Shown in pieces: positions 1 through 64,000 of a stretch of DNA of 64,000 nucleotides. The notes beneath the pieces were generated by a model. The model did no database searches. It was not told the DNA's origin and saw only the letters and a list, made by a program, of their open reading frames with translations. This stretch comes from Litoreibacter albidus (GTDB taxonomy: Bacteria > Pseudomonadota > Alphaproteobacteria > Rhodobacterales > Rhodobacteraceae): NCBI RefSeq assembly GCF_900107015.1, contig NZ_FNOI01000001.1, forward strand, positions 250,501 to 314,500, in the 5' to 3' direction. Within the stretch, counting starts at the first letter, position 1, and every line of letters starts with the position of its first letter. Position numbers and translations under genes: made by a program.

Positions 1-187
1 CGATCAGGATCGCGTCCCCCCACGGGACCAAGAAGAAATCCACCTGAAACTTACCCTGTGGCGTCAGCAAGGCCGCGTAGACCAAGCCGTCCGACAGTTT
101 TTCCAGATCATTCGTGACCAATCCTTGCAGGAACCCGACACGGTCTCCGCCTGTCACTTCGATCAACATGCGTTTGGCGTCTGACAT
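1..187 (-). CDS. ygfZ: YgfZ/GcvT-like folate-binding protein, N-terminal fragment
   Basis: Only the first 62 codons are inside the window; the gene runs off the left edge. The reverse strand reads MSDAKRMLIEVTGGDRVGFL and continues with QGLVTNDL, the opening of the YgfZ/GcvT-like fold, where the first strand and the GFLQGLVTND turn are conserved. Members bind tetrahydrofolate and help maintain Fe-S enzymes such as MiaB. The diagnostic KGCYxGQE motif lies beyond the edge, so the YgfZ assignment rests on the N-terminus alone. It is divergent from the glycosyltransferase at 252, with only 64 bp between the two starts for both promoters. Confidence 0.75.
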   Translation of the reverse strand, partial: MSDAKRMLIEVTGGDRVGFLQGLVTNDLEKLSDGLVYAALLTPQGKFQVDFFLVPWGDAILI

Positions 188-251
188 ATGATCCCTCTTG
201 CGTTGTTTGGCCTGTTATATAGTCGACGGGCTCGGCTATAACAGCCCCGAT

Positions 252-938
252 ATGTCTGCACCGTTTTCCATTGTGATCCCAACCCTAAATGCGGCCGAAG
301 GGCTGCCTGCGACTGTTAATGCCTTGTTGCCGGGGTTGGAGGTCGGGATGATCCACGAGCTGATCGTCTCTGACGGGGGCAGCACTGATGCGACACTGGA
401 CATCGCGGCGCAGGCGGGGGCTGTGGTTGTAGCTGGCCCAAAAGGGCGGGGCGGCCAGTTGCGGCGGGGGGCAGCAGCTGCGCAAGGCGAGTGGCTTTTG
501 TTTTTGCATGCGGACACCCAGTTGGCCCCTGATTGGGTCGGCGCGGCGGCGGTGCACCGTGCGGAACATCCCAATCTAGCGGCGGTCTTCCGGCTGAAGT
601 TTCGCGCGACAGGTCTCGCGCCGCGCATTGTCGCGGGGTGGGCCAACCTGCGTAGCTCCGCGCTGAACCTGCCCTACGGCGACCAAGGCTTGCTAATGTC
701 ACGCGCGCTCTACGACTATTCAGGGGGCTATCCGGAGCAGCCCCTGATGGAGGATGTGGCGATGGCGCGGGCCTTGAAGGGGCGCATCAGATTGCTAGAC
801 ACCTATGCCGCGACAGGGGCGGAGCGCTATGCCAAGAATGGTTGGGTCCGCCAGAGCCTACGCAACTTTGGCACATTGACCCGCTACAGCTTCGGGGCTG
901 ATCCGGAGCAGCTGTCGAAGCGCTATCACAAAGGGTGA
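252..938 (+). CDS. family 2 glycosyltransferase (TIGR04283-like)
   Basis: 228-residue GT-A type glycosyltransferase. Visible motifs are the N-terminal strand IVIPTLNA (residues 7-14), the nucleotide-sugar loop VSDGGSTDAT (39-48), LHADTQL in place of a DXD motif (85-91), the acceptor-site PYGDQG (141-146) and LMEDV (165-169). The short length and PYGDQG/MEDV signature match the TIGR04283 family, often named after arsenosugar biosynthesis; no arsenic genes are seen nearby, so the substrate is unknown. I chose ATG 252 because the fold begins directly after it; an upstream in-frame codon at 198 would add an unconserved 18-residue tail. No membrane segment, so it is probably cytosolic. Confidence 0.8.
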   Translation: MSAPFSIVIPTLNAAEGLPATVNALLPGLEVGMIHELIVSDGGSTDATLDIAAQAGAVVVAGPKGRGGQLRRGAAAAQGEWLLFLHADTQLAPDWVGAAAVHRAEHPNLAAVFRLKFRATGLAPRIVAGWANLRSSALNLPYGDQGLLMSRALYDYSGGYPEQPLMEDVAMARALKGRIRLLDTYAATGAERYAKNGWVRQSLRNFGTLTRYSFGADPEQLSKRYHKG

Positions 939-1032
939 TGGCAGGCGTCACCGATAGCGAATTGACGGCTTTGATGCGCGCCTCTACCTCTTAGAGTCTC
1001 AATAAATGATTGCTATGTAGAAGGCTCGCTTC

Positions 1033-2247
1033 ATGACCAATTCGCCCAACCTGTCCCATGGTCGTCACACGCTGGCCATCCCTGGCCCCTCGGTTATGCC
1101 GGAGCGCGTGTTGCAGGCGATGCATCGCCCCGCGCCGAACATCTACACCGGTGAGTTGATCGACCTGACTTACTCCTTGGTCCCCGATCTGAAGGCCGTC
1201 GCTAAAACGCAAGGGCATGTTGCGATGTACATCGGCAACGGCCACGCGGCTTGGGAGGCATCACTGGCGAACGTTCTGGAGGTGGGCGACAAGGTATTGG
1301 TGCCGGGTGCTGCGCAGTTCTCTTTGGGATGGGCGGAGACCGCGCGGCGACGCGGGCTGTTGGTGGACCAGCTTGATTTCGGGCGGCGCAACGCCATCGA
1401 CCCGCAAGCGGTGGAAGACGCGCTACGTGCAGACAGCACCCACGACATCAAAGCGGTGCTTGTTGTGCAAACGGATACGGCGAGCTCTGCCAAATCTGAT
1501 CTGGCCGCAATTCGTGCCGCGATGGACGCCGCTGGCCACCCTGCGTTGCTGTGTGTAGACAGCATCGCCTGTTTGGGCTGCGACGATATGCAGATGGATG
1601 CGTGGGGCGTCGATGTGATGGTCACGGGTAGCCAGAAGGGGCTGATGGTGCCGCCCGGCATGTGTTTCGTGTTCTTCAACGACAAGGCCGTAGCAGCCCG
1701 ACAAAAGATGTCGCGTGTGTCAAGTTACTGGGATTGGCACCCTCGCGCGAACCCCGAGGGCTATTACCAGATGTCGTGCGGTACTGCGCCAACGCATCAC
1801 TTCTACGGACTGCGCGTGGCGCTTGATATGATCGTTCATGAGGAAGGGATGGACAACGTATTGGCCCGTCACGCGACATTGGCTCGCGCGGTTTGGGCGG
1901 CCTGTGATGCGTGGGGGCAGGGTGGTCCGCTTGAGATGAACATTAGCGATCCAGCCGCCCGCAGTCATGCTGTCACAGCGCTGCGCATCGGCGCCCCGCA
2001 TGGGACCGATCTGCGAAACTGGCTCATTGCGAACGCAGGTGTCACGCTGGGCATCGGCCTTGGCATGGCGACAGAGGACGATGCCTATTCCGACGGCTTC
2101 TTCCGCATCGGACACATGGGGCACATAAACACCCATATGATGCTGGGCACACTTGGCGCGATTGATGCGGGCCTAAAAGCCCTGCGCATCCCGCATGGGG
2201 ATGGCGCATTGGCCGCTGCGGCGCAGGTTTGCGCTGCGCCGTCCTAG
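1033..2247 (+). CDS. class V aminotransferase (serine/alanine-glyoxylate aminotransferase family)
   Basis: 404-residue PLP enzyme of fold type I, class V. The IPGPSVMPERV entry (residues 17-27), the glycine-rich cofactor loop near GNGHAAWEA (68-76), the aspartate in CVDSIACLG (174-182) and the Schiff-base lysine in TGSQKGLMVPPG (198-209, K202) are all visible. Family members transfer the amino group of serine or alanine to glyoxylate in the serine cycle or photorespiratory-type glyoxylate removal. The gene is monocistronic and its stop TAG shares a CTAG tetranucleotide with the stop of the convergent aminotransferase. Exact donor and acceptor cannot be read from sequence. Confidence 0.85.
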   Translation: MTNSPNLSHGRHTLAIPGPSVMPERVLQAMHRPAPNIYTGELIDLTYSLVPDLKAVAKTQGHVAMYIGNGHAAWEASLANVLEVGDKVLVPGAAQFSLGWAETARRRGLLVDQLDFGRRNAIDPQAVEDALRADSTHDIKAVLVVQTDTASSAKSDLAAIRAAMDAAGHPALLCVDSIACLGCDDMQMDAWGVDVMVTGSQKGLMVPPGMCFVFFNDKAVAARQKMSRVSSYWDWHPRANPEGYYQMSCGTAPTHHFYGLRVALDMIVHEEGMDNVLARHATLARAVWAACDAWGQGGPLEMNISDPAARSHAVTALRIGAPHGTDLRNWLIANAGVTLGIGLGMATEDDAYSDGFFRIGHMGHINTHMMLGTLGAIDAGLKALRIPHGDGALAAAAQVCAAPS

Positions 2248-3359
2248 CCGTTGCTTTGACGGGCGGCGTGCAAAGCCTTTGGCAGGGCTTGGGCCAACAG
2301 GTCCATGTCCTGCGGTGACCCACAGCTGATACGGATCGCACGGTTTTGTGGAGCGACGAACGGCATGCGCACGAACAGCCCTTCGGCCAATAATCCCTCC
2401 AACACCTTGCGGGCGAAATCGCCGTCCGCGCCGCAGTCCACAGCCACAAAATTGGTGGCGGACGGCAACGGCACCAGACCGTTATCGCGGGCAATCTCGG
2501 CGATCCGGTCACGCGATGCGGCGACCTTGGCACAAACCTCAGCCAGATAGGGCTGATCGTTCAGCGCGGCCAATGCGCCTGCCTGACTGATACGGCACAT
2601 GCCGAAATGGTTGCGGATTTTGTTGAAGGCCGCGATGGTCTGCGCCTCCCCCAAAGCATACCCCACACGGGCGCCAGCCATGCCGTGGCCTTTTGAGAAC
2701 GTGCGCATGCGAATGACATTCGCGTTCGTCATATCCAGTGCGGGGGCGGTGCCGTCGGGGGCAAGCTCTATGTAGGCTTCGTCCAGTATCAACAGGCAGT
2801 CGCTTGGCACCGCATCAATCAAATGCTGCACGGCGACGGCATCATGCCAGCTGCCCATGGGGTTGTCTGGGTTGGCGAAATAGATCAGCCGTGCGCCCGT
2901 CTCTAGGGCACGGGCCACCAACGCGTCTGGGTCTTCGCGGTCGTCGCGGTAAGGCACCATGTGCAGTTCGCCTCCAAAGCCCGCCACGTGGTAGTTGAAT
3001 GTTGGGTAGGCGCCAGCGGAGGTCACAACAGCGGTCCCGCCCTCCACGTAAAGCCGCACAAGATACCCCAAAAGCGCGTCGATACCTTCGCCTACAACGA
3101 TATTGTCCGGCGATACGTCGTGATGCTGCGCTAAGGCGTGCCGCAAGTCGTAGTTCTCTGGGTCGCCGTATTTCCATACGTCGGCGCTGGCGGCGGCCAT
3201 GGCGTTCAGCGCTTTGGGGGAGGGGCCGAACACGCTCTCGTTGGCACCAAGGCGGGCAGCGAAGGGCGCAGCCCTCGCGCGCTCCAACGTTTCGGGGCCC
3301 ACGAACGGGACGGAGGCAGGAAGACTGTCGGCAAGCGGGGTTAGGGGCGGTCTATTCAT
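2244..3359 (-). CDS. PLP-dependent aminotransferase, histidinol-phosphate aminotransferase-like
   Basis: 371 residues from the chosen ATG at 3359; a further in-frame start 19 codons upstream (3416) adds a non-homologous tail. Class I/II fold: substrate loop GANESVFGPSP (38-48), FANPDNPMG (161-169), DEAY (193-196), FSKGHGMAGARVGYALG with PLP lysine K223 and phosphate-binding R231. The ANES/NPDNP spacing is that of HisC-type enzymes, which convert histidinol phosphate and 2-oxoglutarate. No other his gene is adjacent, and Rhodobacteraceae often carry HisC paralogues acting on aromatic or other amino acids, so the substrate is left open. Confidence 0.85.
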   Translation of the reverse strand: MNRPPLTPLADSLPASVPFVGPETLERARAAPFAARLGANESVFGPSPKALNAMAAASADVWKYGDPENYDLRHALAQHHDVSPDNIVVGEGIDALLGYLVRLYVEGGTAVVTSAGAYPTFNYHVAGFGGELHMVPYRDDREDPDALVARALETGARLIYFANPDNPMGSWHDAVAVQHLIDAVPSDCLLILDEAYIELAPDGTAPALDMTNANVIRMRTFSKGHGMAGARVGYALGEAQTIAAFNKIRNHFGMCRISQAGALAALNDQPYLAEVCAKVAASRDRIAEIARDNGLVPLPSATNFVAVDCGADGDFARKVLEGLLAEGLFVRMPFVAPQNRAIRISCGSPQDMDLLAQALPKALHAARQSNG

Positions 3360-3440
3360 GGTGCAGACTTTGAGCGTGTTTTGCTCAAGCTTGCAAGTGC
3401 GCGCATGCACTCCCACCTATAAACTACGAAAGGAGCCCCC

Positions 3441-3605
3441 ATGCCCCAGTTTTCAAGACGCGGCTTCATGGCCGCAACGCTCGCAACAGGTGCCAGTCGC
3501 GCCGTGCCCATCGCTCTTCGGGCAAAGAAGCCACGCGTCGTGTTGGAGCTGGTCTACGACAAGGCGCTGGGCATGATGCGCGCGGTGGAGCGTATCGTCA
3601 GGTAA
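3441..3605 (+). CDS. 54-aa Tat-signal-like small protein
   Basis: Short frame preceded by a good Shine-Dalgarno (AGGAG, 10 bp upstream of the start). The protein opens MPQFSRRGFMAATLATGAS, an S-R-R-x-F-x twin-arginine motif followed by a modest hydrophobic segment, and ends with a basic helix (VYDKALGMMRAVERIVR). It lies divergently from the HisC-like gene and upstream of the crotonase. I recognise no function. It may be a tiny exported or membrane-edge protein; the hydrophobic part is short for a full Tat signal, so translocation is an inference. Confidence 0.55.
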   Translation: MPQFSRRGFMAATLATGASRAVPIALRAKKPRVVLELVYDKALGMMRAVERIVR

Positions 3606-3644
3606 CGCTGGCGTGGTGGCAATCTTGCGATTAGTTTGAGCATC

Positions 3645-4415
3645 ATGAGCTTAGTCACCACGCAAATCGCCGATGGCATCGCACGGGTCACCTTAAACCG
3701 CCCCGACAAAATGAATGCCATTTCCCTAGACATGCTGGACGATGTTCTTGCCGCGGCCGAGGCGTTGAAGGATGCGAGCGATATCCGCTGCGTCGTGCTT
3801 TCGGGCAGCGGGCGGGCGTTCTGTGCGGGGATTGATATCACCTCATTGTCGGGCCTTCTCGGGCAAGACATGGAGGAGGTAATTATCCGCCGGACCCATG
3901 GGACGGCGAACCGGTTTCAGGAGTTCGCCCTCGCGTGGCGCAATCTGGAGGTGCCGGTGATCGCAGCCCTGCATGGGGTGTGTTACGGGGCGGGCATGCA
4001 GCTGGCTATTGCCGCCGACATCCGCGTGGCGGCACCTGACACCAAGCTCTCGATCATGGAAATGAAGTGGGGCCTCGTGCCGGACATGGGCGGGATGACG
4101 CTCTTTCCGCAGGTGCTGCGCGACGACGTGCTTCGAAAGCTAATCTACACAGCCGAGGTCGTGCCGGCGGAGCAGGGCGTGGCACTGGGGCTTGTCACGG
4201 AACTGGCCGAGGACCCGCTCACGCGCGCGATGACGCTTGCGCAGCAAATCGCGGCCCAAAGCCCGAGTGCGATCAGCGCGGCCAAAAGGCTGATTGCCGA
4301 GGCGCAGAGTGGCACGCGCGAAAGCGTCCTAATGGCGGAATCGGTGGAGCAAGCCGCGCTGATTGGGACACCGGACCAAATGGCCGCCGTGATGCGTGGG
4401 ATGTCCAAGAAATAG
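3645..4415 (+). CDS. enoyl-CoA hydratase/isomerase (crotonase) family protein
   Basis: 256 residues, the normal length of a crotonase. The two oxyanion-hole segments are present: AFCAGID (58-64) and HGVCYGAGMQLAIAADIR (110-127). The active-site segment MEMKWGLVPDMGG (138-150) places an acidic pair eight residues apart (E139, D147), resembling dienoyl-CoA isomerases more than hydratases, which have two glutamates about 20 apart. Likely acts on acyl-CoA esters in beta-oxidation. ATG 3645 is preferred; a TTG at 3636 is in frame. A downstream inverted repeat (4538-4617) separates it from valS. Confidence 0.85.
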   Translation: MSLVTTQIADGIARVTLNRPDKMNAISLDMLDDVLAAAEALKDASDIRCVVLSGSGRAFCAGIDITSLSGLLGQDMEEVIIRRTHGTANRFQEFALAWRNLEVPVIAALHGVCYGAGMQLAIAADIRVAAPDTKLSIMEMKWGLVPDMGGMTLFPQVLRDDVLRKLIYTAEVVPAEQGVALGLVTELAEDPLTRAMTLAQQIAAQSPSAISAAKRLIAEAQSGTRESVLMAESVEQAALIGTPDQMAAVMRGMSKK

Positions 4416-4537
4416 GTTCGAGAAAGGCGGCTGAGGTCGCCCCCAGCCGCGCTCCGAAGATCGCGCTTGGCGGTCTCCATCCGGTCCGGTCATCGGCTCT
4501 CCAGCCTGTACCGGACCTCTAGAGAGCCACGATTCCC

Positions 4538-4617
4538 GTTTCCATTTGGTTAAAATACTCAAATCTTTCCGCCCGATGCAGGCGGCGTCTCATGAGTATT
4601 TGGGACCAAATGGAAAC
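4538..4617. repeat. long imperfect inverted repeat between crotonase gene and valS
   Basis: The left arm (4538-4561, beginning GTTTCCATTTGGT and ending ATACTCA) and right arm (4593-4617, TGAGTATTTGGG then ACCAAATGGAAAC) are reverse complements over about 22 of 24 positions, with a 31-bp loop. It sits between convergent genes and could act as a bidirectional terminator or be a dispersed intergenic element; the GAGTATTT core recurs in related form at 51830-51848. Confidence 0.6.
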
Positions 4618-4625
4618 AAGGGCGC

Positions 4626-7600
4626 TTAGTCCAGTTCAGCCAATCGCGCGAGTGCGGCTTTGATCTTCCCTTCTTCGTCCTCGCGTGCTGCGAGGTTTTC
4701 GCGGGCCTCCTCAACAACATCAGCGGGGGCGCTTTGGGCGAATTTGGGGTTGTTCAACCTGCCGCGCAGCCCGCCTAGCTCTTTGGCAAGCTTGCCCAGA
4801 GTTTTTTCTAGGCGTGCTTTTTCCGCGTCGACGTCGATGATGCCAGCAAGGGGCAAAGCGAAGTTGCCGCCGGACACAGGTATAGTGATCGAGCCTTTCG
4901 GCGCCGCAGCTTCCGTGACGTCGTCGATGCGGGCGAGCTTGAGGATCAGTGCTTCGTTGTTTTCAAAGGCCGTGCGGCCTGCGCCATCCAGATCGACCTG
5001 CACCAGCGGCACCCTGAGGCCCGCGGGGACGTTCATTTCACCGCGTGCAGAGCGGACGGCGTCGATCAGGGAGATGACCCAATTCATTTCCGTGTCCGCA
5101 GTTCCGTCGATGAGGTCAGCGCCGTAAGTCGGCCAGTCCTCATGCACCAACATACCGTCGCGTTTGGCCGTCTCGCCCCAAAGCTCTTCGGTGATGAAGG
5201 GCATTATCGGGTGCAGCAGGATCATGCATTGGTCGAGAACCCATGCCATAGTCGCGCGGGTTTCGGCCTTTTGCGCCTCTGTACCATCCAGCAGCAACGG
5301 CTTCGAGAACTCCACATACCAGTCGCAGACCTTGCCCCAAACGAACTTGTAAAGCGCGTCTGCGGCGTCGTTGAAGCGGTAGGCCTCCAGCGCTGCATCT
5401 ACGTCCATGCGGACTTTGGCGGTCTCACCCACGATCCACTTGTTAACCGTAAATTCGAGGTCTGCAGGTGCTCGGCGTTGCGTTGGCGAAGCGTCGGACC
5501 CAGCGTACACCCCGTTCATTTCCGCGAAGCGGACGGCATTCCAGAGTTTGGTGCCAAAGTTGCGGTAGCCCGCGATGCGTTGCATGTCGATTTTGAGCAC
5601 CCCCCCAAGGGATGCCATCGCCGTGTTGGTAAAGCGGAGCGCGTCGGCGCCGTACTCATTGATGATTTCCAGCGGGTCGATCACGTTGCCGGTGGATTTC
5701 GACATTTTCTTGCCCTTGGCGTCGCGCACGAGGCCGTGCAGGTAGACCGTGTCGAATGGGATTTGGTCCACGACGGCCAGTTGCATCATCATCATCCGCG
5801 CCACCCAGAAGAACAGGATGTCTTGGCCTGTAATCAACGTGGAGGTTGGAAAGTACTTTTGCAGCGCTTCGGTGTCTTCGGGCCAGCCGAGCGTGCCAAT
5901 GGGCCAGAGGCCAGAGGAGAACCAAGTGTCCAGCACATCGGCGTCGCGCCAGATTGGGTAGACCAGCTTAGTGGGGTCTTGCGTGACGCTATATTCCGCC
6001 AAGCCAGCGGCGAACTGATGCAGCGCGTCGGCGCGATCCGTGACCTCAACAGGGCGGGCGTGGTTCAGTGGGGTGGGTAGCTTGGCGAGGATGTCGCCGA
6101 ACTGGTTGGTCACGCCGTCGAATTCCGTCGCACAGTGATGCACGTCAGGGTTCGCAGCAATGGCGTCGTTGTTCAGGATGCGACCCAATTCTACGGCATC
6201 CAGGTCGCCGTCACCTTCGTCATCTTTGAAGCCAGCGGCGTTTAGATCAAAACCATACCAGACCGGAATCTGGTGACCCCACCAAAGCTGGCGTGAGATG
6301 CACCATGGCTCGATGTTGTCGAGCCAGTTGTAATAGACCTTCTCGCCGCTCTCGGGCATGATTTTGACGTCGCCATTGCGCACCGCATCCAGCGCGGGGC
6401 CGACGATTTTGTCGGTCTCCACAAACCATTGGTCCGTCAGCATCGGCTCGATCACCACTTTGGAGCGGTCGCCGTAGGGCTGCATGATCGGTTTGCTCTC
6501 GACGTAAGGCACCAGCTTGGAGCTTTCTTCGCCGGTTTCCTCGTCGATGACGGGCACGCTGACCATGACGGCCAAGCCTTCGTCGGTGATATCTTTCACC
6601 ACAGCTTTGCGCGCCTCGAAACGGTCCATGCCGCGGTAGGCTTCGGGCACCATGTTCATCGCGGCGATCATAGCCTCGTCGAAGTCCTGCTCGCCATTGG
6701 CAATTGCTTGGGCCACGGCGGCCTCTTCGGCGTAGGGCTTGCCGTCCGCGCGCATGGCGGCCTTGGTGTCCATCAGGTTGTACATCGGGATGCCGCCGCG
6801 CTTGGCGACTTGGTAGTCGTTGAAGTCATGCGCGCCGGTGATTTTCACCGCGCCGGAGCCGAAATCCTTGTCTGGATATTCGTCTGTGATGATCGGGATC
6901 AGGCGGCGCAGCTCTTTCGGGCCAACCGGAATTTCACAAAGTTTTCCGACGATTGAGGCGTAACGCTCATCTGACGGATGAACCGCAACAGCACCGTCGC
7001 CCAGCATGGTCTCGGGGCGTGTGGTGGCGATGGAAATATAGTCGCGGGTCTCGCGCAGTGTGACATTTCCGTCTTCGTCACGCTCGATGTATTCATAGGT
7101 TTCGCCACCGGCCAGCGGGTACTTGAAGTGCCACATGTGGCCTGGCGTCTCAATGTTTTCGACTTCCAGATCAGAGATCGCGGTCTCGAAATGCGGATCC
7201 CAGTTGACCAGCCGTTTGCCGCGGTAAATCAGGCCTTTGTTGTACATCTCAACGAAGACTTTGATCACGGCGTCGTGGAAGTTACCCTGCGCATCGTCGG
7301 GCGCTCCGGGCGCGCCGGACATGGTGAAAGCCTCCCGCGACCAATCGCAGGACGCCCCAAGGCGCTTGAGCTGATCAACGATTGTGCTACCGGACTCGGC
7401 CTTCCAGTCCCAGACTTTCTCTAGAAACTTTTCGCGGCCCAGCTCGGTGCGCTTCGGTTCGCCGTTCTCAGAGAGCTTGCGTTCCACCACCATCTGCGTG
7501 GCAATACCCGCGTGGTCGGTGCCGGGTTGCCAGAGGGTGTCGAACCCTTGCATGCGCTTCCAGCGGATCAACACATCTTGCAGCGTGTTGTTGAAGGCGT

Positions 7601-7763
7601 GGCCCATGTGCAAAACGCCAGTGACGTTCGGGGGCGGGATCATGATGCTGAAGGTTTCGGCGCGCTTGGCGTTTGCACCAGCGGTGAAGCAGCCGGCTTT
7701 TTCCCAAGCGTCGTAGAGGCGGCTTTCGGCCTCAGATGCGTTAAATGTCTTTTCCATGGCCAT
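4626..7763 (-). CDS. valS: valyl-tRNA synthetase
   Basis: 1045 residues, class I aminoacyl-tRNA synthetase charging tRNA-Val in the cytosol. The HIGH-type signature is [18 protein letters not shown] (HMGH at 52-55) and the KMSKS loop is [13 protein letters not shown] around residue 685. The CP1 editing domain, the anticodon-binding domain and a C-terminal coiled-coil (the [19 protein letters not shown] region) follow in order. It is about 90 residues longer than the Escherichia coli enzyme; extra stretches include one after the anticipated CP1 region. A GGGGA sequence 8 bp upstream supports ATG 7763. Divergent from kynA. Confidence 0.97.
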
Positions 7764-7928
7764 GATATCGGTCCCCTTTTTGGAGTTACGCAGGTCTTAC
7801 CGCGCCAAGACGGGCGCGAAAAGGGTTGATCGGGCGTATTCTGACGGCTTTGGGCGCAGCACGCCGGTTGCGCTGCCCAGGCCACGGGGTAGGGTGCGCC
7901 CACCAGCATATTTCGGGAGCACAAGAGA

Positions 7929-8771
7929 ATGACCGCGGATACCCCCTATGATCCGGCGCGAGAGGGCGCGCAGATGCGTTTTGACGGGCGCATGTCGTAT
8001 AACGACTACCTCAAGCTGGACCTCGTTCTGGGTGCGCAGGACTGCCTGACCGACACCCACGACGAGATGCTATTTATTATCCAGCACCAGACCTCGGAGC
8101 TATGGATGCGGTTGGCCCTGCATGAGATCGCGGCGGCGCGGGCCAGTATTCGGGCGGATCAATTGCAACCGGCGTTCAAGATGCTCAGCCGTGTGGCGAA
8201 GATATTCGAGCAGTTGAACAATGCGTGGGACGTGCTGCGCACGATGACGCCAAGCGAATACACCGCCTTTCGCGACGACTTGGGCCAATCGTCAGGCTTT
8301 CAGTCTTGGCAATACCGGCTGATTGAATTTTCTGTCGGCAACCGCAACCCCGCGATGATCACGCCCCACGCGCATCGCGCGGACATAATGGCGAAGATCG
8401 AGGCGGAGCTGGCGCAGCCGTCTTTGTATGATGAGGCCGTGCGGGCCTTGGCGCGGGGCGGGGTGGCGGTGCCGCAGGCGTTTTTGGAGCGCGACATCGC
8501 AGGGAGCCACGACTTCGACGAGGGTGTGATGCAGGCATGGGCCACGGTCTACCGCGACCCTGAGGCGCATTGGGCGCTGTACGAGTTGGCCGAGAAGCTG
8601 GTGGACTTTGAGGATTACTTCCGCCGCTGGCGCTTTAACCACGTCACCACGGTAGAGCGGGTGATCGGCTTTAAACGGGGGACTGGCGGGACGGGGGGCG
8701 TTAGTTACCTGAAACGCATGTTGGAGGTCGAGTTGTTCCCCGAATTGTGGCGCGTGCGCACGGTGCTGTAG
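7929..8771 (+). CDS. kynA: tryptophan 2,3-dioxygenase
   Basis: 280 residues, close to the bacterial family norm. Heme-dependent enzyme that opens the indole ring of L-tryptophan to N-formylkynurenine, the first step of the kynurenine route. Recognisable segments are [32 protein letters not shown] (substrate and heme side residues), [13 protein letters not shown], and the C-terminal [19 protein letters not shown] with the expected heme-ligand histidine, plus [11 protein letters not shown]. No kynB or kynU is next to it, so the rest of the pathway must lie elsewhere. The stop is 7 bp from the end of the convergent DUF2235 gene. Confidence 0.96.
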
Positions 8772-8778
8772 TCGCGGG

Positions 8779-9849
8779 TCAGGGAGGGCCGGACGCTTTG
8801 ATCTGTGCCTTGGACGCAGGCACGAAGCCTTGCGGGCTGTTCACGACGCTGGGGTGCAACCGCTCCGACGGGTCGCGGCCCACAACGCGGGCGCGGCGCT
8901 GCCAAAACAGCTTGCCCCACTGGCGCCATGTTCCCACAGAGGGCGCATCCACGTCACGTGGGAAGCGGGCGCGCCAGCCGTCCGGCAGGGGTAGGCCGCA
9001 GTCCTCGGCCTTCTCCAGCATCCAGACCAGCGGGATGTTTGCGAGGGGACGCGCCGCATCGTAGCCCATAAGGTGCCCGCCGATATCACCATGTGCGCCT
9101 TTGAACCAAACCTGCTCCAGCACCCCCTCGTATCCCTCGCGGCTTTGCCACAGCACCGGCTCGAACACACGTCGGGTCTCGTTCAGGGCCAGCGCGTGGT
9201 ATCCGTGCTTGACCGAACAACCAAGTGAATGGCTGTGAAACTCGTGCTCCACAGGGGAGAAGCGCCACAAAAACGGGGCACGGAACCCCAAGGCGCGCAC
9301 GGTGTCCCAAATGCCGATCATCTCGATCGTTGCGTCCGCGTGGCAGAACTGTTTGCGAAACGCCTTGCTGGCGTCAGAGGAGGGGCTGCGGCGGTAATGG
9401 CGGTAGGCTTGGCGGACGTTGCGTTCGGTGGCGCAGTCCGCGCGCAACAGGCCGATCTGGTCGATCACCCCCGCAAGGCTGCGCACGGCGTAAGCCCCGC
9501 GCGAATAGCCAAACAAAAAGATCCGGTCACCCGGGCGGTAGCGCGACGCGATAAAGCCGTAGGCGTTGCGGATCTGGCGGTTGATACCGACGCCCGCCAT
9601 CACATCAATGGCGCGGCGCAGCCCTTGCCACTGAATGCCCGCCTCGTATTTTAGGGACACGGCCTTGTTCGGGGCCATTTCCGACAACAGCCGGAAGGTC
9701 GTGCCAGCGTGGGTTTCGTAGCCACGCTCCAGCGTGGACATGGTGCCGTCGAGGATGATCACGTGGGTGACAGGCCCGCGCGTTCCCTTGGGGTGGACCG
9801 AGCGGGGGGCAGGGCCAAAGCCTACGAGGGATTTTAGGCGGTTAGACAT
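8779..9849 (-). CDS. DUF2235 alpha/beta-hydrolase domain protein
   Basis: About 356 residues from ATG 9849 (an in-frame ATG at 9897 is possible). The N-terminal VTHVIILDGTMSTLERG corresponds to the DUF2235 opening, where DGT-containing strands start the hydrolase core, and FLFGYSRGAYAVRSLAG supplies the nucleophile elbow (G-Y-S-R-G). AHGDIGGHL near the middle gives a conserved acidic/His segment. The domain is shared with Tle1 type VI lipase effectors, but no VgrG, Hcp or other secretion gene is nearby and this short form has no membrane-insertion domain. Function beyond a putative esterase/lipase is unassigned. Confidence 0.75.
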   Translation of the reverse strand: MSNRLKSLVGFGPAPRSVHPKGTRGPVTHVIILDGTMSTLERGYETHAGTTFRLLSEMAPNKAVSLKYEAGIQWQGLRRAIDVMAGVGINRQIRNAYGFIASRYRPGDRIFLFGYSRGAYAVRSLAGVIDQIGLLRADCATERNVRQAYRHYRRSPSSDASKAFRKQFCHADATIEMIGIWDTVRALGFRAPFLWRFSPVEHEFHSHSLGCSVKHGYHALALNETRRVFEPVLWQSREGYEGVLEQVWFKGAHGDIGGHLMGYDAARPLANIPLVWMLEKAEDCGLPLPDGWRARFPRDVDAPSVGTWRQWGKLFWQRRARVVGRDPSERLHPSVVNSPQGFVPASKAQIKASGPP

Positions 9850-10027
9850 CGGGCGGATGTATCCGCCGAGCCTTTCTAATCCCTTATACCAACGCACGTT
9901 ACTCGCTCCAATTAAGCACCTGTCCCCACATTAGGGGGAACTAACCTGTCCTGCCAGTCAATGGGTTTCACATAATCGTTCGGCGGTGGTTACTATCACG
10001 TTACAGCGCGCGCTGCTTGGCGTGCGC

Positions 10028-12316
10028 TTAGGCGTTGCTTAACATTTGCCACACGCGTTGCGGGGTGAAGGGCATGTCGGCCTTGCGCACGCCGCGCTCC
10101 CACATGGCATCCAGCGCGCCGTTGGCCACCGCCGCCAGCGCCCCCACGGTGCCCGCCTCGCCGCAGCCTTTCATCCCCAGCACATTGGCCGTGGAAGGCA
10201 CGGGTTCCGAGTGGAAGGCGATCATGGGCATATCGGAGGCACGGGGCATGCCGTAATCCATGAAAGTGGCGGTCAAAAGTTGGCCGTCGTCGTCAAAGAC
10301 GACATGCTCGCTGATCGCTTGGCCGATGCCCTGCACCACGCCGCCATGTACCTGACCTTCGGCCATCATCGGGTTCATCAGAACGCCAAAGTCGTCAACT
10401 ACGGTGTACTTCACCACCTCCGTCACGCCAGTGTCGGCGTCGACCTCTACCTCAGCCACATGGCAGCCGTTGGGGTAGGACCGCCCCGGCAGCGTGGTGC
10501 TGGCGGAGATGTTGAGCAAGTCGTCGCGCCCCGCGTCCCGCGCCGCATTCGCGGCCTCGATCAGGGTCATGACGGTGTTGGAGCCATCTGCGCGGAACGA
10601 TCCGTCGTCGAATGCCACCTCCTGCACCCCCAATTGTTCGGCCACGAAGGGGGCGAAGCTGTCGATGGCCTTTAGCGCCACGGCCTTGTTGGCGGTGCCT
10701 TGCGTCGTGACAGAGCGGGACCCGCCAGTGCCACCGCCCTTGGCGATTTTATCGCTATCCCCTTGGATGATGTCGATCAGGTCAATGTCGATGCCGGTAT
10801 ATTCATGCAGCATCTGGGCATAAACGGTCTCATGCCCTTGACCGTTGCTTTGGGTGCCTACGTAAAGGTTAACGCGGCCCGTATCTGCGAACTCTACATG
10901 TGCGGTCTCGTCGGGGCTGCCTAGGATGCTCTCAATGTAGTAGCACACCCCAAGTCCGCGCAGTTTGCCGTGCTTCGCGGAGGCCGCTTTGCGGTCGGTG
11001 AAGCCCGCGATGTCGGCTTCCTGCTCTGTGCGGGTCAGAACTTTGTGAAAGTCGCCCACGTCATACAGCTCTCCGGTGACGGAGGTGTAGGGGAACTGAT
11101 CTGCGGGGATGAAGTTCTTGCGGCGTAACTCCAGCGCATCAACGCCAAGCGCGCGCGCCGCATAATCAATAGCGCGTTCCAGCACATAAATAGCCTCGGG
11201 CCGTCCCGCGCCGCGATACGCGTCGACTTGGGTGGTGTTGGTGTAGATGCCTTGGTTGGAGAAATACGCCGCTTGCACGTCGTACACGCCCATCAGAACC
11301 TTGGCCGCTAGATCGCTTTGGATAAACTGCGCGTAGCCGGAGTTGTAGGCCCCCATGTTGCTGACCGCGTTGACGCGGTAGCCGGTGATCTTGTGGTTCT
11401 CGTCGAAGGCCAGCTCCGCCACGGACACCAGATCGCGGCCGGCATTGTCCGACAGCATGGATTCCGTGCGCTCCGCCTGCCAGCGCACGGGGCGCCCCAG
11501 CGTGCGTGCGGCCTGCGCGACGAGGAAATATTCGGGGTAGTCGAAGCTTTTCATGCCGAACCCGCCACCGACGTCGGGCGTGGTTACATGCACGTCTTCT
11601 TTGTCCAAGCCCAGTGTCGACGCCAAGGAGCCCTTCAGCCCCCAAACGCCTTGGCTAGAGAACTCGACGTGCAGACGGCCATCTTCCATCGCGGCCCAGC
11701 AGCCGCGCGGCTCCATCGAGTTGGCGATGATCCGGTTGTCGTCGATTTCGACTTTGGTGGTGAAAGCTGCGGCTTTAAACGCGGCTTCGGTCTTGTCCGC
11801 GTCGCCGATGCCCCAATCGTAGGCGACGTTGTCGGGCGCTTCGGGGTGGATGGCAGGGCCGCCCGCCTGCACGTCCATATGCACATCGAGGTCGTCGTAG
11901 TCGAATTCGATCAGCTCGGCGGCGTCTTTGGCTTGCTCCAGTGTGTCGGCAATGACCATCGCGATGGCCTCCCCGACGAAACGCACGCGCCCCGTGGCCA
12001 GCACAGGACGAAGGGGGGCGGCGCCGCTGCTGCCGTCGCGGTTGGTGTTAATCGCGCCGTTCATCTTGTTGGTGCCGCCCGCAGCTTCAAACCTGTCGGC
12101 GGTCAGTACCATGTGGACGCCCTCTGCGGCCTCTGCATCGCTGACATCAAGCGTGGTGATTTCCGCATGCGCGACGGAGGAGCGAAAGACGTAGGCATAG
12201 AGAGCATTGGCTGGGGCTGTGTCGTCCAGATAGCGCCCGTCACCGGTTAAGAACCGCGTGTCCTCGCGCCGCTTTACGGGTTGAGCTGTGCCGAATTTGC
12301 TGTTGGCGAGTGTCAT
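10028..12316 (-). CDS. molybdenum hydroxylase large subunit, form II CoxL-like
   Basis: 762 residues with xanthine dehydrogenase/CoxL molybdopterin-binding architecture. VKRREDTRFLTGDGRYLDD opens the protein, GGGFGMKSFDYPEY and TGGSRSVTTQGTA mark cofactor loops, and GCGEAGTVGALAAV near the end contains the conserved catalytic glutamate. The active-site loop reads AYRGAGR (around residue 366), the form II signature; true CO dehydrogenases (form I) have AYxCSFR. Thus CO oxidation is doubtful and the substrate is unknown. The medium (FAD) and small (2Fe-2S) subunits expected for an active complex are not adjacent. Confidence 0.85.
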   Translation of the reverse strand: MTLANSKFGTAQPVKRREDTRFLTGDGRYLDDTAPANALYAYVFRSSVAHAEITTLDVSDAEAAEGVHMVLTADRFEAAGGTNKMNGAINTNRDGSSGAAPLRPVLATGRVRFVGEAIAMVIADTLEQAKDAAELIEFDYDDLDVHMDVQAGGPAIHPEAPDNVAYDWGIGDADKTEAAFKAAAFTTKVEIDDNRIIANSMEPRGCWAAMEDGRLHVEFSSQGVWGLKGSLASTLGLDKEDVHVTTPDVGGGFGMKSFDYPEYFLVAQAARTLGRPVRWQAERTESMLSDNAGRDLVSVAELAFDENHKITGYRVNAVSNMGAYNSGYAQFIQSDLAAKVLMGVYDVQAAYFSNQGIYTNTTQVDAYRGAGRPEAIYVLERAIDYAARALGVDALELRRKNFIPADQFPYTSVTGELYDVGDFHKVLTRTEQEADIAGFTDRKAASAKHGKLRGLGVCYYIESILGSPDETAHVEFADTGRVNLYVGTQSNGQGHETVYAQMLHEYTGIDIDLIDIIQGDSDKIAKGGGTGGSRSVTTQGTANKAVALKAIDSFAPFVAEQLGVQEVAFDDGSFRADGSNTVMTLIEAANAARDAGRDDLLNISASTTLPGRSYPNGCHVAEVEVDADTGVTEVVKYTVVDDFGVLMNPMMAEGQVHGGVVQGIGQAISEHVVFDDDGQLLTATFMDYGMPRASDMPMIAFHSEPVPSTANVLGMKGCGEAGTVGALAAVANGALDAMWERGVRKADMPFTPQRVWQMLSNA

Positions 12317-12380
12317 GATGCGGGCCTCCGAGTTTTGTCCCGACAGACACTAGCGGTCGCGGCTGCGCTGTCCAGCCCGC

Positions 12381-14798
12381 TTAGGTGCCGCGCGGTTTGG
12401 CGCGCAGGGTCGGGTCGGCCACGGTCGGGTCTTCCGGCCACGGGTGGCGCGGGTAGCGCGCGCGCATATCCTTGCGCACGTCGGCGTAGGAGCCAGCCCA
12501 AAAACCGGGCAAATCGGTGGTGACCTGTACCGGCTTAGAGGCGGGCGAAAGCAGTGTGATTTTCAAGGGCAGGCGGTCCGGTCCTGTGCGCGGATGCGTT
12601 GTCACGCCGAACATTTCTTGCAAGCGCACTTCCAGCGCAGGTGCACCGTCCGCATAGTCCAGCGCCAGATCGCGGCCCAACGGCGTGGTGAATTTGGCGG
12701 GCGCGCCCGCGTCCAATGCTTGCATCTGGTCCCAACTCAACGCGGCGCGAAGGGCCTCCGCGATGTTGACGCTTTTCAGGTCTTCCGCCGAGCGTACGCC
12801 GCCGAGATACGGCAAGAGCCAGTCTTCCAAGCTGGCGAGCAAGCCGTCGTCAGACCAGTCTGGCAGCCCCTCGCGCATATACTGTACCCGTGCGCGCAGG
12901 TATTTGGCGGGCTTAGACCAGTTCAGGGACGTCAATCCCAGCTGGCGCACGCCCGTAAGCATTGCTTGCGCGATGTGATCGGGGGCAGCGTCTTTCCACA
13001 TGCGGTCGTCCAGCGTTAAAGCGCCGAACCGTTCCTGCCTGCGGGCCAAGACTTTGCGGTCGCGTTTGGACCACTCGCACAGCTCGACCCATTGGATTTT
13101 GTCGGCGTAGAGCGCGCGTAACTCGCCCTCCGTGATCGCCGCGGCCAATCGCACGCGGGCCTCGCGAGCGTCGCCGTCGAGATCTAGCGCCACCACCAGC
13201 CGCTGCCCTGCCAAGCTGTCGGCGGCATCGATCACCGCGCCCTTGCCGCCCGACAAAACATACCGCGCGTCCTTGCCCGCGCGGCGGAGCCCGATGCGGT
13301 CGGGATAGGCGAGGGCGGCCATCTCGCCCAAGCTGCGGTCGGTGGTCCCTGCGAACCGCTTGAGGCGCTTGGCCTCCGCACGCACCCGTTCCACCACACC
13401 GCGGTTGGCATGGGGCGGCACCGCGCCGCCTAGCAGTTTCACCCGCGTGGCGATGTCAGTCCCTGCGCCGCGCCCCAAGGGGTCGCGTTCCGCCAGCAAG
13501 GCAGCGAGTGCTGGGCCAGCGGTGCCGGATTTCGCCAACATATGCCCAAGGCGCGGGTGCAGCGGCATCGCGGCCAGCGCTTTGCCGTGGTCTGTGATCC
13601 GACCGTCATGCAAGGCACCCAGCATTTCCAGCAGTGCCACCGCCTCGCCGAAGGCGGCATCCGGCGGCGGGGTGAGGAACGCCAACTCGTCAGGAGCCGC
13701 ACCCCAGTTGGCCAGTTCAAGCGCCAACCCTGTGAGATCGGCGGCCTCTATTTCGGCTGGGGGGAAGGCGGGCAACGCGCCTTCCTCGGCGCGGGTCCAC
13801 ATCCGGTAGCACACGCCCGGCTGGACGCGCCCCGCGCGGCCTTGACGCTGGGTGGCTTCTGCGCGGGATACTCTCTCCGTCACTAGCCGCGACATGCCCG
13901 ATCCCGGATCGAACCGCGCGCGCCTTGCGCGCCCTGCGTCCACGACGACCCGCACATCTTCGATGGTGAGGGAGGTCTCCGCGATAGAAGTCGCCAGCAC
14001 GATCTTGCGCACGCCGTCTTCTGGCGCGATCGCCGCGCGTTGCTTCTTAAACGGTAGCGCGCCGAACAGCGGGCGCACCACCGCGCCTTTGGGCACGTCT
14101 ATGCCGTTCATCACGCGCCGGATTTCCCCTTCGCCGGGAAGGAATACCAAAACGCCGCCCGTCGTCTCCCGCACGGCTTGGTTCACCAGATCAGCCGCTG
14201 CCGCCTCGAAACGCACGTCTTTATGCAAGGGGCGGTCCAGCCAGCGGGTTTCCACCGGATGAGCCCGCCCGTCGGATGTGACCACAGGCGCGTCGCCCAG
14301 AAGGGCGGCGACGGGGGCCGCGTCTAGGGTGGCGGACATGACCATCAGCTTCAGGTCGGGGCGCAGGGCCTCGCGGGCTTCCCACACCAAGGCCAGCCCC
14401 AGGTCGCCATTCAAAGACCGCTCATGAAATTCGTCAAACACCACGCAACCCACGCCGGAGAGTTCCGGATCACTTTGGATCATGCGGGTCAGGATGCCTT
14501 CGGTCACGACCTCAACGCGGGTGGCTTTCGACACCTTCGCCTCACCGCGCATCCGGTAGCCCACGGTTTGGCCCACGGGTTCGCCCAAAGTCTGGGCCAT
14601 GCGCTCCGCCGCGGCGCGTGCGGCAAGGCGGCGGGGTTCCAGCATGATCAGCCGCCCGTCAAACGCATCCGCCGCCAGCAGCGCCAAGGGCACCCGCGTG
14701 GTTTTCCCTGCACCGGGTGGGGCCTGCAAAACGCAAACGCCCCCGTCGGTCATGTGACCAACAAGGGCGTCTACTACATCTTCAATCGGAAGGCTCAT
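12381..14798 (-). CDS. hrpB: ATP-dependent helicase HrpB
   Basis: 805 residues, DEAH-family superfamily 2 helicase. Motif I is LQAPPGAGKTTRVPLAL (23-39), motif II is VFDEFHERS, motif III is VMSATLD, and motif VI is TQRQGRAGRVQPG. The C-terminal HrpB domain (FGVTTHPRTGPDRLPLKITL, then SPASKPVQVTTDLPGFW) is characteristic and separates HrpB from HrpA. Its cellular role is poorly defined; RNA remodelling is likely. The gene starts 31 bp after the DUF3108 gene on the same strand and is probably co-transcribed with it. Confidence 0.95.
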   Translation of the reverse strand: MSLPIEDVVDALVGHMTDGGVCVLQAPPGAGKTTRVPLALLAADAFDGRLIMLEPRRLAARAAAERMAQTLGEPVGQTVGYRMRGEAKVSKATRVEVVTEGILTRMIQSDPELSGVGCVVFDEFHERSLNGDLGLALVWEAREALRPDLKLMVMSATLDAAPVAALLGDAPVVTSDGRAHPVETRWLDRPLHKDVRFEAAAADLVNQAVRETTGGVLVFLPGEGEIRRVMNGIDVPKGAVVRPLFGALPFKKQRAAIAPEDGVRKIVLATSIAETSLTIEDVRVVVDAGRARRARFDPGSGMSRLVTERVSRAEATQRQGRAGRVQPGVCYRMWTRAEEGALPAFPPAEIEAADLTGLALELANWGAAPDELAFLTPPPDAAFGEAVALLEMLGALHDGRITDHGKALAAMPLHPRLGHMLAKSGTAGPALAALLAERDPLGRGAGTDIATRVKLLGGAVPPHANRGVVERVRAEAKRLKRFAGTTDRSLGEMAALAYPDRIGLRRAGKDARYVLSGGKGAVIDAADSLAGQRLVVALDLDGDAREARVRLAAAITEGELRALYADKIQWVELCEWSKRDRKVLARRQERFGALTLDDRMWKDAAPDHIAQAMLTGVRQLGLTSLNWSKPAKYLRARVQYMREGLPDWSDDGLLASLEDWLLPYLGGVRSAEDLKSVNIAEALRAALSWDQMQALDAGAPAKFTTPLGRDLALDYADGAPALEVRLQEMFGVTTHPRTGPDRLPLKITLLSPASKPVQVTTDLPGFWAGSYADVRKDMRARYPRHPWPEDPTVADPTLRAKPRGT

Positions 14799-14829
14799 GC
14801 CCCCGCTTAACGTGCAATTGCGCGAAGGT

Positions 14830-15549
14830 CTATTTCCGCTTCATCACCGCGTTACCAAACAGCGTTTGGGTCACTACTTTTTCCACGCGGTAGCGCCCGT
14901 CGTCGGTTTTGGCGTAATAGAGGTTAAACGGAAACCGTGCCTTCTCCGCCATGTCCTCGGCCGAGAAACCAGCAAGGCGGCGGTACTCGCCATCACATTT
15001 GATCATGCCCTTCTCGGCGCGCGGGCTTGCCAGTTTGACCTGCGACGCACGTTTGCCGTCGAACATTTTGACATCCAGCTTGCACACCTCGTCCTTGTTC
15101 ACATCGCGGAACGCAGCGTAAAGCGCGGTCATCGGGTCGACAGTGCCTTTCTGCGTCGACGGCTTCACGCCATTGGCGCTTGGTTCGTAGTCAGACACGG
15201 TGGGCACGCCGCCGCTGTAGGTCATGGAGGAATCGGATTTGCGTTTTCCGGTGTCCGCCTTCTCATCGTAGCGCGCGGGGCTGAACCGGTTGCCTTTGAC
15301 CCGACCGCTGGCGGTGGCAGTATATTTCACCTTGGCCACCAAGCCGACCAGCCCGCCGCTTTGCAACACGCCAGACGCAGAATATGCGCCGCCGCTTTCC
15401 TTGCCTTTTACGGTCAGGCTGCCGGCGGGAATGCCACGGATGGACACTGAAAAATTCGCGTCAGTTGCGCCATCGGCTACGGCCATTTGCGGGGCGCTTA
15501 GCGTCAGTGGCAGGGCGCAGACGCCCAAAATCTTCATAAACTGCTTCAT
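14830..15549 (-). CDS. DUF3108 domain-containing exported protein
   Basis: 239 residues. A signal peptide (MKQFMKILGVCALPLTLSAP, cleavage near AVA-DG) is followed by a beta-rich DUF3108 domain: the YSASGVLQSGGLVGLVAKVKY segment gives the internal GLVGLV and FSPARY landmarks, and DPMTALYAAF lies mid-protein. Likely periplasmic or outer-membrane associated. The family has no settled function. Two starts four codons apart (15549, 15537) are possible. Upstream of hrpB in the same orientation. Confidence 0.8.
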   Translation of the reverse strand: MKQFMKILGVCALPLTLSAPQMAVADGATDANFSVSIRGIPAGSLTVKGKESGGAYSASGVLQSGGLVGLVAKVKYTATASGRVKGNRFSPARYDEKADTGKRKSDSSMTYSGGVPTVSDYEPSANGVKPSTQKGTVDPMTALYAAFRDVNKDEVCKLDVKMFDGKRASQVKLASPRAEKGMIKCDGEYRRLAGFSAEDMAEKARFPFNLYYAKTDDGRYRVEKVVTQTLFGNAVMKRK

Positions 15550-15654
15550 ATTCTAGCCTCGTTGCATCACTTATGCGTCTCAGGGCATATTGGTGTTTGA
15601 TCCCTCGGTTAACACCCCAGCCCAAGGGGAAAACAAGCGAAAGGTCGCGCATCC

Positions 15655-16632
15655 TTGAAACATATCGAAGACATGGCCGAGAAGATACGGCACGGTGACC
15701 GGCGGGCGCTGGCACGCGCCATTACCCTTGTTGAGAGTGGGCGCGAGGATCACCGCGCGGAGGCGCTGGCGTTGATCGACACGTTGCGCATGGGCGCAAA
15801 ACAAGCATTGCGCATTGGGCTGTCCGGCACGCCAGGTGTCGGGAAATCCACCTTTATCGAGGGCTTCGGGCTGCATTTGACAGGTCAGGGTCTGCGGGTG
15901 GCTGTGCTGGCAGTTGACCCCAGTTCCACCCGTTCTGGCGGCTCTATTCTGGGGGACAAGACGCGCATGGACCTGCTGTCGCGTGACCCCAACGCGTTCA
16001 TCCGGCCATCACCGTCGCAATCGCATCTGGGCGGGGTGGCCCGCCGCACCCGTGAGGCTGTCGCCCTGTGCGAGGCGGCGGGATTCGACGTGGTGCTGAT
16101 CGAAACCGTGGGCGTGGGGCAGTCCGAAACCATGGTCGCGGAAATGTCCGATCTGTTTATTTTGCTGCTGGCCCCTGCTGGCGGGGACGAGTTGCAAGGC
16201 GTCAAACGCGGCATCATGGAGATTGCGGATCTGATTTTAGTAAACAAGGCGGATGGCGATTTGAAAGCCGCCGCCACCCGCACGCAAGCGGATTACGCGG
16301 GCGCGCTGCGTCTGTTGCGCAAAAGGGCCCAAGACCCTGAAGGCTTCCCAAAGGCGCGGATTGTTTCCGCGCTGACGGGGTTGGGGCTGGAGGACGCGTG
16401 GCAGGACATGCAAACCCTGAGCGATTGGCGCAAGGCGCACGGTCATTGGGATGCGCGGCGTCAAGCGCAGGGGGTGCATTGGTTCGAGCAGGCGGTGCGA
16501 ACGGGGCTGTTGGCGCGGATCGACGCCGACAAGGACGCCTCCGCCGCCATGCAAGACCTCGCAGCGGAGGTGGCGGAGGGGGTCGTGTCGCCAGATCGGG
16601 CCGCGGCGCGGATGCTGGATCGCCTGTCATAG
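15655..16632 (+). CDS. meaB: methylmalonyl-CoA mutase-associated GTPase MeaB
   Basis: 325 residues from TTG 15655; an ATG at 15673 would remove six codons. G3E P-loop GTPase: Walker A GLSGTPGVGKSTF (55-67), ILGDKTRMD switch region, ETVGVGQSE (the aspartate-free Walker B/G3 of MeaB), and NKADGD (G4). MeaB gates adenosylcobalamin loading and protects methylmalonyl-CoA mutase, the last step of propionyl-CoA breakdown to succinyl-CoA. No mutase gene is adjacent. The C-terminal dimerisation arm (HWFEQAVRTGLL) is present. Confidence 0.95.
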   Translation: MKHIEDMAEKIRHGDRRALARAITLVESGREDHRAEALALIDTLRMGAKQALRIGLSGTPGVGKSTFIEGFGLHLTGQGLRVAVLAVDPSSTRSGGSILGDKTRMDLLSRDPNAFIRPSPSQSHLGGVARRTREAVALCEAAGFDVVLIETVGVGQSETMVAEMSDLFILLLAPAGGDELQGVKRGIMEIADLILVNKADGDLKAAATRTQADYAGALRLLRKRAQDPEGFPKARIVSALTGLGLEDAWQDMQTLSDWRKAHGHWDARRQAQGVHWFEQAVRTGLLARIDADKDASAAMQDLAAEVAEGVVSPDRAAARMLDRLS

Positions 16633-16738
16633 GGACAATTTGCACGCGATTCCGTCCGGAATCGGTGCGGACTCCCGCCCAATGGTGGTGCAAAGGCAAA
16701 AACACGGCGTTTCCCTTGTAGAAAGGGCCATTCTGCAC

Positions 16739-16767
16739 TTGACCCTCCAAGAATCTGCGCCTATTCC
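16739..16767 (+). promoter_or_regulatory. putative sigma-70 promoter of rpmB
   Basis: TTGACC (16739-16744), a 17-bp spacer, and TATTCC (16762-16767) lie about 70 bp upstream of rpmB, with no other gene in between. Sequence resemblance only; two other GANTC-containing dyads are upstream (GATTCCG/CGGAATC at 16648-16663). Confidence 0.45.
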
Positions 16768-16835
16768 ACGCAGACCGAATTCAGGGCATCGCACGTGCGG
16801 TGCCTTCACTTGTTTAAGACCGGAAGGAAACGCAT

Positions 16836-17123
16836 ATGTCGCGCGTCTGTGAACTCACTGGCAAAGGCCCGATGGTCGGCAACAATGTCAGCCACGCTAA
16901 AAACCGTACTCGTCGTCGGTTTCTGCCGAACCTTAATGACGTGACTTTGCTGTCCGAGACCTTGGGTCGCGGCTTCAAATTCCGCATCTCTGCTGCTGCT
17001 CTGCGCACAGTGGACCACCGTGGTGGCCTCGATAGCTTTATGGCGAAGTCGAAAGATGCCGAGCTGTCCACTAAGGCACTCAAAGTCAAGAAAGACATCG
17101 CGAAAGCCCAAGCAGAAGCTTGA
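16836..17123 (+). CDS. rpmB: 50S ribosomal protein L28
   Basis: 95 residues, a basic ribosomal protein of the large subunit. The start [20 protein letters not shown] and the following [13 protein letters not shown] are the classical bacterial L28 pattern; the family is usually 77-98 residues. A Shine-Dalgarno GGAAGGAA lies 8 bp upstream. It is transcribed alone, with a promoter-like element before it and a strong intrinsic terminator after it. Confidence 0.97.
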
Positions 17124-17147
17124 ACTAGCGCGTAATCAAGTTTGAAG

Positions 17148-17183
17148 CGGCCCCGCTCTGGAAAGAGCGGGGCCGTTTTCGTT
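17148..17183 (+). terminator. intrinsic terminator of rpmB
   Basis: Perfect 12-bp GC-rich stem (CGGCCCCGCTCT / AGAGCGGGGCCG) with a GGAA loop, followed by TTTTCGTTT, 25 bp after the rpmB stop. Confidence 0.9.
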
Positions 17184-17257
17184 TGATCTGGAACAAGGTT
17201 GCGTGAGAGACGATTTGACATATTGGCTCTGTCGTCCCTGATCCGTATTGGTAGCCC

Positions 17258-17605
17258 ATGATCTTCTTGCGTCGCCTCTTTGCCATGATCCTTGTGATCA
17301 CTATGGTTGCCACGACTGGCACCATGGCAGTGATGCGGGATCGTGATGTGGGTGCGCAGGCGATGGTGATCTGCACCGGCGTTGGTTTGCATACGATTCT
17401 TGTCGACGCCAACGGTGAGCGGGTCGATCCAGCGCCGATCTGCCCCGAATGTAATGTGATGACCTTGGCTGCGGGGGCGCCCGCGCCACTGGTCATGCTG
17501 TCGGGGGGGCTTCGCCAGTTGGATCAGGTGACGCCCCTGAGGAGCCAGCCCTATGTGCGTCGCGCCAAGGGGGCGTTGAACGTGCGCGCCCCGCCTGTTG
17601 GTTGA
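17258..17605 (+). CDS. DUF2946-like small membrane protein, copper-linked
   Basis: 115 residues. An N-terminal membrane segment (FAMILVITMVATTGTMAVM) precedes a short exported part containing a single CPEC (ICPECNVMTLA, residues 62-72), a possible metal-binding pair. Length, topology and position directly before a PCu(A)C copper chaperone (about 57 bp gap between stop and start) match the DUF2946-like proteins found with copper periplasmic genes. I assign the family by resemblance, not by a decisive motif. Confidence 0.6.
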   Translation: MIFLRRLFAMILVITMVATTGTMAVMRDRDVGAQAMVICTGVGLHTILVDANGERVDPAPICPECNVMTLAAGAPAPLVMLSGGLRQLDQVTPLRSQPYVRRAKGALNVRAPPVG

Positions 17606-17661
17606 TCTGTCCGAACTCCCTCTACCACACAGACAATCATACAGACGAAAGGGCATATTAC

Positions 17662-18207
17662 ATGTCTATCAAACTCATTTCCGCGGCAGTTCTTGCAGCC
17701 ACCCTGTCTACCGCCGCCTTTGCTGGCGACATGGCCTTTAAGGTCACCGATTCTTACGCGCGCAGTGCCAGCGCCAACGCCAAAACCGGCGCGGCGTTTA
17801 TCACGCTGAAGAACATGACCGACACGGATGACCGCTTGATTGGGGTCGCGTCACCAGCGGCAAAACGTGTGGAGCTTCACACCCACATGGAGAATGATGG
17901 TGTCATGAAGATGACCCATGTGGAAGAAGGTTTCCCCGTCATGGCGGGCGAGATGATCGAGATGCAGCGCGGCGGAAAACACGTGATGATGATGGGACTG
18001 AACGGCCCGTTTGAGCAGGGCGCGACAGTTCCTGTGACCCTGACCTTCGAGAGGGCGGGCGAGATGGAGGTCATGGTGCCTGTTGATCTGGAGCGTCAGC
18101 CAAAAGAAGGTCACGGCATGAAGCATGGTAAAGGCCACGACGAAGGACATGGCGAAGGCCATGGGAACGGTCACGGCGCGAAGCACGGTTCTGCAAGCGA
18201 TAGCTGA
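17662..18207 (+). CDS. PCu(A)C-family periplasmic copper chaperone with His-rich tail
   Basis: 181 residues with a cleavable signal (MSIKLISAAVLAATLSTAAF, cut before GDMAF). The cupredoxin-like domain carries the copper-binding set H73, M84, H107 and M109 (ELHTHM, DGVMKM, KHVMM), the H-x10-M-x(21-22)-H-x-M pattern of PCu(A)C. Such proteins deliver Cu(I) to the CuA site of cytochrome oxidase. Beyond the domain is a 29-residue tail of repeating G-H-G/KH units (about residues 153-176), longer than the core needs, which could store or transfer copper. ATG 17662 fits the signal peptide; an in-frame codon 60 bp upstream does not. Confidence 0.88.
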   Translation: MSIKLISAAVLAATLSTAAFAGDMAFKVTDSYARSASANAKTGAAFITLKNMTDTDDRLIGVASPAAKRVELHTHMENDGVMKMTHVEEGFPVMAGEMIEMQRGGKHVMMMGLNGPFEQGATVPVTLTFERAGEMEVMVPVDLERQPKEGHGMKHGKGHDEGHGEGHGNGHGAKHGSASDS

Positions 18208-18235
18208 TACCAATCGAATGCGCGATTAGACGGAG

Positions 18236-18262
18236 AGGGGCGGCAGAAATGCTGCCCCTTTC
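18236..18262 (+). terminator. probable terminator after the copper chaperone gene
   Basis: GGCAG (18242-18246), an AAATG loop and CTGCC (18252-18256), with flanking GGGG/CCCC pairing and a short T-run. A bulged stem, so less certain than the others in this window. Confidence 0.5.
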
Positions 18263-18370
18263 GCAATGCAACCAAGGGGTTTCATAGTGTTTTGGCTCAC
18301 ATACGGCCTTAACCCTTGATACATGGCGATAAGTACTTCACTGTTTTGGGATAGCTGGGGAGCTACTATA

Positions 18371-18835
18371 GTGAAGAAGAGTGTATTGTTTGTCTGTTTA
18401 GGCAACATATGCCGTTCGCCGTTGGCGGAGGGCATTTTCAAAGCCAAGTCGAAAGACGCAGGGCTTGATGTGATCGTTGACAGCGCTGCCACAGGCGGTT
18501 GGCACATCGGGGAGCCACCCGATGCGCGGGCTATCGTGGCAGCACGCCTCAAGGGCTACTCTATCGAAGGGCAGGTCGCCCGCGGCGTGAGCGTCGTAGA
18601 CTTCGAAACCTCCGACTTGATCGTGGCCATGGACGAGACGAATCGCCAGGATATTGAGGCATTGCGTCCGCCGGGCTCTACTACGCCGGTCGTGTTGCTG
18701 TCGTCTTTCGGCCCGCCAGACGGTCCGTCAGAAGTGCCTGACCCGTATTACACGGGCAAGTTCGATCCGGTGATTTCCATGGTTGAGGGCTGCGCAGACG
18801 CGCTGGTTTCTCAGCTTCTGACAGAGCGACAGTAG
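18371..18835 (+). CDS. low-molecular-weight protein-tyrosine phosphatase
   Basis: 154 residues from GTG 18371, chosen because GGGGAG lies 9 bp upstream and the fold starts at once (KKSVLFVCLGNICRS). The catalytic P-loop is C-LGNIC-R-S (C9 and R15 of the mature numbering), with the general-acid motif DPYY near residue 118. The enzyme hydrolyses phosphotyrosine or small phosphate esters in the cytosol. A longer reading from ATG 18323 gives 16 extra residues with no homology. Its last 25 bp overlap the end of the convergent gene at 18811. Confidence 0.92.
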   Translation: MKKSVLFVCLGNICRSPLAEGIFKAKSKDAGLDVIVDSAATGGWHIGEPPDARAIVAARLKGYSIEGQVARGVSVVDFETSDLIVAMDETNRQDIEALRPPGSTTPVVLLSSFGPPDGPSEVPDPYYTGKFDPVISMVEGCADALVSQLLTERQ

Positions 18836-19125
18836 GTCGCCGCGTTAGAGCCGAACTCCTTGTAGCGCTTCCAAAACTTCTCGTGGTTGGTGTTGTCCGA
18901 CTGGCGGATGACCTGCGCGCGGTGCGGGTCGGAGAAGAACGTCGCGGCAAGCCGCTGGTCGCCAGAGCTGAGCGTCAGGTCGGCAACTTGCTGTACGCAG
19001 TTGCACAAGGGGCGCGAGGCGGCCTTGCGGTCCGATTTCAGACAGGCCCGCTCAATAGGGCCAGCCCATGCGGCGCTGGCTGAACACCCGATCACAACGG
19101 CAATTGCGGCTAGTTTTAAACCCAT
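18811..19125 (-). CDS. secreted small protein, 'arginine transporter'-type hypothetical
   Basis: 104 residues from ATG 19125 (an in-frame ATG at 19224 is less likely because it would bury the signal peptide). The N-terminus MGLKLAAIAVVIGCSASAAW is a clear signal sequence. The mature part has six cysteines counting the terminal one in YCRSVRS, among them RPLCNCVQQVAD. Similar proteins in Rhodobacteraceae are labelled as arginine transporters, a label I cannot support from sequence; the protein is too small to be a transporter. Overlaps the phosphatase gene convergently. Confidence 0.7.
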   Translation of the reverse strand: MGLKLAAIAVVIGCSASAAWAGPIERACLKSDRKAASRPLCNCVQQVADLTLSSGDQRLAATFFSDPHRAQVIRQSDNTNHEKFWKRYKEFGSNAATYCRSVRS

Positions 19126-19244
19126 GGTCCTGCTCCAAATGGCGGCGCGATGCGGTGCGCGCTCTGTATATTTGGAGCAATATAGGGCAAACGCCGCAGA
19201 GATATCAATCTCCACGGCGATCACAATTTCGGAGTATGGAAGCT

Positions 19245-19613
19245 TTAGTTGCGCGGCAGGTTGGAGCCGATCATGACGTGGCGCGGCGCATAAGTGCCGT
19301 TCAGCGCGGGCAGGTTTTCCACGAAGATCTCGGTGACGGGGCCGTCGTCCGCAATGGACCCCGCGCCAGAATTGGTTCGCGGAAGAGCTTTGGTGTCGGC
19401 GGCGTTATATCCCGGGGAGCGCACGATCTCGCTCTCGACAAAACCCACGCCGATGTTGCTGCCCGCTGGGTTGTGCGGGCGGTAGTTGATCGGGGTGGTG
19501 TAGCTGCCGACGATGCGGGTGGCAGCGTGGTGATGCGGGTACAGAGACTGGTCGCCCGCAAAGGCCGGAGCGGCGGTGGTGAGGCAGAGGCTTACAAGTG
19601 CAAAACGGTACAT
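19245..19613 (-). CDS. exported hypothetical protein
   Basis: 122 residues starting MYRFALVSLCLTTAAPAFAG, a typical signal peptide with an A-F-A cut site. The mature domain begins DQSLYPHHHAATRIVGSY and is rich in small and polar residues; I recognise no family. RBS AAAGGAAG is 6 bp upstream. A perfect 15-bp palindrome (ACGACACAGTGTCGT, 19664-19678) lies about 50 bp upstream of the start and could be an operator. Confidence 0.65.
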   Translation of the reverse strand: MYRFALVSLCLTTAAPAFAGDQSLYPHHHAATRIVGSYTTPINYRPHNPAGSNIGVGFVESEIVRSPGYNAADTKALPRTNSGAGSIADDGPVTEIFVENLPALNGTYAPRHVMIGSNLPRN

Positions 19614-19971
19614 AATTACTTCCTTTGGAAGGGCAGCAGAACAGAGGCGTTAACCTTTCCTTAACGACACAGTGTCGTCAAGTTTTTGCCACTTTTCAGG
19701 AGGTTACGGGCTACATCTAGTGCGAGGGGTGAATAAAACCGCTATTTGAGGCATCATTGTTTCGGCTATCGCAACCGCCGCCACATTCTTGCCACGAATT
19801 TGCCGCGCCTGATTCTGTGGATACCACGCGTGATGCATCGTATGGCGCGGCGGCAACCAGCGGCGGGCCGGATACCCCTTTGATACCTGCGCCACCCTAT
19901 TGCGCGATTTGCCTGCCCAACCGCGACGCGACCCATTGACCAACCCTTATTTCCAACGCATATCCCTACGC
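19614..19971. other. intergenic region upstream of lepA and the exported protein
   Basis: 358 bp without a supported gene. It holds the 15-bp palindrome at 19664-19678 and an AT-rich stretch near 19740 (GAATAAAAC). An open frame at 19757-19939 and a 5' extension of the lepA frame to 19900 look like chance reading and are not called. Confidence 0.6.
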
Positions 19972-21771
19972 ATGACCGAGCTTTCAAAAATCCGCAACTT
20001 CTCCATCGTGGCCCACATCGACCACGGTAAATCGACCCTTGCTGATCGCCTCATCCAAGAGACGAACACTGTTGCTGCGCGCGACATGAAAGAGCAGATG
20101 CTCGACAGCATGGATATCGAGCGTGAACGGGGCATCACCATCAAGGCGCAGACCGTGCGGATTGACTACATCGCCGACGACGGGGAGGCCTATGTCCTTA
20201 ACCTGATCGACACGCCGGGCCACGTGGATTTCGCCTATGAGGTGTCGCGGTCCATGCGCGCGGTGGAGGGGTCTTTGCTGGTCGTCGATTCCAGTCAGGG
20301 CGTCGAGGCGCAAACCTTGGCCAACGTCTACCACGCGATTGACGCCGATCATGAGATCGTGCCGGTCCTGAACAAGATCGACCTGCCCGCCGCCGACTGT
20401 GACCGCGTGGCAGAGCAGATCGAGGACGTCATCGGCATCGACGCGTCCGGCGCTATTCAGGTCTCCGCGAAAACGGGGCAGGGGATTCACGAGACGCTGG
20501 AAGCCATTGTCACCCGTTTGCCCGCGCCGTCTGGCACGCGCGATGCACCGCTTAAGGCGATGCTGGTGGACAGCTGGTACGACAGCTACCTCGGTGTGAT
20601 CGTGCTGGTACGCATCATTGATGGCGTGTTGAAGAAGGGGGAGCGGATCAAGATGCTCTCCAACGGCTCCACCCACCACGTTGACCGGATCGGTGTGTTC
20701 AAACCCGCCCTGACCGAAATCGCGGAGCTGGGGCCGGGGGAGCTTGGCTTCCTGACCGCCTCCATCAAACAGGTGCGCGACACCCGTGTGGGCGACACGA
20801 TTACCCACGAGAAGAAGGGCACGACCGACGCGCTGCCTGGCTTCAAGCCGTCCCAGCCCGTGGTCTTCTGTGGCCTGTTCCCCGTGGACAGCTCCCAGTT
20901 CGAGGACCTGCGCGACGCCATCGAGAAGCTGGCACTGAATGACGCGAGCTTTAGCTACGAGATGGAAACCTCCGCCGCGCTGGGCTTCGGCTTTCGTTGC
21001 GGGTTCTTGGGTCTGCTGCACCTAGAGGTGATCCGCGACCGGATCGAGCGCGAATATGACATTGACCTGATCACCACCGCGCCCTCGGTGATTTACCACG
21101 TCTATATGCGCGACGGTGAGAAGATCGACCTGCACAACCCCGCCGACATGCCCGACCTGACCCATGTGGACCATCTGGAGGAGCCGCGCATCAAGGCGAC
21201 GATCCTCGTGCCGGACGAGTATCTGGGCGACGTGCTGAAGCTGTGCCAAGACCGCCGTGGCATCCAAGAGGATCTGACCTACGCGGGCACCCGCGCGATG
21301 GTGGTGTATGATTTGCCTCTCAATGAAGTTGTGTTCGACTTCTATGATCGCCTGAAATCGGTAACAAAGGGTTACGCGTCCTTCGATTACCAGATGACCG
21401 GTTACCGCGAGGACCGTCTGGTCAAGATGCAGATCCTTGTGAACGACGAGCCGGTGGACGCGCTGTCCATCATGGTTCACCACGACCGTGCGGAGGCCCG
21501 TGGCCGCGCCATGGTCGAAAAACTCAAAGACCTGATCCCGCGCCACATGTTCAAAATCCCGATCCAAGCCGCCATCGGTGGCCGCATCATCGCCCGCGAA
21601 ACCCTCGCTGCTATGCGCAAAGACGTGACCGCCAAATGCTACGGCGGCGACGCATCGCGTAAGAAGAAGCTGTTGGAGAAGCAGAAGGCCGGTAAGAAAA
21701 AGATGCGCCAGTTCGGTAAAGTTGATATCCCTCAGGAAGCGTTCATTTCGGCGCTGAAAATGGATAATTGA
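19972..21771 (+). CDS. lepA: elongation factor 4
   Basis: 599 residues, the same length as the E. coli protein when read from ATG 19972. Translational GTPase that back-translocates or remodels stalled ribosomes. G1 is AHIDHGKST (14-22), the switch region [14 protein letters not shown] follows, G3 is DTPGHVDF, G4 is NKID. The C-terminal [19 protein letters not shown] and [21 protein letters not shown] region is diagnostic of LepA rather than EF-G. The last codons overlap the start of the DUF3800 gene. Confidence 0.97.
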
Positions 21772-22589
21772 GAACAAGTTTGCCCAAAACTTACATTTTA
21801 TGTTTAGACGATTCAGGTGCTCGGCACCCCACACGTAAGGTGGGACGACAAGCTGAGCACGGTTATGATTGGTTTGCTCTCGGAGGTATCCTATTTGACG
21901 AGGATAAAGAGAAAATGATTCGTCAAAACCATAGAGTGTTTTGCGAAAAGTGGTCACTTGAGGTTCCGCTGCATTCTTCTGAGATAAGGGCGCGGGCAAG
22001 TAATTTTGCGTTCATTAGAACACTCGAGACGAGAGAACAGTCGCGCTTCTATGAGGAGCTGTACTGTTTGATGCGTGACATTCCGGTTCACGGTATGGCG
22101 TGCGTTATTGATAGGCCTGGCTACAACGCAAGGTACTTGAAAAAGTACGATGAAGATAAGCGCTGGTTGTTGTGTAAGTCCGCTTTCAACATATGCGTTG
22201 AACGCGCTGCGAAGATAGCATCGACTAACGATGCAAAGCTGAGAGTTTACATCGAACGGGCTGACAAAAAGACAGACAGGTTGATAAAGGAATACTTCAT
22301 CGAAATGCGGGAGCAAGGGATGCCCTTTGCTAAAGAAACGTCCAAAAAATACGCACCATCATCTACAGTTGATCTAGCGCACTCGCTATACGAATTCAGA
22401 ACGAAAGCGAAGTCATCTCCGTTGATGCAACTCGCTGATCTTTATTTATGGCCATTATGCATGGGAGGCTACAATTCAGAATGCCGACCTTACAAAAGGC
22501 TAAGCGAAGATGAGAAGCTAGTTGATAACATGATATCAGAAGCCGAAAAAAACAGCCTTGGTATTAAGTACTATTGCTTCGACAAATAA
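21768..22589 (+). CDS. DUF3800 domain-containing protein
   Basis: 273 residues. The N-terminus CLDDSG (near residues 12-17) matches the acidic DxSG opening of DUF3800, a predicted RNase H-like fold, and [10 protein letters not shown] near the C-terminus matches the closing helix with its conserved aspartate. Base composition is visibly AT-richer than lepA, suggesting recent acquisition. Start is uncertain: TTG 21768 overlaps the lepA stop by TTGA; TTG 21780 is the next candidate. A terminator follows at 22592, then two long palindromes. A nuclease or defence role is often guessed for the family; nothing here proves it. Confidence 0.8.
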
Positions 22590-22618
22590 AAAACCCAGCT
22601 CGTAAGCTGGGTTCTTTC
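22590..22618 (+). terminator. terminator of the DUF3800 gene
   Basis: AACCCAGCT (22592-22600), loop CGTA, AGCTGGGTT (22605-22613), then CTTTC, directly after the stop codon. Perfect 9-bp stem. Confidence 0.8.
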
Positions 22619-22709
22619 AGCCATCATAACGATGACCTCGTAGGCTAGGCCTATCTCTCACATAGGCTCAGAAACGTTAAGAGGCAATTAAAAATTATAG
22701 ATTGACAAG

Positions 22710-22759
22710 GTCAACGCGGCTCCTTATCTGCCTTTAGGCAGATAAGGAGCCGCGTTGAC
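22710..22759. repeat. 50-bp near-perfect palindrome P1
   Basis: Left arm 22710-22733 starts GTCAACGCGGCTCC and ends ATCTGCCT; right arm 22736-22759 starts AGGCAGAT and ends CGCGTTGAC. All 24 pairs match, with a 2-nt centre (TT). TTGACA (22702-22707) ends 2 bp before the arm, and TATCTG inside the left arm is 17 bp from it. No T-run follows, so it is not a plain terminator. A MITE-like remnant, an operator or a recombination or nuclease target are all possible. Confidence 0.85.
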
Positions 22760-22812
22760 GAATTGTTTCAGATCGTCGATAGGGCAAAATCACTGGAAAA
22801 TCTCTTGACGTA

Positions 22813-22861
22813 TGAAGCCCAGTCGATGTAGTTCCAGGGGAACTACATCGACTGGGCTTCA
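22813..22861. repeat. 49-bp near-perfect palindrome P2
   Basis: Left arm 22813-22835 (begins TGAAGCCCAGTCGATG) and right arm 22839-22861 (ends ATCGACTGGGCTTCA) pair at all 23 positions around an AGG loop. TTGACG (22805-22810) ends 2 bp before the arm, the same spacing as for P1. Arm sequences are unrelated to P1. The 53 bp between P1 and P2 hold no gene. Beyond P2, up to 22930, nothing is recognised. Confidence 0.85.
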
Positions 22862-22930
22862 GTAAAGGTGCCGTATCTGAGGATAGCAGTCTGGTGGATT
22901 GGCGGAAAACGCTAGATTACCACCCCTCAA

Positions 22931-23053
22931 TCACAACGCCCGTTTCACCGCCCGCGCCGCTCCGCTGACGTCTTGGCCGATGCCGTCAACCGTCTCGCAG
23001 CCTGCCAGCGCAAGCATCGCCGCAAGGCAAATCATCGTTAGTCGCGTGGTCAT
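22931..23053 (-). CDS. entericidin-like small lipoprotein
   Basis: 40 residues: MTTRLTMICLAAMLALAGCE is a lipoprotein signal with lipobox LAGC (C19), followed by the short mature tail TVDGIGQDVSGAARAVKRAL. The pattern GCxTVxGxGxDV matches the EcnA/EcnB entericidin family, small membrane lipoproteins of an antidote/toxin pair in enterobacteria; single copies are common in alphaproteobacteria and their role is unclear. No partner gene is visible nearby. Confidence 0.75.
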   Translation of the reverse strand: MTTRLTMICLAAMLALAGCETVDGIGQDVSGAARAVKRAL

Positions 23054-23228
23054 CTGTGAGGCCCTCTTGGTTCATGGTTTCACGCATTTTAGCGCGCCTC
23101 GCGGGGGAGTTCCAGCGGCGGAACGGGGCTTGGCGCGAACCCGCCGCCGCACATGACCCAGATCAATGTTTCACCGACCCGCGCGCGCTATAGACGCAGG
23201 CGTAACCACGACCAAGGAGTCCCTGATC

Positions 23229-23417
23229 ATGTTCCGTCTTGCCGCAATCCTCTTCTCGATGACCTCCACCACCTTGGCGGGCATTGCCGTGATCGCGGTG
23301 TTAACCATGGGCTATGACACATGGATGCCGATTGTGGTCGCGGCGGCCGTGGGCTTTGTGCTGTCCATCCCCGCCACATGGTGGCTGGCCAAACAGATCA
23401 CCGCGAAAATCGTCTAG
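23229..23417 (+). CDS. small two-TM membrane protein
   Basis: 62 residues from ATG 23229, with AGGAG about 11 bp upstream. Two hydrophobic segments (LAGIAVIAVLTMG and PIVVAAAVGFVLSIPATWW) joined by a short polar loop and ending KQITAKIV. Similar Rhodobacteraceae proteins carry a misleading 'CTP synthetase' label; nothing here supports catalysis. Its stop codon overlaps the end of the convergent hydrolase gene. Confidence 0.65.
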   Translation: MFRLAAILFSMTSTTLAGIAVIAVLTMGYDTWMPIVVAAAVGFVLSIPATWWLAKQITAKIV

Positions 23418-24166
23418 CTGTCCAAGAACACCCGCACCGCCGCCTCGAATTCGCGGGGCTTCTCCGCATGGAGCCAATGCCCCGCACCGGGTATCTTGGC
23501 GTATTTCGCGTTGGGGAACAGCGGTTTGATCAGGCTCCGGTGCTCGGGCTTCACGTAGTCGGAGTTCGCGCCGGAGAGGAACAACACCGCCCCGTCGAAT
23601 TGCCCTTGGACCTGTGGAAACCCGATGGTTTTCTCCATCTCGGCAGCAAGAACATCAAGGTTCAGACGCCACGCCTTGCCCGCAATATCGACGGATTGGG
23701 CGATGAACTCAGGCACGCCAGCCTCTAGGCCCGTTAACTGCTCCAGCACGTCGGAGCGGCGCTCCACGTGCGTGAAATCCACACGGCGCATCGCCTCAAT
23801 CGGGCCCATTTGCGTGTGGCTGTATCCCACTGGCGCGATATCCGCGACGATCAGCTTATGCACCAAGTCAGGGCGCGTCGCCGCCAGCACCATCGCCGTT
23901 TTGCCCCCCATGGAGTGGCCAAGCACATCCATCGGCCCGCCAATTTCCTCGATCACTTGCGCCAGATCACCGGCAAGGGCCGGATAGCTGTGGTCATCAT
24001 CCCAAAAGCTGTGCGCATGGTTGCGCATGTCGACGGCGATGACCTGCCCGCGATCCGACAGGCGCTTGGCGATAACGCCCCAATTGCGCGCAGAGCCGAA
24101 CAGCCCGTGGGCGATCAACAGAGGCTTGGCGGCACCAGCCGTGCCAAATGTTGTATAGTTAAGCAT
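23414..24166 (-). CDS. alpha/beta-fold hydrolase (YbfF-like esterase)
   Basis: 250 residues from ATG 24166. The fold is clear: oxyanion loop LLIAHGLFGSARNW (16-29), nucleophile elbow VLGHSMGGK (81-89, S85), acid in FLSGANSDYV and the catalytic histidine in PGAGHWLHAEKP. The GLFGSARNWG and DMRNHAHS segments resemble YbfF acyl-ester hydrolases. Substrate unknown. A longer start at 24301 would add an unlikely basic tail. No operon partner on this strand; the small membrane protein gene converges on its 3' end. Confidence 0.85.
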   Translation of the reverse strand: MLNYTTFGTAGAAKPLLIAHGLFGSARNWGVIAKRLSDRGQVIAVDMRNHAHSFWDDDHSYPALAGDLAQVIEEIGGPMDVLGHSMGGKTAMVLAATRPDLVHKLIVADIAPVGYSHTQMGPIEAMRRVDFTHVERRSDVLEQLTGLEAGVPEFIAQSVDIAGKAWRLNLDVLAAEMEKTIGFPQVQGQFDGAVLFLSGANSDYVKPEHRSLIKPLFPNAKYAKIPGAGHWLHAEKPREFEAAVRVFLDS

Positions 24167-24219
24167 AGACCGAGCCGTAGCAGCTTCCCGTCGCCTGCGA
24201 AAGTGGGCTAAGAGAGCGC

Positions 24220-24591
24220 ATGGAAAAAGTCGTCGTAGAACAATTGGCAGAGCGCATTTCGGCTTTGCTGCGCGAGAAACTGGGCGCAAGAGGCAGCTCA
24301 CTAGAGGCGCGAGTACAGTGGGCAGGGCGCGGCTTGCCCCGCCGTGTGCGGCAGGCTGCGATGGAACTGGTCAACGCCGAACGCATGGCACAAGACCCGA
24401 AGATGCGCCTACGGCTCGACCCGCAACAGGTCAGCGCCGCCTATAACACTTGCCTGACCCACCTTGATGCAATTGATGCCAAAGCGATGAAGGCAAAGCG
24501 GATCTTCGGGTTTCTGGCGACGCTGATCATACAGATCGTGCTGATCGGCGCGGCCGCGGTCGCCCTGCTGCGCTGGCGCGGATACCTTTAG
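24220..24591 (+). CDS. membrane-anchored hypothetical protein
   Basis: 123 residues. A soluble, charged N-terminal half with helices (LAERISALLREKLGARG, RQAAMELVNAERMAQDP) ends in a single C-terminal membrane segment (FLATLIIQIVLIGAAAVALL) and a short basic tail. The topology suggests a tail-anchored inner-membrane protein. I recognise no family. It is divergent from the hydrolase with 53 bp between starts. Confidence 0.65.
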   Translation: MEKVVVEQLAERISALLREKLGARGSSLEARVQWAGRGLPRRVRQAAMELVNAERMAQDPKMRLRLDPQQVSAAYNTCLTHLDAIDAKAMKAKRIFGFLATLIIQIVLIGAAAVALLRWRGYL

Positions 24592-24694
24592 GGCGCAAGC
24601 TTGATAAAGGTGATGTCGCGCCCGTGTCGGCTTTGGGATAGACGGGTCGGGCGCTGACTTCCACGCTGAACCGGTACAACAGGTGAGGCAAATC

Positions 24695-25651
24695 ATGCGT
24701 ATCGGGTTTATCGGATTGGGAAATGTCGGCGGCAAGCTGTCTGGTTCATTACTGCGAAACGGCTACGACCTCACGGTTCACGACCTCAACGCAGAGCTGG
24801 TCGCAGGTGCTGTGGCCAAGGGGGCTACGGCGGGCACGACGCCGCGTGCCATGATGGCCGACTGCGACATCGTCATCACATGCCTGCCGCACCCAAAGAT
24901 TTCTGCCGCAGTGGTGGAAGGCGACGACGGCTTACTGCAAGCCATGACAACCGGAAAAATATGGCTGGAGATGTCGACCACCGACGAGGCGGAGGTCAAG
25001 CGGCTTGGGGCAAAGGTGCAGGCCGCTGGCGGGGCGGCAGTCGATTGCCCCGTTTCGGGCGGTTGTCACCGCGCGGATACGGGCAACATCTCCATTTTTG
25101 CGGGCTGCGACCGCGCAACCTTCGAGCGGGTGTTGTCGGTGTTAACGACAATGGGTCGGCGGGTTCTGCACACGGGTGCTTTGGGCTCGGCCTCCGTCCT
25201 GAAGGTGGTGACCAACTATCTGGCGACCGCGAACCTAATTTCCTGCAGCGAGGCGTTAACCGTGGCCAAGGGGGCGGGCATGGATTTGGGCGTGGCTTAC
25301 GAGGCCATCAAAATGTCGTCCGGCACCTCATTCGTTCATGAGACCGAAAGTCAGGTCATCTTAAACGGATCGCGTGACATCTCTTTCACGATGGACTTGG
25401 TGCTGAAAGACATCGGCCTGTTTCAGGAGGTGGCGGATCGGGCTGGCGTGCCGTTGGAAATGAACCCGCTGATGGTCCAGATTTTCAAGGACGGCATCGA
25501 GCGCTATGGCGCGCGAGAACTGTCGCCCAATATTATCCGGCGGTTGGAGGATGCAACAGGGCTTCGCGTCACGGCGCCCGGTTTCCCAGCGGAGATGCGC
25601 GACGATGAGCCGGAGGCCGTGGGCCACGAGGTCGTACCAAATCGGGGGTGA
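24695..25651 (+). CDS. beta-hydroxyacid dehydrogenase, 3-hydroxyisobutyrate dehydrogenase family
   Basis: 318 residues from ATG 24695, supported by GGTGAGG upstream. N-terminal Rossmann motif MRIGFIGLGNVGGKLSGSLL (GxGxxG), substrate-binding DCPVSGG, the CDRATFERV region and the catalytic lysine in SVLKVVTNYLATANL. Family members oxidise 3-hydroxyisobutyrate, tartronate semialdehyde or related hydroxyacids with NAD(P)+. Pathway cannot be fixed without neighbours. It overlaps the following reading frame but the next gene is best started at 25711. Confidence 0.87.
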   Translation: MRIGFIGLGNVGGKLSGSLLRNGYDLTVHDLNAELVAGAVAKGATAGTTPRAMMADCDIVITCLPHPKISAAVVEGDDGLLQAMTTGKIWLEMSTTDEAEVKRLGAKVQAAGGAAVDCPVSGGCHRADTGNISIFAGCDRATFERVLSVLTTMGRRVLHTGALGSASVLKVVTNYLATANLISCSEALTVAKGAGMDLGVAYEAIKMSSGTSFVHETESQVILNGSRDISFTMDLVLKDIGLFQEVADRAGVPLEMNPLMVQIFKDGIERYGARELSPNIIRRLEDATGLRVTAPGFPAEMRDDEPEAVGHEVVPNRG

Positions 25652-25710
25652 GGGCTAGCGCCGATCTGCCTGCCGCGCTAAGCGGGGTGGGCAGTAAGGA
25701 AAGTAGTTTG

Positions 25711-26232
25711 ATGACACGTAACGACAATGATCAAAGCTCTGAAGTGATCGTAGGGCTTATTCCGTCGGCCCCGCGCCGCCTGTTCGGCACTGTCGTGCTG
25801 TATGCGTTGGGCGGGTTGCTTCTTTATCTGGTTGTGACCCAACCGCCCGAAGGGCTGCATCTGGTGTTCTTGCTGATCATTCTAGGCGCCGCGTCGATCT
25901 ATGGCGGGTACCGGATGTGGGATGTCACAGGTCACATGATAGAACTGACCGAGCAGGAGTTGCGCCTGTCCGACGGTCGCGTGATTTTCCGGATGGAAGA
26001 CGTGCACAAGGTTGACCGCAGCTTCTTTGCGTTCAAGCCGTCAAACGGCTTCTTGGTCACACTCAAAGTTGCGTACCCAAAGGCTTGGGCACCTGGCCTG
26101 TGGTGGCGTCTTGGCAAGCGCGTGGGTGTTGGCGGGCTGACGTCAGGCGCGGAGGGCAAGATGATGGCCGATACATTGGCCGCAATGATCGCCGCGCGCG
26201 ACGGGTTGGTCGACCTCGATAGCCTGAGGTAA
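25711..26232 (+). CDS. membrane hypothetical protein
   Basis: 173 residues from ATG 25711. Two close membrane segments (RRLFGTVVLYALGGLLLYLVV and LHLVFLLIILGAASIYGGYRM) are followed by a soluble domain with a PH-like beta pattern (MIELTEQELRLSDGRVI, MEDVHKVDRSFFAFKPSNGF). Possibly a membrane-anchored PH-like domain, but I recognise no named family. It lies just after the dehydrogenase; a bidirectional terminator separates it from gdh. Confidence 0.65.
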   Translation: MTRNDNDQSSEVIVGLIPSAPRRLFGTVVLYALGGLLLYLVVTQPPEGLHLVFLLIILGAASIYGGYRMWDVTGHMIELTEQELRLSDGRVIFRMEDVHKVDRSFFAFKPSNGFLVTLKVAYPKAWAPGLWWRLGKRVGVGGLTSGAEGKMMADTLAAMIAARDGLVDLDSLR

Positions 26233-26246
26233 CGGGCCGTCGTGGG

Positions 26247-26280
26247 AAGGCGGGGCGCAGCGGCGCCCCACCTTGGTTTA
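26247..26280. terminator. bidirectional terminator between membrane protein gene and gdh
   Basis: AAGG-C-GGGGCGC (26247-26258) pairs with GCGCCCC-A-CCTT (26263-26274) around AGCG; one C/A mismatch. TT follows on the plus strand and the arm is AA-led on the minus strand. It lies between convergent stops. Confidence 0.7.
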
Positions 26281-26281
26281 T

Positions 26282-27712
26282 CTACAGCCCCTTTGCACGG
26301 TAGCTGCTAGAGATGCGGTCGATCGCCACAAGGTAGGCCGCGATCCGCAGGTCATGGACGTCGTCACGCGCGTGCCAAACGGCCCGCATCGCTTGATAGG
26401 CGGTACGCATCGTGTCTTCCAAGCCAGAGCGGACGAGTTCAATCTCCCCCGCACCGCGCAAGAACCGCGCCTTGAAGTCGGGGCTCAACTCCCAGCCCAG
26501 TTCTTTGTCAGCGGACAGCCGCTCTAGCTCGTTGATGAGCAGGAGATGCTGCGCCTCTTCTTGGCGTTTGCCCATGCGGCCAAAGCGGATGTGGCTCAGG
26601 TTTTTGACCCACTCGAAGTAGGATACCGTAACACCGCCCGCGTTGGCGTAGAGATCCGGGATAATCACGCAGCCTTTTTTACGAAGGATCTCGTCCGCAC
26701 CGGCAGTAATTGGTCCGTTCGCGGCCTCGATGATCAAGGGGGCCTTCACACGCTCCGCATTGCTCAGGTTGATCACGCCTTCCAAGGCGGCTGGGATCAT
26801 GATGTCGCAGTCAGCTTCCAATACTTTGGGGCCATCCTCGACAAACTCACCCTCAGGGCAGCCTTTGACGCCGCCATTCTCACCAATCCACGCGTGAACG
26901 GCCTCAATGTTGAGGCCCGCGTCATTCGTCAGCGCGCCGTCACGCTCGATGATGCCCACGATCTTCGCGCCATCTTCCTCAGACAGGAACTTGGCGGCGT
27001 GGTAGCCCACGTTCCCAAGGCCTTGGACGATGATCCGCTTGCCGCTAAGTGTGCCCTCCAGACCCGCGATTGCGATGTCTTCGGGGTAACGAAAAAACTC
27101 TTGAAGCGCGTATTGAACGCCGCGCCCAGTAGCCTCCACACGGCCAGCAATGCCGCCCGCGTTCAACGGTTTACCCGTCACACAGGCCCGCGCGTTAATG
27201 TCGGTCGTGTTCATCCGGGCGTATTGATCGGCAATCCAAGCCATCTCACGCTCGCCGGTGCCCATGTCTGGGGCGGGCACGTTTTGACTGGGGTGGATCA
27301 AGTCCCGCTTGGCCAGCTCGTAGGCAAAGCGTCGGGTGATCTGTTCCAGCTCATGTTCGTCCCATTCGCGCGGGTCAATGCACAAACCACCTTTCGAGCC
27401 GCCAAACGGTGTTTCCACCAACGCGCATTTGAACGTCATCAGCGCGGCAAGGGCTTCGACCTCGTCCTGATGCACGTTCGGGGCAAACCTGATGCCGCCT
27501 TTAACCGGTTCCATATGTTCGGAATGTACAGCGCGGTAGCCGGTGAACGTGTGGATTTGCCCGCGCAGCCGCACGCCGAAGCGAACTGTGTAGGTCGCGT
27601 TGCAAACGCGGATTTTGTTTTCCAACCCCGGTGGCAGGTCCATCAGGCTGACCGCCCGATTGAACATTAACTCTACAGATTCTCTGAAAGACGGTTCGTT
27701 ATGTGTGCTCAT
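26282..27712 (-). CDS. Glu/Leu/Phe/Val dehydrogenase (glutamate dehydrogenase)
   Basis: 476 residues. Oxidises glutamate to 2-oxoglutarate and ammonia (or the reverse) with NAD(P)+. The dehydrogenase core is clear: PVKGGIRFAPNV, the active-site stretch CALVETPFGGSKGGL, PAPDMGTGEREM, the coenzyme-binding IVQGLGNVGYHAAKFL (GxGxxG), and PAALEGVINLSNAERV. Substrate choice between glutamate and branched-chain amino acids cannot be settled by eye; NPxNxG-like segments fit GDH. Transcribed away from the Tad operon across a 326-bp gap. Confidence 0.92.
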   Translation of the reverse strand: MSTHNEPSFRESVELMFNRAVSLMDLPPGLENKIRVCNATYTVRFGVRLRGQIHTFTGYRAVHSEHMEPVKGGIRFAPNVHQDEVEALAALMTFKCALVETPFGGSKGGLCIDPREWDEHELEQITRRFAYELAKRDLIHPSQNVPAPDMGTGEREMAWIADQYARMNTTDINARACVTGKPLNAGGIAGRVEATGRGVQYALQEFFRYPEDIAIAGLEGTLSGKRIIVQGLGNVGYHAAKFLSEEDGAKIVGIIERDGALTNDAGLNIEAVHAWIGENGGVKGCPEGEFVEDGPKVLEADCDIMIPAALEGVINLSNAERVKAPLIIEAANGPITAGADEILRKKGCVIIPDLYANAGGVTVSYFEWVKNLSHIRFGRMGKRQEEAQHLLLINELERLSADKELGWELSPDFKARFLRGAGEIELVRSGLEDTMRTAYQAMRAVWHARDDVHDLRIAAYLVAIDRISSSYRAKGL

Positions 27713-28038
27713 GGGATACCTTCTGGCATGTCGGACCTTAACAAATCGCTTATTTTTTAAGCAGCTTGCAAACTCAGCCTAGAACGAGATTTGCGCGAAC
27801 GTAAGTCATAATTGGAGGGTTAACGGTTCTATTACTGATTCCGTCCATAACGCTGGCTATTGACCATGACGCAGGAACAATACCTGAGAAACCTTCCAAA
27901 AGTTGCTGAAAACACTTATTAAATGCCGCATTCCCGCCCTATTTTGCCAAATTATGGCCATGATGCTGGGGCCTATTGGCGATTGGACGAATTGCGTCCG
28001 GTGACATCGGCGCGTGCGTGCGTCAGGGAAGGTCAGTC
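27713..28038. other. intergenic region between gdh and the Tad operon
   Basis: 326 bp holding the divergent promoters of gdh and tadG. It contains a run CTTATTTTTTAAG near 27750 and a small dyad GGACG/CGTCC (27985-27999). I see no gene. Confidence 0.55.
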
Positions 28039-29514
28039 ATGAGTGACAAGCGTAACGGTAAGAAAGACGTCGCGGTTTTTGCGAGCGATACATCCGGTCT
28101 GCTGGCGCAGATCAAGCAGCGGCTTGTTGGCCGCTCGCGTGGGTTCGCACGTGAAGAAAACGGCACGATGATCATCTTCGGCCTCACCATCTTTATTATG
28201 GTGTTGGTGGCGACGGGGATGGCGATTGATTTTATGCGTCATGAAAACATGCGCTCGCGTTTGCAAGCAACGCTTGACCGTGCAGTGCTTGCCGCGGCTG
28301 ACCTCGATCAAACCCTCGACCCGAAAGCGGTTGTGGAAGACTATTTTGCCAAGTCGGGCTTGGAAAACTACAATCTGACTGTCGATGTTAAAGAGGGAAT
28401 TAACTACCGCACCGTGACGGCCGACGCCTCCAGTGACGTAGACAGCATGTTTCTGAACATGGTTGGGATCGAAACGATCAACGCCCCCGCAGGCGGTGCC
28501 GCGGAAGAGCGTATCAACAACGTCGAAATCTCTCTGGTGCTCGATATTTCCGGATCGATGGATGACAACGATAAGCTTGAAAACATGCAGCACGCAGCGA
28601 ACGAATTCGTCGATACGCTGATCACGCCGGACACCAAGGACTTGGTGTCGATTTCTGTCGTGCCCTACACTGGCCAGACCAACGCCGGCGAAAAGTTGTT
28701 CGACAGGCTGAATGTGAACCAAGTCCACAACTATTCCTACTGCGTTGAGTTTGATGAGACTGACTTCGAGACTGTGCCGCTGGATTTTGCGAAGCAGTAC
28801 CGCCAAGCGCAGCACTACGAGTACTCCAGCGCCTACTACGGGTCTTGGGCTAACTACCGTATCCAGAACCCATGGTGCTCAAACAAATCGACCGAGGAAA
28901 TCAAGCCGTTCCGCAACAGCAATAGTGATTTAACGTCGGTTATTAACTCCTACCGTCCGCGGACGGCGACGGGCATCCATTACGCAATGAAATGGGCGGC
29001 GGCCTTGCTGGACCCATCCATGCGCACCACGGTGACATCGCTGATCCAAGCGGGGGAGGTCGACCCTGTGTTTGAGGGCCGCCCTGCGTCCTACGACGAT
29101 GAGGAAACCGTAAAGGTTATCGTGTTGATGACTGACGGAATGAATGTGGACCAAGACCGCATCGCCACCTGGGCCTACAACTCGTCTTCCGAGTACAGCC
29201 ACTGGGCCAAATACACGTTGTGGTACTACTTGAACAACTATGTGCGCCGCAGTGACCATTACAAATACTACTATGAGGATCACGATTCTACGGATGCAGA
29301 TCGCCGCCTGAGAAAAGTCTGCGCCGCATCGCGCGAGCAAGGCATCGTCATCTTTAGTATCGGCTTCGAGATCAACGACAACACGACGGCCTCAAACGTG
29401 ATGAGCAATTGCGCGACGTCGGACAGCCATTACTACGCGGTGGATGGGATTGAGATCAACGCGGCATTCGGCGCCGTTGCCCGCACCATTAACCAGTTGA
29501 GGTTGATCCGATGA
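28039..29514 (+). CDS. TadG-like pilus assembly protein with VWA domain
   Basis: 491 residues from ATG 28039. The N-terminal part (EENGTMIIFGLTIFIMVLVAT) is a TadE/TadG-type membrane anchor followed by RLQATLDRAVLAAADL, the standard pseudopilin start. A VWA domain follows with MIDAS LVLDISGSMDDND at about residues 167-180. Between the MIDAS and the C-terminus lie unusually Tyr- and His-rich stretches (for example YSSAYYGSWANYR and WYYLNNYVRRSDHYKYYYE). TadG-type proteins sit at the cell envelope in Flp/Tad pilus biogenesis. The rest of the pilus cluster is not in the window. The next gene overlaps its stop by 4 bp. Confidence 0.85.
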   Translation: MSDKRNGKKDVAVFASDTSGLLAQIKQRLVGRSRGFAREENGTMIIFGLTIFIMVLVATGMAIDFMRHENMRSRLQATLDRAVLAAADLDQTLDPKAVVEDYFAKSGLENYNLTVDVKEGINYRTVTADASSDVDSMFLNMVGIETINAPAGGAAEERINNVEISLVLDISGSMDDNDKLENMQHAANEFVDTLITPDTKDLVSISVVPYTGQTNAGEKLFDRLNVNQVHNYSYCVEFDETDFETVPLDFAKQYRQAQHYEYSSAYYGSWANYRIQNPWCSNKSTEEIKPFRNSNSDLTSVINSYRPRTATGIHYAMKWAAALLDPSMRTTVTSLIQAGEVDPVFEGRPASYDDEETVKVIVLMTDGMNVDQDRIATWAYNSSSEYSHWAKYTLWYYLNNYVRRSDHYKYYYEDHDSTDADRRLRKVCAASREQGIVIFSIGFEINDNTTASNVMSNCATSDSHYYAVDGIEINAAFGAVARTINQLRLIR

Positions 29515-30074
29515 GCAATCCTAACAAGCGTTCGCGCATGCTCCGCCTTTGGCGGCGGATCATGGGCCGCGAGGATGGCAATGCGGCGGTCGAGTTCGCG
29601 ATCATCTTCCCGATCTTCATTCTGGCCTTCCTGTCCATCTTTGAGCTGGCCATGATCATGACCCGCTACATGATGTTTGACCGGGCCTTGGATGTGACCG
29701 TGCGCCAAATCCGCCTGTCGGAAAATCGTAACTTTACGCCGCTTCAGGTGAAGACATTGCTGTGCTCGCAAACGGTTATTCTGCGAAACCACTGCATGGA
29801 TGACCTGCGGTTGGAAATGCACCGTTTGGACGCGGACGAGTCTTGGACGTTCGGCTACAATGATGCCGACTGCCACGATGAGCCGATCGAGATTGATCCC
29901 GTGCGTGAATTCAGCACCGGTGAGGCCAACGACGTTCTGTTCATTCGCGGCTGTATGGCGATGGAGCCGCTGTTCCCAACGATGGCGTTCGGCGACTTCC
30001 TCATCCGCAACAGCTCTGACAACAAGCTTTATATGATGGCGTCGTCGGCTATTTCTGTGGAGCCAGTAAATTGA
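29511..30074 (+). CDS. TadE/TadG family pilus assembly protein
   Basis: 187 residues. The N-terminal EDGNAAVEFAIIFPIFILAFL is the TadE pseudopilin signature, with E at the prepilin-peptidase-like position, followed by a hydrophobic helix. The body has four cysteines (LCSQTVILRNHCMD, DADCHDE, IRGCMAM), probably disulfide-linked outside the membrane. Overlaps both neighbours by 4 bp, so the operon is translated in a coupled manner. Confidence 0.85.
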   Translation: MSNPNKRSRMLRLWRRIMGREDGNAAVEFAIIFPIFILAFLSIFELAMIMTRYMMFDRALDVTVRQIRLSENRNFTPLQVKTLLCSQTVILRNHCMDDLRLEMHRLDADESWTFGYNDADCHDEPIEIDPVREFSTGEANDVLFIRGCMAMEPLFPTMAFGDFLIRNSSDNKLYMMASSAISVEPVN

Positions 30075-30652
30075 AGTATGTTTTACACAAAGCCATGCGT
30101 CCGGTTGCGCAATTTTGCCGTGATACGAAGGCGTCAGTAACGGTTGAGGCCGTGTTGATCACGCCGCTGCTGCTGGCTTGGTTTGTCGGCGGGTTTGTCT
30201 TCTTTGACGGGTTCAAGAACCGCAACACTGCGCTGAAGGCGACCTACACAATTGGCGATATCCTGTCGCGCCGTGTGACGGCAGCGGACGCGGAATACAT
30301 CGACAAACTGCAAGATCTCTACGACTCACTTGCCTATACGTCGGGGACCTCCGCTATCCGAGTGACCAGCCTGACGTGGAACGGCAAAAAGCACCGCGTG
30401 CTGTGGAGCCACTCCACTAAGGAAAAGTTACCGGTCCTAGACAATGATAAGGTCAGGGTTTCTTCTTTCAGAAACCGCATTCCGATCATGGCGATTGCCG
30501 ACACGGTAATCTTGGTGGAGTCGTTCACCGACTATAACCCCGCCTTCAACGTTGGCTGGAATCACCGCGTGTTCGAAAACTTCGTTGTGACGTCGCCACG
30601 TTTCGCGTCTTGCCTCACTTGGGACGACGGCGTGAATCTGCCAAGCTGCTAG
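30071..30652 (+). CDS. TadE-like pseudopilin family protein
   Basis: 193 residues beginning at TTG 30071, which overlaps the previous stop (TTGA). No ATG occurs in frame before residue 9. The start region DTKASVTVEAVLITPLLLAWF gives the TadE-type S-V-T-V-E-A motif and a membrane helix. Two cysteines near the C-terminus (SCLTWDD...PSC). Third member of the Tad operon, followed by a terminator at 30693. Confidence 0.8.
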   Translation: MKYVLHKAMRPVAQFCRDTKASVTVEAVLITPLLLAWFVGGFVFFDGFKNRNTALKATYTIGDILSRRVTAADAEYIDKLQDLYDSLAYTSGTSAIRVTSLTWNGKKHRVLWSHSTKEKLPVLDNDKVRVSSFRNRIPIMAIADTVILVESFTDYNPAFNVGWNHRVFENFVVTSPRFASCLTWDDGVNLPSC

Positions 30653-30692
30653 CGCGGCCACGGCGAATTTCTCGCGTAAACCAGATCCATCT

Positions 30693-30722
30693 CGGGCAGG
30701 GCCTTTCGCTCTGCCCGTTTTG
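30693..30722 (+). terminator. terminator of the Tad operon
   Basis: CGGGCAG (30693-30699) pairs with CTGCCCG (30711-30717) around an 11-nt loop, followed by TTTTG. The position between the Tad stop and soxB fits. Confidence 0.75.
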
Positions 30723-30758
30723 CTGTTTCTCTACCCACAATAGTCGTGGGAGAGACGC

Positions 30759-32012
30759 ATGGGCTACAATGCCTTCCAAGTCCTTAAAGAGGGGCTGACC
30801 GGTAACAAGGGCTGGCGCCCGGTTTGGCGCGATCCGGAGCCGAAGTCGGACTATGACGTGATCATCATTGGTGGCGGTGGCCACGGTCTTGCCACGGCCT
30901 ACTATCTGGCGAAAAATCACGGCATCACAAATATAGCGGTGCTGGAGCGTGGGTATATCGGCGGCGGCAACGTGGGCCGCAACACCACCATTGTGCGTGC
31001 CAACTACTTCCTGCCGGGCAATTCGGAATTTTACTCCCATTCCCTCAAACTGTGGGAAAACATGGAGCAGGAGCTCAACTTCAACACGATGCATTCCGCC
31101 CGTGGGTTGATTAACCTGTTCCATACTGACGGTCAGCGTGACGCCTTCGCGCGGCGCGGCAACATGATGTGCAACCAAGGCGACGACGCGATCCTGCTGG
31201 ACCGCGACGGCGTGCGTAAGCACCTGCCGTATCTCGATTTCGACAACCACCGCTTTCCCGTCTACGGCGGATTATACCACCCGCGTGGCGGCACGGCCCG
31301 CCATGACGCGGTGGCGTGGGGCTATGCCCACGCAGCAGATCGCCTCGGGGTGGACCTGATCCAGCAATGCGAGGTCACGGGCATCGACGTGCGGGACGGC
31401 AAAGTCCAAGGCGTTGAAACGACGCGCGGGGCTATCCGCGCCAATCGGGTCGGCATCGTTGTCGCGGGCCGCTCTTCCCAAGTTGCGGCGATGGCCGGCG
31501 TCGACGTCCCCATCGAATCTCATATCCTGCAAGCCTTCGTCACCGAGGGTCTGAAACCAACCGTCGACCATGTGGTCAGCTTCGGTATGGGCCACTTCTA
31601 CCTCAGCCAGTCGGACAAAGGCGGTTTGGTCTTCGGCGGGGATCTGGATTTCTACGCCTCCTATGCCCAACGCGGTAACCTGCCGATGATGGAGCATGTC
31701 ATGGAGGCCGGAATGTCCCTTGTCCCCGCATTGGGCAAGGCCAAGGTGCTGCGTTCTTGGGGCGGCATCATGGACATGACGCCTGACGGCTCTTTCATCA
31801 TAGACCGCACCAAGGTCGACGGCCTCTATATGGATTGCGGCTGGTGTTACGGCGGCTTCAAGGCCGTGCCCGCGTCCGGCTGGTGTATGGCACATCTGAT
31901 GGCCGAGGACGCACCCCACGAGGTCGCCAAGAAGCACACCTTTGATCGGTTCCGAACAGGCCACGGCCTGATGGACGAAGAGGGCACCGGCTCTCAACAC
32001 AATCTGCACTGA
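30759..32012 (+). CDS. soxB: sarcosine oxidase beta subunit
   Basis: 417 residues. N-terminal FAD-binding GxGxxG in DVIIIGGGGHGLATAYYLAK (33-52). The enzyme is the heterotetrameric form that demethylates sarcosine to glycine, formaldehyde (or methylene-THF) and H2O2. The beta subunit carries FAD and the sarcosine-binding site; a histidine for covalent FMN attachment is expected in the segment around HPRGGTARHD. First gene of the soxBDAG operon and read in the order typical of marine roseobacters. Confidence 0.95.
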   Translation: MGYNAFQVLKEGLTGNKGWRPVWRDPEPKSDYDVIIIGGGGHGLATAYYLAKNHGITNIAVLERGYIGGGNVGRNTTIVRANYFLPGNSEFYSHSLKLWENMEQELNFNTMHSARGLINLFHTDGQRDAFARRGNMMCNQGDDAILLDRDGVRKHLPYLDFDNHRFPVYGGLYHPRGGTARHDAVAWGYAHAADRLGVDLIQQCEVTGIDVRDGKVQGVETTRGAIRANRVGIVVAGRSSQVAAMAGVDVPIESHILQAFVTEGLKPTVDHVVSFGMGHFYLSQSDKGGLVFGGDLDFYASYAQRGNLPMMEHVMEAGMSLVPALGKAKVLRSWGGIMDMTPDGSFIIDRTKVDGLYMDCGWCYGGFKAVPASGWCMAHLMAEDAPHEVAKKHTFDRFRTGHGLMDEEGTGSQHNLH

Positions 32013-32021
32013 GGAACAGAT

Positions 32022-32282
32022 ATGCGTATCAACTGCCCCATTTGCGGCGACCGTGACCGGCGCGAATTCTACTACCTCGGTGCTGCCGACTATCTGAACC
32101 GTCCCGCCGAGGGCGATCTGGACGGGATCCACAAATACCTCCACATCCGCGAAAATCCCGCGGGCGTGACAAAAGACCTGTGGCACCACGAGTCCGGTTG
32201 CTCCAGCTGGCTGGTGGTGGAACGCAACGCCACGACCCATGAAATCCACAGTGTCACACTCGCCAGTGAGGTGGCAAAATGA
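32022..32282 (+). CDS. soxD: sarcosine oxidase delta subunit
   Basis: 86 residues. The zinc site is visible: C5 and C8 in NCPICGDRD, then H56 and C60 in HHESGC. The delta subunit caps the alpha/beta core of sarcosine oxidase without a cofactor of its own. It lies 9 bp downstream of soxB and its stop overlaps the soxA start (32279-32282). Confidence 0.95.
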   Translation: MRINCPICGDRDRREFYYLGAADYLNRPAEGDLDGIHKYLHIRENPAGVTKDLWHHESGCSSWLVVERNATTHEIHSVTLASEVAK

Positions 32283-35185
32283 GGCACGATACCAAAGGCC
32301 TGATCGACCGCACCCAAAGGCGCAGTTTCACTTTCGACGGCAACTCCTATTCTGGTTTCAAAGGCGACACGCTCGCCTCAACGCTCCTTGCAAATAACGT
32401 GCATCTTGTAGGGCGCTCCTTCAAATACCACCGCCCGCGCGGCATCATGTCGGACGGCACCCAAGATCCGAACGGCTTGGTAGAGCTGCACCAAGGCGAC
32501 CAGATCACCCCGAACCTACGGCTCACAGGTCAAGAACTCGTAAACGGCCTCGATATCCGGTCGCAAAACCACCTTGGCTCCCTCGACTGGGATTTGCTGG
32601 AACTCAACGATCTGCTTTCGCCGTTTCTAAGTGCCGGTTTCTACTACAAAACCTTCATGTGGCCGAAAGCCTTCTGGGAAAAACTCTACGAGCCGATCAT
32701 CCGCCGTGCCGCTGGCCTTGGGCGGTTGTCGATGGCCAATAACTCCGACCGCTACGAGAAGGCCTTCGCCTTTTGCGACGTACTGGTGATCGGCTCTGGC
32801 CCCGCCGGCCTTATGGCGGCACTGACCGCCGCAGAGGCAGGCGCGCAGGTGATCTTGGCAGAAGAGGATTTCATCTTCGGCGGTCGCCTTAACTCAGAAA
32901 CCTACGACGTCGGCGGCACGTCAGGCCACATCTGGGCGGCAGAGCAGATCGCGAAACTGCGCGAGATGGACAACGTTCGCCTGATGAAACGCACGACAAT
33001 AACCGGCGCCTATGACGGCGGCACCTACGCAGCAGTGGAGCGGGTGTCGCATCATGTCGCGCAGTCTGGTGATGCCCCCTTAGAGACATTCTGGCGCATC
33101 ACCGCCCGTGGTTGCGTCTACGCGGCTGGCGCGATGGAACGCCCGATCGCGTTTCAGAACAACGACCGTCCTGGGGTAATAATGGCGAGTGCTTTGCGCG
33201 GTTATCTCAACCGTTACGGCGTCGCGGCAGGGAAGCGCGTGGTGCTGTTCGGCAATAACGACGACACGTTCCGCACGGCCCACGATCTGGCGGCCGCTGG
33301 CATTCACATCGCGGCCTACGTCGACAGCCGCGCGGATGCGGACATCACTGGTGACTTCCCGATCTACAAGGGCGCGCATGTCACCAACGTCAAAGGCCGC
33401 AAGCGGGTGGAGGCCGTCACCATCACGGGTGCGGGCGATGTCATGGCTGATTGTCTGGGCGTCTCGGGCGGCTACAACCCTACAGTACATCTGGCCTGCC
33501 ACATGAACGGCCGCCCGCAGTGGAACGAAAATATCGCGGCATTTATCCCCACCCCAAACATGGTGCCGGGTATGGAGGTCGCTGGTGCGGCGGGCGGCAC
33601 GTTTTCCACCCACGGGTGCCTCAAATCGGGAGTATTTCGCGCGCGCGAAGTGTTGAAGGCCCTAGGCCTCGAGGCCCGCGCACCCGCCATACCGAAAGCC
33701 GACGCTTTGCAGACGCGGATCCGACCGCTCTGGATGGTCCCCTGCAAGGGCCGTGCATGGCTCGATTTCCAGAACGATGTGACTGTCAAGGACGTGAAGC
33801 TTGCCGCGCAGGAGAACTTCAAATCCGTCGAGCACATGAAGCGCTACACCACGCAAGGCATGGCACCAGACCAAGGCAAGAACAGCAACGTCAACGCCTT
33901 GGCCGTGCTGGCAGATGCCACTGGTCGCGGGATCGCGGAGACGGGCACCACCACTTACCGCCCGCCCTACACGCCAGTCGCCATTGCAGCGATGGGGGCG
34001 CACGGGCAGGGCGCGGGTTTTGCGCCCCAACGCTTCACCACCAGCGACAAGATTTCGCGCGATATGAACGCCCCGATGATAGAGGCAGGCCTGTGGTATC
34101 GCCCCAGCTATTTTCCCAAGGACGGGGAAGGCCATTGGCGACAGTCTTGCGACCGTGAGGTCGCTATGGTGCGCTCCGCAGTGGGGGTCGCGGATGTGTC
34201 CACCTTGGGAAAAATCGACATTCAGGGGCCTGACGCGGGCGCATTTCTCGATTTTCTGTACATAAACACGTTTTCTACGCTGAAGCCCGGAAAAGTCCGT
34301 TATGGCCTTATGTTGCGCGAGGACGGGTATGTGATGGATGATGGAACCACTGCCTGTATCGCGACAAACCACTATGTGATGACCACGACAACGGCGGCGG
34401 CGGGGCAGGTGATGCGGCATTTGGAGTTTGTGTCCCAATGCTTACGCCCCGATCTTGATGTGCAGTTTATTTCCGTCACAGAGCAATGGGCGCAGTTCGC
34501 CGTCGCGGGGCCAAAGTCCCGCGATTTGTTGGCGCAGGTGCTGGATGAACCGCCCGATTTGCCGTTCATGGGCTGCGGGGAGGTGTCCGTTGGCGGCATC
34601 AAGGCGCGCCTGTTTCGCATCTCCTTCTCGGGGGAGCATGCGTATGAGCTGGCCGTGCCGGCACGCTACGGCGAAAGCCTGTTCAAGGGGGTGCTGGATA
34701 AAGCGGACGCGCTCGGCGGCGGCGCCTACGGGATGGAGGCCCTCAACGTTATGCGTGTCGAGAAAGGCTTCCTCACCCACTCTGAAATCGACGGGCGCGT
34801 GACGGCGGGGGATATCGGGATGGGCGCGATGATGTCGGAAGGGAAAGACTTCATCGGCAAGACAGCAGCGCAACGCCCCGGCTTGCTGGAGGATAGGGAG
34901 GAACTCGTGGGCCTCAAACCCGTCGGCGCGGTGAAAGAGCTGAACGCAGGCGCGTTCCTCTTCGCGGTAGAGGACGACCCTATCCGTGAGACGCAGCAAG
35001 GTTACACCACCTCCGTCGCCTTCTCGCCGGAGTTGGGGATGATCGGCTTGGGCTTCTTAAAGAACGGACGCGAACGCCACGGCGAGGTGTTGAAACTTGT
35101 CGACCACATGCGCCAAGTCACCACGCGGGTGGAGATATGCCATCCCGTGTTTTTAGACCCAGAAGGGAGCAAAGCCCGTGATTGA
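32279..35185 (+). CDS. soxA: sarcosine oxidase alpha subunit
   Basis: 968 residues in the expected domain order: an N-terminal ferredoxin-like part (RSFTFDGNSYSGFKGDTLAS), an NAD(P)-binding Rossmann domain (VLVIGSGPAGLMAALTAAEAG), and a C-terminal folate-binding GcvT-like domain (GVADVSTLGKIDIQGPDA to the end), where the demethylated carbon is passed to tetrahydrofolate. Members are 950-1000 residues. It overlaps soxG by 8 bp. Confidence 0.96.
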   Translation: MRHDTKGLIDRTQRRSFTFDGNSYSGFKGDTLASTLLANNVHLVGRSFKYHRPRGIMSDGTQDPNGLVELHQGDQITPNLRLTGQELVNGLDIRSQNHLGSLDWDLLELNDLLSPFLSAGFYYKTFMWPKAFWEKLYEPIIRRAAGLGRLSMANNSDRYEKAFAFCDVLVIGSGPAGLMAALTAAEAGAQVILAEEDFIFGGRLNSETYDVGGTSGHIWAAEQIAKLREMDNVRLMKRTTITGAYDGGTYAAVERVSHHVAQSGDAPLETFWRITARGCVYAAGAMERPIAFQNNDRPGVIMASALRGYLNRYGVAAGKRVVLFGNNDDTFRTAHDLAAAGIHIAAYVDSRADADITGDFPIYKGAHVTNVKGRKRVEAVTITGAGDVMADCLGVSGGYNPTVHLACHMNGRPQWNENIAAFIPTPNMVPGMEVAGAAGGTFSTHGCLKSGVFRAREVLKALGLEARAPAIPKADALQTRIRPLWMVPCKGRAWLDFQNDVTVKDVKLAAQENFKSVEHMKRYTTQGMAPDQGKNSNVNALAVLADATGRGIAETGTTTYRPPYTPVAIAAMGAHGQGAGFAPQRFTTSDKISRDMNAPMIEAGLWYRPSYFPKDGEGHWRQSCDREVAMVRSAVGVADVSTLGKIDIQGPDAGAFLDFLYINTFSTLKPGKVRYGLMLREDGYVMDDGTTACIATNHYVMTTTTAAAGQVMRHLEFVSQCLRPDLDVQFISVTEQWAQFAVAGPKSRDLLAQVLDEPPDLPFMGCGEVSVGGIKARLFRISFSGEHAYELAVPARYGESLFKGVLDKADALGGGAYGMEALNVMRVEKGFLTHSEIDGRVTAGDIGMGAMMSEGKDFIGKTAAQRPGLLEDREELVGLKPVGAVKELNAGAFLFAVEDDPIRETQQGYTTSVAFSPELGMIGLGFLKNGRERHGEVLKLVDHMRQVTTRVEICHPVFLDPEGSKARD

Positions 35186-35711
35186 TCTCGTCGCAAAATC
35201 GCCCGCAGCGGGGCTGCTACCCGTCACCGTCGGCGCGTCGACACTGAGCGAACAGCCCGTGACGCAGATATATTCCATAGCCCCCTTTAAGGGGGCGCAC
35301 GTGTCCACAGCCTTAAAGAAAGCTGTTGGACTTGGTTTGCCGAATGTGGGCGGCTCAAAATCTGAGGACGGCGTGGAAATCCTATGGGCAGCACGCGGGC
35401 AGTATTTCCTGATCGGTGCGAAGCCGCCGCCGTTGCCCGCCGCGATCACCGATCAATCCGACGCGTGGTGCACAGTCGCACTGACGGGCGAAAACACAGA
35501 TCACGTCATGGCGCGGCTATGCCCGCTCGACATCGCGTCGATGGAACATGGGGACGTTGCGCGGTCACTCGTCGGCCACATGTCCGCGATCATCGTGAAG
35601 CGGAAGGGCGGGGTCACGCTGATGGTGTTCCGCGCATTCGCCAAGACATTGGTGCATGATCTGCAAACGGCCATGCGGTCGGTCACTGCGCAAGCAACTT
35701 TGCCCGATTAA
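35178..35711 (+). CDS. soxG: sarcosine oxidase gamma subunit
   Basis: 177 residues, GcvT-like fold small subunit of sarcosine oxidase. Segments such as WAARGQYFLIG and MARLCPLDIASMEHGDVARS match the gamma family, where the fold lacks a folate site and stabilises the heterotetramer. GTG start at 35178 overlaps the soxA 3' end. Last gene of the operon; no clear terminator before dnaG. Confidence 0.92.
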   Translation: MIDLVAKSPAAGLLPVTVGASTLSEQPVTQIYSIAPFKGAHVSTALKKAVGLGLPNVGGSKSEDGVEILWAARGQYFLIGAKPPPLPAAITDQSDAWCTVALTGENTDHVMARLCPLDIASMEHGDVARSLVGHMSAIIVKRKGGVTLMVFRAFAKTLVHDLQTAMRSVTAQATLPD

Positions 35712-35773
35712 TCCCCACGTTTATTAATCGACGTCACTGGACTCTGGCGGCGCGTGGCCCGATATTCTGGTCT

Positions 35774-37753
35774 ATGAGCCTACCACCCGGATTTTTAGAC
35801 GAATTGCGCGAACGCACCTCCATCACTCAGGTGGTAGGGCGCAAGGTCATGTGGGATCAGCGTAAGTCCAATCCGGGCAAAGGCGACATGTGGGCACCGT
35901 GCCCGTTCCATCAGGAAAAATCCGCCAGCTTCCACGTGGATGACCGCAAGGGCTACTATTATTGCTTCGGCTGTCAGGCCAAAGGCGACGCGTTGGGCTT
36001 TATTCAAGAAACGGAAAACGTCTCCTTCATGGAGGCGGTGGAAATCATGGCGCGGGAAGCTGGCATGACCATGCCCGCCCGCGACCCCCAAGCGCAGAAA
36101 AAGTCTGACCGCCGCACCCAATTGGCCGAGGTGATGGAGCAGGCGACACAGTTCTACCGCCTGCAACTCAAGTCCGGCGCAGGCTCCGCGGCGCGCGATT
36201 ACATCAACAAGCGCGGGCTGTCGCAGCAGACGCAAGACCAGTTCGATATCGGCTTCGCGCCGGAAGGTTGGCAAAACCTGTGGGACCATCTCACGGGCAA
36301 AGGCGTCGCGGAGGAGTTGATCCTCGCCGCGGGGCTCGCCAAAGCATCGACCAAGGGCGGCAAGCCCTACGACACATTCCGCAACCGCATCATGTTCCCG
36401 ATCCGTGATCCGCGAAAGCGCTGCATTGCCTTCGGTGGCCGTGCGATGGACCCGAATGACAATGCGAAATATTTGAACTCCCCCGAGACAGAATTGTTCG
36501 ACAAAGGCCGCAGCCTCTACAACCACGGCCCTGCACGGGAGGCGGCGGGAAAAGGCGAGCCGTTGATCGTGGCCGAAGGCTACATGGACGTCATCGCGCT
36601 GTCGGCGGCGGGGCTGGCCTCCGCCGTGGCGCCGCTCGGCACTGCCGTGACCGAGACGCAACTGCAACTCTTGTGGCGGATTTCGCCCGAACCGATTATC
36701 GCGCTCGATGGGGACACGGCTGGCTTGCGGGCCGCGATGCGCCTGATTGATCTGGCGTTGCCTATGCTGTCTGCGGGGCAGTCCTTGCGGTTTTGTATCC
36801 TGCCCGAAGGCATGGACCCCGACGATCTGATCAAGGCCGATGGTGTGCAAGCCATGCGCGACTTGGTCGAAAACTCCAAGCCACTGGTCCACCTGCTGTG
36901 GCAGCGTGAAACGGACGGTAAGGTGTTCGATAGCCCCGAACGCCGCGCCGCACTGGATGTGTCGCTGAGGGCGGCCCTGAAGAAAATCTCAGACGGTAAC
37001 CTGCGCAGCCATTACGGCCATGAGATCAAGCGCTTGCGGGCTGAGTTGTTCGGCCTGAACCCCGCGCCGCGCGAAGAACGTGAATGGACGCCCAACCGCG
37101 ACCGCGCGCCTTGGACAGGTAAGGGCGGAGGCAAGGGAAAGGGCAAATTTCCCGATAAAGGCGTGGCCGTGGCCTCGACCAAAAACTCTCTGCTGGCCCA
37201 AAGCACCGACGTGGAAGAACGTATGCGCGAGGCCGTGATCCTTGCCATTTTGATCGCCCATCCGGAGTTGCTGACACATTTTCTGTCCGACTTGGAAACA
37301 CTTGATTTGCACGGCGAAGATCACCGCGCAATTCTGGCGGCTCTTTTGCGCCACAGCGAAGAAACAGACTCGGATCACCTGAAAAATATTCTCGCCGCCG
37401 AGATAGGGTCAGCGCCCCTTGAAAAGCTTTGGTCGCTTAGCCATGTGCAGATTGCGCCTGCTGTTAGGGCAGGGGCCGACTTGAAACTCACCCGTATGAC
37501 CATGGCTGAAGAATTGGCCAAGCTAGAAGCCCGACGGGGCGTTCAACGCGAAATCGAAGATGCCGTCGAGGACCTCGCCGGCGTAGCCGACGAGGCGCTG
37601 ACTTGGCGCGTGGGGCAGGCTGCCGAAGCCCGCAACGCGTCCCTGCGCAGCAAGGGGATATCTGACAGCGGCGTGGGCGAAGATCGCGGCTCCATGTCGG
37701 ACTATCTTCAGTCGCTGATCGACGGTGAGATTTGGGTGAAGAAGGGGCAATAG
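35774..37753 (+). CDS. dnaG: DNA primase
   Basis: 659 residues. Zinc-binding CHC2 domain with C43, H46, C64 and C67 (APCPFHQEKS and YYYCFGCQAKGD), the catalytic core from LSQQTQDQFDIGFAPEGW, and the TOPRIM segment LIVAEGYMDVIAL with IALDGDTAG. The C-terminal DnaB-binding part is present but contains a GKGGGKGKGKFPDKG linker. It primes the lagging strand in replication. Immediately upstream of rpoD, as in the classic macromolecular-synthesis operon (rpsU missing here). Confidence 0.96.
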   Translation: MSLPPGFLDELRERTSITQVVGRKVMWDQRKSNPGKGDMWAPCPFHQEKSASFHVDDRKGYYYCFGCQAKGDALGFIQETENVSFMEAVEIMAREAGMTMPARDPQAQKKSDRRTQLAEVMEQATQFYRLQLKSGAGSAARDYINKRGLSQQTQDQFDIGFAPEGWQNLWDHLTGKGVAEELILAAGLAKASTKGGKPYDTFRNRIMFPIRDPRKRCIAFGGRAMDPNDNAKYLNSPETELFDKGRSLYNHGPAREAAGKGEPLIVAEGYMDVIALSAAGLASAVAPLGTAVTETQLQLLWRISPEPIIALDGDTAGLRAAMRLIDLALPMLSAGQSLRFCILPEGMDPDDLIKADGVQAMRDLVENSKPLVHLLWQRETDGKVFDSPERRAALDVSLRAALKKISDGNLRSHYGHEIKRLRAELFGLNPAPREEREWTPNRDRAPWTGKGGGKGKGKFPDKGVAVASTKNSLLAQSTDVEERMREAVILAILIAHPELLTHFLSDLETLDLHGEDHRAILAALLRHSEETDSDHLKNILAAEIGSAPLEKLWSLSHVQIAPAVRAGADLKLTRMTMAEELAKLEARRGVQREIEDAVEDLAGVADEALTWRVGQAAEARNASLRSKGISDSGVGEDRGSMSDYLQSLIDGEIWVKKGQ

Positions 37754-37774
37754 GCCCGACAGATAAACCGACGT

Positions 37775-37823
37775 GCGAATCACTCTGATTCGCGCTATTG
37801 ATTCGGGTAGATTCGCGCGAATC
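37775..37823 (+). promoter_or_regulatory. cluster of five GANTC (CGAATC/GATTCG) sites upstream of rpoD
   Basis: GANTC sites start at 37777, 37787, 37800, 37810 and 37819. All five have the extended form GATTCG or its complement CGAATC. Pairs form dyads: GCGAATC/GATTCGC (37775-37793) and the perfect palindrome GATTCGCGCGAATC (37810-37823). Spacing is 10, 13, 10 and 9 bp. GANTC is the CcrM methylation site in alphaproteobacteria. It lies 30-78 bp upstream of the rpoD start. Confidence 0.65.
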
Positions 37824-37852
37824 ACCCTTACGCGCTTTTTGGGAGGCACTTC

Positions 37853-39835
37853 ATGGCCAAAGATACCGACGATCAGACGCAAGCGCGCGAGGATGCCGCA
37901 GCTGGCCTGGATATGAGCCAGGCCGCCGTCAAAAAGATGATCGCCGAGGCGCGTGTGCGCGGCTACATCACTTACGACCAGCTCAATCAGGTTTTGCCGC
38001 CGGAGCAGGTCGCATCGGAGCAAATCGAAGACGTGATGTCGATGCTCTCCGAAATGGGCATCAACATCATTGAGGAAGAGGAAGCCGAAGACGACGGCTC
38101 CAAGGATATTGTCGAAGTCGACAGCGCCGCAAAAGAAGTGGTGCTCTCCTCCTCTACGACGGAAGTTCTGGACCGCACCGACGACCCCGTGCGCATGTAC
38201 CTGCGCGAAATGGGCTCCGTTGAACTGCTGTCGCGCGAGGGCGAAATCGCCATCGCCAAACGCATCGAGGCTGGCCGCAACACGATGATCGCGGGGCTTT
38301 GCGAAAGCCCGCTGACTTTCCAGGCGATTACCATCTGGCGCGACGAGCTTTTGTCCGAAGACATTCTGCTGCGCGATGTGATTGATCTTGAGACCACATT
38401 CGGCAACACCCTCGAAGAGGGCAGCGAAGAAACCGAAGCCGTGGTCGCCGCCCCTGTGGCCGGTGCGGAGCAGAAGGCCGGTGAACCCGCGCAAGAGCTG
38501 GACGCCGACGGAAACCCAATTGCGCAAGACGACGATGATGAGGACGATGAAGACGAGCAGGCCAACATGTCGCTCGCCGCGATGGAAGCCGCACTGAAGC
38601 CGCGCGTGCTCGAAACCCTCGACCTGATCGCCGACAATTATCTGAAGCTGGCCGACATGCAGGATTTGCGCATCTCGGCGACCATCAACCACGATGACAC
38701 CTTCTCGAAGAAAGAAGAGAAGGCCTACCAGAACCTGCGTTCCGAGATCGTTGAGATGGTCAATTCGCTTCACCTGCACAACAACCGGATTGAGGCGCTG
38801 ATCGACCAGCTTTACGGCATTAACCGCCGTATCATGTCGATCGACTCCAGCATGGTGAAACTGGCCGACCAAGCCCGCATCAACCGTCGCGAATTCATCG
38901 ATGAATACCGCGGCTACGAGCTGGACCCTGGCTGGGTTGACCGTATCGTTGCAAAAACCGGTCGCGGCTGGAGCGCACTGATGGAGCGGTCCCGCGAGAA
39001 GGTCGAAGACCTGCGCGCCGAGATGGCACAAGTCGGCCAATACGTGGGCGTCGACATCACCGAATTCCGCCGCATCGTGCAGCAGGTCCAAAAAGGTGAG
39101 AAAGAGGCCCGTCAGGCCAAGAAGGAAATGGTCGAAGCCAACCTGCGCCTCGTGATTTCCATCGCCAAGAAATACACCAACCGTGGTCTGCAATTCCTTG
39201 ACCTTATTCAAGAAGGTAACATTGGCCTGATGAAGGCCGTGGATAAGTTTGAATATCGGCGCGGTTATAAATTCTCGACCTATGCGACATGGTGGATCCG
39301 TCAGGCGATCACCCGTTCCATCGCCGACCAGGCCCGCACGATCCGTATTCCGGTTCACATGATCGAGACGATCAACAAGCTGGTCCGGACAGGCCGCCAG
39401 ATGCTTCATGAAATCGGTCGCGAGCCGACACCGGAAGAATTGGCCGAAAAGCTGCAAATGCCACTGGAAAAAGTACGCAAGGTCATGAAAATCGCGAAAG
39501 AGCCGATCTCTCTCGAGACGCCAATCGGCGACGAGGAAGACTCGCAACTCGGTGATTTCATTGAAGATAAAAACGCGGTTCTGCCGCTAGACAGCGCTAT
39601 TCAGGAAAACCTGAAAGAGACCACAACCCGCGTGCTATCGTCGTTGACCCCGCGTGAGGAGCGTGTGCTGCGCATGCGCTTCGGTATCGGCATGAATACT
39701 GACCACACGCTTGAAGAAGTGGGCCAGCAGTTTAGCGTGACACGCGAACGTATTCGCCAAATCGAGGCCAAAGCGCTGCGCAAGCTCAAGCACCCGAGCC
39801 GGTCGCGCAAGCTGCGCAGTTTCCTCGATCAGTAA
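37853..39835 (+). CDS. rpoD: RNA polymerase primary sigma factor
   Basis: 660 residues, sigma-70 housekeeping factor. Region 1.1 at the N-terminus, an acidic low-complexity insertion ([11 protein letters not shown] near residue 225) between regions 1.2 and 2, region 2 with [19 protein letters not shown] and [17 protein letters not shown], and region 4 with [31 protein letters not shown] 9 bp upstream supports ATG 37853. Followed by a terminator at 39837. Confidence 0.98.
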
Positions 39836-39836
39836 C

Positions 39837-39862
39837 AAAAGCGCCCTTCGGGGCGCTTTTTG
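39837..39862 (+). terminator. terminator of rpoD
   Basis: AAAAGCGCCC (39837-39846), TTCG loop, GGGCGCTTTT (39851-39860) and a further T. Perfect 10-bp stem, at the rpoD stop. Confidence 0.9.
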
Positions 39863-39944
39863 GTATCGTAACATCAAATCCTCAACGAGGATTTGGCCCC
39901 AGACTTTCATGGAAAGTCTGACCATCCGTCGGAGTTACAAAGCT

Positions 39945-40436
39945 ATGCGCGTCCAGCTTTTCTTTGCAGCGCTCTGCATCTTTCCCGCCACTGCATTTGC
40001 GGGGTGCGCCTCTAATATGACAACGCTTGTATCTTGCACAGCAGGGAACGGGGACAAGGCGCTTGATGTCTGCAGCGACGGAACACATGTCCTTTATCGC
40101 TTTGGGACGTCGGGGCAGACGCCCAACCTAGAGTTGATACGCTCCATTCTTGATGTAGACGTCACCCCGTGGTCCGGCGTGGGCTCCTCCATCTGGGAAA
40201 GTGTCACGCTCCACAATGGCGCGTTCAGTTACGAGGCCTTCAGCTCCGTTGCGCGCAATCCGGAAGCACCTGCAATCTCCGGCGGTGTGGACGTGTTCGA
40301 GGATGGGTCCCCCGTGGCCTCGGTGCAGTGCGATGCGGGCAGTGTGCAGACGAATATCGACGCGCTGTTCGAGATGCGCGAGGCCGCAGGCCTCTGCTAT
40401 GACCACTCAACCTTCGCGTGGGGCGCTTGCAAGTGA
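39945..40436 (+). CDS. exported hypothetical protein
   Basis: 163 residues from ATG 39945, 13 codons shorter than the longest possible reading. Signal peptide MRVQLFFAALCIFPATAFAG, then a mature domain with paired cysteines (SCTAGNGDKALDVC, VQCDAGS, GLCYDHSTFAWGAC). Looks like a disulfide-stabilised beta-rich periplasmic protein. I recognise no family. A 9-bp hairpin (39900-39920) precedes it. Confidence 0.65.
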   Translation: MRVQLFFAALCIFPATAFAGCASNMTTLVSCTAGNGDKALDVCSDGTHVLYRFGTSGQTPNLELIRSILDVDVTPWSGVGSSIWESVTLHNGAFSYEAFSSVARNPEAPAISGGVDVFEDGSPVASVQCDAGSVQTNIDALFEMREAAGLCYDHSTFAWGACK

Positions 40437-40489
40437 GTGCGACACCGTCCCACATGCCAATCGCTGTGCCAGACCTCTAGCCTGAAGCC

Positions 40490-40930
40490 ATGGCACATCT
40501 GTCCCCCGATCCGCATGTAAGCGCGTTGACGAACGGCGCCGATGTGGTCATTTTCGACGGGGTCTGTGTCCTTTGTTCGGGGTTTCTCAGGTTCATGCTG
40601 AAGCACGACCGCCGGAGGCAGTTCCAGTTTGTCATAGCCCAGTCCGATCTGGGGGAGGCGATCTACGATCACCTTGGCCTCAAGTCTGCTGACTACGACA
40701 CGAACGTGGTTATCGTAGACGGTCACATCTACACCAAGCTGGACGCCTTTGCGGCTGCTATGAAGGCGTTGGGGGGTATTTGGTCCGTTGCAGGTGTGGT
40801 TCGAATTTTGCCACGTGCTACCGCAGATTGGCTCTACGACCGTATCGCGCAGAACCGTTATGCGGTGTTTGGTAAAACAGACGCATGCCTCGTCCCCACG
40901 CCAGATATTCAAGGCCGGTTCCTTGACTAG
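40490..40930 (+). CDS. thiol-disulfide oxidoreductase DCC family protein
   Basis: 146 residues. The DUF393/DCC motif DGVCVLCSG (near residues 24-32) provides the D-x-x-C-x-x-C signature of this thioredoxin-like family. The rest (FVIAQSDLGEAIYDHLGL, TNVVIVDGHIYTKLDAF) fits. The active role is unknown. First gene of an overlapping trio with the DUF4166 protein and YjbQ. Confidence 0.82.
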   Translation: MAHLSPDPHVSALTNGADVVIFDGVCVLCSGFLRFMLKHDRRRQFQFVIAQSDLGEAIYDHLGLKSADYDTNVVIVDGHIYTKLDAFAAAMKALGGIWSVAGVVRILPRATADWLYDRIAQNRYAVFGKTDACLVPTPDIQGRFLD

Positions 40931-42572
40931 GGCGGTGCTGCTTGTGGGGGCCACTGGGTTGTTTGGCGGACATTTGGCGCGCCAGCTTGCGCGGCGCACG
41001 GATATGTCCTTGATCGTTGCAGGCCGCAGGCTTCCAACCCTGACCGCCTTGGCGCAGGAGCTCGGGGCAGAAGCCGTCGCGTTTGACCGGACCGACGCCA
41101 CCGGGGTGCAAGGCGTATTGACGCGGCTCCGCCCCTTCGCCGTCATCGACTGTTCCGGTCCGTTCCAAAACTACGGCGTGGCACCCTACGCGTTTGCCAA
41201 ACAGGTGCTACGGGCAGGGGCGCATTATCTTGACATCGCCGACGGCGCGGCCTTCGTGGCGGGGATCGGCGCACTAGACGCATTGGCCAAAGAGCAGGGC
41301 GTGTGCGCATGGTCAGGGGCCTCCACAACGCCCGCGCTATCGTCCGCAATTGCTGCGGATCTATGCGCGGGGCTGGACGAGGTTGACTTGATCGAGACGT
41401 CAATCCTGCCCGGTAACAAAACCCCGCGCGGCCTGTCCGTGATGCGGGCGATTTTGGGGCAGATCGGACGGCCTTTCGCGCAGATGCGGGGTGGGCGCTT
41501 AGGGACCGCGATGGGCTGGGCGGACAGCCAGCGCATTGCGCCAAAGGTCGGCGCAACCGTACTGAAATCGCGCCTTGCGGCACTTGTGAACACGCCCGAC
41601 GCCGCTCTGTTTCCTCGCCATTTCAACGCGGCCACCGTGACCGCCCGCGCGGGGCTGGAGTTGGGTCTGTTCCACCGCAGTCTGGGCGTGTTGCGCTATC
41701 TGGTACCTGCGCTGCGAATTTCCTCGCTGGACCCGCTGTCGAAACCGCTCTTGACGCTGTCCAATCTGTTCACGGGATTTGGCTCTGACGCGGGCGGCAT
41801 GCGGGTGCGGGTGCTTGGCACAAGAGGTGCCCAGCGGCAGGAACGGGTGTGGGACATGATCATTCCCGACGGGCACGGCCCTAAAACGCCCGTGCAGCCC
41901 GTGGCCATCTTGCTGGATCAGCTTTTGGCGGGGCAAGCCAAACCTGGCGCGCGCCCGGCGTTGGCCGCCTTCAGCCGCGCGGAGGCGGAGGCGCAGCTGG
42001 CCACGATCCACGCCGTATTCGAGCGCCGCGACCGCGATCTGATACCAATTTTCGAACAGGCCCTTGGCCCCGCGTTCAACGATCTCCCCAACGCCGTGCA
42101 GCAGCTGCATCGCCCCGCTTATGTCTCACGCTTCAAAGGGATGGCTGAGGTCCGCACCGCGACAACCTTGCTTGGAAAACTGGCCGCACTTGCAGGGCGG
42201 TTTCCGCTGAAAGGCGGGCAGGTCGTGGCAGAGGTGGAGATTGCAGCCGATGACCAAAGCGAGGTCTGGACCCGCAACATGGGCGGCACGCGCTTTTGCT
42301 CAACCCTTCGCTACACGCGCGGGCAGGGCGTGACGGAGCAGTTCGGCCCTCTTACCTTCAACCTTGACCTGCATGTGAGCGACGGGGCGCTGCATTTCCC
42401 TGTCACCAAAGGACGCGCCTTTGGCATGTTCCCGATCCCTCATATAATCACGCCCGTAAGTGAAACCACGGAAACGGTCGACGCAGAGGGCAGGTTCGTC
42501 TTTGATGTGCGCCTCAGCCTGCCTAGCGGCGGGCTCATCGTTCACTATAGGGGTATGTTGGAGCCGCAATGA
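40923..42572 (+). CDS. saccharopine dehydrogenase-like NAD-binding protein with DUF4166 domain
   Basis: About 549 residues from TTG 40923, which overlaps the DCC stop; GTG 40935 is an alternative, while longer upstream readings overlap the DCC gene. An N-terminal Rossmann domain (AVLLVGATGLFGGHLARQLARR) and a trans-saccharopine dehydrogenase-like core occupy roughly the first 370 residues. The C-terminal region (YVSRFKGMAEVRTATTLLGK to GGLIVHYRGML) matches DUF4166. The fusion is found in several proteobacteria. No lysine-pathway genes are close, so a dehydrogenase role is unproven. Confidence 0.75.
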   Translation: MTRAVLLVGATGLFGGHLARQLARRTDMSLIVAGRRLPTLTALAQELGAEAVAFDRTDATGVQGVLTRLRPFAVIDCSGPFQNYGVAPYAFAKQVLRAGAHYLDIADGAAFVAGIGALDALAKEQGVCAWSGASTTPALSSAIAADLCAGLDEVDLIETSILPGNKTPRGLSVMRAILGQIGRPFAQMRGGRLGTAMGWADSQRIAPKVGATVLKSRLAALVNTPDAALFPRHFNAATVTARAGLELGLFHRSLGVLRYLVPALRISSLDPLSKPLLTLSNLFTGFGSDAGGMRVRVLGTRGAQRQERVWDMIIPDGHGPKTPVQPVAILLDQLLAGQAKPGARPALAAFSRAEAEAQLATIHAVFERRDRDLIPIFEQALGPAFNDLPNAVQQLHRPAYVSRFKGMAEVRTATTLLGKLAALAGRFPLKGGQVVAEVEIAADDQSEVWTRNMGGTRFCSTLRYTRGQGVTEQFGPLTFNLDLHVSDGALHFPVTKGRAFGMFPIPHIITPVSETTETVDAEGRFVFDVRLSLPSGGLIVHYRGMLEPQ

Positions 42573-42985
42573 CCACCTTCACGATCTCCACCCAAGGCCA
42601 AGGCTTGTACGAATTCACCCGTGACGTGCAAACGTGGCTCGCTGCTCAAACCAAGTCTGATGGTTTGCTCACGCTGTTTGTGCGCCACACGTCGTGCTCG
42701 CTGCTTGTTCAGGAAAACGCAGATCCGGAGGTGCAAACCGATCTGCGCCAGTTTTTCCAGCGTTTGGTGCCGCCAACAACAGACCCGAGCATGTCGTATC
42801 TGACCCACACCTATGAGGGTCCGGATGACATGCCAGCCCACATCAAGGCCGCTATGATGCCGGTATCACTTGGAATTCCGGTGCTGGCGGGGCGGTTGGC
42901 CCTTGGCACATGGCAGGGCATCTATCTGTTTGAGCATCGCGATCACCCGCATCAGAGGCAGGTCGTGGCGTATCTGTCTCACTAG
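42569..42985 (+). CDS. YjbQ/UPF0047 family secondary thiamine-phosphate synthase-like protein
   Basis: 138 residues. Conserved features are LFVRHTSCSLLVQENADPEV, near a TSxxLxxxENxD signature, and the histidine-containing HIKAAMMPVSLGIPVLAGRLALGTWQGIYLFEHRDHPHQR end. The family has weak thiamine-phosphate synthase activity; its physiological role is unsettled. Start ATG 42569 overlaps the previous stop (ATGA). Confidence 0.9.
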   Translation: MTTFTISTQGQGLYEFTRDVQTWLAAQTKSDGLLTLFVRHTSCSLLVQENADPEVQTDLRQFFQRLVPPTTDPSMSYLTHTYEGPDDMPAHIKAAMMPVSLGIPVLAGRLALGTWQGIYLFEHRDHPHQRQVVAYLSH

Positions 42986-43091
42986 GCGTAGGGGCATGAA
43001 TTCACCTCTACCCAAAGTGTAGGGCGCGGCCTATAGTGCCTGTGGATAACTGGGGGATAACACCCAGGCTGAGGATAGAGGGAAAAAAGAG

Positions 43092-43559
43092 ATGCGCTGT
43101 CCATTTTGCGGTAATGTTGACACCCAGGTGAAGGACTCCCGTCCCGCCGAAGATCACGTGGCGATCCGCCGTCGGCGGTTTTGTCCGGCCTGTGGGGGCC
43201 GATTTACAACCTATGAACGCGTGCAACTGCGCGACCTCGTAGTCATCAAGTCCTCCGGCAAACGCGAAGATTTTGACCGCGATAAGCTGGAACGCTCCAT
43301 TCGTATTTCCATGCAGAAACGCCCCGTTGATCCTGAACGCATCGACCAGATGATTTCGGGCATTGTGCGCAGGCTGGAAAGCATGGGCGAGACGGACATT
43401 CAGTCCCCCGCCATAGGTGAGATCGTGATGGAGGCTTTGGCCCGCATCGACACGGTGGCTTATGTGCGCTTCGCGTCGGTCTATAAAAACTTCCAAGCGG
43501 CAGATGACTTCGAGGATTTCGTCCACGAGTTGCGCCCGCCAGTCACTAAAGACGACTAA
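43092..43559 (+). CDS. nrdR: transcriptional repressor NrdR
   Basis: 155 residues. N-terminal zinc ribbon C3-x2-C6 and C31-x2-C34 ([24 protein letters not shown]) followed by an ATP-cone domain ([21 protein letters not shown] to [11 protein letters not shown]). It represses ribonucleotide reductase genes in response to ATP/dATP. Followed by ribD after 3 bp, a conserved alphaproteobacterial arrangement. Confidence 0.96.
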
Positions 43560-43562
43560 CCA

Positions 43563-44669
43563 ATGACCAAGCCTGATGACCAGCGGTGGATGGCCTTGGC
43601 CCTATCGCTGGGCGGGCGCGGGTTAGGCCAGACATGGCCCAACCCCGCTGTGGGCTGCGTTATCGTGAAATCCGGTCGCGTGCTTGCGCGCGGCTGGACG
43701 CAGACCGGCGGCCGCCCACACGCGGAACAGCACGCCCTGTCGCAATTGGCCGAGGGTGCGGCGCACGGGGCCACCGCCTATGTTACCTTAGAGCCCTGCT
43801 CGCACACGGGGCAAACCCCGCCCTGTGCCTCGGCCTTGATCAAGGCTGGGGTCGCACGCGTGGTTGTTGCGACGGGTGATCCGGACCCACGGGTGTCGGG
43901 CAGGGGGCTCGCGATGCTGCAAGATGCGGGCATTAAGGTGTGTGCAGGCGTGCTGGAAGCAGAGGCGCGCCGTGACCAGCAGGGCTTTTTGCTGCGCATC
44001 ACTGACAACCGGCCTGTCCTGACACTGAAGCTGGCTTCCTCGTTTGACGGGCGCATCGCCACCGCGACGGGCGAGAGCCAGTGGATCACTGGCCCAGAGG
44101 CCCGCCAGCAGGTGCAGGCCCTTCGCGCGAACCATGATGCCGTCATGGTGGGGGGGAGCACCGCGCGCGAAGATTTGCCCTCCCTGACCCTGCGCGGGAT
44201 GGGCGGACGCCGCCAGCCCGTGCGCATCGTGGTGAGCGCCAGCCTGAACGTGCCTCAACACGGCCCCTTGGCCGAAGACAACAGCGGCGCGCCGGTGTGG
44301 CTGCTCCACGGCGAGGACGCGCCGCAAAAGGCACGCGATTTCTGGACCGCGCGCGGTGCGCAGCTTATCGCGGTCCCGAAGGGGGGCGCTGGCCTCGATA
44401 TGTCTGCAGCGCTTCAGGCGTTGGGGCAGGCGGGGTTAACGCGCGTCTTATGTGAAGGCGGCGGCAGCTTGGCCGCGTCTCTTCTGGCGGCGGACATGGT
44501 CGACAATGTGGTGGGCTTCACGGCGGGCATTATGTTGGGGGCCACGGGGCTGCCCAGCCTTGGTGCGTTGAACTACCCCGCATTAGACGCTGCCCCGCGG
44601 TTTGAGTTGGCGTCAAGCAGGCAGGTCGGTGCTGACGTCATGCATCACTGGCAGAGATTCGTTTCCTAG
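43563..44669 (+). CDS. ribD: bifunctional riboflavin biosynthesis protein RibD
   Basis: 368 residues. Deaminase domain with zinc ligands H53 (RPHAEQHAL), C79 and C88 (EPCSHTGQTPPC), followed by a reductase domain (PVLTLKLASSFDGRIAT, VMVGGSTAREDLP, LCEGGGSLAASLL). It deaminates and reduces the pyrimidine intermediate of riboflavin. Translated right after nrdR. Confidence 0.96.
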   Translation: MTKPDDQRWMALALSLGGRGLGQTWPNPAVGCVIVKSGRVLARGWTQTGGRPHAEQHALSQLAEGAAHGATAYVTLEPCSHTGQTPPCASALIKAGVARVVVATGDPDPRVSGRGLAMLQDAGIKVCAGVLEAEARRDQQGFLLRITDNRPVLTLKLASSFDGRIATATGESQWITGPEARQQVQALRANHDAVMVGGSTAREDLPSLTLRGMGGRRQPVRIVVSASLNVPQHGPLAEDNSGAPVWLLHGEDAPQKARDFWTARGAQLIAVPKGGAGLDMSAALQALGQAGLTRVLCEGGGSLAASLLAADMVDNVVGFTAGIMLGATGLPSLGALNYPALDAAPRFELASSRQVGADVMHHWQRFVS

Positions 44670-44904
44670 CCCTCGCGGATCCCCCGATTTATGACGTTAT
44701 TTCAAGGATATCACGGTTCGTGATCGCCCAGTCACGCGTCTGTTACACTGTCGGCTGACGTGAAGGTTGATTGTGCATGGGTAAACAGAACTACGGGTAT
44801 TTTGGTGATTTCCCGCGTTGAGGCGCGGCGTTGCAAGCCTCATATTAGGTACATCAAACGGCAACACGCCGTGACACACAAAAACACATACCGGAGTACT
44901 TACA

Positions 44905-45189
44905 ATGAAATCGATCATCGCAATCATCGCCCTGTCCGTAACTGCACCTGCTTTTGCTGACGTTTCCAACGCTCAAGCGTTCTTCGCACAAGACAACGAT
45001 TCCGCTGCAGAGCGCGTTGTTGCTGAAACATCCACAGGCGACGTAAACGCCGCTCTGTTGGCTGGTGTGAACGCAAACGAAAGCGCTGCTGAGAAAAACA
45101 TCGTCGTCGGTGGCAACGAAGTTAGCCGCAACGTTCAAGCCAAATTCGCACTGAGCAACGACTCCGCTGCAGAGCGTTTCGTAAACTAA
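44905..45189 (+). CDS. small secreted protein with NDSAAER repeats
   Basis: 94 residues. Signal peptide MKSIIAIIALSVTAPAFA, mature region beginning DVSNAQAFFAQDNDSAAERVV and ending VQAKFALSNDSAAERFVN, two copies of a 17-residue unit with a central ANESAAEKN between them. No cysteines and no recognised family. RBS GGAG lies 11 bp upstream. Codon choice is AT-richer than the flanking genes. Possibly a surface or periplasmic structural peptide. Confidence 0.65.
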   Translation: MKSIIAIIALSVTAPAFADVSNAQAFFAQDNDSAAERVVAETSTGDVNAALLAGVNANESAAEKNIVVGGNEVSRNVQAKFALSNDSAAERFVN

Positions 45190-45220
45190 TCTCCCGATAG
45201 GTCTTCTCCCTGGACCGACA

Positions 45221-45258
45221 AAAGGCCCTCTCGTGATCTCACGAGGGGGCTTTTTTTA
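45221..45258. terminator. bidirectional terminator between the NDSAAER gene and kpsC
   Basis: GGCCCTCTCGTGA pairs with TCACGAGGGGGC (one G-T pair), followed by seven Ts (45251-45257) on the plus strand; A residues precede it for the minus strand. The kpsC stop codon lies inside the T-tract. Confidence 0.85.
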
Positions 45259-47328
45259 TCGCCAAAGATGCGCGTAGCTTGCCAGCGCGCCCTGTGCCTT
45301 CGCCAGCAAACGGTTGCGCAAGCCTGATTGCGGCAAATCCCCCTTCGCCAACCGTTCTACCACCACCTCGACAGGGCAGGGCTGGCGGGTAATCGGGTCA
45401 TGGTAGCGCGGGTAATCTATCAACGTCGCATGCACCAACCCGTCAAGGCTCGCCGCCGGTCCGCGCCGCGCGGGCACGGGCCCACGGTCGTCGGTCAAGG
45501 ACCATCCGGCGTAAAACGGCGCGCCGTAACAGGTCACCGGCACCCCGCGCAGCAAAGCCTCGAACCCCAAAAGCGATGTCATCGTGCACACCCTGTCCGC
45601 CCGCCCGATCAACGAGATGGCGTCGGCGTTCTCGGCCACCATGTCAGCCGCCTCCGCGGAAATAGCACCGCTGCGCAGGCCAGCCTCCACATCAGGGTGG
45701 GGCTTGTAGATGATAAACGCATCGGGGAAATCACGGCGCACTGCGGTCAGAAGGTCCGCGTTGGTGGCAATGTCTTTGGTGCCCAGCCGGATCGACGCGT
45801 CGTCCTCCACCTGTCCGGGGACAAGGATGACTTGCCCCGACGTGGCGGGCACCTGCAAATCCGTGCCGCCCAAATTGTATTTGCTGACCCCCATGCGCAC
45901 GATCGCGGTGCGCAACCGTTCCGCACGGCGCAAGGCGGCGGTGCTTAGCCCGCCGCTTGCCGCGATCAGCGCTTCCAACCCGCTGGGGCGGGTCGGATCA
46001 TAGTAAATGCCTTTGTCGTCGGTCACCAAGGACAACGGCGCAATCAAATTCGCGCCCAACCCGCGCGAGCGCAAAAAGCCGTCTTCGACCCGCAGCAGCG
46101 TGGTTTTCTGGTTCGCCGCCCGCTGCGCAAAATCAATCGGCTCCAGCCCCGCCCAAACCATCAGCGATCCGCCGCGCGCGGCGTGTAACGCGGCCTCGGG
46201 ATCGGCCTCGAACCGCAACTGCGCCTCTTTTCCAAAGCGCCGCCCGCCGAATATCTCTTGCAGGGGCGCGCGCTTCCAAAGCCGCATGCCAAACGCGACA
46301 TGGCCGGTCTTGTCTTGGCGCTGTGCTTTGGTCAGCGCCTCCAACGTGTCGATGACCTGCTCCAACTCGCAAAGCTGGTCGCGGTAGGGATCGTACCATT
46401 TGCAGTAGCGCAGCATCACACCGGCAAAAAGCTGTGGCCGCGTCAGGGTGCGTTGGCGTCGGTCAATCGGCTGGCGATCATCGCTCAGCCCCCACCCCGC
46501 ATAGAACGGCTGGCCGAATACTACGGGCTTGTGCCCCGCCAAAATCGCTTCAAACCCCATGCCGGAACTCACGGTGTAGACGGCAATCGCCCCGTCCATC
46601 AGCGCGTAGGGGCTGGCTTTATGGTCATAAAGCGAGACCCGCCCGCCGCGATCCTGTCCCCCGAAATGCCCGTCGCGGTGCCCTGCGTTGGTTTCGGGGT
46701 GGGTTTTGATAACGATGCGCGCCGTCGGGTGCTCCTCTTGCGCATAGGCCAGCATTTCGCGGAAATGATCTGCGTTTGCCCCGCCATGCTTGATGGAGGC
46801 GTCGCCGCGCGTCTGGTCGATGACCAGCACATACCCTGGCTCTGGGATCGGGGCGGTGTCGTCAAAATCGTTGTATTTGGAAAGGTTTAGCGCCTTGATC
46901 CGCTCCACCGCGTCGCGGGCGCGGGTCAATTCATGCGCGTCGTCAAAGGCCTCTGTCGCCAGCAGGTCTTCCAGATCGGACACGCCGGAGCTGTCGAAGT
47001 AGGGGCGCTTGTGGTCAACGGTCAGCCCCAGTGGCGGCTCTCCGTCACGGCCGGTGCGCAGGGACCGTAAAAAGGCGTCCTCCACATGAACCAGATTGGC
47101 GTCGGTCAGATCGGCCACTTTCTCACCGCGTGCCGCCGTCGGGCTTTTGCCCCAAACGGCGATCAGGTCATCAGCGGCGGGTTTACCCAACCGCAAGTCA
47201 TAGCCCGCAAGCTCAAGGATGCGGCGCACACGCGCTTGGGTAAAAAAACCCCCGTTGAAATAGAAAAGCCGTGGGCGGAGGGAGGGGCCGCCCACGGCTT
47301 CTTCTAAGCCAGGTGTCTTAGTTGCCAC
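45256..47328 (-). CDS. kpsC: capsule polysaccharide biosynthesis beta-Kdo transferase KpsC
   Basis: 690 residues with two tandem GT modules, as expected of the dual retaining beta-Kdo transferase that builds the phosphatidylglycerol-Kdo linker of group 2 capsules. Duplicated landmarks include HVEDAFLRSL (residue 81 or so) and RVEDGFLRSRGLGANLIAP (around residue 410), and paired H-P-x-x-E segments (KTHPETNAG, KPHPDVEAG). It overlaps the Wza-like gene by 11 bp and is followed by a terminator. Confidence 0.92.
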   Translation of the reverse strand: MATKTPGLEEAVGGPSLRPRLFYFNGGFFTQARVRRILELAGYDLRLGKPAADDLIAVWGKSPTAARGEKVADLTDANLVHVEDAFLRSLRTGRDGEPPLGLTVDHKRPYFDSSGVSDLEDLLATEAFDDAHELTRARDAVERIKALNLSKYNDFDDTAPIPEPGYVLVIDQTRGDASIKHGGANADHFREMLAYAQEEHPTARIVIKTHPETNAGHRDGHFGGQDRGGRVSLYDHKASPYALMDGAIAVYTVSSGMGFEAILAGHKPVVFGQPFYAGWGLSDDRQPIDRRQRTLTRPQLFAGVMLRYCKWYDPYRDQLCELEQVIDTLEALTKAQRQDKTGHVAFGMRLWKRAPLQEIFGGRRFGKEAQLRFEADPEAALHAARGGSLMVWAGLEPIDFAQRAANQKTTLLRVEDGFLRSRGLGANLIAPLSLVTDDKGIYYDPTRPSGLEALIAASGGLSTAALRRAERLRTAIVRMGVSKYNLGGTDLQVPATSGQVILVPGQVEDDASIRLGTKDIATNADLLTAVRRDFPDAFIIYKPHPDVEAGLRSGAISAEAADMVAENADAISLIGRADRVCTMTSLLGFEALLRGVPVTCYGAPFYAGWSLTDDRGPVPARRGPAASLDGLVHATLIDYPRYHDPITRQPCPVEVVVERLAKGDLPQSGLRNRLLAKAQGALASYAHLWR

Positions 47329-48451
47329 CGAGGCTCGACAAGGCGTTAACCGATGAAAGCGATCCGGTCAGCGCCGAGATAGTTTTGTTCCATGTCACGA
47401 ACGGGGCTTCGGTCACATAAACCGTGTCGCCGTCGCGGATAACGAAGTCGCGGGCCTCGAACATGCCCGTCGGTTGGGTCAGGTCCAGCACATAGGCGAA
47501 CCGCTGCGCGCCTTGCAGATCGCTGCGCCCCAAGACGGAGTTGGCGATTTCTGCGGGCTCGTTGCGGAACACGAACACGCCGGTCGGGTCTGCAAGGTTG
47601 GAATTCAGGCCGCCCACTTGCGCGATTGCCTCAATGGCCGACAAGGTCTGGGTGACAAACTCGATGCGGCTCTGCGCACCAGTGGCCCCCAAAACGGTGA
47701 AGGCGCGGCTGTCTTCTTCTACCAGAATGCGGTCGCCAGGGCGCAGCGCAATGTCAAACTTCGGGTTGGAATAGAGGTCTTCGAACCAGATTTTGGAGCG
47801 GTGATTGCCACGAATAACCGTGATCTGCGCCACGTCCGGCTCAATAGAGATACCGCCCGCGCGCGCAATCATCGACGACAGCGTACGGGTCGGGCGCTCA
47901 ATCGCGAACAGGCCTTGCTGACCGACGCCGCCCACCAGCGACACCGTCGCGCCGTCACCGGCCACGCGGCGCACGATGACTTGCGGGTCAGGCGTCTGCG
48001 TGTCCAGCTTGCCCGTGATCACGCGGCGCAGGGCTTCCGGCGTGTTGCCAGCGGCCTTGATGCGGCCCGCGTAGGGCACGAAAATAAAGCCCGCCCCGTC
48101 AACCTGCACTTCGCTCAGGTCGGTGGCATTGGCGCCCTCGGGGGCCAGCAGGCCGTCGTCGACGTTTTCCCAGATGGCCAAGCCAAGGGTGTCGCCCGGA
48201 CGGATGATGTCCGACCCCACAACGCCTGCGTTGATAAAGTTATCGGTGAAGCCCAAAACCGGCTGAACAGCGGTCGCGCGTGTCACGCGGCTGTTGACCG
48301 ACACAATGAATGCGTCGCCCTGTTTCTGGACCGATCCTGCAAAGATCTGCCGCTTTCCGGGGCCGGATTTCGGCAACCCGCAGGATGCGGCCATAACGGC
48401 CACAAGCGTAAAAGCCACGATTTTCGTAGCTTTGGGACCCAAGTTTTTCAC
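47318..48451 (-). CDS. Wza/KpsD-type polysaccharide export lipoprotein
   Basis: 377 residues. Lipoprotein signal MKNLGPKATKIVAFTLVAVM with lipobox AASC (C24). The Poly_export/SLBB organisation is visible: DIIRPGDTLGLAIWEN, VQVDGAGFIFVPYAGRIKAAG and two SLBB-like repeats (VSLVGGVGQQGLFAI, FTVLGATGAQSRIEF). Forms the outer-membrane export channel for capsule. Between kpsC and kpsS in one capsule block on the minus strand. Confidence 0.88.
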   Translation of the reverse strand: MKNLGPKATKIVAFTLVAVMAASCGLPKSGPGKRQIFAGSVQKQGDAFIVSVNSRVTRATAVQPVLGFTDNFINAGVVGSDIIRPGDTLGLAIWENVDDGLLAPEGANATDLSEVQVDGAGFIFVPYAGRIKAAGNTPEALRRVITGKLDTQTPDPQVIVRRVAGDGATVSLVGGVGQQGLFAIERPTRTLSSMIARAGGISIEPDVAQITVIRGNHRSKIWFEDLYSNPKFDIALRPGDRILVEEDSRAFTVLGATGAQSRIEFVTQTLSAIEAIAQVGGLNSNLADPTGVFVFRNEPAEIANSVLGRSDLQGAQRFAYVLDLTQPTGMFEARDFVIRDGDTVYVTEAPFVTWNKTISALTGSLSSVNALSSLGGN

Positions 48452-48598
48452 TGGTGTCCTCCTCGATTATGAGACTGCCTCAAGTTTTTCTTTTTACACT
48501 ACCGGATGGCGGCAAAATTGCTAGCCCCTTGCGCGGGGCCTTGGCGGAGTGTTGCCAGCGCGTCGCAGTGGCGGTTTTTCACGTCTTAGGAGTAGCGC

Positions 48599-49888
48599 CT
48601 AGTTAACCACGTGTAGCTGCTGGCGCGGCGTCGCGGTGCCAGCCACCAGCGCGTCATACGGGTCCTCGCTCGCCAGCATCATATCCACCACTTGGCGCAG
48701 CAACTGGCGCCGCCCGCGGGCCGAATAGAACCCGCCCGGTATTTGCGACGTTTCCAGCAGGTAGTGGCGGTAATCGCGGTAGGCGCGGCTGTCGGGGCGC
48801 GTCGGGTTGGTGAAAAACTCCGGCAGGCTCTGGGTGGAGACAAACTCTGGCTTGTTATAAACCGCGTCGCCAAACACCTTCAGCGGAAGCCCGCGCCACA
48901 AAACCTGTTGTGCTGCGGTAGAATTCACCGTCACGGCGGACCGCGCGGTGTTCAAAAGCCCCGCCAGCTTGCCGCCCCGCACATAATGCACACGGTGTGC
49001 TACCCCTAGGTCCCGCGCGATCCGCCTGATCTCACGGCGCAGCGGCACGCGCCCGTCCTCCAAAGGATGCGCCTTCAGCACAAGATGATGATGCGTCGGC
49101 GCGCCTTTGGCAAAGCCGTCTATCGTGAGCTCCAGAAAATCGGTCATCGTGGCGAAGGGGGAATGCATCTGAAAGCTGGAGTCGTGCTCAAGCTGAAGCA
49201 GCGCCAGATGGTAGGGAAAGCCGCCGTGCTTGATGCGAAACGTCGCCAGCGCCCGCTGCGCAGCGGTGAAGGGCATCGTCAGCAACCGCTTCAGGTACAG
49301 GTTGAACTCCTTGGTGACATTCAACGCGCGGTGCGGCCTGAAGTTGCGGTACCTGCCGTTCCGCAAGAAAACGAAGTAGTGGTAGACCATGCCGTAGAAC
49401 ACATGCTGGCGCATGTCCCCCCAACGGGCAGGGGCGTCCGGCAGATCCAGATCCAGCCCCTCCAGCGCCGCGCGCATATCGCCCACCGACATATCCATCA
49501 GTCGTGAGTGCCCATTGGCGCCACCACGCTCGTAGCTGACCCAATAGGGCCGCAGGTAGCCTTCTTCAAACACATGTATGCGCAGCCCCATGGCCCGCGC
49601 GTGCTCAATGGCTTGTGCATGAATGGGGCGGGTGTCGCCGTATAACACCAGATCGGTGACGGATTTCTCCTCCACGATCCGTGCAAATTCCTCGCCCCAC
49701 GTCTCGGGGCGGCCCAGATAGGGAATGTAGCTTTTGTTGGAGAACCAAAAGGCGTCATCGCCCTTGTTGAAGCCCACACGCCAAACAGTAGCCCCCGCCG
49801 CGCGCAGCATTTTGCCCAAGCGGTAGAAGAAAGGGCCATGCGGCCCCTGCAAAAACAGGAATGTTTTGTCCGCGCCGGACAATGTCAT
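48599..49888 (-). CDS. kpsS: capsule polysaccharide beta-Kdo transferase KpsS
   Basis: 429 residues. FLFLQGPHGPFFYRLGKML opens the protein, a hallmark of KpsS; RIHVFEEGYLRPYWVSYE and KAHPLEDG (HP-E motif) are further conserved segments. KpsS adds the first Kdo to phosphatidylglycerol before KpsC continues. It lies upstream of the exporter with 147 bp between, which could hold a second promoter. Confidence 0.9.
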   Translation of the reverse strand: MTLSGADKTFLFLQGPHGPFFYRLGKMLRAAGATVWRVGFNKGDDAFWFSNKSYIPYLGRPETWGEEFARIVEEKSVTDLVLYGDTRPIHAQAIEHARAMGLRIHVFEEGYLRPYWVSYERGGANGHSRLMDMSVGDMRAALEGLDLDLPDAPARWGDMRQHVFYGMVYHYFVFLRNGRYRNFRPHRALNVTKEFNLYLKRLLTMPFTAAQRALATFRIKHGGFPYHLALLQLEHDSSFQMHSPFATMTDFLELTIDGFAKGAPTHHHLVLKAHPLEDGRVPLRREIRRIARDLGVAHRVHYVRGGKLAGLLNTARSAVTVNSTAAQQVLWRGLPLKVFGDAVYNKPEFVSTQSLPEFFTNPTRPDSRAYRDYRHYLLETSQIPGGFYSARGRRQLLRQVVDMMLASEDPYDALVAGTATPRQQLHVVN

Positions 49889-50068
49889 AATGCGGCCTTC
49901 ACGTCGTTCACCGTTTACTCATACAAGCTCGCGCCATCTTGCCTAGCCCTTGGGGCGCAGGTAAGGCCCCATTTCGTCGCAACTGTGGCAGGGGGCCAAG
50001 TCGCCCGCGCCTTGCGAACCCCGCCGCGCCGCGCTAATTCCTAGGCGCACACAAGAAGGGACGCTGCA

Positions 50069-50668
50069 ATGTTTACAGGCATCATCACTGACGTCGGGCG
50101 GGTCACACGGCGCACGCAAGAGGGCGATTTGCGCGTCCGTATCTCCTGCGCCTACGATCCCGCAGGCATCGACATCGGCGCGTCCATCGCGTGCAACGGC
50201 TGCTGCCTCACCGTGATCGAGCGCGGCACAGACCATAACCCGTGGTTCGACGTTCAAATCTCTGCAGAAAGCGTCTCGAAAACCAACATCGGCGACTGGG
50301 CCGAGGGCACCCGTCTTAATCTGGAACGCGCGCTAAAGCTCGGGGATGAGCTGGGCGGTCACATCGTTTCCGGCCATGTTGACGGCGTGGCGACCGTGGT
50401 GGCCATGACGGAGGAGGGCGACAGCACCCGCGTCACCTTCGAGGCACCGGATGACCTGGCGAAGTTCATCGCCCCCAAAGGCTCCGTCGCGCTGAATGGC
50501 ACCTCGCTCACCGTGAACGAGGTGAATGGGGCGCAGTTCGGCGTCAATTTCATCCCGCACACCAAACTGGCCACCAATTGGGGCGACACCAAAGTCGGGG
50601 ACCGCATCAATCTGGAGATCGACACGCTGGCCCGCTACGTGGCGCGGCTGCAAGAATGGGGCAGCTGA
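50069..50668 (+). CDS. ribE: riboflavin synthase subunit alpha
   Basis: 199 residues made of two lumazine-binding repeats. The first begins MFTGIITDVGRV and contains GCCLTVIERG and FDVQISAESVSKT; the second contains GHIVSGHVDGVATV, APKGSVALNGTSLTVNEV, FGVNFIPHTKLATNWG. The enzyme converts two lumazines into riboflavin. GGGACG upstream is a weak RBS. The next gene overlaps its 3' end. Confidence 0.95.
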   Translation: MFTGIITDVGRVTRRTQEGDLRVRISCAYDPAGIDIGASIACNGCCLTVIERGTDHNPWFDVQISAESVSKTNIGDWAEGTRLNLERALKLGDELGGHIVSGHVDGVATVVAMTEEGDSTRVTFEAPDDLAKFIAPKGSVALNGTSLTVNEVNGAQFGVNFIPHTKLATNWGDTKVGDRINLEIDTLARYVARLQEWGS

Positions 50669-51165
50669 TCACGCCCGATCTGCGCGCCGCAACCCCTGCG
50701 GACGCGTCCAGCCTCGCGGCCCTCGCGCTGGAGGTCTGGTGCGCCACCTACCTGCGCCACGGCATCAACGCGCATTTCGCCGATTATGCTTTGGCGCATT
50801 TCACCCCGCAGCGCTTTGACGCTTGGATCGCTGATCCCACGCGCAGCCTGATCGTGTCGCAAAACCGTGACGGCATCGACGGGTTCGCACACATGGACCG
50901 CGCCAACCCCGACCCCGTGGACGGCGCAGTGACGACCGAGCTGACATCGCTTTACATCCAGCCGCGCCATCAGGGCAGGGGCCTCGGCGCAGCGCTCTTG
51001 CACGCAGCATTAGCCGCGCAAGCCGGCCCCATGTGGCTGGCGATGAATGCGGAAAACAGCGCGGCACGCGCTTTCTACCTTGCCCATAATTTCACCAAAT
51101 CCGGCGAAGTTGCTTTTAAGATTGGCGACGGCAGCTATCCGAACGACATCCTCGTGCGGATGTAG
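50656..51165 (+). CDS. GNAT family acetyltransferase
   Basis: 169 residues from ATG 50656, which overlaps ribE by 13 bp. The acetyl-CoA loop is LTSLYIQPRHQGRGLGAALLHAAL (Q/R-x-x-G-x-G/A pattern), and the end AARAFYLAHNFTKSGEV is typical. Substrate unknown. Read as part of the rib operon by overlap. Confidence 0.82.
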   Translation: MGQLITPDLRAATPADASSLAALALEVWCATYLRHGINAHFADYALAHFTPQRFDAWIADPTRSLIVSQNRDGIDGFAHMDRANPDPVDGAVTTELTSLYIQPRHQGRGLGAALLHAALAAQAGPMWLAMNAENSAARAFYLAHNFTKSGEVAFKIGDGSYPNDILVRM

Positions 51166-51223
51166 CGCGCGGACCCGCGCCCAACCCGCTATGCTGCTCG
51201 CAGCAAAAAGGGAGCCCGCCACC

Positions 51224-51808
51224 GTGACACACGCCAAAATCGGCCACAACAACGGCCCCACGATGGAGCAGGGCTTCGCGTTTCGCAAACACGCGTGGGC
51301 CAAGGCGCGCGCCGACCTGCTGCCCAGCTTGCCGATCGAGATTTTGCGCGGGCGGGTCAAACGCGCGCAGGCTTTGGGCCTGCCCTATAAAACCTACGCC
51401 TCCGTGCGCGCCTCCACAGGGCGCGACATCGTGGGGTTCTTGTTCTCGAACAACGCCCTGCGGATGCTGCGCCCCGCCCAGCTGTCGCCCCGCGTGCCGC
51501 TGCTCGAACATGTAAACGCCGACCTCGCAGCGCTCATTCATGCCCCTCTGTCGGCGGCGCAGGTCCAAGACACGCTCGCAGCACAAGGTCTCACCGTCAC
51601 CACCGCCCCCGCGCCGCATTTCGCGGATGGCTGGTCAGACATCGCCGCCGCCGTGCAAACCCCGCTGCGGGACAGGCGCTTGCCCTTCGACGGGGTCATG
51701 GTGATCGGTGACACCGCGCATGAACGCGACTGGTGCGCCGCTGGCCGCCTCGCGGGCTTCATGACCTCCGAGAGCTACTTCTGCGCCGCAAACGCCGCCC
51801 CGCGTTAA
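51224..51808 (+). CDS. conserved hypothetical protein with HNNGP motif
   Basis: 194 residues from GTG 51224, chosen because AGGGAG precedes it; ATG 51191 would add 11 residues. The N-terminal IGHNNGPTMEQGFAFRKHAW motif occurs in many alphaproteobacterial hypothetical proteins. The middle contains KTYASVRASTGRDIVGFLFSNNALRM. No function is recognised. It lies between the GNAT gene and ribB. Confidence 0.6.
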   Translation: MTHAKIGHNNGPTMEQGFAFRKHAWAKARADLLPSLPIEILRGRVKRAQALGLPYKTYASVRASTGRDIVGFLFSNNALRMLRPAQLSPRVPLLEHVNADLAALIHAPLSAAQVQDTLAAQGLTVTTAPAPHFADGWSDIAAAVQTPLRDRRLPFDGVMVIGDTAHERDWCAAGRLAGFMTSESYFCAANAAPR

Positions 51809-51829
51809 CGCGCATCCTCCCCCATCATT

Positions 51830-51848
51830 GCTTCAAAAATACCTAAAT
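51830..51848. repeat. recurring intergenic motif
   Basis: GCTTCAAAAATACCTAAAT, whose reverse complement reads ATTTAGGTATTTTTGAAGC. It shares the GTATTT core with the inverted repeat at 4538-4617. A single arm only here. Confidence 0.45.
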
Positions 51849-51947
51849 CCCACCCTGTCATCCCCCCGCGACGTCACGACATCGGGCAGGACCCTTCCCA
51901 AGACGCCTGAAACCCTCTAATTGGCAGGCGATCAAAGGATGCTGCCC

Positions 51948-53039
51948 ATGACCGATTATTCAGACGCTATCTCGCCGATTTCCGAAATCATCGACGACGC
52001 CCGCAACGGGCGGATGTTCATCCTCGTGGACCACGAGGACCGCGAGAACGAGGGCGATCTGGTGATCCCCGCCCAAATGGCCACGCCGGAGGCGGTGAAC
52101 TTCATGGCGACCCACGGGCGCGGGTTGATCTGCCTGACCTTGACGTCGGAACGGATCGACGCGCTCGGCCTGCCGTTGATGGCGTCCTACAACTCGTCGC
52201 GTCACGAGACGGCGTTCACCATCTCGATTGAGGCCCGTGAGGGGGTCACCACCGGAATCTCCGCCCATGACCGTGCCCGCACCGTGGCCGTGGCCATCGA
52301 CGCGGGCAAAGGCCCGCAAGATATCGCCACGCCGGGGCACGTGTTCCCGCTGCGCGCGCGCGACGGCGGTGTGCTGGTCCGCGCGGGCCACACGGAAGCC
52401 GCCGTGGATGTGTCGCGCCTTGCGGGGTTGAACCCGTCGGGGGTGATCTGCGAAATCATGAATGAAGACGGCACCATGTCGCGCCTGCCTGACCTGATCG
52501 GCTTCGCGCAAAAGCACGGCCTGAAAATTGGCACAATCTCCGATCTCATTGCCTACCGCCGTCGCCATGACAATCTGGTCAAGGAAAGCGCGCAGCGCGC
52601 TGTGCACTCCGAATTTGGCGGCGACTGGATGATGCGTGTCTTCACCGACGAGACGATGGGCGCGGAACATATCGCGCTCTCCAAGGGGGATCTGACGACC
52701 GACGCGCCGGTTCTGACCCGCATGCACGCGCTTAATCCGGTGGAGGACGTCTTGGGCCTCGGCCCCAGCCCCGCCAGCGAAATGGCGCAGGCGATGAAAA
52801 CCATCGCGGCGGAGGGGCGCGGGGTTGTTGTCTTGCTGCGCGACACCCAGATGAAAATCGACCCCGAGGGCGGTCAGTCGCCGCAAACCCTGCGCCAATA
52901 CGGTCTGGGCGCCCAAATCCTCGCGGCGCTTGGCCTGACCAAACTGGAGCTTTTGACCAACTCGCCGTCGCCCAAGGTCGTGGGCCTTGATGCCTACGGG
53001 CTGTCGATCACCGGCACCCGCCCAATCGAAGGAGCTTGA
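51948..53039 (+). CDS. ribB: 3,4-dihydroxy-2-butanone 4-phosphate synthase with RibA-like C-terminal domain
   Basis: 363 residues from ATG 51948 (AAGGA upstream). The RibB domain is intact: VDHEDRENEGDLVIPAQMAT with E33/E35, FMATHGRGLICLTL, HTEAAVDVSRLAGL and ISDLIAYRR. After about residue 210 follows a GTP cyclohydrolase II-like domain. The canonical RibA zinc cysteines of the C-x10-C-x-C region are missing: TRMHALNPVEDVLGLGPSP takes the place of the usual RVHSEC...CDC segment, so the second half is probably inactive (a RibBX-type hybrid). It makes the four-carbon precursor for lumazine. Confidence 0.93.
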   Translation: MTDYSDAISPISEIIDDARNGRMFILVDHEDRENEGDLVIPAQMATPEAVNFMATHGRGLICLTLTSERIDALGLPLMASYNSSRHETAFTISIEAREGVTTGISAHDRARTVAVAIDAGKGPQDIATPGHVFPLRARDGGVLVRAGHTEAAVDVSRLAGLNPSGVICEIMNEDGTMSRLPDLIGFAQKHGLKIGTISDLIAYRRRHDNLVKESAQRAVHSEFGGDWMMRVFTDETMGAEHIALSKGDLTTDAPVLTRMHALNPVEDVLGLGPSPASEMAQAMKTIAAEGRGVVVLLRDTQMKIDPEGGQSPQTLRQYGLGAQILAALGLTKLELLTNSPSPKVVGLDAYGLSITGTRPIEGA

Positions 53040-53044
53040 TCCAT

Positions 53045-53584
53045 ATGGCCGCCGCAGAACAACACCACATCATGGACACGCCCAAATTTGACAAGCCTGT
53101 CAAACTGGCAATCGTCGTCTCGCCCTATTACAAAGACATCGCGGACAATATGGTCGCGGGTGCCAAGGCGGAGGCCGAGAAGGCCGGCGCCACGGTAGAG
53201 ATCATCAACGTCCCCGGTGCGCTGGAAATCCCGCCCGCCATTCGCATCGCCTACCGTCAGTCTAATTTCGACGGCTTCGTGGCGCTGGGCTGCATCATTC
53301 GCGGCGAGACCACGCATTACGACACCGTGTGCAACGACAGTTCGCACGGGCTTATGTTGCTGGGTCTGCAAGGCGCAAATATCGGCAATGGCATCCTGAC
53401 CGTAGAGAACCGGAGCCAAGCAGAGGTCCGCGCGGACCCGAAAGATCAAAACAAAGGCGGCGGTGCGGCCGCTGCGGCCTTGCATCTCATCGCGTTGCAG
53501 CGCAAATACGGCGCTTCCAATTCGGGCATAGGATTCTTGCCGCGCCCCTCCGACGATGATGATGAGAGTTTCCAGATCGCATGA
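53045..53584 (+). CDS. ribH: 6,7-dimethyl-8-ribityllumazine synthase
   Basis: 179 residues from ATG 53045. The landmarks VVSPYYKDIADNMVAGA, NVPGALEIPPAIR, ALGCIIRGETTHYDTVCNDSS and RGGGAAA-like GGGAAAAALHLIAL match the icosahedral or pentameric lumazine synthase. It condenses the pyrimidine with the RibB product. The next gene, nusB, overlaps by 4 bp. Confidence 0.95.
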   Translation: MAAAEQHHIMDTPKFDKPVKLAIVVSPYYKDIADNMVAGAKAEAEKAGATVEIINVPGALEIPPAIRIAYRQSNFDGFVALGCIIRGETTHYDTVCNDSSHGLMLLGLQGANIGNGILTVENRSQAEVRADPKDQNKGGGAAAAALHLIALQRKYGASNSGIGFLPRPSDDDDESFQIA

Positions 53585-54051
53585 CCACTTCAGGTAACCA
53601 AAAACGCGCTATGCGCTCCGCCGCACGGCTTTATGCCGTTCAGGCCCTGTTCCAGATGGAGCACAGCGACCATTCGATCGACAAGGTCCGCGCCCAGTTC
53701 GAAGACCACCGTTTCGGTGAGGTCATCGACGACGCGGAGATGCTCGACGGTGACGTCGACACCTTCCGCGCGTTGCTTGAAGGCGCGGTGGCAGATCAGT
53801 CGCAGATCGACCAGATGACCGACCGCGCGCTGGTCGCCAAATGGCCCATCGACCGCATCGACCCGACCCTGCGCGCGCTGTTCCGCGCCGCTGGCGCTGA
53901 ACTGGTCGCGGCAAAGACGCCGCCCAAAGTGGTGATCGTGGAATTCGTCGACGTGGCAAAAGCCTTCTTCGCGGATGGCAAAGAGCCGAAGTTCGTCAAC
54001 GCGGTGCTGGACCACATGGCCCGCGAAGCACGCCCGGAGGCGTTTTCCTAA
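53581..54051 (+). CDS. nusB: transcription antitermination factor NusB
   Basis: 156 residues. Conserved SAARLYAVQALFQMEHSD, IDRIDPTLRALFRAAGAEL and PPKVVIVEFVDVAKAF segments match the all-helical NusB fold. With NusE it aids rRNA antitermination. Follows ribH as usual in alphaproteobacteria (ATG overlap). Confidence 0.95.
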   Translation: MTTSGNQKRAMRSAARLYAVQALFQMEHSDHSIDKVRAQFEDHRFGEVIDDAEMLDGDVDTFRALLEGAVADQSQIDQMTDRALVAKWPIDRIDPTLRALFRAAGAELVAAKTPPKVVIVEFVDVAKAFFADGKEPKFVNAVLDHMAREARPEAFS

Positions 54052-54065
54052 GGCAAAACCGCGTC

Positions 54066-54671
54066 TTAGATCTTGCGGGCCACAACATAGCGGCTGGCGT
54101 AATCGCCGGTCTCGATGATCTCGAACCCCGCATCTGTCACGGCCTGCTCCAACTCTGTGGGTGTGAACAACAAAACGTCCGGCGCTTTGCCAACCAGTTT
54201 CATCGCGCCAATAAGCGGGCGGAATAACCACTTCTTGGTCCCAAGGCATGGCGTTTTGCTAATAAACAACCCGCCATCGCGTAGGGTCTGATGGGCATGG
54301 CGCAGCGTGCGCGGCAGGTCGTCCACCAGATGCAGCAGGTTGAACGCCATGACCGCGTCGTAAGACCCGCCAACCGCTGTGCTGTCTGCCTCTGCGACCA
54401 TGAACTCAACGTTCGGATGCTCGCCACTCGCCAGTTTTTCGCGGGCAATTTCCATCATTTTCGACGACAGGTCGGACCCCGTGTAAAGCGCCACGTTCGG
54501 GGCCAGCAACAACGCGGTGGACCCAGTGCCGCAGCCCAATTCCAATACGCGGTCGGTGTCGCGCAGGTAAGACCGCGTCCGCTCCAGTGACAAATGGTAT
54601 TGCTTGGGGTCGCGGATCGCGGATTTGGCGTATTTCTCCGCCACCCCGTTCCAGAATTTCGCAGCCGTCAT
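54066..54671 (-). CDS. class I SAM-dependent methyltransferase
   Basis: 201 residues. SAM-binding motif I is VLELGCGTGSTALLL (approx. residues 42-56), followed by YTGSDLSSKMMEIAREKL and a DAVMAFNLLHLVDD segment. Substrate unknown. Divergent from the LysR-family gene at 54760, which may regulate it; only 88 bp separate their starts. Confidence 0.88.
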   Translation of the reverse strand: MTAAKFWNGVAEKYAKSAIRDPKQYHLSLERTRSYLRDTDRVLELGCGTGSTALLLAPNVALYTGSDLSSKMMEIAREKLASGEHPNVEFMVAEADSTAVGGSYDAVMAFNLLHLVDDLPRTLRHAHQTLRDGGLFISKTPCLGTKKWLFRPLIGAMKLVGKAPDVLLFTPTELEQAVTDAGFEIIETGDYASRYVVARKI

Positions 54672-54759
54672 GATGTGTCTCCTTCATCTGACCCTGTGAT
54701 ACCTATACGCCAATCCCATAGGAATTGCCTAAATTTGGCGAACATCTATACAGGAATGC

Positions 54760-55644
54760 ATGAATTGGTCCGCTATCTCCTTTGACTGGAATCACGTCCG
54801 CGCCTTCCTTGCGACGGTGGAGGAGGGGTCTTTGTCCGCCGCCGCCCGCGCCACTGGCCTGACGCAGCCCACCTTGGGCCGTCAGGTTGCGGCGTTGGAG
54901 GACGCCATCGGCGTGACCCTGTTCGAGCGCGTCGGCCGCTCCCTCACGCTCACCACCTCGGGCGCGCAACTGGTCGATCACGTTCGCGCCATGGGCGACG
55001 CCGCCACGCGCATATCGCTCGCCGCGTCCGGTCAGTCGCACAGTATCGAGGGCTTGGTGCGTATCAGTGTCAGCGATGTGCTGGCCACCTATCAGTTGCC
55101 AAAGATCATCGCTCAATTGCGCGACACTGCGCCGGGTATCGAGGTGGAGGTCGTCGCCTCCAACGCCATTTCCGACCTGTTGCGCCGTGACGCGGATATC
55201 GCCCTGCGCCACGTCCGCCCCGAGCAGCCCGCGCTGATCGCACGCAAGCTCGCCGACAATCGCGCTTACCTCTACGCAACGCCCGATTACCTGACGCGGA
55301 TCGGCAGCCCCACGACGTTGCAGGGCTTCAAGAACGCGGAGTTCATCGGCTTCGGCGTCCCCGACGAGATGTTGCCGCACTTCGTGGCCATGGGCTTGCC
55401 ACTGTCGCGCGCCAACATTCGCTACCATTCCCACAGCGGTGTCGTCGGCTGGCAGATGGTGCGGCAGGGCTTGGGCGTTGGCGTCATGTCGGAAGAAGTC
55501 GCGCGCCTGTCCCCCGAAGTCGTGCGCGCCTTGCCGGATCAAAGCGCGATCGTGTTTCCAACGTGGCTTGTCAGTCACCGCGAGTTGATCACCAGCAGCC
55601 GCATCCGGCTGGTGTTTGACGTGCTGGCGGCGGCACTGGGCTAG
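54760..55644 (+). CDS. LysR family transcriptional regulator
   Basis: 294 residues. The N-terminal HTH is FDWNHVRAFLATVEEGSLSA plus AARATGLTQPTLGRQVAALE, followed by the LysR hinge and a periplasmic-binding-like effector domain (IRVSISDVLATY, LLRRDADIALRH). The divergent methyltransferase is a candidate target. The effector is unknown. Confidence 0.9.
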   Translation: MNWSAISFDWNHVRAFLATVEEGSLSAAARATGLTQPTLGRQVAALEDAIGVTLFERVGRSLTLTTSGAQLVDHVRAMGDAATRISLAASGQSHSIEGLVRISVSDVLATYQLPKIIAQLRDTAPGIEVEVVASNAISDLLRRDADIALRHVRPEQPALIARKLADNRAYLYATPDYLTRIGSPTTLQGFKNAEFIGFGVPDEMLPHFVAMGLPLSRANIRYHSHSGVVGWQMVRQGLGVGVMSEEVARLSPEVVRALPDQSAIVFPTWLVSHRELITSSRIRLVFDVLAAALG

Positions 55645-55695
55645 AGGCGCGAAATGGTGTATAATAGCGCCCTAGCCAGCCTCAGGAGGACCGTC

Positions 55696-55995
55696 ATGCC
55701 CAAGCTCATCAAACTGCTGCTACGCAACGCCATCGGCGGCGCTTTGGCCGGTGTGTGCTTCTCTGGGCTGTTGGTCTGGTCCAATATCGCGGGCCTGCGT
55801 CATCTGGTGCTGGAGACGGCAGACGGACCGTTGGCGGCGACAGTTATGACGGTGTTTTTCGTAATCACATTCGCCTCCGTGCAAATGGCGCGCGCTGTGA
55901 TGGCGATGACGGAAAGCGACGGTGATACCCCACCACCGCGCGGCGGTGTGCAGGTGTCCGCATTGGTCCCTGTGCGGGTGACTGATCGGGGGTAG
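55696..55995 (+). CDS. two-TM small membrane protein
   Basis: 99 residues from ATG 55696 with AGGAGGA upstream. Segments LLRNAIGGALAGVCFSGLLVW and PLAATVMTVFFVITFASVQM are membrane-spanning, separated by a charged loop (NIAGLRHLVLETADG). The C-terminal 30 residues are polar. I recognise no family. A 241-bp non-coding stretch follows, with one dyad ACCTGTA/TACAGGT (56037-56052). Confidence 0.65.
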   Translation: MPKLIKLLLRNAIGGALAGVCFSGLLVWSNIAGLRHLVLETADGPLAATVMTVFFVITFASVQMARAVMAMTESDGDTPPPRGGVQVSALVPVRVTDRG

Positions 55996-56236
55996 GTGAC
56001 GGAACCACCACAACCGTAGAACGCTTATTCCCGCAGACCTGTATGTACAGGTGGGCACCAGGTAACTGAACCAGGGTCCAGACAGAGCCAGCTCCCGAGG
56101 AATTGCTTAAGGCCACCAGAATGTAGCGTCCATTTTACGCGAAGGGCAGAACCGTCACTCAATCAGATAGGCCTGTGGTGGTCGCAAAGCAAGGGGCGGG
56201 CGGCAGCAATTTTCGCCCCCTGCAAACACTTGCCAG

Positions 56237-56659
56237 TCAGTCGCTCTCGCCGTGGGCGTCGGCGCGTAGACGGCCCAGATGCTCGTCCCAGCCCTTATCC
56301 AGCGCCAGTGTCAGGCCAAAGGCGGCGTCGCCCTGTGGCAGGCCGGAATGCTCCAGCGACAGGCGGGTGCCGCCCGCAACCTCTTCCAGTGTCCATTTTA
56401 CGGTGCTGGTCGCGTCGCCCATCGGCGCGATGGTAAATGTGTATTCCAGATAGTCGTGTGGCCGCGCCGTGTTCACCGTGCCCCACATCAGCTTGTCGCC
56501 GCTTTCCGTGCCGAACATCGCGTAGTCCGCGCCGTCTGCCAGCGCCACTTTCGGCTTATGAAACCAGATCGCCAGCTTGTCGGGGTCGGTCAGATAGTCC
56601 CAAACCTGCGCCTTGGTCGCGCGCAGGTAGATGGATTTTTGCAAAATCGTCTCAGTCAT
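56237..56659 (-). CDS. SRPBCC (AHSA1-type) family protein
   Basis: 140 residues. START/Bet v 1-like fold: SIYLRATKAQVWDYLTDPDKL, YTFTIAPMGDATSTVKWTLEE, GGTRLSLEHSGLP. This type often binds hydrophobic ligands and is typically paired with an ArsR-type repressor. It overlaps the 3' end of the ArsR gene by 8 bp. Confidence 0.85.
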   Translation of the reverse strand: MTETILQKSIYLRATKAQVWDYLTDPDKLAIWFHKPKVALADGADYAMFGTESGDKLMWGTVNTARPHDYLEYTFTIAPMGDATSTVKWTLEEVAGGTRLSLEHSGLPQGDAAFGLTLALDKGWDEHLGRLRADAHGESD

Positions 56660-56975
56660 GGCTGTGGTCCTTTTCTATGGCGGATTTCAAATCGTCCAAA
56701 CGCGCGCCCCAGAACTGGTCGAAGAACGACAGCCAGTCACGGACAGGGGCAAAGCCCTCTGGATTCAACGCATTGACCCGTTCGCGCCCCTTGGTGCGTA
56801 CGGTGATCAGCCCGCCATCGCTCAGCACGGTAAGGTGCTTTTTGACGGCGGCGCGGGTCATGTCGAAGTGGTCGCTGACTTCAGCGATACTCATGTCGCT
56901 TTGGGACAGATGCCGCAAAATTTCGCGGCGGGTGGGGTCTGCCAAAGCTTTGAAGGTGGGTTGCTCTGCGATCAT
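56652..56975 (-). CDS. ArsR family transcriptional regulator
   Basis: 107 residues from ATG 56975. Winged-helix HTH: FKALADPTRREILRHLSQSD, MSIAEVSDHFDMTRAAVKKH, LTVLSDGGLITVRTKGRERV. No clear metal-binding cysteines, so it probably senses something other than metals or works without a ligand site. The promoter region contains two ATACC-type sites (see next feature), so self-repression of the ArsR-SRPBCC operon is likely. Confidence 0.88.
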   Translation of the reverse strand: MIAEQPTFKALADPTRREILRHLSQSDMSIAEVSDHFDMTRAAVKKHLTVLSDGGLITVRTKGRERVNALNPEGFAPVRDWLSFFDQFWGARLDDLKSAIEKDHSHD

Positions 56976-56992
56976 GTGGGCCTGTATTTGTG

Positions 56993-57040
56993 ATACCGTT
57001 TGGTATTGAAACTTATATGAAACCATTTGGTATCGCGTCA
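56993..57040 (-). promoter_or_regulatory. ArsR operon promoter with two operator-like dyads
   Basis: On the minus strand TTGACG (57040-57035) is separated by 18 bp from TATAAG. One dyad, GGTAT/ATACC-like with an AT centre, falls in the spacer (around 57023-57034). A second, ATACC-GTTT-GGTAT (56993-57006), lies between the -10 and the start codon. The placement fits repression by the ArsR protein. Confidence 0.6.
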
Positions 57041-57089
57041 AGGAAAATCCTGCCTTGATTTTTGTTTCCGTTTTGTTCACCTTTTGGGC

Positions 57090-57545
57090 ATGCCTGATGA
57101 TTTCATCCTCCCCCACCAACCTGGTCAGCTTCTGGCCCGTGGCGTCGCGCGACATCTGACGTCCCACGGCTTCGCCTGCCTAGAGGAATTCGTGCCGGAG
57201 CGTGGCAAGCGGGTCGACGTGATGGGGCTTGGCCCCAAGGGGGAGCTTTGGGTGGTGGAGTGCAAATCTTCCCGCGCGGATTTTCAGTCCGACTGCAAAT
57301 GGGCCGGTTATCTGGAATGGTGCGACCGCTATTTCTGGGCCGTGGACGAGCATTTCCCGACAGATCTTTTGCCGGAGGAAACGGGCCTTATCATCGCCGA
57401 TGCCTACGACGCGGAGATCATACGGATGAGCCCTGAGGACAAGCTGGCGGCGGCGCGGCGCAAGGCGGTGATCCAAAAATTCGGGCGGGTGGCGGCGTTG
57501 CGGCTCAACCAGTTGCGCGATCCGGATTTGAAGCGCTTCGGCTAA
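57090..57545 (+). CDS. mmcB: MmcB family DNA repair protein
   Basis: 151 residues from ATG 57090. MmcB family landmarks: RGKRVDVMGLGPKGELWVVE and CKSSRADFQSDCKWAGYLEW (a restriction-endonuclease-like nuclease core, D...ExK). In Caulobacter the protein is linked to the SOS response and mutagenic repair. No clear LexA half-site pair is seen upstream. Divergent from the ArsR operon. Confidence 0.85.
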   Translation: MPDDFILPHQPGQLLARGVARHLTSHGFACLEEFVPERGKRVDVMGLGPKGELWVVECKSSRADFQSDCKWAGYLEWCDRYFWAVDEHFPTDLLPEETGLIIADAYDAEIIRMSPEDKLAAARRKAVIQKFGRVAALRLNQLRDPDLKRFG

Positions 57546-57577
57546 TCACATCAAAATGGGGCCGTTTTTGATGTGAT
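57545..57577. terminator. bidirectional terminator after mmcB
   Basis: ATCACATCAAAA (57545-57556) and TTTTGATGTGAT (57566-57577) form a perfect 12-bp stem with a loop of nine bases. The A/T arms serve both strands. Further on is a 16-bp palindrome GTAACCCATGGGTTAC (57667-57682) without a known role. Confidence 0.7.
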
Positions 57578-57705
57578 TGCGTTAACCCGCTGTAAACAGG
57601 TGTAAAAGCGCACGCTGCCTTTGACTGACCTCATTCACAAAAAGAGTTAACAATGCAACGGGTCAGGTAACCCATGGGTTACAGGGGGTTACGGGTCACT
57701 CAGCC

Positions 57706-57897
57706 CTAATCAATGGCGCATCCGGTGCCGCCGATACCGTCGTCCTCGCCGGGAACGCAGGCCTCTATCTTGGCGCGGGGGGCGGTTTCAGGCGCTGGTG
57801 CGGCGGACTCAGCGATGACCGGCTCGACCATCACGTCGTGTGGCACAGCGCAGCCCGTCAAAGCCAATGCCAATATCGCCGTTGCAAACCGCTTCAT
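57706..57897 (-). CDS. small lipoprotein
   Basis: 63 residues: signal MKRFATAILALALTGC with lipobox LTGC (C16), then a proline/alanine-rich stretch and an end with C-VPGEDDGIGGTGC that may form a disulfide. No family recognised. Its start overlaps the DUF6502 stop, so the two are one operon. Confidence 0.65.
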   Translation of the reverse strand: MKRFATAILALALTGCAVPHDVMVEPVIAESAAPAPETAPRAKIEACVPGEDDGIGGTGCAID

Positions 57898-58628
57898 GTT
57901 GCGTCCTCAAAGTAGAAATAACCGCCTGCGCGGAACCTGACGGTTTGGGCGCTGCTCGGCAAGGCCTTCATCGCGGCGGCCTCTTTGTTCATTTGCTCCA
58001 ACAAGGCCATTTGCCCGTCGCGGTATCGCTGCTCCAAGCTGGCGACCTGATCCGCCGACAGGGCCGCGTAATGTACGGCGCGCTCGAAATAGGGCGGCGC
58101 GTCGGCGGTGATATTGGCCGTTGCGGCGCTCAGATGGTCGCCCATGTTGCGGGCGAGGTAGGCCATCTGGTCCTCTGATCCGGCCAGCGGTTGGTAGGAC
58201 GTGTCGCGCAGGGTGATGGTTTCGCCCTCCACGGTCACGGTTCCTGCGGTCAGCAATGTGTCGAGCATGGTGCGCGGGTGGACGTCGCGGCGCACTTCCC
58301 ACGCCAGCGCCTCGAACGACGGGGCGGGGCCGCTTTTCGGCAGGGGCCTGCCCGCGTAATCAGTGTCTGTTTGCCACAGCGAGATGAGGCGGGACAGATG
58401 CGTCAGGCGTGGCTCCTTCGGGTGGAAGTCGCGCAGACGCGCCACATCGCGGCGCTGCAATCCGGTCATGACAGACAGGCGGCTGTCGGTGGGTTTTCCG
58501 TCACACGTCTTGCGCGCGGCCTCCACGTAATGCGCCTTCAGGCGCTCCGCCAGATCAGGGAAGGGCACGCCAAGGGCCACCATCAGGCGGGCGAAGGGGG
58601 CGAGGAGGGCATCGAGTAAATCCAGCAT
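57894..58628 (-). CDS. DUF6502 family protein
   Basis: 244 residues from ATG 58628. The N-terminal half (MLDLLDALLAPFARLMVALG, then LSVMTGLQRRDVARLRDF) is helical and resembles DUF6502; GLQRRDVARL is reminiscent of a DNA-binding helix-turn-helix. The C-terminal part is charged. The start codon lies inside a 20-bp dyad shared with the divergent VWA gene, so self-regulation is plausible. A previously unstudied family. Confidence 0.7.
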   Translation of the reverse strand: MLDLLDALLAPFARLMVALGVPFPDLAERLKAHYVEAARKTCDGKPTDSRLSVMTGLQRRDVARLRDFHPKEPRLTHLSRLISLWQTDTDYAGRPLPKSGPAPSFEALAWEVRRDVHPRTMLDTLLTAGTVTVEGETITLRDTSYQPLAGSEDQMAYLARNMGDHLSAATANITADAPPYFERAVHYAALSADQVASLEQRYRDGQMALLEQMNKEAAAMKALPSSAQTVRFRAGGYFYFEDAT

Positions 58629-58694
58629 ATGCGCAATATGCACATTTTTCTTGACGCGAGCAAGTGAATTTGAAATATGTGCAAAATACACATT
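58627..58694. promoter_or_regulatory. duplicated 20-bp dyad in the DUF6502/VWA divergent promoter
   Basis: Copy 1 (58627-58646, ATATGCGCAATATGCACATT) and copy 2 (58675-58694, ATATGTGCAAAATACACATT) agree at 17 of 20 bases; starts are 48 bp apart. Each is a near-palindrome (TGYGCA...TRCACA). Copy 1 covers the DUF6502 start codon; copy 2 is just before the VWA start. Confidence 0.65.
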
Positions 58695-58708
58695 AAATGG
58701 AGTTACCC

Positions 58709-59986
58709 ATGACCAAAGCATTTTCATCCCCCCGATTGGCCCTTATGGCCAGCGCCTTCCTGTCCGCCTGCGCCGTGCCGGAGCAGGGCACGGTTTCTGT
58801 TGAGCCGTCGGTGATGGAAGCCGCGCCGAGCGTGAAAACCAGCCCCGTCTTTGCGCCGATGCCAGCCCCTGTGCCGCCGTCGCGCAATCCGGGCCGTGCG
58901 CGGCGCGGGGTGATCACTGCGGGCGATATTGACGACGCGCTGAACCTCGCGGCCTTCTCCCGCTACCAATCCAGGTCGCGCAAAGCGTTGAAGCTGCCGA
59001 TGGCGAACCTGTCGACGCCGGTTCTGGCGCAACTGCGCGGGGCCGACGGGAAGCCTGCGGCGGGGGTGCGGGTGACTTTGCGCAAACCGGGGACGGCGGA
59101 GCCGTTCTACACGGGCTATTCCGGCGTGGACGGGATGGTGTCGGTCTTTCCGGCGAGCCTTGGCGCGGGACGCCTGCGGGAGGTGGAACTGCGTGCGATC
59201 CCCGACGGGCAGGGCGCACCTATGGTGCAACGCTTAAAGACAGGGCAACGCGCGCAGGTGCAACTGCCGTTTGAGGGCGACTGGTCGCCGGAGTTTCTGG
59301 ATCTGGTCTTTGTGGTCGACACCACGGGATCCATGGCGGACGAATTATCGTGGCTCACCAAGGAGTTGAAAGGCATGGTGCGCCAAGCCAAACGCGCCGC
59401 CCCGAAGCTTGATGTGCGCTATGGGCTGGTGGTCTACCGCGACGACGGGGACGCCTATGTGGTCAAGAACTACGGCTTCACCAAACGCCAGTCGCAGATG
59501 CAGGGCTGGCTGCGTGCGCAGTCCGCGAACGGTGGTGGTGACTATCCGGAGGCGGCGGGGCGCGCGCTTGCCTCTGCGGCGGCGATGCAATGGCGCAGCG
59601 GCAAGGGGGAGCGTTTGATGTTCCATGTCGCGGATGCGCCGGAACATGACAGCCGCGCCAAAACCTACCTAGAGGCCGCGCGCAAGGCCGCCGTCAAGGG
59701 CGTACAGGTGTTCGGCTTGGGGGCCAGCGGTGTTGGCCCAGAGGCGGAGTTTTTGATGCGCCAAGCGGCGGTGCAAACCGGCGGACGGTACATGTTTTTG
59801 ACCGACGACAGCGGCGTGGGCCACGGCCATGCGGAGCCGACGGTGTCGTGCTACCGCGTCACCGCACTCACCGACTTGGTGGGCCGTGTATTGCGCAGCG
59901 AACTGAGCGGTCGGCGCATTGAGGCCGCCCCGTCAAAGGTGGTGCGCACGCTGGGCAGCTACCGCAACGGCGTCTGCGTGAACTAA
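58709..59986 (+). CDS. VWA domain lipoprotein
   Basis: 425 residues from ATG 58709. Lipoprotein signal with lipobox LSAC (C21). After a proline-rich linker and an Ig-like or carboxypeptidase-regulatory-like beta segment (GADGKPAAGVRVTLRKPG), a VWA domain carries the MIDAS FVVDTTGSMADELSW (about residues 200-215) and YGLVVYRDDGDAYVVKNY. Likely a surface or periplasmic metal-ion-dependent adhesion protein. Its stop is shared with the convergent gene at 59983. Confidence 0.82.
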   Translation: MTKAFSSPRLALMASAFLSACAVPEQGTVSVEPSVMEAAPSVKTSPVFAPMPAPVPPSRNPGRARRGVITAGDIDDALNLAAFSRYQSRSRKALKLPMANLSTPVLAQLRGADGKPAAGVRVTLRKPGTAEPFYTGYSGVDGMVSVFPASLGAGRLREVELRAIPDGQGAPMVQRLKTGQRAQVQLPFEGDWSPEFLDLVFVVDTTGSMADELSWLTKELKGMVRQAKRAAPKLDVRYGLVVYRDDGDAYVVKNYGFTKRQSQMQGWLRAQSANGGGDYPEAAGRALASAAAMQWRSGKGERLMFHVADAPEHDSRAKTYLEAARKAAVKGVQVFGLGASGVGPEAEFLMRQAAVQTGGRYMFLTDDSGVGHGHAEPTVSCYRVTALTDLVGRVLRSELSGRRIEAAPSKVVRTLGSYRNGVCVN

Positions 59987-60189
59987 CGCTTTTTGCCCTT
60001 AGGTTTGCTTATTGCGCGGGCGCCAGCAGCGGCCGCGCGAATTTCTTCGGCAATTTCCTCGGCCTCTTCGGGTTCAAAGTCAAAAGGCAGCTCGATGCCG
60101 TCTGCCTCAACATAGATGCGCACCATGCCGTCGGTGGTTGGCCCGATCTGCAAGTTGCCCGCAATTTCGCTTTCGCTGTTGATACCCAT
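59983..60189 (-). CDS. DUF6324-like small acidic protein
   Basis: 68 residues from ATG 60189. IGPTTDGMVRIYVEADGIEL and PFDFEPEEAEEIAEEIRAAA are the main segments. Conserved in Rhodobacteraceae; I place it near DUF6324 from memory. No function is known. An upstream in-frame ATG at 60381 adds a non-conserved extension. Confidence 0.6.
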   Translation of the reverse strand: MGINSESEIAGNLQIGPTTDGMVRIYVEADGIELPFDFEPEEAEEIAEEIRAAAAGARAISKPKGKKR

Positions 60190-60256
60190 TGGACCCTCTT
60201 TGCCATAGCTAGGGTCTTGAGGTAGCGTTGATAAAGCGGTGAAGCAAGGGGGCAGC

Positions 60257-60784
60257 ATGCAGAGCGCTATGAAAGCCGACGGGGTAAAGGCCGCGCTGGA
60301 CGCGGGCCAGTTTGAGTTACGGGACTTGCAGATCGGGGACGCGGGCTGGATCGCGGCCCGCCACGGGGAGCTATACGCCAAGGACGAGGGCTACGACGCA
60401 ACTTTCGAGGCGTTGGTCATGCGGATTCTGGCGGAGTTCATCGAGACGCGCGACCCAACAACTGAACGTGCGTTCATTCCGGTGGTGGCGGGCGCGCGCC
60501 TTGGCTCCGTCTTTTGTTTTATGGATGATCCGGCGACCGCACGGCTGCGGATGTTTTTCCTAGACCCTGCGGCGCGGGGGCTTGGACTGGCACCGATCAT
60601 GCTGGAGGCGGTGATAGAGCACGCCCGCAGCGTGGGCGCGTCCAAACTGGTGCTCTGGACCCACGCGAGCCATGTGGCGGCCTGCCGCCTGTACCGAAGG
60701 CGCGGGTTTGTGATGACGGGGGAGCGCAAATCACACGCCTTCGGGCAAGACACGCTAGAGCAAGAGTTCGAACTTTCACTTTAA
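60257..60784 (+). CDS. GNAT family N-acetyltransferase
   Basis: 175 residues from ATG 60257. The acetyl-CoA binding loop reads FLDPAARGLGLAPIMLEAVIEH (R/Q-x-x-G-x-G/A), and ASKLVLWTHASHVAACRLYRRRGF is the typical end. N-terminal region DLQIGDAGWIAARHGELYAKDEGYDATFEAL resembles acetyltransferases found fused to MarR in other proteins, but here no MarR domain is present. Confidence 0.8.
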   Translation: MQSAMKADGVKAALDAGQFELRDLQIGDAGWIAARHGELYAKDEGYDATFEALVMRILAEFIETRDPTTERAFIPVVAGARLGSVFCFMDDPATARLRMFFLDPAARGLGLAPIMLEAVIEHARSVGASKLVLWTHASHVAACRLYRRRGFVMTGERKSHAFGQDTLEQEFELSL

Positions 60785-60808
60785 GCGGAATTAATCGCTT
60801 TAGCGGTC

Positions 60809-60837
60809 TTGCAATCGCGCGCACCTATGGGTAAATC
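60809..60837 (+). promoter_or_regulatory. putative promoter of tRNA-His
   Basis: TTGCAA (60809-60814), a 17-bp spacer, TAAATC (60832-60837); predicted start of transcription about 5 bp before the tRNA. Confidence 0.5.
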
Positions 60838-60848
60838 CCACGCAGTGT

Positions 60849-60925
60849 GCCGCCTTAGCTCAGTTGGTTAGAGCACTGGTTTGTGGAACCAGGGGTCCCC
60901 CGTTCAAGCCGGGGAGGCGGTACCA
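60849..60925 (+). tRNA. tRNA-His (GTG anticodon)
   Basis: 77 nt including an encoded CCA. Anticodon loop TTGTGGA with anticodon GTG at 60883-60885; stems CTGGT/ACCAG, acceptor GCCGCCT/AGGCGGT. The base before G1 is T, so there is no genome-encoded G-1, and position 73 is A, both known deviations for alphaproteobacterial tRNA-His. Confidence 0.95.
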
Positions 60926-60964
60926 TCCCCCCCATCTCGTTATTTCCTAGGGTGCGCGCCATTT

Positions 60965-61279
60965 TTACGGGCGTGACGTGACGCGGATATCTTGCGTCAG
61001 CTCCCCGCTGTCGCGGTTGAAGATCAGGATTCGGTCGTCCGCAGTGACGATGGCGTACCAGCTGGGCGTTTGGGTGAAGGCGGTTGCCCGCGTGCCGTTG
61101 GGCAAGGTTATGTAGTCGGGCAAAGCCAGCTGCGGCGTGCTTGCGTTCAAGCGGATGACAACCAGCGTAATCATCACTACAAGGCCGACAATCATAGTGG
61201 CGGTCAGGGTTGTAACCAGCCGTCGCAGGAACTTTAGGTTGGCGGGCTCTTCCGCCGGAATTTCGGGATTACTGTCCAT
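60965..61279 (-). CDS. DUF6476-like membrane protein
   Basis: 104 residues. A single membrane segment (TATMIVGLVVMITLVVIRL) follows a short cytosolic N-terminus, and the exported part ITLPNGTRATAFTQTPSWYA ends in a DRILIFNRDSGELTQDIRV beta strand. Widespread small family in Rhodobacteraceae; function unknown. Its start codon overlaps the start of the pseudouridine synthase on the other strand. Confidence 0.65.
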   Translation of the reverse strand: MDSNPEIPAEEPANLKFLRRLVTTLTATMIVGLVVMITLVVIRLNASTPQLALPDYITLPNGTRATAFTQTPSWYAIVTADDRILIFNRDSGELTQDIRVTSRP

Positions 61280-62300
61280 GTCGCCTCAAACTATCGCGGT
61301 CGAGATCACTGACGCCCCGCCTGCGCGCCTTGATAAGGCATTGGCCTTGTTTGCACCAGTGGACGCGCAGCTGAGCCGGTCACGAATTGTTAAGCTGATC
61401 GAGCAGGGCGCGGTGTCGCTGGACGGCACCGTGGTGACGGAGCCAAAGACCAAATCCCAACTGGGGCAGGTGTGGATGGTCACAATCGGCGAGGCGGTGG
61501 AGTATGACACCGTGGCCGAGGACATCCCGCTGGACGTGATCTATGAGGACGACGCGCTGATCGTGGTGAACAAGCCTGCGGGCATGGTGGTGCACCCCGC
61601 GCCGGGATCCCCGAACCGCACGCTGGTCAATGCGCTGCTGCACCACTGCGCCGACAGCCTGTCAGGCATCGGCGGAGAGAAGCGCCCCGGGATTGTGCAC
61701 CGCATCGACAAGGAAACATCGGGCCTGCTGGTTGCCGCAAAGACCGACATTGCGCATCAAGGGCTGGCCAAGCAGTTTGAGAAACACACCGTCGAGCGCC
61801 GCTACAACGCGCTGGTCTACGGCGTGCCGGAGGCCTCCGACCCGCGGATCAACGGCCTTCCGGGTGTTGCGTTCGAGCCGGGCAACATTCTGCGGGTGAT
61901 TGCGAACCTTGCGCGGCACAAGACCGACCGTCAGCGCCAAGCTGTGGTCAAGAACGCAGGCCGCCACGCCATCACCCGCGCACGGGTGTTGCAGCGCTTT
62001 GGCACGCCTGCGGTGGTGTCACTGCTGGAATGCTGGCTGGAGACGGGGCGGACGCATCAGATCAGGGTGCATATGGCGCATGTCGGGCACTCTTTGGTGG
62101 GCGATCCGGTCTACGGCGGTCGGCGCAAACTGGCCAAAAATGCGCTTCCCGAAGAAACCCAAGAGGCCATTCGGGCGTTCCCAAGACAAGCGCTGCACGC
62201 GGCGACGCTTGGATTTAAGCATCCGGTTTCAGGTGAAATGATGCAATTTGAAGCCCCGTTGCCCGATGATTTCCAAGATTTACTGAGCAAACTCGCCTAA
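61278..62300 (+). CDS. RluA-family pseudouridine synthase (RluD-like)
   Basis: 340 residues. S4 RNA-binding segment (SRSRIVKLIEQGAVSLDGT) then the synthase core with IVNKPAGMVVHP, RPGIVHRIDKETSGLLV (catalytic D in HRID), and GRTHQIRVHMAHVGHSLVGDPVYG. RluD-type enzymes modify 23S rRNA helix 69. The start overlaps the divergent membrane protein gene (shared CATG at 61277-61280). Confidence 0.9.
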   Translation: MSPQTIAVEITDAPPARLDKALALFAPVDAQLSRSRIVKLIEQGAVSLDGTVVTEPKTKSQLGQVWMVTIGEAVEYDTVAEDIPLDVIYEDDALIVVNKPAGMVVHPAPGSPNRTLVNALLHHCADSLSGIGGEKRPGIVHRIDKETSGLLVAAKTDIAHQGLAKQFEKHTVERRYNALVYGVPEASDPRINGLPGVAFEPGNILRVIANLARHKTDRQRQAVVKNAGRHAITRARVLQRFGTPAVVSLLECWLETGRTHQIRVHMAHVGHSLVGDPVYGGRRKLAKNALPEETQEAIRAFPRQALHAATLGFKHPVSGEMMQFEAPLPDDFQDLLSKLA

Positions 62301-62478
62301 ATTCGCTGACATTTATGTGAACCTGCGTAACATGCCCTTACGGAAGGGGAACCTAGTTCCTACATTAACCGTTGAGAAAGGCGCACAGGGTATGTGCGCT
62401 GTAAAATGTTGAGTGGGACACAACCTGCTCGTATATTCGATATCCGAATAGGCAAACCTTCTAAGGGGGGCACGAACA
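62301..62478 (+). promoter_or_regulatory. rpoH leader with several dyads
   Basis: Three short hairpins precede the SD (AGGGGGGC): GGAAC-CTA-GTTCC (62348-62360), GCGCACA-GGGTA-TGTGCGC (62381-62399) and TATTCG-ATATC-CGAATA (62434-62450). They could form a structured 5' UTR. Confidence 0.45.
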
Positions 62479-63375
62479 ATGGCGAACTACACTGGATTAC
62501 CAGCTCCGAGTCCGGAGCAAGGTCTCAACCGCTATATGCAAGAAATCCGCAAGTTTCCATTTTTGGAGCCGGAGCAAGAATACATGCTGGCCAAGCGCTG
62601 GGCCGATGATGGCGACACGGATGCAGCGCATCAGCTGGTCACCTCTCACCTGCGTCTGGCGGCGAAAATCGCTATGGGCTATCGCGGCTACGGCCTGCCG
62701 ACGTCCGAGGTGATTTCCGAAGCCAACGTTGGCCTAATGCAGGCGGTTAAGAAATTCGACCCCGAAAAGGGCTTCCGCCTTGCGACATACGCAATGTGGT
62801 GGATCCGCGCGTCCATCCAAGAATACGTTTTGCGATCGTGGTCGATGGTCAAGCTGGGCACCACCAGCGGGCAAAAGAAGCTGTTCTTCAACCTGCGCAA
62901 AGCCAAGAACCGCATCGGCGCGTTGGAAGAGGGCGACCTGCGCCCTGAAAACGTGGCCAAGATTGCCAGCGACCTGAATGTGACGGAAAGCGAAGTTATT
63001 TCGATGAACCGCCGCATGTCGGGCGGGGACGCATCGCTGAACGCGGTGGTCTCGGCTGACGGCGAGGGCGCGACGCAGTGGCAGGACTGGTTGGAGGACG
63101 AAAGCGCCGACCAAGCTGGCGACTACGAAGCCAAGGACGAGTTGGACACCCGCCGCGAGCTTCTGGCCGAAGCCATGGGCGTTTTGAACGACCGCGAAAA
63201 GGACATTCTGGTGCAGCGCCGTTTGCAGGACAAACCGGTGACACTGGAAGACCTGTCGGGGCAATACGACGTGTCGCGCGAACGTATTCGCCAGATCGAG
63301 GTCCGCGCCTTCGAGAAGCTGCAAGAGCGCATGCGCGCGTTGGCGGATGAAAAAGGCCTACTTGAAACCGCCTAA
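62479..63375 (+). CDS. rpoH: RNA polymerase heat-shock sigma factor RpoH
   Basis: 298 residues. The RpoH box QKKLFFNLRKAK is present, region 2 contains AAHQLVTSHLRLAAKIAMGYRG and FDPEKGFRLATYAMWWIRA, and region 4 has [26 protein letters not shown]. Sigma-32 type; transcribes chaperone and protease genes. Followed by a terminator. Confidence 0.97.
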   Translation: MANYTGLPAPSPEQGLNRYMQEIRKFPFLEPEQEYMLAKRWADDGDTDAAHQLVTSHLRLAAKIAMGYRGYGLPTSEVISEANVGLMQAVKKFDPEKGFRLATYAMWWIRASIQEYVLRSWSMVKLGTTSGQKKLFFNLRKAKNRIGALEEGDLRPENVAKIASDLNVTESEVISMNRRMSGGDASLNAVVSADGEGATQWQDWLEDESADQAGDYEAKDELDTRRELLAEAMGVLNDREKDILVQRRLQDKPVTLEDLSGQYDVSRERIRQIEVRAFEKLQERMRALADEKGLLETA

Positions 63376-63398
63376 CTTTCGCCAAACTGAGATGGAAA

Positions 63399-63427
63399 GA
63401 AGGCCGTGCAATGCGCGGCCTTTTTTT
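63399..63427 (+). terminator. terminator of rpoH
   Basis: AGGCCG (63401-63406) pairs with CGGCCT (63416-63421) around a loop, followed by seven Ts (63421-63427). Confidence 0.8.
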
Positions 63428-63487
63428 GTGGCCGCAGCGGAAGGGGGCCTGTGTGAGCCGTAACAAGTTTTATTTGCAGGACGTGGA

Positions 63488-64000
63488 ATGATGTTTTCGC
63501 GCGCCGCACCGGCGCTGTTGTTCACCGCATTTTGTTTAAGTTTGACAGGTGCTTACCTGACCGACGGGCGCCAGCCACTGGCGCACCCTGCGGCGGTGAG
63601 TGATGCCCAGATACTGGCTTTTGACACCATCTACGGCGAAATGCGCTTGGCACTGCAAGTCGGCGACATGGCCCGTTTTGAGGAGCTGATTGCGCTTCAG
63701 ATGCACGAGGCGCAAGGCAACAATGCGCCTGAGATTTCCCGCGATGTGTTGCCCGCGCCCTATGCCGAATTGCGCGATCTTGTGATGGAGGGCAGCGTGA
63801 CCTCGGCACAGGCCTTCCTTGCGCGCCACCCTGATCTGGACCTTAACAGCCCCCAAGGGCGCTACGGCGGGGTGCCGCTGATCTGGGCCACAGGACACAC
63901 GGATTTCCTGCCCGCCATGACACGCCTTTTGCTGGACCACGGCGCGGACCCGATGGTGCGCACGGCGCACGGCTACACCGTGCTGCACGCCGCAGCGTCA
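63488..64000 (+). CDS. ankyrin-repeat protein, N-terminal part
   Basis: 171 codons visible from ATG 63488 (ATG 63491 also possible); the gene runs off the right edge. A signal-type N-terminus (MMFSRAAPALLFTAFCLSLT) is followed by a helical region (GEMRLALQVGDMARFEELIALQ) and ankyrin repeats (RYGGVPLIWATGHTDFL, LLLDHGADPMVRTAHGYTVLHAAA). Likely an exported scaffold protein; binding partner unknown. Confidence 0.75.
   Translation, partial: MMFSRAAPALLFTAFCLSLTGAYLTDGRQPLAHPAAVSDAQILAFDTIYGEMRLALQVGDMARFEELIALQMHEAQGNNAPEISRDVLPAPYAELRDLVMEGSVTSAQAFLARHPDLDLNSPQGRYGGVPLIWATGHTDFLPAMTRLLLDHGADPMVRTAHGYTVLHAAAS

Follow-up and report, generated by a model that had tools for sequence, protein, structure and literature searches.

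A Putatively Exchanged Cassette of Litoreibacter albidus with a DUF3800 Gene, a Candidate Convergent Small RNA, and Two Perfect Palindromes

Two unrelated, perfect palindromes of about 50 bp stand side by side downstream of a DUF3800 gene in Litoreibacter albidus. Do they belong to whatever the gene does, or is its partner to be sought elsewhere in the same DNA? Here, we report an analysis of the window, a 64,000-nucleotide stretch (RefSeq assembly GCF_900107015.1, contig NZ_FNOI01000001.1, positions 250,501 to 314,500), in which a small RNA beside the gene is proposed as that partner.

Palindrome P1 (22710-22759) has arms of 24 bp, all 24 paired, around a 2-nt loop, and palindrome P2 (22813-22861) has 23 of 23 arm bp paired around a 3-nt loop; predicted RNA folds with flanks reach −50 and −44 kcal/mol, respectively. 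Their starts are 103 bp apart, both lie within 152 bp, and each begins exactly 2 bp after a TTGAC box (TTGACA, 22702-22707, before P1; TTGACG, 22805-22810, before P2), with TATCTG 17 bp from the TTGACA hexamer of P1. Arm lengths, TTGAC offsets, spacing, and TATCTG position are all as the preliminary description of this DNA had given them. At the left edge of P1 lies the dyad TTGACaagGTCAA (22702..22714), which one base breaks in Litoreibacter halocynthiae. Elsewhere in the window, the longest perfect arms are 13 bp (loops up to 12). A control of 40 stretches of 20 kb (800 kb; 20 stretches from the same genome and one from each of 20 relatives, 400 kb per set) held perfect arms of at least 20 bp (loop of at most 12) once, in a relative and not in the same genome; at that rate, a genome of this size should hold about 0.002 pairs spaced within about 110 bp. 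Because arms of at least 20 bp were seen once in the 800-kb control, the pair is not a chance product; two such palindromes in 152 bp are far beyond chance.

The palindromes form the tail of a cassette of about 1.16 kb (21772..22930) that holds the DUF3800 gene, the small RNA, P1, and P2. Its left border is the stop codon (21771) of the native lepA gene (19900..21771, with a putative start; + strand; Pfam LepA_C, 166 bits; GTP_EFTU, 177 bits), and its native right flank is a 40-amino-acid lipoprotein-like gene (22931..23053, − strand; stop, 22931-22933) without a Pfam match, which, judged by eye, we take to be entericidin-like. L. halocynthiae carries the same DUF3800 gene, RNA region, P1, and P2 at the same place, with the pairing of both palindromes kept except for the outermost base pair of P1. 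The two cassettes show 10 mismatches in 1,159 bp (∼99% identity) while the flanks are far more diverged (56 mismatches in the 572 bp preceding the cassette, about 10%; 123 mismatches in 384 aligned positions of 23006-23400, about 30%), and the 75 bp just after the cassette hold 2 differences. This contrast points to the recent exchange, between Litoreibacter species, of a block that includes the start of the right flank. It also upholds the acquired character ascribed earlier to the DUF3800 gene, as does G+C content, which is lowest of the window in the region of this gene.

A search for the cassette matched lepA or the right flank only in each of the other 19 genus genomes. Of the 21 genus genomes, just the 2 with the DUF3800 gene hold arms of P1 and P2 (at most 3 mismatches), at one place each; the preliminary description had allowed for the same palindromes occurring without the gene, and no such case was found among these genomes. 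A dispersed palindromic repeat (REP, MITE) was rejected, as the arms occupy one place per carrier genome with up to 3 mismatches allowed. The DNA directly behind lepA (21772-22930 in the window, and loci L051 to L067) is variable cargo across the genus. In 17 sister-species stretches, the DNA following the end of lepA differs from the cassette, and palindromes are not a feature of the site, with no arms over 14 bp in these 17 stretches downstream of lepA. Proteins encoded directly behind lepA were matched by PADLOC in three of the five sister-species cases tried (SoFic, 337 bits; NsnA, 146 bits; PDC-S31, 113 bits), and the other two had no match; for the SoFic, NsnA, and PDC-S31 genomes, in which the contig ends or the right flank finds no match nearby, the statement covers the DNA directly behind lepA. 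Taken jointly with the rest, the best explanation is that the spot behind lepA is used for anti-phage-type cargo, as judged from these gene contents.

The DUF3800 gene (21780..22589, + strand) has a TTG start by alignment to relatives, within an open reading frame that opens at 21768. Its product scores 30.1 bits with the PF12686 (DUF3800) profile (curated cutoff, 21). Six-frame genome searches at an E value of ≤1e−6 do not list the gene, which is therefore a divergent member of the family; its relatives, at 36 to 55% identity, lie on rhizobial and other plasmids. The protein had no match in PADLOC and no convincing relative by sequence in the PDB (best E value, 1.2). An AlphaFold model from three sequences was weak (pLDDT, 61; pTM, 0.65); its best PDB fold match was RNase HII 1eke (E value, 0.02; probability, 0.97), with no match at an E value of ≤0.001, and the next, a Piwi protein, came far behind (E value, 0.46; probability, 0.41). 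In an alignment of 11 DUF3800 sequences, D14 and D15 are nearly invariant, and E163, D170, and D224 are invariant. Passages of two reports (PMC10910872, PMC12669027) assign an RNase H fold to DUF3800, with which the fold match of the weak model agrees, and the cassette's protein is probably an RNase H-like nuclease. The same passages link DUF3800 to putative noncoding RNAs and to Cas12a2 (V-A2) and type VI-F loci, where accessory proteins of this family name are reported with the RNase H fold and an RNA context (PMC10910872, PMC12669027). Unlike those loci, the window has a stand-alone DUF3800 gene with what appears to be its own RNA, and inspection by eye of the open reading frames around it (17000-28000) brought up neither a CRISPR array nor a cas gene.

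Between the DUF3800 gene and P1, on the opposite strand, lies a candidate small-RNA gene of ∼70 nt (about 22588-22658, − strand). Read along that strand, it has stem A with a 3-nt loop (AGGC-cta-GCCT), a GRGRU linker, stem B (GTCATC-...-GATGGC), a short linker, and an intrinsic terminator; the two-stem core spans 22615..22654 and the terminator hairpin 22588..22617 (both − strand), and the T-run of the latter, on the minus strand, reaches and abuts the DUF3800 stop codon. The preliminary description had assigned this terminator to the DUF3800 gene; the hairpin exists, but the long T-run is on the opposite strand and chiefly ends the convergent small RNA. A weak candidate promoter, TTGCCT-17 bp-TATGTG (22659..22687, − strand), was read from the sequence and is placed as in relatives; the best site of a promoter scan is a different one and equally weak.

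Relatives of the gene were collected with tblastn, which gave 37 plasmid records and none among phage records; 16 of the 37 were examined, together with viral contig L070 and genome locus L069, and the small-RNA element stood just past the gene end in 14 of these 18. A covariance model built from nine relatives, with the window left out, found the window RNA (22615-22654, − strand) at 29.3 bits (E value, 1.6e−4), the only match in 64 kb at an E value of ≤1. Over 20 sources it found 16 including the window (nine of the 16 in training), that is, 15 of 19 other clade loci, from Rhizobium to a cyanobacterium, and in all 16 the RNA is convergent and lies just past the end of the DUF3800 gene. It missed L044, L173, L177, and L178, and a further match at L045 (16.7 bits) is at chance level. 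Seven of the 16 matches lie outside the training set. Since six of the seven closely copy a training member or the window, the window alone amounts to an independent test. Near the gene of L173 (Sinorhizobium meliloti pRRI128_4), a reverse transcriptase gene was seen at 3066-3804.

The RNA is absent from 124 other DUF3800 loci (54 + 70; best scores, 16.6 and 16.2 bits), and the best score in the 800-kb control was 20.1 bits. Of 385 genomes in a class-wide scan, 12 had matches at a per-genome E value of ≤0.05. In two of them, G000 and G350, a DUF3800 relative adjoins the match, and these are also the only 2 of the 385 with the DUF3800 clade at an E value of ≤1e−15; the other matches, up to 32.7 bits and so above the 29.3 bits of the window, are without a DUF3800 neighbor (best tblastn E value, 0.024). 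Position beside DUF3800, not score alone, makes the case for the small RNA.

Of five covariation measures taken on the model alignment, two were not exceptional. Covariation in the model alignment was 0.41 versus 0.20 in shuffles, and 76% of cells were paired versus 65% (0 of 500 shuffles as high for both); neither the count of double-change pairs nor that of further pair types stood out (equaled or exceeded in 50 and 56 of 500 shuffles, respectively), and slid controls of covariation scored lower. By a rule set by hand, all 8 distinct versions of stem A pair over their full length, and three pair types occur at the outer position of the stem; stem A is offset by one column between subtypes, and the automatic model alignment leaves it paired in no more than 60% of cells. 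Applied to the first alignment, RNAalifold returned stem B only, and in the minimum-energy fold of 99 nt of the window (z score, −4.8) stem B and the terminator form, with stem A replaced by another pairing. The terminator is present in 16 of 16 small-RNA rows versus 7% of random stretches. The best promoter-like site has the end of its −10 element 3 to 5 nt ahead of the core in 10 of 16 rows (scores, 8 to 13); of these ten well-placed sites, six have a score of just 8.0 (mean of the controls, 6.6, with 5% of them at 8.5 or above), the window site is weaker still, and the best-scoring promoter-like site of four Rhizobium and two Litoreibacter copies is elsewhere. Two other approaches were discarded: a variable guide segment in the RNA, as four close Rhizobium copies differ by few bases without a variable block, and a home-made descriptor of the small RNA, which was too loose (5 matches in 800 kb) and whose terminator rule the window failed.

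The DUF3800 RNAs already named reportedly go back to a source study by Weinberg in 2017, and Rfam numbers its families of this name from DUF3800-I upward. Rfam gave no DUF3800 family at an E value of ≤1 in 21000-24000, where the only match over the window RNA was a subthreshold rnk_pseudo (26.9 bits; gathering score, 55), and none at an E value of ≤0.5 at the RNA of ten plasmid relatives. At gathering cutoffs, 5 of 57 loci (54 order-level loci plus L069, L070, and L008) matched DUF3800-VI (one), -VII (three), or -IX (one). The DUF3800-VII (RF02967) and -IX (RF02968) small RNAs are downstream of DUF3800 and convergent to it, like the window RNA (L094, L096, L121, and L091), and the DUF3800-VI match, unlike it, is upstream of the gene on the same strand; in its stems and linker, the window RNA differs from -VII and -IX, and it belongs to another DUF3800 clade. 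Among the genomes searched, 45 of 244 at order level and 59 of 385 at class level encode DUF3800 proteins, and in 16 of 54 order-level genes a terminator-like hairpin reads against the stop codon (7% in random stretches). The -VII and -IX layout and these hairpins suggest that part of the DUF3800 family habitually has a convergent small RNA. With reservations, the window element appears to be a structured small-RNA gene adjacent to DUF3800, as are Rfam's DUF3800-associated small RNAs; by sequence comparison, one DUF3800 clade appears to have its own small-RNA gene, the window RNA being new and its kind already known.

Several further features of DUF3800 loci were recorded. Seven loci of the same order (L100, L105, L108, L110, L111, L113, and L117) have, by eye, a distinct structured-looking element of the GGAGAACCCCTTGGGTTCTT type after the stop codon, without an Rfam match at gathering score. 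Close relatives of the gene adjoin caspase-family genes in L043 (Rhizobium etli p42a) and L050, and L043 also has a TIR-domain gene and an E2-fold gene. A DUF3800-plus-RNA block of up to about 1.4 kb is common to plasmids with partly different flanks (L041, L042, L043, and L050), and in L043 it is split by an IS21-type insertion.

The palindromes do not follow the gene in this way. The check set beforehand, a search for palindromes near DUF3800 homologues, gave 1 in 142 other loci versus 1 in 40 control stretches, and the idea of the palindromes as a conserved partner of DUF3800 was given up, since relatives of the gene are without them. The single case in these 142 loci (589 kb) with perfect arms of at least 20 bp, in L076 (1298-1341; 44 bp, 21-bp arms), lies upstream of the DUF3800 gene and is unlike P1 or P2 in sequence; by eye, it adjoins a terminator-like hairpin. 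Our literature search found no paper joining "DUF3800" and "palindrome." Of the 10 changes that separate the cassettes of the two Litoreibacter species, 3 lie within P1 and P2: two affect loops and one the outermost base of P1. The loop changes affect 2 of 5 loop bases versus 10 of 1,159 overall (chance about 0.001; post hoc, computed with 11 changes), and the arms have 1 change in 94 bases, the background rate. The excess in the loops hints at exposed hairpin tips, with no sign of special protection in the arms.

We therefore favor, with somewhat better than even confidence, an exchanged cassette with a DUF3800 and small-RNA module, outside which the palindromes would be fold-back products and the TTGAC boxes a coincidence. 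Its working part would be the DUF3800 protein and the ∼70-nt small RNA, transcribed against the gene and ending where the gene has its stop codon; the RNA would most likely be bound by the protein or control it, and the cassette may serve in defense. P1 and P2 would lie beyond the promoter region of the small RNA, outside the conserved module, and their likeliest origin is fold-back (template switching) in the noncoding tail of the cassette; any role of theirs would be limited to forming strong hairpins when transcripts read through between the convergent genes. That origin, with at most a role as transcript hairpins, is favored because loop changes are in excess and arms change at an ordinary rate. 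Template switching is a general idea for the origin of palindromes. Reports on fold-back or quasipalindrome correction describe short-loop, near-perfect inverted repeats produced by template switching (PMC7202029, PMC8604942); P1 and P2 resemble these in being short-loop inverted repeats and differ in that two unrelated ones stand side by side and are kept in two species. Against the favored explanation, two palindromes in 152 bp are hard to get other than by selection or a local generating process, and no non-palindromic precursor of the palindrome DNA turned up. The palindromes stay unexplained; perhaps they are fold-back products or transcript hairpins.

The strongest rival, which we hold possible although clearly less probable, is that P1 and P2 are selected RNA hairpins insulating convergent transcripts, that of the DUF3800 gene from those of the small RNA and the lipoprotein gene, by stopping read-through or shielding against it. 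Their place between convergent units, their very stable predicted RNA folds, and the terminator-like character of P1 on the + strand speak for it; yet that single terminator-like pattern is weak, with 0.8 expected in shuffles and none for P2, arms are substituted at a rate no lower than the rest, and relatives of the DUF3800 gene do without palindromes.

It is improbable that the palindromes serve the DUF3800 protein or its RNA as a DNA or RNA target, an operator, or a decoy; the preliminary description had proposed an operator, a target, or the template of a small RNA. They share the cassette and are retained by both carriers, and a structure-specific nuclease of RNase H fold could plausibly act on hairpins or cruciforms; against this, they were not found beside relatives of the gene, the outer dyad of P1 is broken in L. 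halocynthiae, and the small RNA has no unusual complementarity to them (duplex energies were ordinary, being equaled or bettered by 176 to 259 of 300 random stretches). The associated hunch of a small RNA was right in that there is a candidate small RNA in the same cassette; the palindromes are neither that RNA nor unusually paired with it. CRISPR-like spacer or guide arms were rejected after no match was found in viral contigs, in plasmid and phage records, or elsewhere in the genus genomes; the exact cores of P1 and P2 had no match in viral contigs, and 22590-22925 had none in plasmid and phage records at an E value of ≤1. The miRNA-type Rfam matches on P2 (best, 32.9 bits; gathering score, 63) were set down as generic hairpin matches.

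Very unlikely, in our estimate, is that a DUF3800-small-RNA complex reads or cuts P1 and P2 as swappable recognition hairpins specific to each cassette; if true, the arms at this place would differ from cassette to cassette, in a new kind of RNA-assisted defense unit. Least credible of all is the reading of the TTGAC boxes as −35 elements with P1 and P2 as small-RNA genes or leader-peptide units (17-codon open reading frames, 22755-22808 and 22812-22865), for which the same hexamer offset at both palindromes and an AAGGAG preceding the TTG at 22755 can be cited, and against which stand a σ70 scan of 22500-23000 without a promoter-like site (none after either TTGAC), 118 TTGAC in the window versus 114 expected, which is no enrichment, and a roughly estimated, not computed, coincidence of ∼1 to 2% for a shared 5-mer at one offset. 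The same scan gives no support to a promoter (TTGACA plus TATCTG) overlapped by the left arm of P1, and the TTGAC boxes beside P1 and P2 are most likely a coincidence.

The palindromes are a true oddity and can be set aside in testing the DUF3800-RNA module. DUF3800 is a name for a family of unknown function that earlier work has tied to several small RNAs and to CRISPR loci. The cassette adds a DUF3800 clade that appears to have its own structured small RNA, at a location where sister species keep defense-type genes. DUF3800 and its small RNA would make a unit of two parts, compact enough for cloning and for direct phage challenge.
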